In this document: piece after piece, positions 1 to 10,578 of the stretch
Layout: each line of letters opens with the position of its first letter
Position numbering within the stretch: the stretch's first letter is position 1
Assembly: GCA_003248845.1 (NCBI GenBank)
Contig: QFPD01000035.1
Span: forward strand, 1-10,578
Reading direction: 5' to 3'
Length of the DNA stretch: 10,578 bases
Origin: Microbacterium sp.
GTDB lineage: Bacteria; Actinomycetota; Actinomycetes; Actinomycetales; Microbacteriaceae
Notes under the pieces: model-generated
Told to the model about the DNA's origin: nothing
Databases searched by the model: none
What the model saw: the letters and a program-made list of their open reading frames with translations, nothing else
Translations under genes and position numbers: made by a program

Positions 1-92
1 TGCGGCCGCTGCCGGAGCACGGCGCAAAGCGGGATGCCTCCGGTCAGGCGCTCGATGCCGTCATCGGCGCGGTCGGCTCGCCGATCGCCTGA
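1..92 (+). CDS. 3' end of an unidentified protein (partial)
   Basis: An open frame enters from the window edge (first whole codon at position 3) and stops at TGA 90-92, giving about 29 C-terminal residues ending in DAVIGAVGSPIA. Nearly every codon ends in G or C, as expected of a real gene in this genome, and it ends 18 bases before the stop of the convergent response regulator. I do not recognise the family from so short a tail. The reading rests on codon bias and fit to the neighbouring gene only; the other frames here cannot be excluded. Confidence 0.4.
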   Translation, partial: RPLPEHGAKRDASGQALDAVIGAVGSPIA

Positions 93-110
93 CGCCGCGC
101 AGCCGCGCGG

Positions 111-773
111 TCAGGAGAGCGTGACGAGGCGCAACTGCGTCGCGCGGATGAGGACCTGGATGCGGTCCCGCACGCCCCACTTGGCCGTGATGCGGCCGAG
201 GTGCGACTTCACGGTCGCCTCCGAGACGAACATCGCTGCGGCGATCTCGGCGTTCGACATCCCCTGGGCGAGGAGCGTGACGACCTCGAGCTCTCGGTCA
301 GTGAGCTCCTCGTCGCGGCCGAGGCTGCGCGGAGTGCCGGCATCGCCGGTCTGCACAGAAGAGATGAGCTCCTTCGCGACGCGCGGTGACAGCACATACC
401 CGCCTTCGTGAGCGAGCCGCGCGGCGTCGAGGATGCGGTCGGGCGAGGTGTCCTTCACGAGGTATCCGGATGCCCCGGCGCTCAGCATCGGCACGATGAC
501 GCGCTCCGCGGAGAAGGTCGTGAGCGCGACAACTTTGATGCCCGGGAACTCCTGCGTCAGGCGGCGCGTCGCCTCGATACCGTCCATCGTCGGCATCTGG
601 ACGTCCATCAGCACCACATCGGGCTTCACCGCCCGTACGAGCGTCACGGCATCGGCACCGTTGTCCGCTTCGCCGACGAGCTCGAACCCGTCCGCCGACT
701 CGAGGAACACCCTGAGCGCCGCACGGACCAAGGACTCGTCATCAACGATGATCACGCGAATCACATCTGCCAC
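111..773 (-). CDS. NarL/LuxR-family two-component response regulator
   Basis: A 220-residue DNA-binding response regulator, a normal length for the NarL/FixJ class. The receiver domain covers about residues 5-120: acidic pair D11/D12, phospho-acceptor D57 in the run LMDVQMP, switch residue T85 and conserved lysine K107 in YLVKD. A LuxR-type helix-turn-helix covers about 157-212 (LTDRELEVVTLLAQGMSNAE, then VSEATVKSHLGRI). The start is GTG 773, with AGGAT in the leader eight bases upstream; GTG 764 is an alternative. It is divergent from the histidine kinase that starts near 1009 and is almost certainly its partner: the kinase would phosphorylate D57, and the dimerised regulator would bind promoter DNA. 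The palindromes at 838-907 in the shared control region are natural candidate sites, although binding is inference. The regulon and the stimulus cannot be read from the sequence. Confidence 0.95.
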   Translation of the reverse strand: MADVIRVIIVDDESLVRAALRVFLESADGFELVGEADNGADAVTLVRAVKPDVVLMDVQMPTMDGIEATRRLTQEFPGIKVVALTTFSAERVIVPMLSAGASGYLVKDTSPDRILDAARLAHEGGYVLSPRVAKELISSVQTGDAGTPRSLGRDEELTDRELEVVTLLAQGMSNAEIAAAMFVSEATVKSHLGRITAKWGVRDRIQVLIRATQLRLVTLS

Positions 774-837
774 CTGGCCATCCTACGAAAAGCGATCACC
801 ACACCCGTGTCGACGAGAGGGGCCTCCCTCGGATACT

Positions 838-907
838 CGACGAAAGTCGCAAACGCTCTCACCAAACGTCTGTATTCGCGAATGCCATCTGTTTGAAGAA
901 TCGATTC
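838..907. promoter_or_regulatory. Divergent control region with clustered palindromes
   Basis: Between the response regulator and the Trp-rich peptide gene lie a CGAC-GAAA-GTCG stem-loop (838-849), a direct repeat CAAACG (850-855 and 863-868, 13 bases apart), and two perfect 10-bp palindromes: ATTCGCGAAT (874-883) and GAATCGATTC (898-907). Their centres are 24 bases apart. LuxR-type regulators usually bind inverted repeats as dimers, so this is the obvious place for autoregulation. A weak -10-like GATACT lies at 832-837, with no convincing -35. The elements are seen directly; their function is inferred. Confidence 0.4.
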
Positions 908-917
908 GAGATCTTGC

Positions 918-926
918 GGAGGTGAT
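918..926 (+). promoter_or_regulatory. Very strong ribosome binding site of the Trp-rich peptide
   Basis: GGAGGTGAT matches nine consecutive bases of the anti-Shine-Dalgarno tail of 16S rRNA (ATCACCTCC). The GGAGG core ends eight bases before ATG 931, an ideal spacing. This decides the start: ATG 925 and GTG 922 overlap or abut the site and are too close. It is the best ribosome binding site in the window, better than those of parE, the sigma factor or pepA. Confidence 0.75.
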
Positions 927-930
927 GGAA

Positions 931-972
931 ATGTGGGATTGGCTCGGACGCTGGCTTGGCATCTGGAAGTAA
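931..972 (+). CDS. 13-residue Trp-rich amphipathic peptide (putative)
   Basis: ATG 931 to TAA 970-972 encodes MWDWLGRWLGIWK, with four tryptophans in 13 residues. On a helical wheel (100 degrees per residue) W2, W4, L5, W8, L9, I11 and W12 fill one face, while D3, G6, R7, G10 and K13 fill the other, so it would be a near-ideal short amphipathic helix with net charge about +1 before N-terminal formyl or amine effects. It has no leader peptide and no Cys, so if exported it would be leaderless. It sits upstream of the histidine kinase and divergent from the response regulator. Possible roles, all inferred: a signal sensed by the kinase, a membrane-active toxin or bacteriocin-like peptide, or a small membrane regulator of the kinase. 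A leader ORF or a severed kinase N-terminus are alternatives, because its frame is that of the kinase. I do not recognise it as a named family. Confidence 0.55.
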   Translation: MWDWLGRWLGIWK

Positions 973-978
973 GACGAC

Positions 979-990
979 GCGCGAACGCGC
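979..990 (+). terminator. Small hairpin after the peptide stop codon
   Basis: GCGCGAACGCGC can fold as GCGC-GAAC-GCGC seven bases after the TAA of the peptide gene. It lacks a proper U-tract (TT follows), so it is a weak terminator candidate or RNA-end stabiliser at best. If it works, it would separate the peptide transcript from that of the kinase. Confidence 0.25.
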
Positions 991-996
991 TTGCGG

Positions 997-1002
997 GATA
1001 AT
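997..1002 (+). promoter_or_regulatory. -10 element of a possible leaderless kinase promoter
   Basis: GATAAT, one base from the TATAAT consensus, ends six bases before GTG 1009. With normal -10 to start-site spacing the RNA would begin at or next to the GTG, i.e. a leaderless message, which is common in Actinobacteria. No good -35 hexamer is visible (about 974-979 reads ACGACG). This supports GTG 1009 over TTG 991 as the kinase start. Confidence 0.45.
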
Positions 1003-1008
1003 CGCGAA

Positions 1009-2178
1009 GTGACTGATCTGCGAGCTCGCCTGCTCGGCTATCTGCGGACCCCCTTCTGGGGGTACCACCCCTTGCCGACGCGGGCGCGGAGACTGCTGAT
1101 CGCGCTCGTTGCGGTTTCGCTGCTGCTCGACTCGATTGTGCGAGCGACGAACGGCGGAACCACGAGTGTCGTATCGGCAATCGTGACGACGACGACAACT
1201 GTCGCCGTCGCCCTGTTCGTCTGGCGGCCACCGATCGCGACGACCGTTCTGACGGTCGCAGCCCTCGCAGCCGGGGTCACGAACGTCACCGACAGTCTTC
1301 TCGTCGGTGCGGTGATCATCGGACTGGCGGCCTTCACCTGCAGCGCACGTTTGACGGCGGTGTACGCGACCGCGTGGGTCGTGTGGCTCGTCGCCGTCAT
1401 TGCTCGACCCGACTCGGCATTTCAGCCGCTCGGCGCGGTCATCATGGCCTTCTTCTGTGTTGTGAGTCTGCTCATCGGACTCACGATCCGGAATCAATAC
1501 GAGAGAGCTCAATTGCTGACTACCCAACTCGAGGCGGCCGAAAGAGAGGTCGCCGAACAGCTTCGTCATGAGCGCGACCTCATCGCCGACGAGTTGCATG
1601 ACATCGTCGCGCACGAGATCACCATCGTGGCGCTGCATGCTGCGGTGCTCGAGCGCACCGACGACACGAATACCCGCACGCAGTCGCAGACGGCGATCCG
1701 CGAGGCGGCGGTCCAGGCGCTCACCGATATTCGGCGCGTTCTGGGGATGGTACGCGGCGAAGAGAACCTCGCCCCCGAACGCATCCCCTCGCCCGACGGC
1801 ATCGAGGGAACCATCGACGCCGTCACCAAGGAGCTCGCGCAGGCCGGCATCCGCGTGCGCGCGCTCATTCCCGACGACCTTCGACTTCCGAGCACCTCTC
1901 TCGTGGCGCTGACCCGCGTGATCCGCGAGAGCGCGACGAACGTACTCAAGCACGCCACCGGAGCCAGTGAAGTGCGCATCGCTCTCACGGTCGAGCGCGG
2001 CTGGGCCCACCTGGAGTTCAGCGACGACTCACCTCCCGCGCGCACAGCGGGCCTCCCCTCCTCCGGTTACGGCATCATGCGTCTGCGCGAACGCTTCCGC
2101 GTCTTCGGCGGATCGTTCTCCTCCGAGAGACGCGCCGACGGCTGGGTCGTGTCCGCCTCACTGCCCCTCGAGGCGTGA
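1009..2178 (+). CDS. Sensor histidine kinase, six-pass membrane, HisKA_3/DesK-LiaS type
   Basis: A 389-residue membrane kinase that autophosphorylates on histidine and passes phosphate to a NarL-type regulator. Six hydrophobic segments lie at about residues 29-46, 53-72, 76-92, 97-112, 115-132 and 141-160, followed by a probable coiled coil (161-190). The phospho-acceptor is H197 in ELHDIVAHE (HisKA_3 dimerisation domain). The GHKL ATPase domain shows the N box around N311 (RESATNVLKHA), a D box near residue 340 (FSDDS) and a G box at 353-355 (GYGIMRLRERF). There is no large extracellular domain, so the signal is probably a membrane state or a peptide. The start is taken as GTG 1009 behind GATAAT; TTG 991 in the same frame is possible but has no ribosome binding site. 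The membrane half has more A/T-ending codons than the neighbouring housekeeping genes. It is divergent from its likely partner at 111-773. Confidence 0.92.
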   Translation: MTDLRARLLGYLRTPFWGYHPLPTRARRLLIALVAVSLLLDSIVRATNGGTTSVVSAIVTTTTTVAVALFVWRPPIATTVLTVAALAAGVTNVTDSLLVGAVIIGLAAFTCSARLTAVYATAWVVWLVAVIARPDSAFQPLGAVIMAFFCVVSLLIGLTIRNQYERAQLLTTQLEAAEREVAEQLRHERDLIADELHDIVAHEITIVALHAAVLERTDDTNTRTQSQTAIREAAVQALTDIRRVLGMVRGEENLAPERIPSPDGIEGTIDAVTKELAQAGIRVRALIPDDLRLPSTSLVALTRVIRESATNVLKHATGASEVRIALTVERGWAHLEFSDDSPPARTAGLPSSGYGIMRLRERFRVFGGSFSSERRADGWVVSASLPLEA

Positions 2179-2240
2179 TGATCAACGATCCCACGAAGTA
2201 GACAAAAGTAGGAGTGCTTTCCATCTTTCGGCGAGCCTGC

Positions 2241-2313
2241 GATGATGCACGCCTCCGTATCATAGTGAATGCCGAAGGATCGGTCCCCAGCTGGTCCTTC
2301 AACGAGCATCATC
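2241..2313 (+). ncRNA. Candidate structured RNA in the 3' region of the kinase transcript
   Basis: An outer perfect 8-bp inverted repeat, GATGATGC (2241-2248) with GCATCATC (2306-2313), encloses an inner hairpin. In the inner hairpin 2274-2283 pairs with 2291-2300 in ten pairs, two of them G-U, around the loop TCCCCAG. The G-U pairs become mismatches on the other strand, so the fold favours a plus-strand transcript. A 25-base single-stranded arm containing CCTCC lies between the two stems. It could be a 3'-UTR element, a small RNA or a poor terminator. I see no known RNA family. The structure is seen by eye and has not been tested by covariation. Confidence 0.35.
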
Positions 2314-2394
2314 CGTGACGCTTCGTGATTTCGGGGACGACGGGAGCGATTCGCACCGTCGTCATCACGAGCGACATGTGGATGCCGCGGCGAT

Positions 2395-2430
2395 GGCCCG
2401 AAACCGATCCCCCCAGCTCGGTTTCGGGCC
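2395..2430. terminator. Perfect 13-bp hairpin, likely bidirectional terminator
   Basis: GGCCCGAAACCGA (2395-2407) and its exact reverse complement TCGGTTTCGGGCC (2418-2430) flank a 10-base loop. It sits between the convergent histidine kinase and parE genes, where a shared terminator is expected. The following T-tract is poor in both directions (CCGCGTCTTT on plus), as is common for hairpin-type terminators in high-GC Actinobacteria. Confidence 0.65.
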
Positions 2431-2442
2431 CCGCGTCTTTCT

Positions 2443-2468
2443 CGGGTCCGCGTCCCGGGTGCGCGTCC
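2443..2468 (+). repeat. Tandem repeat, two 13-bp units
   Basis: CGGGTCCGCGTCC (2443-2455) is followed directly by CGGGTGCGCGTCC (2456-2468), with one mismatch. It lies just beyond the stop codon of parE. No function is evident; chance in GC-rich DNA is possible. Confidence 0.45.
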
Positions 2469-2478
2469 GAACCGGATC

Positions 2479-4548
<2,070 letters not shown>

Positions 4549-4621
4549 AATCTCCAAGCGTATGCCCGCCCGTCGACACCCCCGCGACGACACACGAGAC
4601 CGTCACGTGCTCGACATATTC

Positions 4622-4675
4622 CCGGTCATCGGCGAGGTACGCGCACAGCGAAATGTGACCGGATCGCGGCATTTC
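4622..4675. promoter_or_regulatory. Overlapping inverted repeats upstream of the DUF7455-like gene
   Basis: CCGGTCA (4622-4628) is matched by TGACCGG (4656-4662). GAAATG (4650-4655) is matched by CATTTC (4670-4675). Both lie in the 193-bp divergent space between parE and the small zinc-ribbon gene, so one may be an operator and the other a leader hairpin. A weak promoter-like pair, TTCCGC then TATGTG with 16 bases between, begins at 4673. The repeats are seen directly; their role is inferred. Confidence 0.3.
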
Positions 4676-4741
4676 CGCAACATCCGCGTGGTTGTATGTG
4701 AGGCAATCGCATCGAGTCGCACCTATCGAGGAGGAACCGAA

Positions 4742-4960
4742 ATGAGCATGTCGACCACCGCAGAGCCCGCCGTCCTCGAGTACCGCCTCACTGCGACGGA
4801 CCGGTGCGACTCCTGTGGCGCCCAGGCATACATCGCCGCCGAGGTGAACGGAAGCGAGCTGCTGTTCTGCGCGCACCACGGCCGCAAGTACGAGGAGAAG
4901 CTGCGCGCCGTGGCGACGACCTGGCACGACGAGACCGCCCGTCTCGCCGAGGCCCGCTGA
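4742..4960 (+). CDS. DUF7455-like small zinc-ribbon protein
   Basis: A 72-residue protein with C22-x2-C25 (CDSCGAQAY) and C43-x2-H46 (FCAHH), a spacing that suits binding one zinc ion. This matches the short actinobacterial proteins of the DUF7455 type, which usually read TAADRCDxCGAQA...LLFCAHH and lie near parE or the primary sigma factor gene. Their function is unknown. The start is clear: GAGGAGG at 4728-4734, seven bases before ATG 4742. A second in-frame ATG lies two codons later. It is divergent from parE and 54 bases upstream of the ATP-grasp gene, which has its own promoter-like TAGACT. The C-terminus (about residues 50-70) is charged and probably helical. No membrane segment or signal peptide is present, so it is probably cytoplasmic. 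Confidence 0.85.
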   Translation: MSMSTTAEPAVLEYRLTATDRCDSCGAQAYIAAEVNGSELLFCAHHGRKYEEKLRAVATTWHDETARLAEAR

Positions 4961-4971
4961 GCGCACCCCCG

Positions 4972-4977
4972 TAGACT
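4972..4977 (+). promoter_or_regulatory. -10-like TAGACT upstream of the ATP-grasp gene
   Basis: TAGACT follows the stop of the preceding gene and would place a start site near 4984, leaving a leader of about 30 bases with GGAGG at 5003-5007. There is no recognisable -35. It fits the TANNNT pattern of the main sigma factor. Confidence 0.4.
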
Positions 4978-5014
4978 GGACGGCATCCCTTTTCGTCGTC
5001 CCGGAGGACTCTCC

Positions 5015-6040
5015 ATGGCTTCGCGCGGCCTGTCGCCCCTGCATCGCATCCAGGTCCTCCTCGAACGCGCCCGCGGGTTCGACTCTGCGTCGGTGACCGC
5101 GCGCGCCCGCGAGACCGCCCGTGTCCACGGCAAGAACTATCCCCTGGTCCTCGCCGACATGCTCTGGTCGGCGGCGCGCCACCGCGTCGGCTTCAACGAC
5201 TACATCGAGTTCGACTTCGCGATCCTGACCCGCGCAGAGCGCGCGACCTGGGTGACGAGCCCGCTCGCGCTCGAGCTCTCGAACCGCTACGACGATCCCG
5301 CCCACGTGCACCGCTTCCAGGACAAGATCGCGTTCAACAAGGACTTCGACCGTTTCCTGCGGCGTGAGTGGCTCGCGCTCGACAGCGCGAATGCCGCTGA
5401 CTTGGAGGCATTCGCCCAGCGGCATCCCGTGTTCATCGCGAAGGTGCCCGTCAGCAAGTCCGGGGCCGGCGTCCGGCGCTACCATGCCTCCGACGTGGAG
5501 AACTGGGAGACGTTCCACGCCGCGCTCGTCGAGAAGGGCGAGGTCCTCATCGAGGAGCAGATCGTGCAGCACGCCGACCTCGAGGCCATCGCCCCCGGGA
5601 CGGCCAACACGACCCGCGTCACGACCTTCGTCACCGATGATGGCGACGTCGCGATCATCAACATGGCGCAGAAGTTCGGGCGCGGGCAGGTGAGCGACCA
5701 GGCATCCTTCGGCGGCTTCTACACGGCACTGCACGAAGACGGCCGCGCGATGGGGATGGGCTACAACACGTCAGGGGCGCTCTTCGAAACGCACCCCGAG
5801 ACCGGCTATCGCATTTCCGACTTCCAGCTGCCGATGATGACGGAGGTCGTCGACCTGATCACCCAGGTCGCGCTCGTGATCCCCGAAGTGCGCTACGTCG
5901 GGTGGGACGTCGTCGTGACGGCCGACGGACCCGTTCTCGTCGAGGGTAACTGGGGCGCGGGCGTCTTCGAGAACAAGCCGACCGCAACCGGCATCCGCCA
6001 CGGACACCTGCCCCGCTACCGCGCCGCGATGGGGTTCTGA
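5015..6040 (+). CDS. Sugar-transfer-associated ATP-grasp protein
   Basis: A 341-residue ATP-grasp enzyme resembling the sugar-transfer-associated group (ATPgrasp_ST, PF14397). Family members probably ligate a carboxylate to an amine or similar acceptor using ATP; the substrate is unknown here. Visible landmarks: K104 (FQDKIAFN), K143 followed by the glycine loop SKSGAG (147-152), the hinge acids E180/E181 in EVLIEEQI, PGTANTTRVTTF (194-205), and the metal/ATP site D298 (VGWDVVV), E310 and N312 (LVEGNWG). ATP-grasp folds use such acidic and Asn ligands for Mg-ATP. It starts at ATG 5015 with GGAGG seven bases upstream. It has no signal peptide. Family members are often found near capsule or polysaccharide genes, but none is visible here, so the pathway cannot be assigned. 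Its stop lies one base from the stop of the convergent CofE-like gene. Confidence 0.82.
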   Translation: MASRGLSPLHRIQVLLERARGFDSASVTARARETARVHGKNYPLVLADMLWSAARHRVGFNDYIEFDFAILTRAERATWVTSPLALELSNRYDDPAHVHRFQDKIAFNKDFDRFLRREWLALDSANAADLEAFAQRHPVFIAKVPVSKSGAGVRRYHASDVENWETFHAALVEKGEVLIEEQIVQHADLEAIAPGTANTTRVTTFVTDDGDVAIINMAQKFGRGQVSDQASFGGFYTALHEDGRAMGMGYNTSGALFETHPETGYRISDFQLPMMTEVVDLITQVALVIPEVRYVGWDVVVTADGPVLVEGNWGAGVFENKPTATGIRHGHLPRYRAAMGF

Positions 6041-6041
6041 C

Positions 6042-6740
6042 TCAGCCCTTGCGGATGACGCCCATCGGCGTCGACTGCGTGCCCTGGCCCAGCGGGTTGT
6101 CGGCGAGGATGCGCACGAGACGCTGCTCCCCTGCCTTGTCCAGTGTCGAGCCGAGGATGTTGCCGCCGATGTCGTTGATGTCGACGACGGCGACCTCAGC
6201 GACGTCGCCGAGCAGATGCTTGATCCGCATCGAAACCGCGTCGGGCTCGATCGGGCCGAGGACCACCGCGTTGTCGTACGGCGGGATCGTGCCGTCGGTC
6301 GGGCCGTCGATCGCGCGCGCCCTGTCCCCCGCGATGCGGTAGAAGTCGCCACGGCGGCCGAAGAGCTTGGTCACGGCGCTGACAGCGGCCGCGAAGAGGA
6401 TGCGGGGCGTACCGCACTCGCGCAGCGCCATCTCCATCGTCTCGGGCATGCCGAGGCCGATGCCGTACGACGTCTTGGTGACGTACCTCGACAGGAACCG
6501 GGCGAGACTCCGCGGCTGGATCTCGTCGAGCGCGTAGGAACGTCCTTGCGTGATCGCCACGATCTTCTCCGTGACGAACAGGATGTCCCCCGGCTCGACA
6601 ACTCCCTGCGCGTACTCCGACACCACGGCATCCAGATCGTCGCCGGGCATGACCACCCGGGTGCGGATCGGGATGCGCTTGAACGTGCCCGCGTCGATCG
6701 TGACCGACAGCGCCTTGCCATCGTTGGGCGTGTCGGTCAT
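6042..6740 (-). CDS. CofE-like F420-0:gamma-glutamyl ligase family protein
   Basis: A 232-residue member of the coenzyme F420-0:L-glutamate ligase (CofE/FbiB N-terminal) family. Evidence is the opening strand and loop [20 protein letters not shown] (about 51-70), close to the GDVLVVTxKIVSKAEGR signature, plus late acidic and glycine segments ([17 protein letters not shown], near 190-205). True CofE adds glutamates to F420-0 with GTP. No other F420 gene is visible, so the substrate here may differ; an F420 role should not be assumed. ATG 6740 overlaps the TGA of the sigma-factor gene as ATGA (6737-6740), so the two are probably co-transcribed and translationally coupled. It is one base from the convergent ATP-grasp gene, and a hairpin GACGCC-CATC-GGCGTC (6057-6072) inside its 3' end may help end either transcript. 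No signal peptide is apparent. Confidence 0.75.
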
Positions 6741-8083
6741 TCGAGGTAGTCCCGCAGCGACTGCGAACGCGAGGGATGCCGCAGCTTCGCCATCGTCTTG
6801 GACTCGATCTGACGGATCCGCTCGCGCGTGACGCCGAACGTGTCACCGATCTGGTCGAGCGTCTTCGGCTGACCGTCGCCGAGGCCGAAGCGCATCCGGA
6901 TGACGCCGGCCTCACGCTCCGAGAGCGAGTCGAGGAGCGACTCCAGCTGACGCTGCAGCATCGTGAAACCCACCGCGTCGGCGGGGACGACCGCCTCGGT
7001 GTCTTCGATGAGGTCACCGAACTCGCTGTCGCCGTCTTCACCGAGCGGAGTGTGCAGCGAGATCGGCTCGCGACCGTACTTCTGGACCTCGATGACCTTC
7101 TCGGGTGTCATGTCGAGTTCGCGCGAGAGCTCCTCGGGAGTGGGCTCGCGACCGAGATCCTGCAGCATCTGACGCTGGACACGCGCGAGCTGGTTGATGA
7201 CCTCGACCATGTGCACCGGGATGCGGATCGTGCGTGCCTGATCGGCCATGGCGCGCGTGATCGCCTGCCGGATCCACCACGTCGCGTACGTCGAGAACTT
7301 GAAGCCCTTGGTGTAATCGAACTTCTCCACGGCGCGGATGAGGCCGAGGTTGCCCTCCTGGATGAGATCCAGGAATTGCATGCCGCGCCCCGTGTAACGC
7401 TTGGCGAGAGACACCACGAGGCGGAGGTTCGCGCCGAGCAGGTGGCTCTTCGCGCGCTGACCGTCGCGGGCGACCCACTGCAGGTCGAGCCCCAGCTGGT
7501 TCGACTTCTCCGCCGCTGTCATGTGCGACAGCTTCTCTTCGGCGAACAGGCCCGCCTCGATGCGCATGGCGAGCTCGACCTCTTCGGCCGCGTTCAGCAG
7601 CGGCACCTTGCCGATCTGCTTGAGGTAGTCCTTGACCGGGTCCGCGGTGGCGCCGGTGATCTGCGTCGAGTAGACAGGGACGTCTTCGTCATCGCTCGAG
7701 GAGATGACGATCGCTCCGGTCGGCAGCGGCTCACTGAAGGCGGGCTTGGTCGTGCCTTCCTCGTCTTCGTCGTCCGCGTCGTCATCGGCGGCATCCTTCT
7801 TGCCACCCTTCGACGCGTCGGCGTCGGCGTCGTCGCTGTCGTCGCCCGCGTCGGCGTCGGCGTCGTCCTCGACCTCGTCTTCGAGATCGACGTCGTCATC
7901 CATCTCGTCGTCGTCAGACTTCTTCGCACGACCGGATGCCTTCGCGGCCGGCTTCTTCGCCGCCGCCTTCTTGGCAGGGGCCTTCTTCGCGGGAGCCTTC
8001 TTCGCGGCGGTCTCGACGACCTCGTCGGTCGTCTCGGTGTCTTCTGCCGTGCGGGTACGGGTGGTCTTCGTGCCGGAGGTCAC
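6737..8083 (-). CDS. sigA: Primary RNA polymerase sigma factor (RpoD/SigA/HrdB)
   Basis: The main sigma factor, 448 residues, directing RNA polymerase to housekeeping promoters. The N-terminal third is low complexity: a basic [16 protein letters not shown] tail (about 28-55), then a run dense in Asp/Glu (56-110). Region 1.2 starts near 148 ([17 protein letters not shown]). Region 2 includes [20 protein letters not shown] (245-264) and the -10 recognition helix [17 protein letters not shown] (266-282). Region 3 follows, and region 4.2 carries [20 protein letters not shown] (408-427), ending in LRDYLE, typical of primary sigmas. The start is GTG 8083, with GAAAGG six bases upstream; the frame runs on to TTG 8143 without conserved sequence. 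It is downstream of the PAC2 gene and overlaps the CofE-like gene by 4 bases. Confidence 0.96.
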
Positions 8084-8151
8084 GTCTCGCCTTTCACCGA
8101 CGACGGGCGCCGGGGTTTCGGACACTAGTAAGACCCTTGTCAAGTCCAGCG

Positions 8152-8166
8152 CGCCTCGCGGAGGCG
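8152..8166. promoter_or_regulatory. Short hairpin in the sigma-factor leader
   Basis: CGCCTC-GCG-GAGGCG forms a 6-bp stem with a 3-base loop, between the PAC2 and sigma-factor genes. There is no U-tract. It may be an mRNA leader structure or a chance GC-rich palindrome. Confidence 0.25.
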
Positions 8167-8201
8167 TCGCTGTCGAGACAACGGGTCGGATGTCCTATTG
8201 T

Positions 8202-8230
8202 CGCATACCCCAGCGCGCGAACTTACGCAA
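8202..8230 (-). promoter_or_regulatory. Possible sigma-factor gene promoter
   Basis: On the minus strand TTGCGT (8225-8230) and TATGCG (8202-8207) are separated by exactly 17 bases, giving a start near 8195 and a leader of about 110 bases before GTG 8083. The -10 is imperfect (ends in G). A lone TTGACA (8138-8143, minus) lies nearer the gene but has no -10 at the right distance. Confidence 0.3.
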
Positions 8231-8273
8231 TGGCCGGTGCATGCCTGCTTCCTTGTAAAGAGAACGCTGGCGA

Positions 8274-8302
8274 GGGCGCCCGCATTCCGCTCAGCGGCGC
8301 CC
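8274..8302 (-). terminator. Hairpin spanning the PAC2 stop codon
   Basis: GGGCGCC (8274-8280) pairs with GGCGCCC (8296-8302) around a 15-base loop that contains most of the stop-codon region. On the minus strand a T-rich TTCTCTTT follows some ten bases downstream of the stem. It is a weak terminator candidate; if it fails, PAC2, sigA and the CofE-like gene may be read as one unit. Confidence 0.3.
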
Positions 8303-9214
8303 GCGCCTGTCGTCGCCGTCGCGCCGATCGGCGAGGAAGCGCTCGAGTTCGGCTGCCAGCTCATCGGCGCTCGGCAGATCGCCCGTGTGGATGATCGGCT
8401 GCGCGAGCGTCGACCCCGCCATGTACGAGTCGTACCGCTCCTCGAGCGTGTGCAGCATGGCAGTGAGTTCCGCGTTGCCCTCCACCTGATCGTCGACCTT
8501 CGCGAGGTACTCCTTGTTCTCGTCGCGAATCTCGTCTGCGTCGAAGACGAGCCCGGTCGCGACCGACACACTGTCGAGCCCGGCGAGGGCCGCCGCCGGG
8601 TACTCGGTGTCGGCGAGGTAGTGCGGGACGAGCAGGACGAAGCCTGCGACCTCGCGCCCCGCCTCCGCGAGGCGCAGCTCCAGAAGGTGTCCCATCGTGG
8701 CGGGGACCTGCGTGTGGGGCTTCCACACCGAGTGCGCCTGTGTGAGCTCCGAACGGGTGCCGCTCACGGTCGTGCCGATGGGACGGGTGTGCGGCACCGG
8801 CATCGGGAGCGCATGCAGCCACGTGATCGTCGACACCTGCAGACCCTCCGCAAGCCCTACGACAGTCTCCGAGAACGCATCCCACGCGAAGTCCGGCTCA
8901 TAACCCGAAAGCAGGACGAACGGCTGCCCGAGGGCGTCGTGGGCGAGCGACAGCTCGAGGCGCGGCGGGCGATAGTCGAGCAGGTGATCGCTGTCGAAGG
9001 TGATGGACGGACGCCGGGCACGGTAGTCGAGCAGCACGTCGGCCGAGAACACCACGATGGGGGCGGGGTCGAGATCGTCGCGGAACAGATCCGTCATGCG
9101 CGACACCGCACCCCCGGCATCCGTGAACCCGGTCAGGACGATGACCATCGGCAGGCCCGCCGGCACCGGAGGCGCCGACGTGACCCGCTCATAGAGAGGA
9201 CCGCTCAAAGGCAT
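8291..9214 (-). CDS. PAC2-family protein (proteasome assembly chaperone-like)
   Basis: A 307-residue protein of the PAC2 family, named for a eukaryotic 20S proteasome assembly chaperone and widespread in Actinobacteria, where its role is unsettled. The N-terminal core shows MVIVLTGFTDAGGAVSRMTD (about 23-42), the strand-loop typical of PAC2 domains. VVFSADVLLDYRARRP (near 53-70) and later THR/GTxxSGTRSEL-like loops resemble actinobacterial homologues. The C-terminal 60 residues are rich in Glu/Asp and helical (EIRDENKEYLAKVDDQVEGN), ending in basic RRDGDDRRGRR. ATG 9214 is chosen because TACAGT (9221-9226, minus) ends six bases before it, implying a leaderless message; only a weak GGA precedes it. 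The frame stays open upstream to 9751, but that is antisense to pepA. It is divergent from pepA (87 bases) and upstream of the sigma-factor gene. Confidence 0.85.
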   Translation of the reverse strand: MPLSGPLYERVTSAPPVPAGLPMVIVLTGFTDAGGAVSRMTDLFRDDLDPAPIVVFSADVLLDYRARRPSITFDSDHLLDYRPPRLELSLAHDALGQPFVLLSGYEPDFAWDAFSETVVGLAEGLQVSTITWLHALPMPVPHTRPIGTTVSGTRSELTQAHSVWKPHTQVPATMGHLLELRLAEAGREVAGFVLLVPHYLADTEYPAAALAGLDSVSVATGLVFDADEIRDENKEYLAKVDDQVEGNAELTAMLHTLEERYDSYMAGSTLAQPIIHTGDLPSADELAAELERFLADRRDGDDRRGRR

Positions 9215-9220
9215 GAATCC

Positions 9221-9226
9221 ACTGTA
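9221..9226 (-). promoter_or_regulatory. -10 element of a leaderless PAC2 message
   Basis: TACAGT on the minus strand is separated from ATG 9214 by six bases, the distance expected when transcription begins at the A of the start codon. No -35 consensus is visible upstream. Confidence 0.45.
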
Positions 9227-9288
9227 CGAGCCGCTCACGGGTGGAGGGCGCGGTGCCGCTGACAGCGAACACTGGCGCACCGCAAACC

Positions 9289-9294
9289 TAGGAT
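9289..9294 (+). promoter_or_regulatory. -10-like TAGGAT before pepA
   Basis: TAGGAT ends seven bases before ATG 9302 and could give a leaderless pepA message. The same bases include AGGA eight bases from the ATG, so they could instead be a Shine-Dalgarno site; the sequence does not decide between these. No -35 is visible. Confidence 0.4.
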
Positions 9295-9301
9295 GGATGC
9301 C

Positions 9302-10578
9302 ATGGCGTTCCCCGAGCTGTTCACTTCCACCGCTCCCCTCTCGTCCTCGACCGCCGACGCTCTCGTCCTCGCGCTGCCGCCCCGTGATCGGCTCGCGCAG
9401 GCCGGCGGCGCACTCGACGACTGGCCGGGCCTCGCCGCAGCGCTGGAGGGTGTCGGGTTCACCGGAGCCCCGGGGGCGACGGTGCGCATTCACGTGCCCG
9501 AGTCCACGGCGCTGCCGGTGTTCGTCGTCGGCACGGGAGCCGATCCGGATGCCGCCGCACTGCGGGAGGCGATCGGTCAGGTGGCGCGGTCGACGACCGG
9601 GTTCACCCGCCTCGCCGTGTCGGCGCCGCTCGCGCACGACGTCGCGGGAGCCTGGGCCGCCGCGGCGGAGGGCGCATTGATCGGCGGCTATCGGTTCGCC
9701 GATTACAAGAAGAACGCAGCGCCCGCGCGTGCCGCCGAGATCGTGCTGCACTGGCCGGACGAGCCCGGTGCCGCGTCAGTCGCGCACGCCCGAGCCGTCG
9801 CGGCATCCGTGGCTCTCGTCAAGGACCTCGTCAACGTCCCCGCGCAGTGGCTCGGCCCGCAGGACGTCGCCGACGCGGCGCTGTCCGAGCTCGCCGGTCT
9901 CCCCGTGCAGATCACCGTGCTCGACGAGGTCGCTCTCGAAGAGCAGGGTTTCGGCGGCATCCTCGGCATCGGACAGGGATCCGATCGCCCGCCGCGCCTC
10001 GTCCAGCTGGATTACGCGCCCGACGGTGCGAAGCGCCATATCGCCCTCGTCGGCAAGGGGATCACCTTCGACACCGGCGGTCTGTCGTTGAAGCCGCCCG
10101 CGGGGATGGTCGGGATGAAGTTCGACATGGCGGGCGCGGCCACGGTACTCGCAGTCGTCCGCGCCGCCGCCGCGCTCGCGCTCCCCGTGCGGGTCTCCGG
10201 CTGGCTGTGCCTCGCCGAGAACATGCCGTCCGGCCGCGCGCTGCGCCCGGGCGATGTCGTGCGCATCGCGGACGGCACGAGCGTGGAGGTGCCCAATACC
10301 GACGCCGAGGGCCGCGTCGTCATGGCGGACGGCCTCGTCGCGGCGAGCCGCACCCGCCCTGATGTGCTCATCGACGTCGCGACGCTCACGGGCGCGATCA
10401 TCGTCGCGCTGGGGAACCGATACACCGGGGTCATGGGCGACGACGCCACCGTCGCCGCCTACCTCGCCGCCGCGGAACGCGTCGGCGAGCTCGCGTGGCA
10501 CCTGCCTCTCCCGGCGCACATGGAGGACGAGCTCGACTCCCCCATCGCCGACATCCAGAACGCGAAGATCGGTGACAC
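9302..10578 (+). CDS. pepA: Leucyl aminopeptidase, M17 family (partial, 3' end outside window)
   Basis: A two-metal cytoplasmic exopeptidase that removes N-terminal residues (often Leu) from peptides. The frame is open from ATG 9302 to the last base, 425 codons of an expected 490-500. The catalytic core is intact: K252 and D257 in GKGITFDTGG, K264 in LSLKPP, D275 in MKFDMAGA, D334, E336 and R338 in NTDAEGR. All are at E. coli PepA spacing (K270, D275, K282, D293, D352, E354, R356) with a constant offset of 18, so the smaller N-terminal domain is slightly shorter than in E. coli. The NIPxxW-type linker reads DLVNVPAQWLGPQ (about 178-190). It is divergent from the PAC2 gene. The product name is secure; the C-terminal end cannot be judged. 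Confidence 0.95.
   Translation, partial: MAFPELFTSTAPLSSSTADALVLALPPRDRLAQAGGALDDWPGLAAALEGVGFTGAPGATVRIHVPESTALPVFVVGTGADPDAAALREAIGQVARSTTGFTRLAVSAPLAHDVAGAWAAAAEGALIGGYRFADYKKNAAPARAAEIVLHWPDEPGAASVAHARAVAASVALVKDLVNVPAQWLGPQDVADAALSELAGLPVQITVLDEVALEEQGFGGILGIGQGSDRPPRLVQLDYAPDGAKRHIALVGKGITFDTGGLSLKPPAGMVGMKFDMAGAATVLAVVRAAAALALPVRVSGWLCLAENMPSGRALRPGDVVRIADGTSVEVPNTDAEGRVVMADGLVAASRTRPDVLIDVATLTGAIIVALGNRYTGVMGDDATVAAYLAAAERVGELAWHLPLPAHMEDELDSPIADIQNAKIGD

Follow-up and report, generated by a model that had tools for sequence, protein, structure and literature searches.

The question raised by this locus is whether a 13-codon open reading frame (ORF) just 5′ of a sensor kinase gene in Microbacterium is a real gene and, if so, what its product would do to the kinase. 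The stretch analyzed is a contig of 10,578 bp, referred to as the window, and its features are collected in Table 1. The initial annotation had described here a Trp-rich amphipathic peptide gene with a near-perfect ribosome binding site, and had proposed a circuit of peptide, kinase and response regulator. On sequence grounds, it is near certain that the peptide gene is real and that it is paired with the kinase. Kinase relatives were sampled via protein search and from named genomes (19 loci from the latter), and the set of 20 close loci comprised the window, L001-L015 (fetched by name), L037, L038, L041 and L045. One record among them, L013, is filed as Stenotrophomonas maltophilia P13 but carries a Microbacterium-like module, and its assembly is probably contaminated. 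The ORF, its ribosome binding site and its stop codon read in the window as had been claimed, and an ORF of 13-15 codons preceded by GGAGGTG was found at the same place in all 20 distinct loci of the kinase clade, with start and stop retained. Among the 14 thirteen-codon sequences, 21 synonymous and 31 non-synonymous changes were counted for the called frame on a minimum spanning tree, a dN/dS of 0.32 (binomial p = 1.1e-4); the other two frames gave 1.34 and 1.50. Judged by this pattern, the peptide frame is under purifying selection and the ORF is a gene. The conservation of the whole intergenic block would also fit a chance ORF inside a conserved promoter region; this explanation was rejected and is extremely improbable in view of the frame-specific selection, of replacements that keep the residue classes, of the fitted-motif counts given below, and of the same core found before distant kinases. 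Since the conserved block upstream changes reading frame between clades, the ATG before MW was taken as the start, and an upstream in-frame start (MFEESIRD...) was rejected on the same ground.

Table 1. Features of the peptide-kinase locus in window coordinates.
Feature	Position	Strand	Basis
NarL/LuxR-type response regulator	111..773	-	Pfam Response_reg and GerE; divergent from kinase
Putative regulator box GACGAAAGTCG	839..849	.	Pattern 92-93 bases before peptide ATG in 18/20 loci
Leader block GTTTGAAGAATCGATTCGAGA	891..911	+	Near-invariant in 20 loci, conserved as DNA
Ribosome binding site GGAGGTGAT	918..926	+	GGAGGTG kept in 20/20 loci
Peptide gene	931..972	+	Reads MWDWLGRWLGIWK, then TAA (970-972); same-place ORF in 20/20 close loci
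GATAAT, probable -10 of separate leaderless kinase promoter	997..1002	+	ATAAT before kinase start in the 20 loci
DesK-like sensor kinase, 389 aa	1009..2178	+	HisKA_3; start GTG at 1009
Second putative box GACAAAAGTA	2201..2210	.	3′ of kinase stop
TATCAT, -10 of RNA gene	2258..2263	+	TANNNT starting 12-14 bases before RNA start, 20/20
Structured non-coding RNA with C-rich hairpin loops	2271..2432	+	z -5.52, covariation, fixed box distance

Two further arguments of the initial annotation, the conserved Trp positions and the clean segregation into polar and hydrophobic faces, did not hold. Tyr replaces W8 in the nearest relative L001 (93% kinase identity), Phe replaces W12 in L006 and L007, and Trp is absent altogether from the peptides of L011, L012, L013 and L045. 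The Eisenberg moment of the window peptide (0.45) is not above chance, as 20% of same-residue shuffles reach the same value. Among the losses in close relatives that had been named as grounds for dropping the gene, that of single Trp codons was indeed seen, whereas ORF, start, stop and ribosome binding site were all retained. Four Trp codons in 13, in an ORF whose start lies 78 bases 5′ of that of the kinase, would also suit a translated leader (attenuator) that makes the kinase gene respond to Trp supply or to translation. However, relatives lose Trp yet keep other residues, the kinase probably has a leaderless promoter of its own (6 of 15 distant loci also have [GC]ATAAT 5′ of the kinase), and no common RNA fold was detected among eight leader sequences, L006 and L008 alone folding alike. 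Peptide relatives of at least 51 residues likewise argue against Trp attenuation, which was rejected and is very improbable.

Members of the same peptide family were recognized upstream of related kinases, either with the core W-x-x-L-C-x-x-L-G-I-C-K or as secreted-looking precursors ending in a Cys pair. Kinases 26-43% identical to that of the window have two-Cys peptides at the same place, examples being the C-termini MRELCRLLGICK (L055) and WTALCRLFGVCN (L057) and the whole peptides MYTICQWLGLCV (L059) and MWNWLCYQLKICA (L016). In a gapless 12-residue alignment, the window sequence WDWLGRWLGIWK shows Gly and Trp at the positions occupied by Cys in the others, and the peptide types WDWLGRWLGIWK, WYWLGQLIGIWK and FYVFGKMIGIFR were distinguished. 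The precursors of deeper relatives are 51-67 residues long and end in or near a CX5-6C pair (the start of L083 is unclear). Six precursor types from seven loci (L079, L080/L100, L105, L082, L083 and L085) possess a hydrophobic N-terminus and, by eye, an AxA-like site, which is consistent with export. Pfam returned no family for the three precursors scanned, and two homologues of one secreted precursor were found.

To place these forms, a tree was built of 81 hand-chosen kinases, whose loci comprised 26 with a Cys-less peptide, 22 with a Cys-bearing peptide, seven with a signal-peptide precursor and 26 without a peptide; 55 of the 81 thus have a family member upstream of the kinase. The tree left out the near-duplicates L053, L063, L069, L095, L099, L110 and L111 and repeats of the same place, also L089, L097 and L117 and, by no strict criterion, other control kinases (L119-L121, L123, L125-L138, L141, L142 and L150-L156). 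A Cys-motif screen of the excluded L117, L119-L121, L123, L125-L138 and L141 yielded none. At L117 (G118), a Cys-less-like ORF with a GTG start was noted next to a kinase that matches in part, and this module may be decaying. A plasmid search gave no matches. ORFs bearing the peptide motif occurred in 26/26 Cys-less, 21/22 Cys-bearing and 5/7 signal-peptide loci, in 0/26 peptide-less loci and in 13 of 4860 shuffles, the motif and the locus labels having been fitted to the same loci that were scored. On the tree, the Cys-less state requires two origins. One is the window clade of 20 (support 100/100), to which the Cys-bearing L016 and L049 form the sister pair (pair 87/74, whole 100/99); the other comprises L066, L078 and L101-L104 (100/100), beside the Cys-bearing L071 (89/89). 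As read from this topology, the window peptide form has lost both Cys residues, in one of two such losses. The peptide-less kinases fall mostly (20/26) in one other part of the tree, along with the long-branched precursor locus L085, and the other six (L017, L019, L052, L054, L077 and L081) lie amid peptide-bearing kinases.

The relation between peptide and kinase was then analyzed by correlating their distances, with p = 0.0005 being the floor of 2000 permutations and some tree effect being left by the Mantel tests. Peptide distance followed sensor distance given the catalytic part in 48 loci (partial r 0.43, p = 0.0005) and in the 20-locus clade (partial r 0.73, p = 0.0005). After removal of catalytic protein, catalytic DNA, regulator and ParE, the sensor still gave a partial r of 0.65 (p = 0.0005, n = 14), while the same test gave 0.15 (p = 0.16) for the catalytic part, 0.21 (p = 0.05) for the regulator and -0.07 (p = 0.70) for ParE; this set was 14 of 16 rows, with L014 (regulator empty) and L007 (ParE short) dropped. 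By these measures, peptide change follows the membrane sensor of the kinase and not the catalytic part, the regulator or ParE, and the peptide looks like a real, formerly unannotated signalling peptide that has co-evolved with the adjoining sensor kinase. The sensor correlation, the 55 of 81 loci and the divergent regulator at 53 of these give good support to the circuit of peptide, kinase and regulator proposed initially, though not to the Trp-specific and amphipathic arguments attached to it.

The window kinase combines a HisKA_3 domain with a DesK-like fold, as expected of the DesK/HPK7 family. Its AlphaFold2 model (pLDDT 82.7, pTM 0.52) shows six helices with short loops before the catalytic part, hydropathy gives five membrane segments, and the best Foldseek matches of the model are to DesK, the core being DesK-like. 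The window regulator carries the receiver and GerE domains of the NarL/FixJ family; the regulators of other loci were recognized from a short receiver motif only, and by this motif a divergent regulator accompanies 53 of the 55 peptide-bearing loci (not found for L018, and L100 lies outside the count checked). At the 26 peptide-less loci, the regulator is downstream on the same strand in 17, divergent in three (L017, L052 and L054) and not found by the pattern in six. The module of the window clade sits between a parC-like gene on the left (read in L002) and parE. A small DUF7455 protein (window 4649-4957) adjoins parE.

We consider it probable that the locus encodes an autoinducing peptide-kinase-regulator circuit with a structured RNA as output and the peptide as dedicated ligand of the kinase. 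Sequence evidence supports the gene, its family, the two Cys losses, the covariation of peptide and sensor, the repeated boxes, and the RNA with its promoter; export, binding, phosphotransfer, recognition of the boxes, what the RNA targets and whether the feedback is positive or negative are inferred, as follows. The 13-residue peptide would serve the adjoining six-helix DesK-like kinase as its dedicated ligand; it would reach the membrane, by an export deduced from the relatives, and engage the short-looped sensor, upon which the kinase would phosphorylate the divergent NarL regulator. The regulator would bind GACGAAAGTC-type boxes before the peptide gene, giving positive or negative feedback, and at the box after the kinase it would activate a structured RNA. 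The targets of this RNA would be G-rich sites in mRNAs, paired by its C-rich loops. Export of the peptide and its action as an autoinducer are likely, the export route being the weakest link, as the window peptide has neither an export signal nor Cys in its 13 residues. The same lack of an export signal in the 13-mers would suit a non-secreted regulatory subunit that enters the membrane from the inner side and keeps the kinase active or inactive, as MgrB acts on PhoQ, with no cell-to-cell signal. The short-loop sensor, which suggests intramembrane contact, fits such a subunit too, and the covariation test is blind to inside versus outside. On the other hand, the precursors of at least 51 residues resemble, by eye, type I signal-peptide proteins whose mature part is long, the Cys pairs suggest an extracytoplasmic disulfide, and bacteriocin-type genes, typical neighbors of autoinducers, adjoin a few loci; a subunit acting from inside is unlikely.

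The 8 kb 3′ of the kinase were read in 20 loci, with the proteins of four submitted to family search. In L016 (Cryobacterium sp. Y50) and its sister L049, the next gene 3′ of the kinase encodes a daptide recognition protein (259 and 280 bits, respectively; cut-off 150). L049 continues with a daptide dehydrogenase that scores just at its cut-off of 300 and then a piece of an ABC ATPase. In L059, class V lanthipeptide genes were recognized from two peptides with an LxmA leader (26 bits against a cut-off of 25) and from LxmK (333 bits against 315), and in L051 the kinase gene and class I lanthipeptide genes are convergent. The family search of L057 gave an ABC ATPase and a hydrolase, and one membrane protein from a fifth locus, in the L080 genome, had no Pfam match. 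After the kinases of L080/L193 and L057/L182, small hydrophobic proteins that look by eye like bacteriocins are followed by membrane or ABC proteins; the small proteins had no family match over the cut-off. The link to ribosomally synthesized and post-translationally modified peptides (RiPPs) is a minority pattern, since most other loci have housekeeping-looking neighbors (by eye), and no bacteriocin or RiPP cluster was seen in the window.

A cationic, aromatic and short peptide, with bacteriocin-type genes adjoining a few related loci, could also be an antimicrobial or toxin, with the two-component system sensing and answering the damage or the peptide. Against this, L059, L049 and L016 keep the small upstream peptide alongside separate RiPP genes after the kinase, no immunity gene was recognizable by eye in the parC-parE interval of the window, and the covariation of peptide and sensor is tight, which together make a toxin improbable. 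The secreted look of related precursors, and the RiPP genes that a few related modules head or adjoin, favor a signal over a toxin. A wider extension of the autoinducer reading, for which we hold the chances to be even, is that widespread unannotated actinobacterial autoinducing peptides with dedicated DesK-like receptors and NarL regulators control daptide, lanthipeptide and other bacteriocin clusters, and that in Microbacterium a C-rich-loop RNA between parC and parE replaced the cluster, in an agr/RNAIII-like arrangement of independent origin. Secreted CX5-6C precursors would then have been shortened in places to 13 unprocessed residues.

A repeated box and an RNA gene 3′ of the kinase were both missed by the initial annotation. 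The box is of the type GACGAAAGTC; three of the 18 close loci bearing it before the peptide read GACAAAAGTC, and L009 and L010 have GCCGAAAGTCG at that position. After the kinase, a box lies 14-40 bases from the stop codon in 20/20 close loci. Boxes at both places were found in 18/20 close loci, 24/55 peptide-bearing loci of the tree and 0/26 peptide-less loci. Cys-type loci mostly lack the pattern (present before the peptide in 8/22 and after the kinase in 6/22), and in the second Cys-less clade it is absent before the peptide in 6/6 and after the kinase in 5/6. A search for the exact box in 10 genomes returned 21 sites, namely eight before the peptide, one before the RNA and 12 elsewhere; the exact pattern missed most RNA boxes because it requires A at the 14th base. 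Eight of the 12 other sites have almost the same sequence (the one tested example, L157, is 23S rRNA) and four are in coding-like frames. A wider regulon defined by the exact box was rejected, the off-locus sites being one repeated near-identical sequence or coding-like frames, though weaker boxes may occur. The leader block contains a 10-bp palindrome, and its frame relative to the ATG differs by clade. Its 16-base core has one exact copy, at the locus, in 10 of 12 genomes and no exact copy in the genomes of L016 and L018; a broader leader pattern gave five matches in 398 genomes, two of them at the peptide locus, and was too broad. No TANNNT was seen in the peptide promoter at a distance from the box matching that of the RNA gene.

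The RNA begins with GCCGA, 69-71 bases from its box in 20/20 loci, is 162 nt long and ends in a GC-rich hairpin; a terminator scan of it made no calls and saw no U-rich tail. When folded from 2271 to 2436, the window RNA is far more stable than shuffled sequences (z -5.52), and its hairpin loops read CCCCA and CCCCCA. RNAalifold on the 20 sequences predicted 35 pairs, 12 of them with double changes. In the 27 pairs that were counted (four helices, with the outer closing helix and one four-pair helix left out), 96.5% of cells pair and 12 pairs are double-changed; 42 double-changed cells were observed versus 12.8 in shuffles, none of 500 shuffles reached 42, and slid controls gave at most nine. 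An ORF of at least 10 codons preceded by a Shine-Dalgarno sequence was present within the RNA in one of the 20 loci (L007), so that no ORF is conserved. Rfam gave no match at gathering thresholds and, with E up to 10, three chance-level matches only. A model of the RNA found 10 matches in 139 genomes of the genus, nine of them strong (98-166 bits), each in a close-kinase genome and adjoining that kinase. The weak match (G442:C1:1313949-1314024, 34 bits) lies in a genome with no kinase among the matches listed. In 38 distant loci, the best match of the model was not significant (E 0.12). An RNA gene with a box-bearing promoter is very likely on this evidence, and the circuit in this genus appears to switch on a structured regulatory RNA.

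Among the closest known systems is agr/RNAIII of staphylococci, in which a peptide, a membrane kinase and a regulator are likewise accompanied by a structured RNA whose hairpin loops are C-rich; by sequence, the RNA here shares its box pattern with the promoter region of the peptide. In contrast to agr, the window peptide lacks the Cys that a thiolactone would need, the kinase is of the HisKA_3/DesK class with a NarL regulator, and the RNA is 162 nt long with no conserved ORF. AgrB (PF04647) was found in neither of two genomes (G002 and G004), in a search that gave a signal in one of 14 controls and a pass over the cut-off in none, and hence had no clear positive control. The peptide proposed here would resemble the pheromone plantaricin A, a short membrane-active peptide linked to bacteriocin production; the plantaricin A system uses a different kinase class, and the 13-mers here differ from it in having no leader. 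A C39 peptidase (PF03412) was found in neither G002 nor G004, while 8/14 control genomes passed. The MgrB-type regulators of PhoQ are tiny peptides acting on one sensor kinase, and the present family would resemble them in this and resembles them in the Cys pair of many members; it differs in that the peptide is encoded beside its kinase, precursors have apparent signal peptides, and a repeated box comes with a probable RNA output. B. subtilis DesK senses the state of the membrane, and the window kinase shares with the DesK family the catalytic fold and the HisKA_3 domain but has a cognate peptide gene. The actinobacterial 6C RNA has C-rich hairpin loops and an actinobacterial host in common with the window RNA, which differs in being tied to a peptide-kinase module and gave no match to the 6C model of Rfam at gathering or at E up to 10.

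In Bacillota, peptide cell-to-cell signalling via two-component systems is the rule, whereas we know of no established family of this kind in Actinomycetota. In published accounts, coa mRNA is bound by two C-rich loops of RNAIII, one of which contacts its ribosome binding site (PMC2837412), plantaricin A meets lipid first and then its kinase (PMC6543913), and 6C is a C-rich-loop RNA of an Actinobacterium (PMC9569102). Neither 'histidine kinase' nor 'two-component' occurs in the main text of the daptide paper as available (PMC10036551), nor 'histidine kinase' in the available text of its follow-up (PMC12338566). A 2026 quorum-sensing review gives gamma-butyrolactones for Streptomyces and, in the places found, no actinobacterial peptide system (PMC13220807); the relevant places in a paper on competence of Micrococcus luteus do not mention such peptides (PMC8467076). 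The literature matches listed, mostly open-access with few preprints, contained nothing on this peptide family, for which no name was found. If the proposed circuit is true, staphylococcal peptide sensing would have an actinobacterial counterpart, from a signalling family hidden in genes below the size of standard callers, and an independent pairing of a peptide-kinase system with a C-rich-loop RNA would be open to direct comparison with agr/RNAIII. As the peptide has only 13 residues, it can be synthesized and added, and a short synthetic peptide may then wake silent RiPP clusters such as those of daptides.

RNA-like elements were also observed after kinases outside the window clade. In the other Cys-less clade, L066 and L078 have structured RNAs with a CCCCA loop after the kinase (z -7.2 and -4.5), which we regard as a resemblance only since the window RNA model does not match them; no such RNA was found 3′ of the kinase in L101, L102 and L103. 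At L064 and L065, a box ACTTTGGT stands before the peptide and again after the kinase, and 3′ of the second box a G-rich CCGGGGGGAG with a strong hairpin is perhaps another RNA (z only about -1.2).
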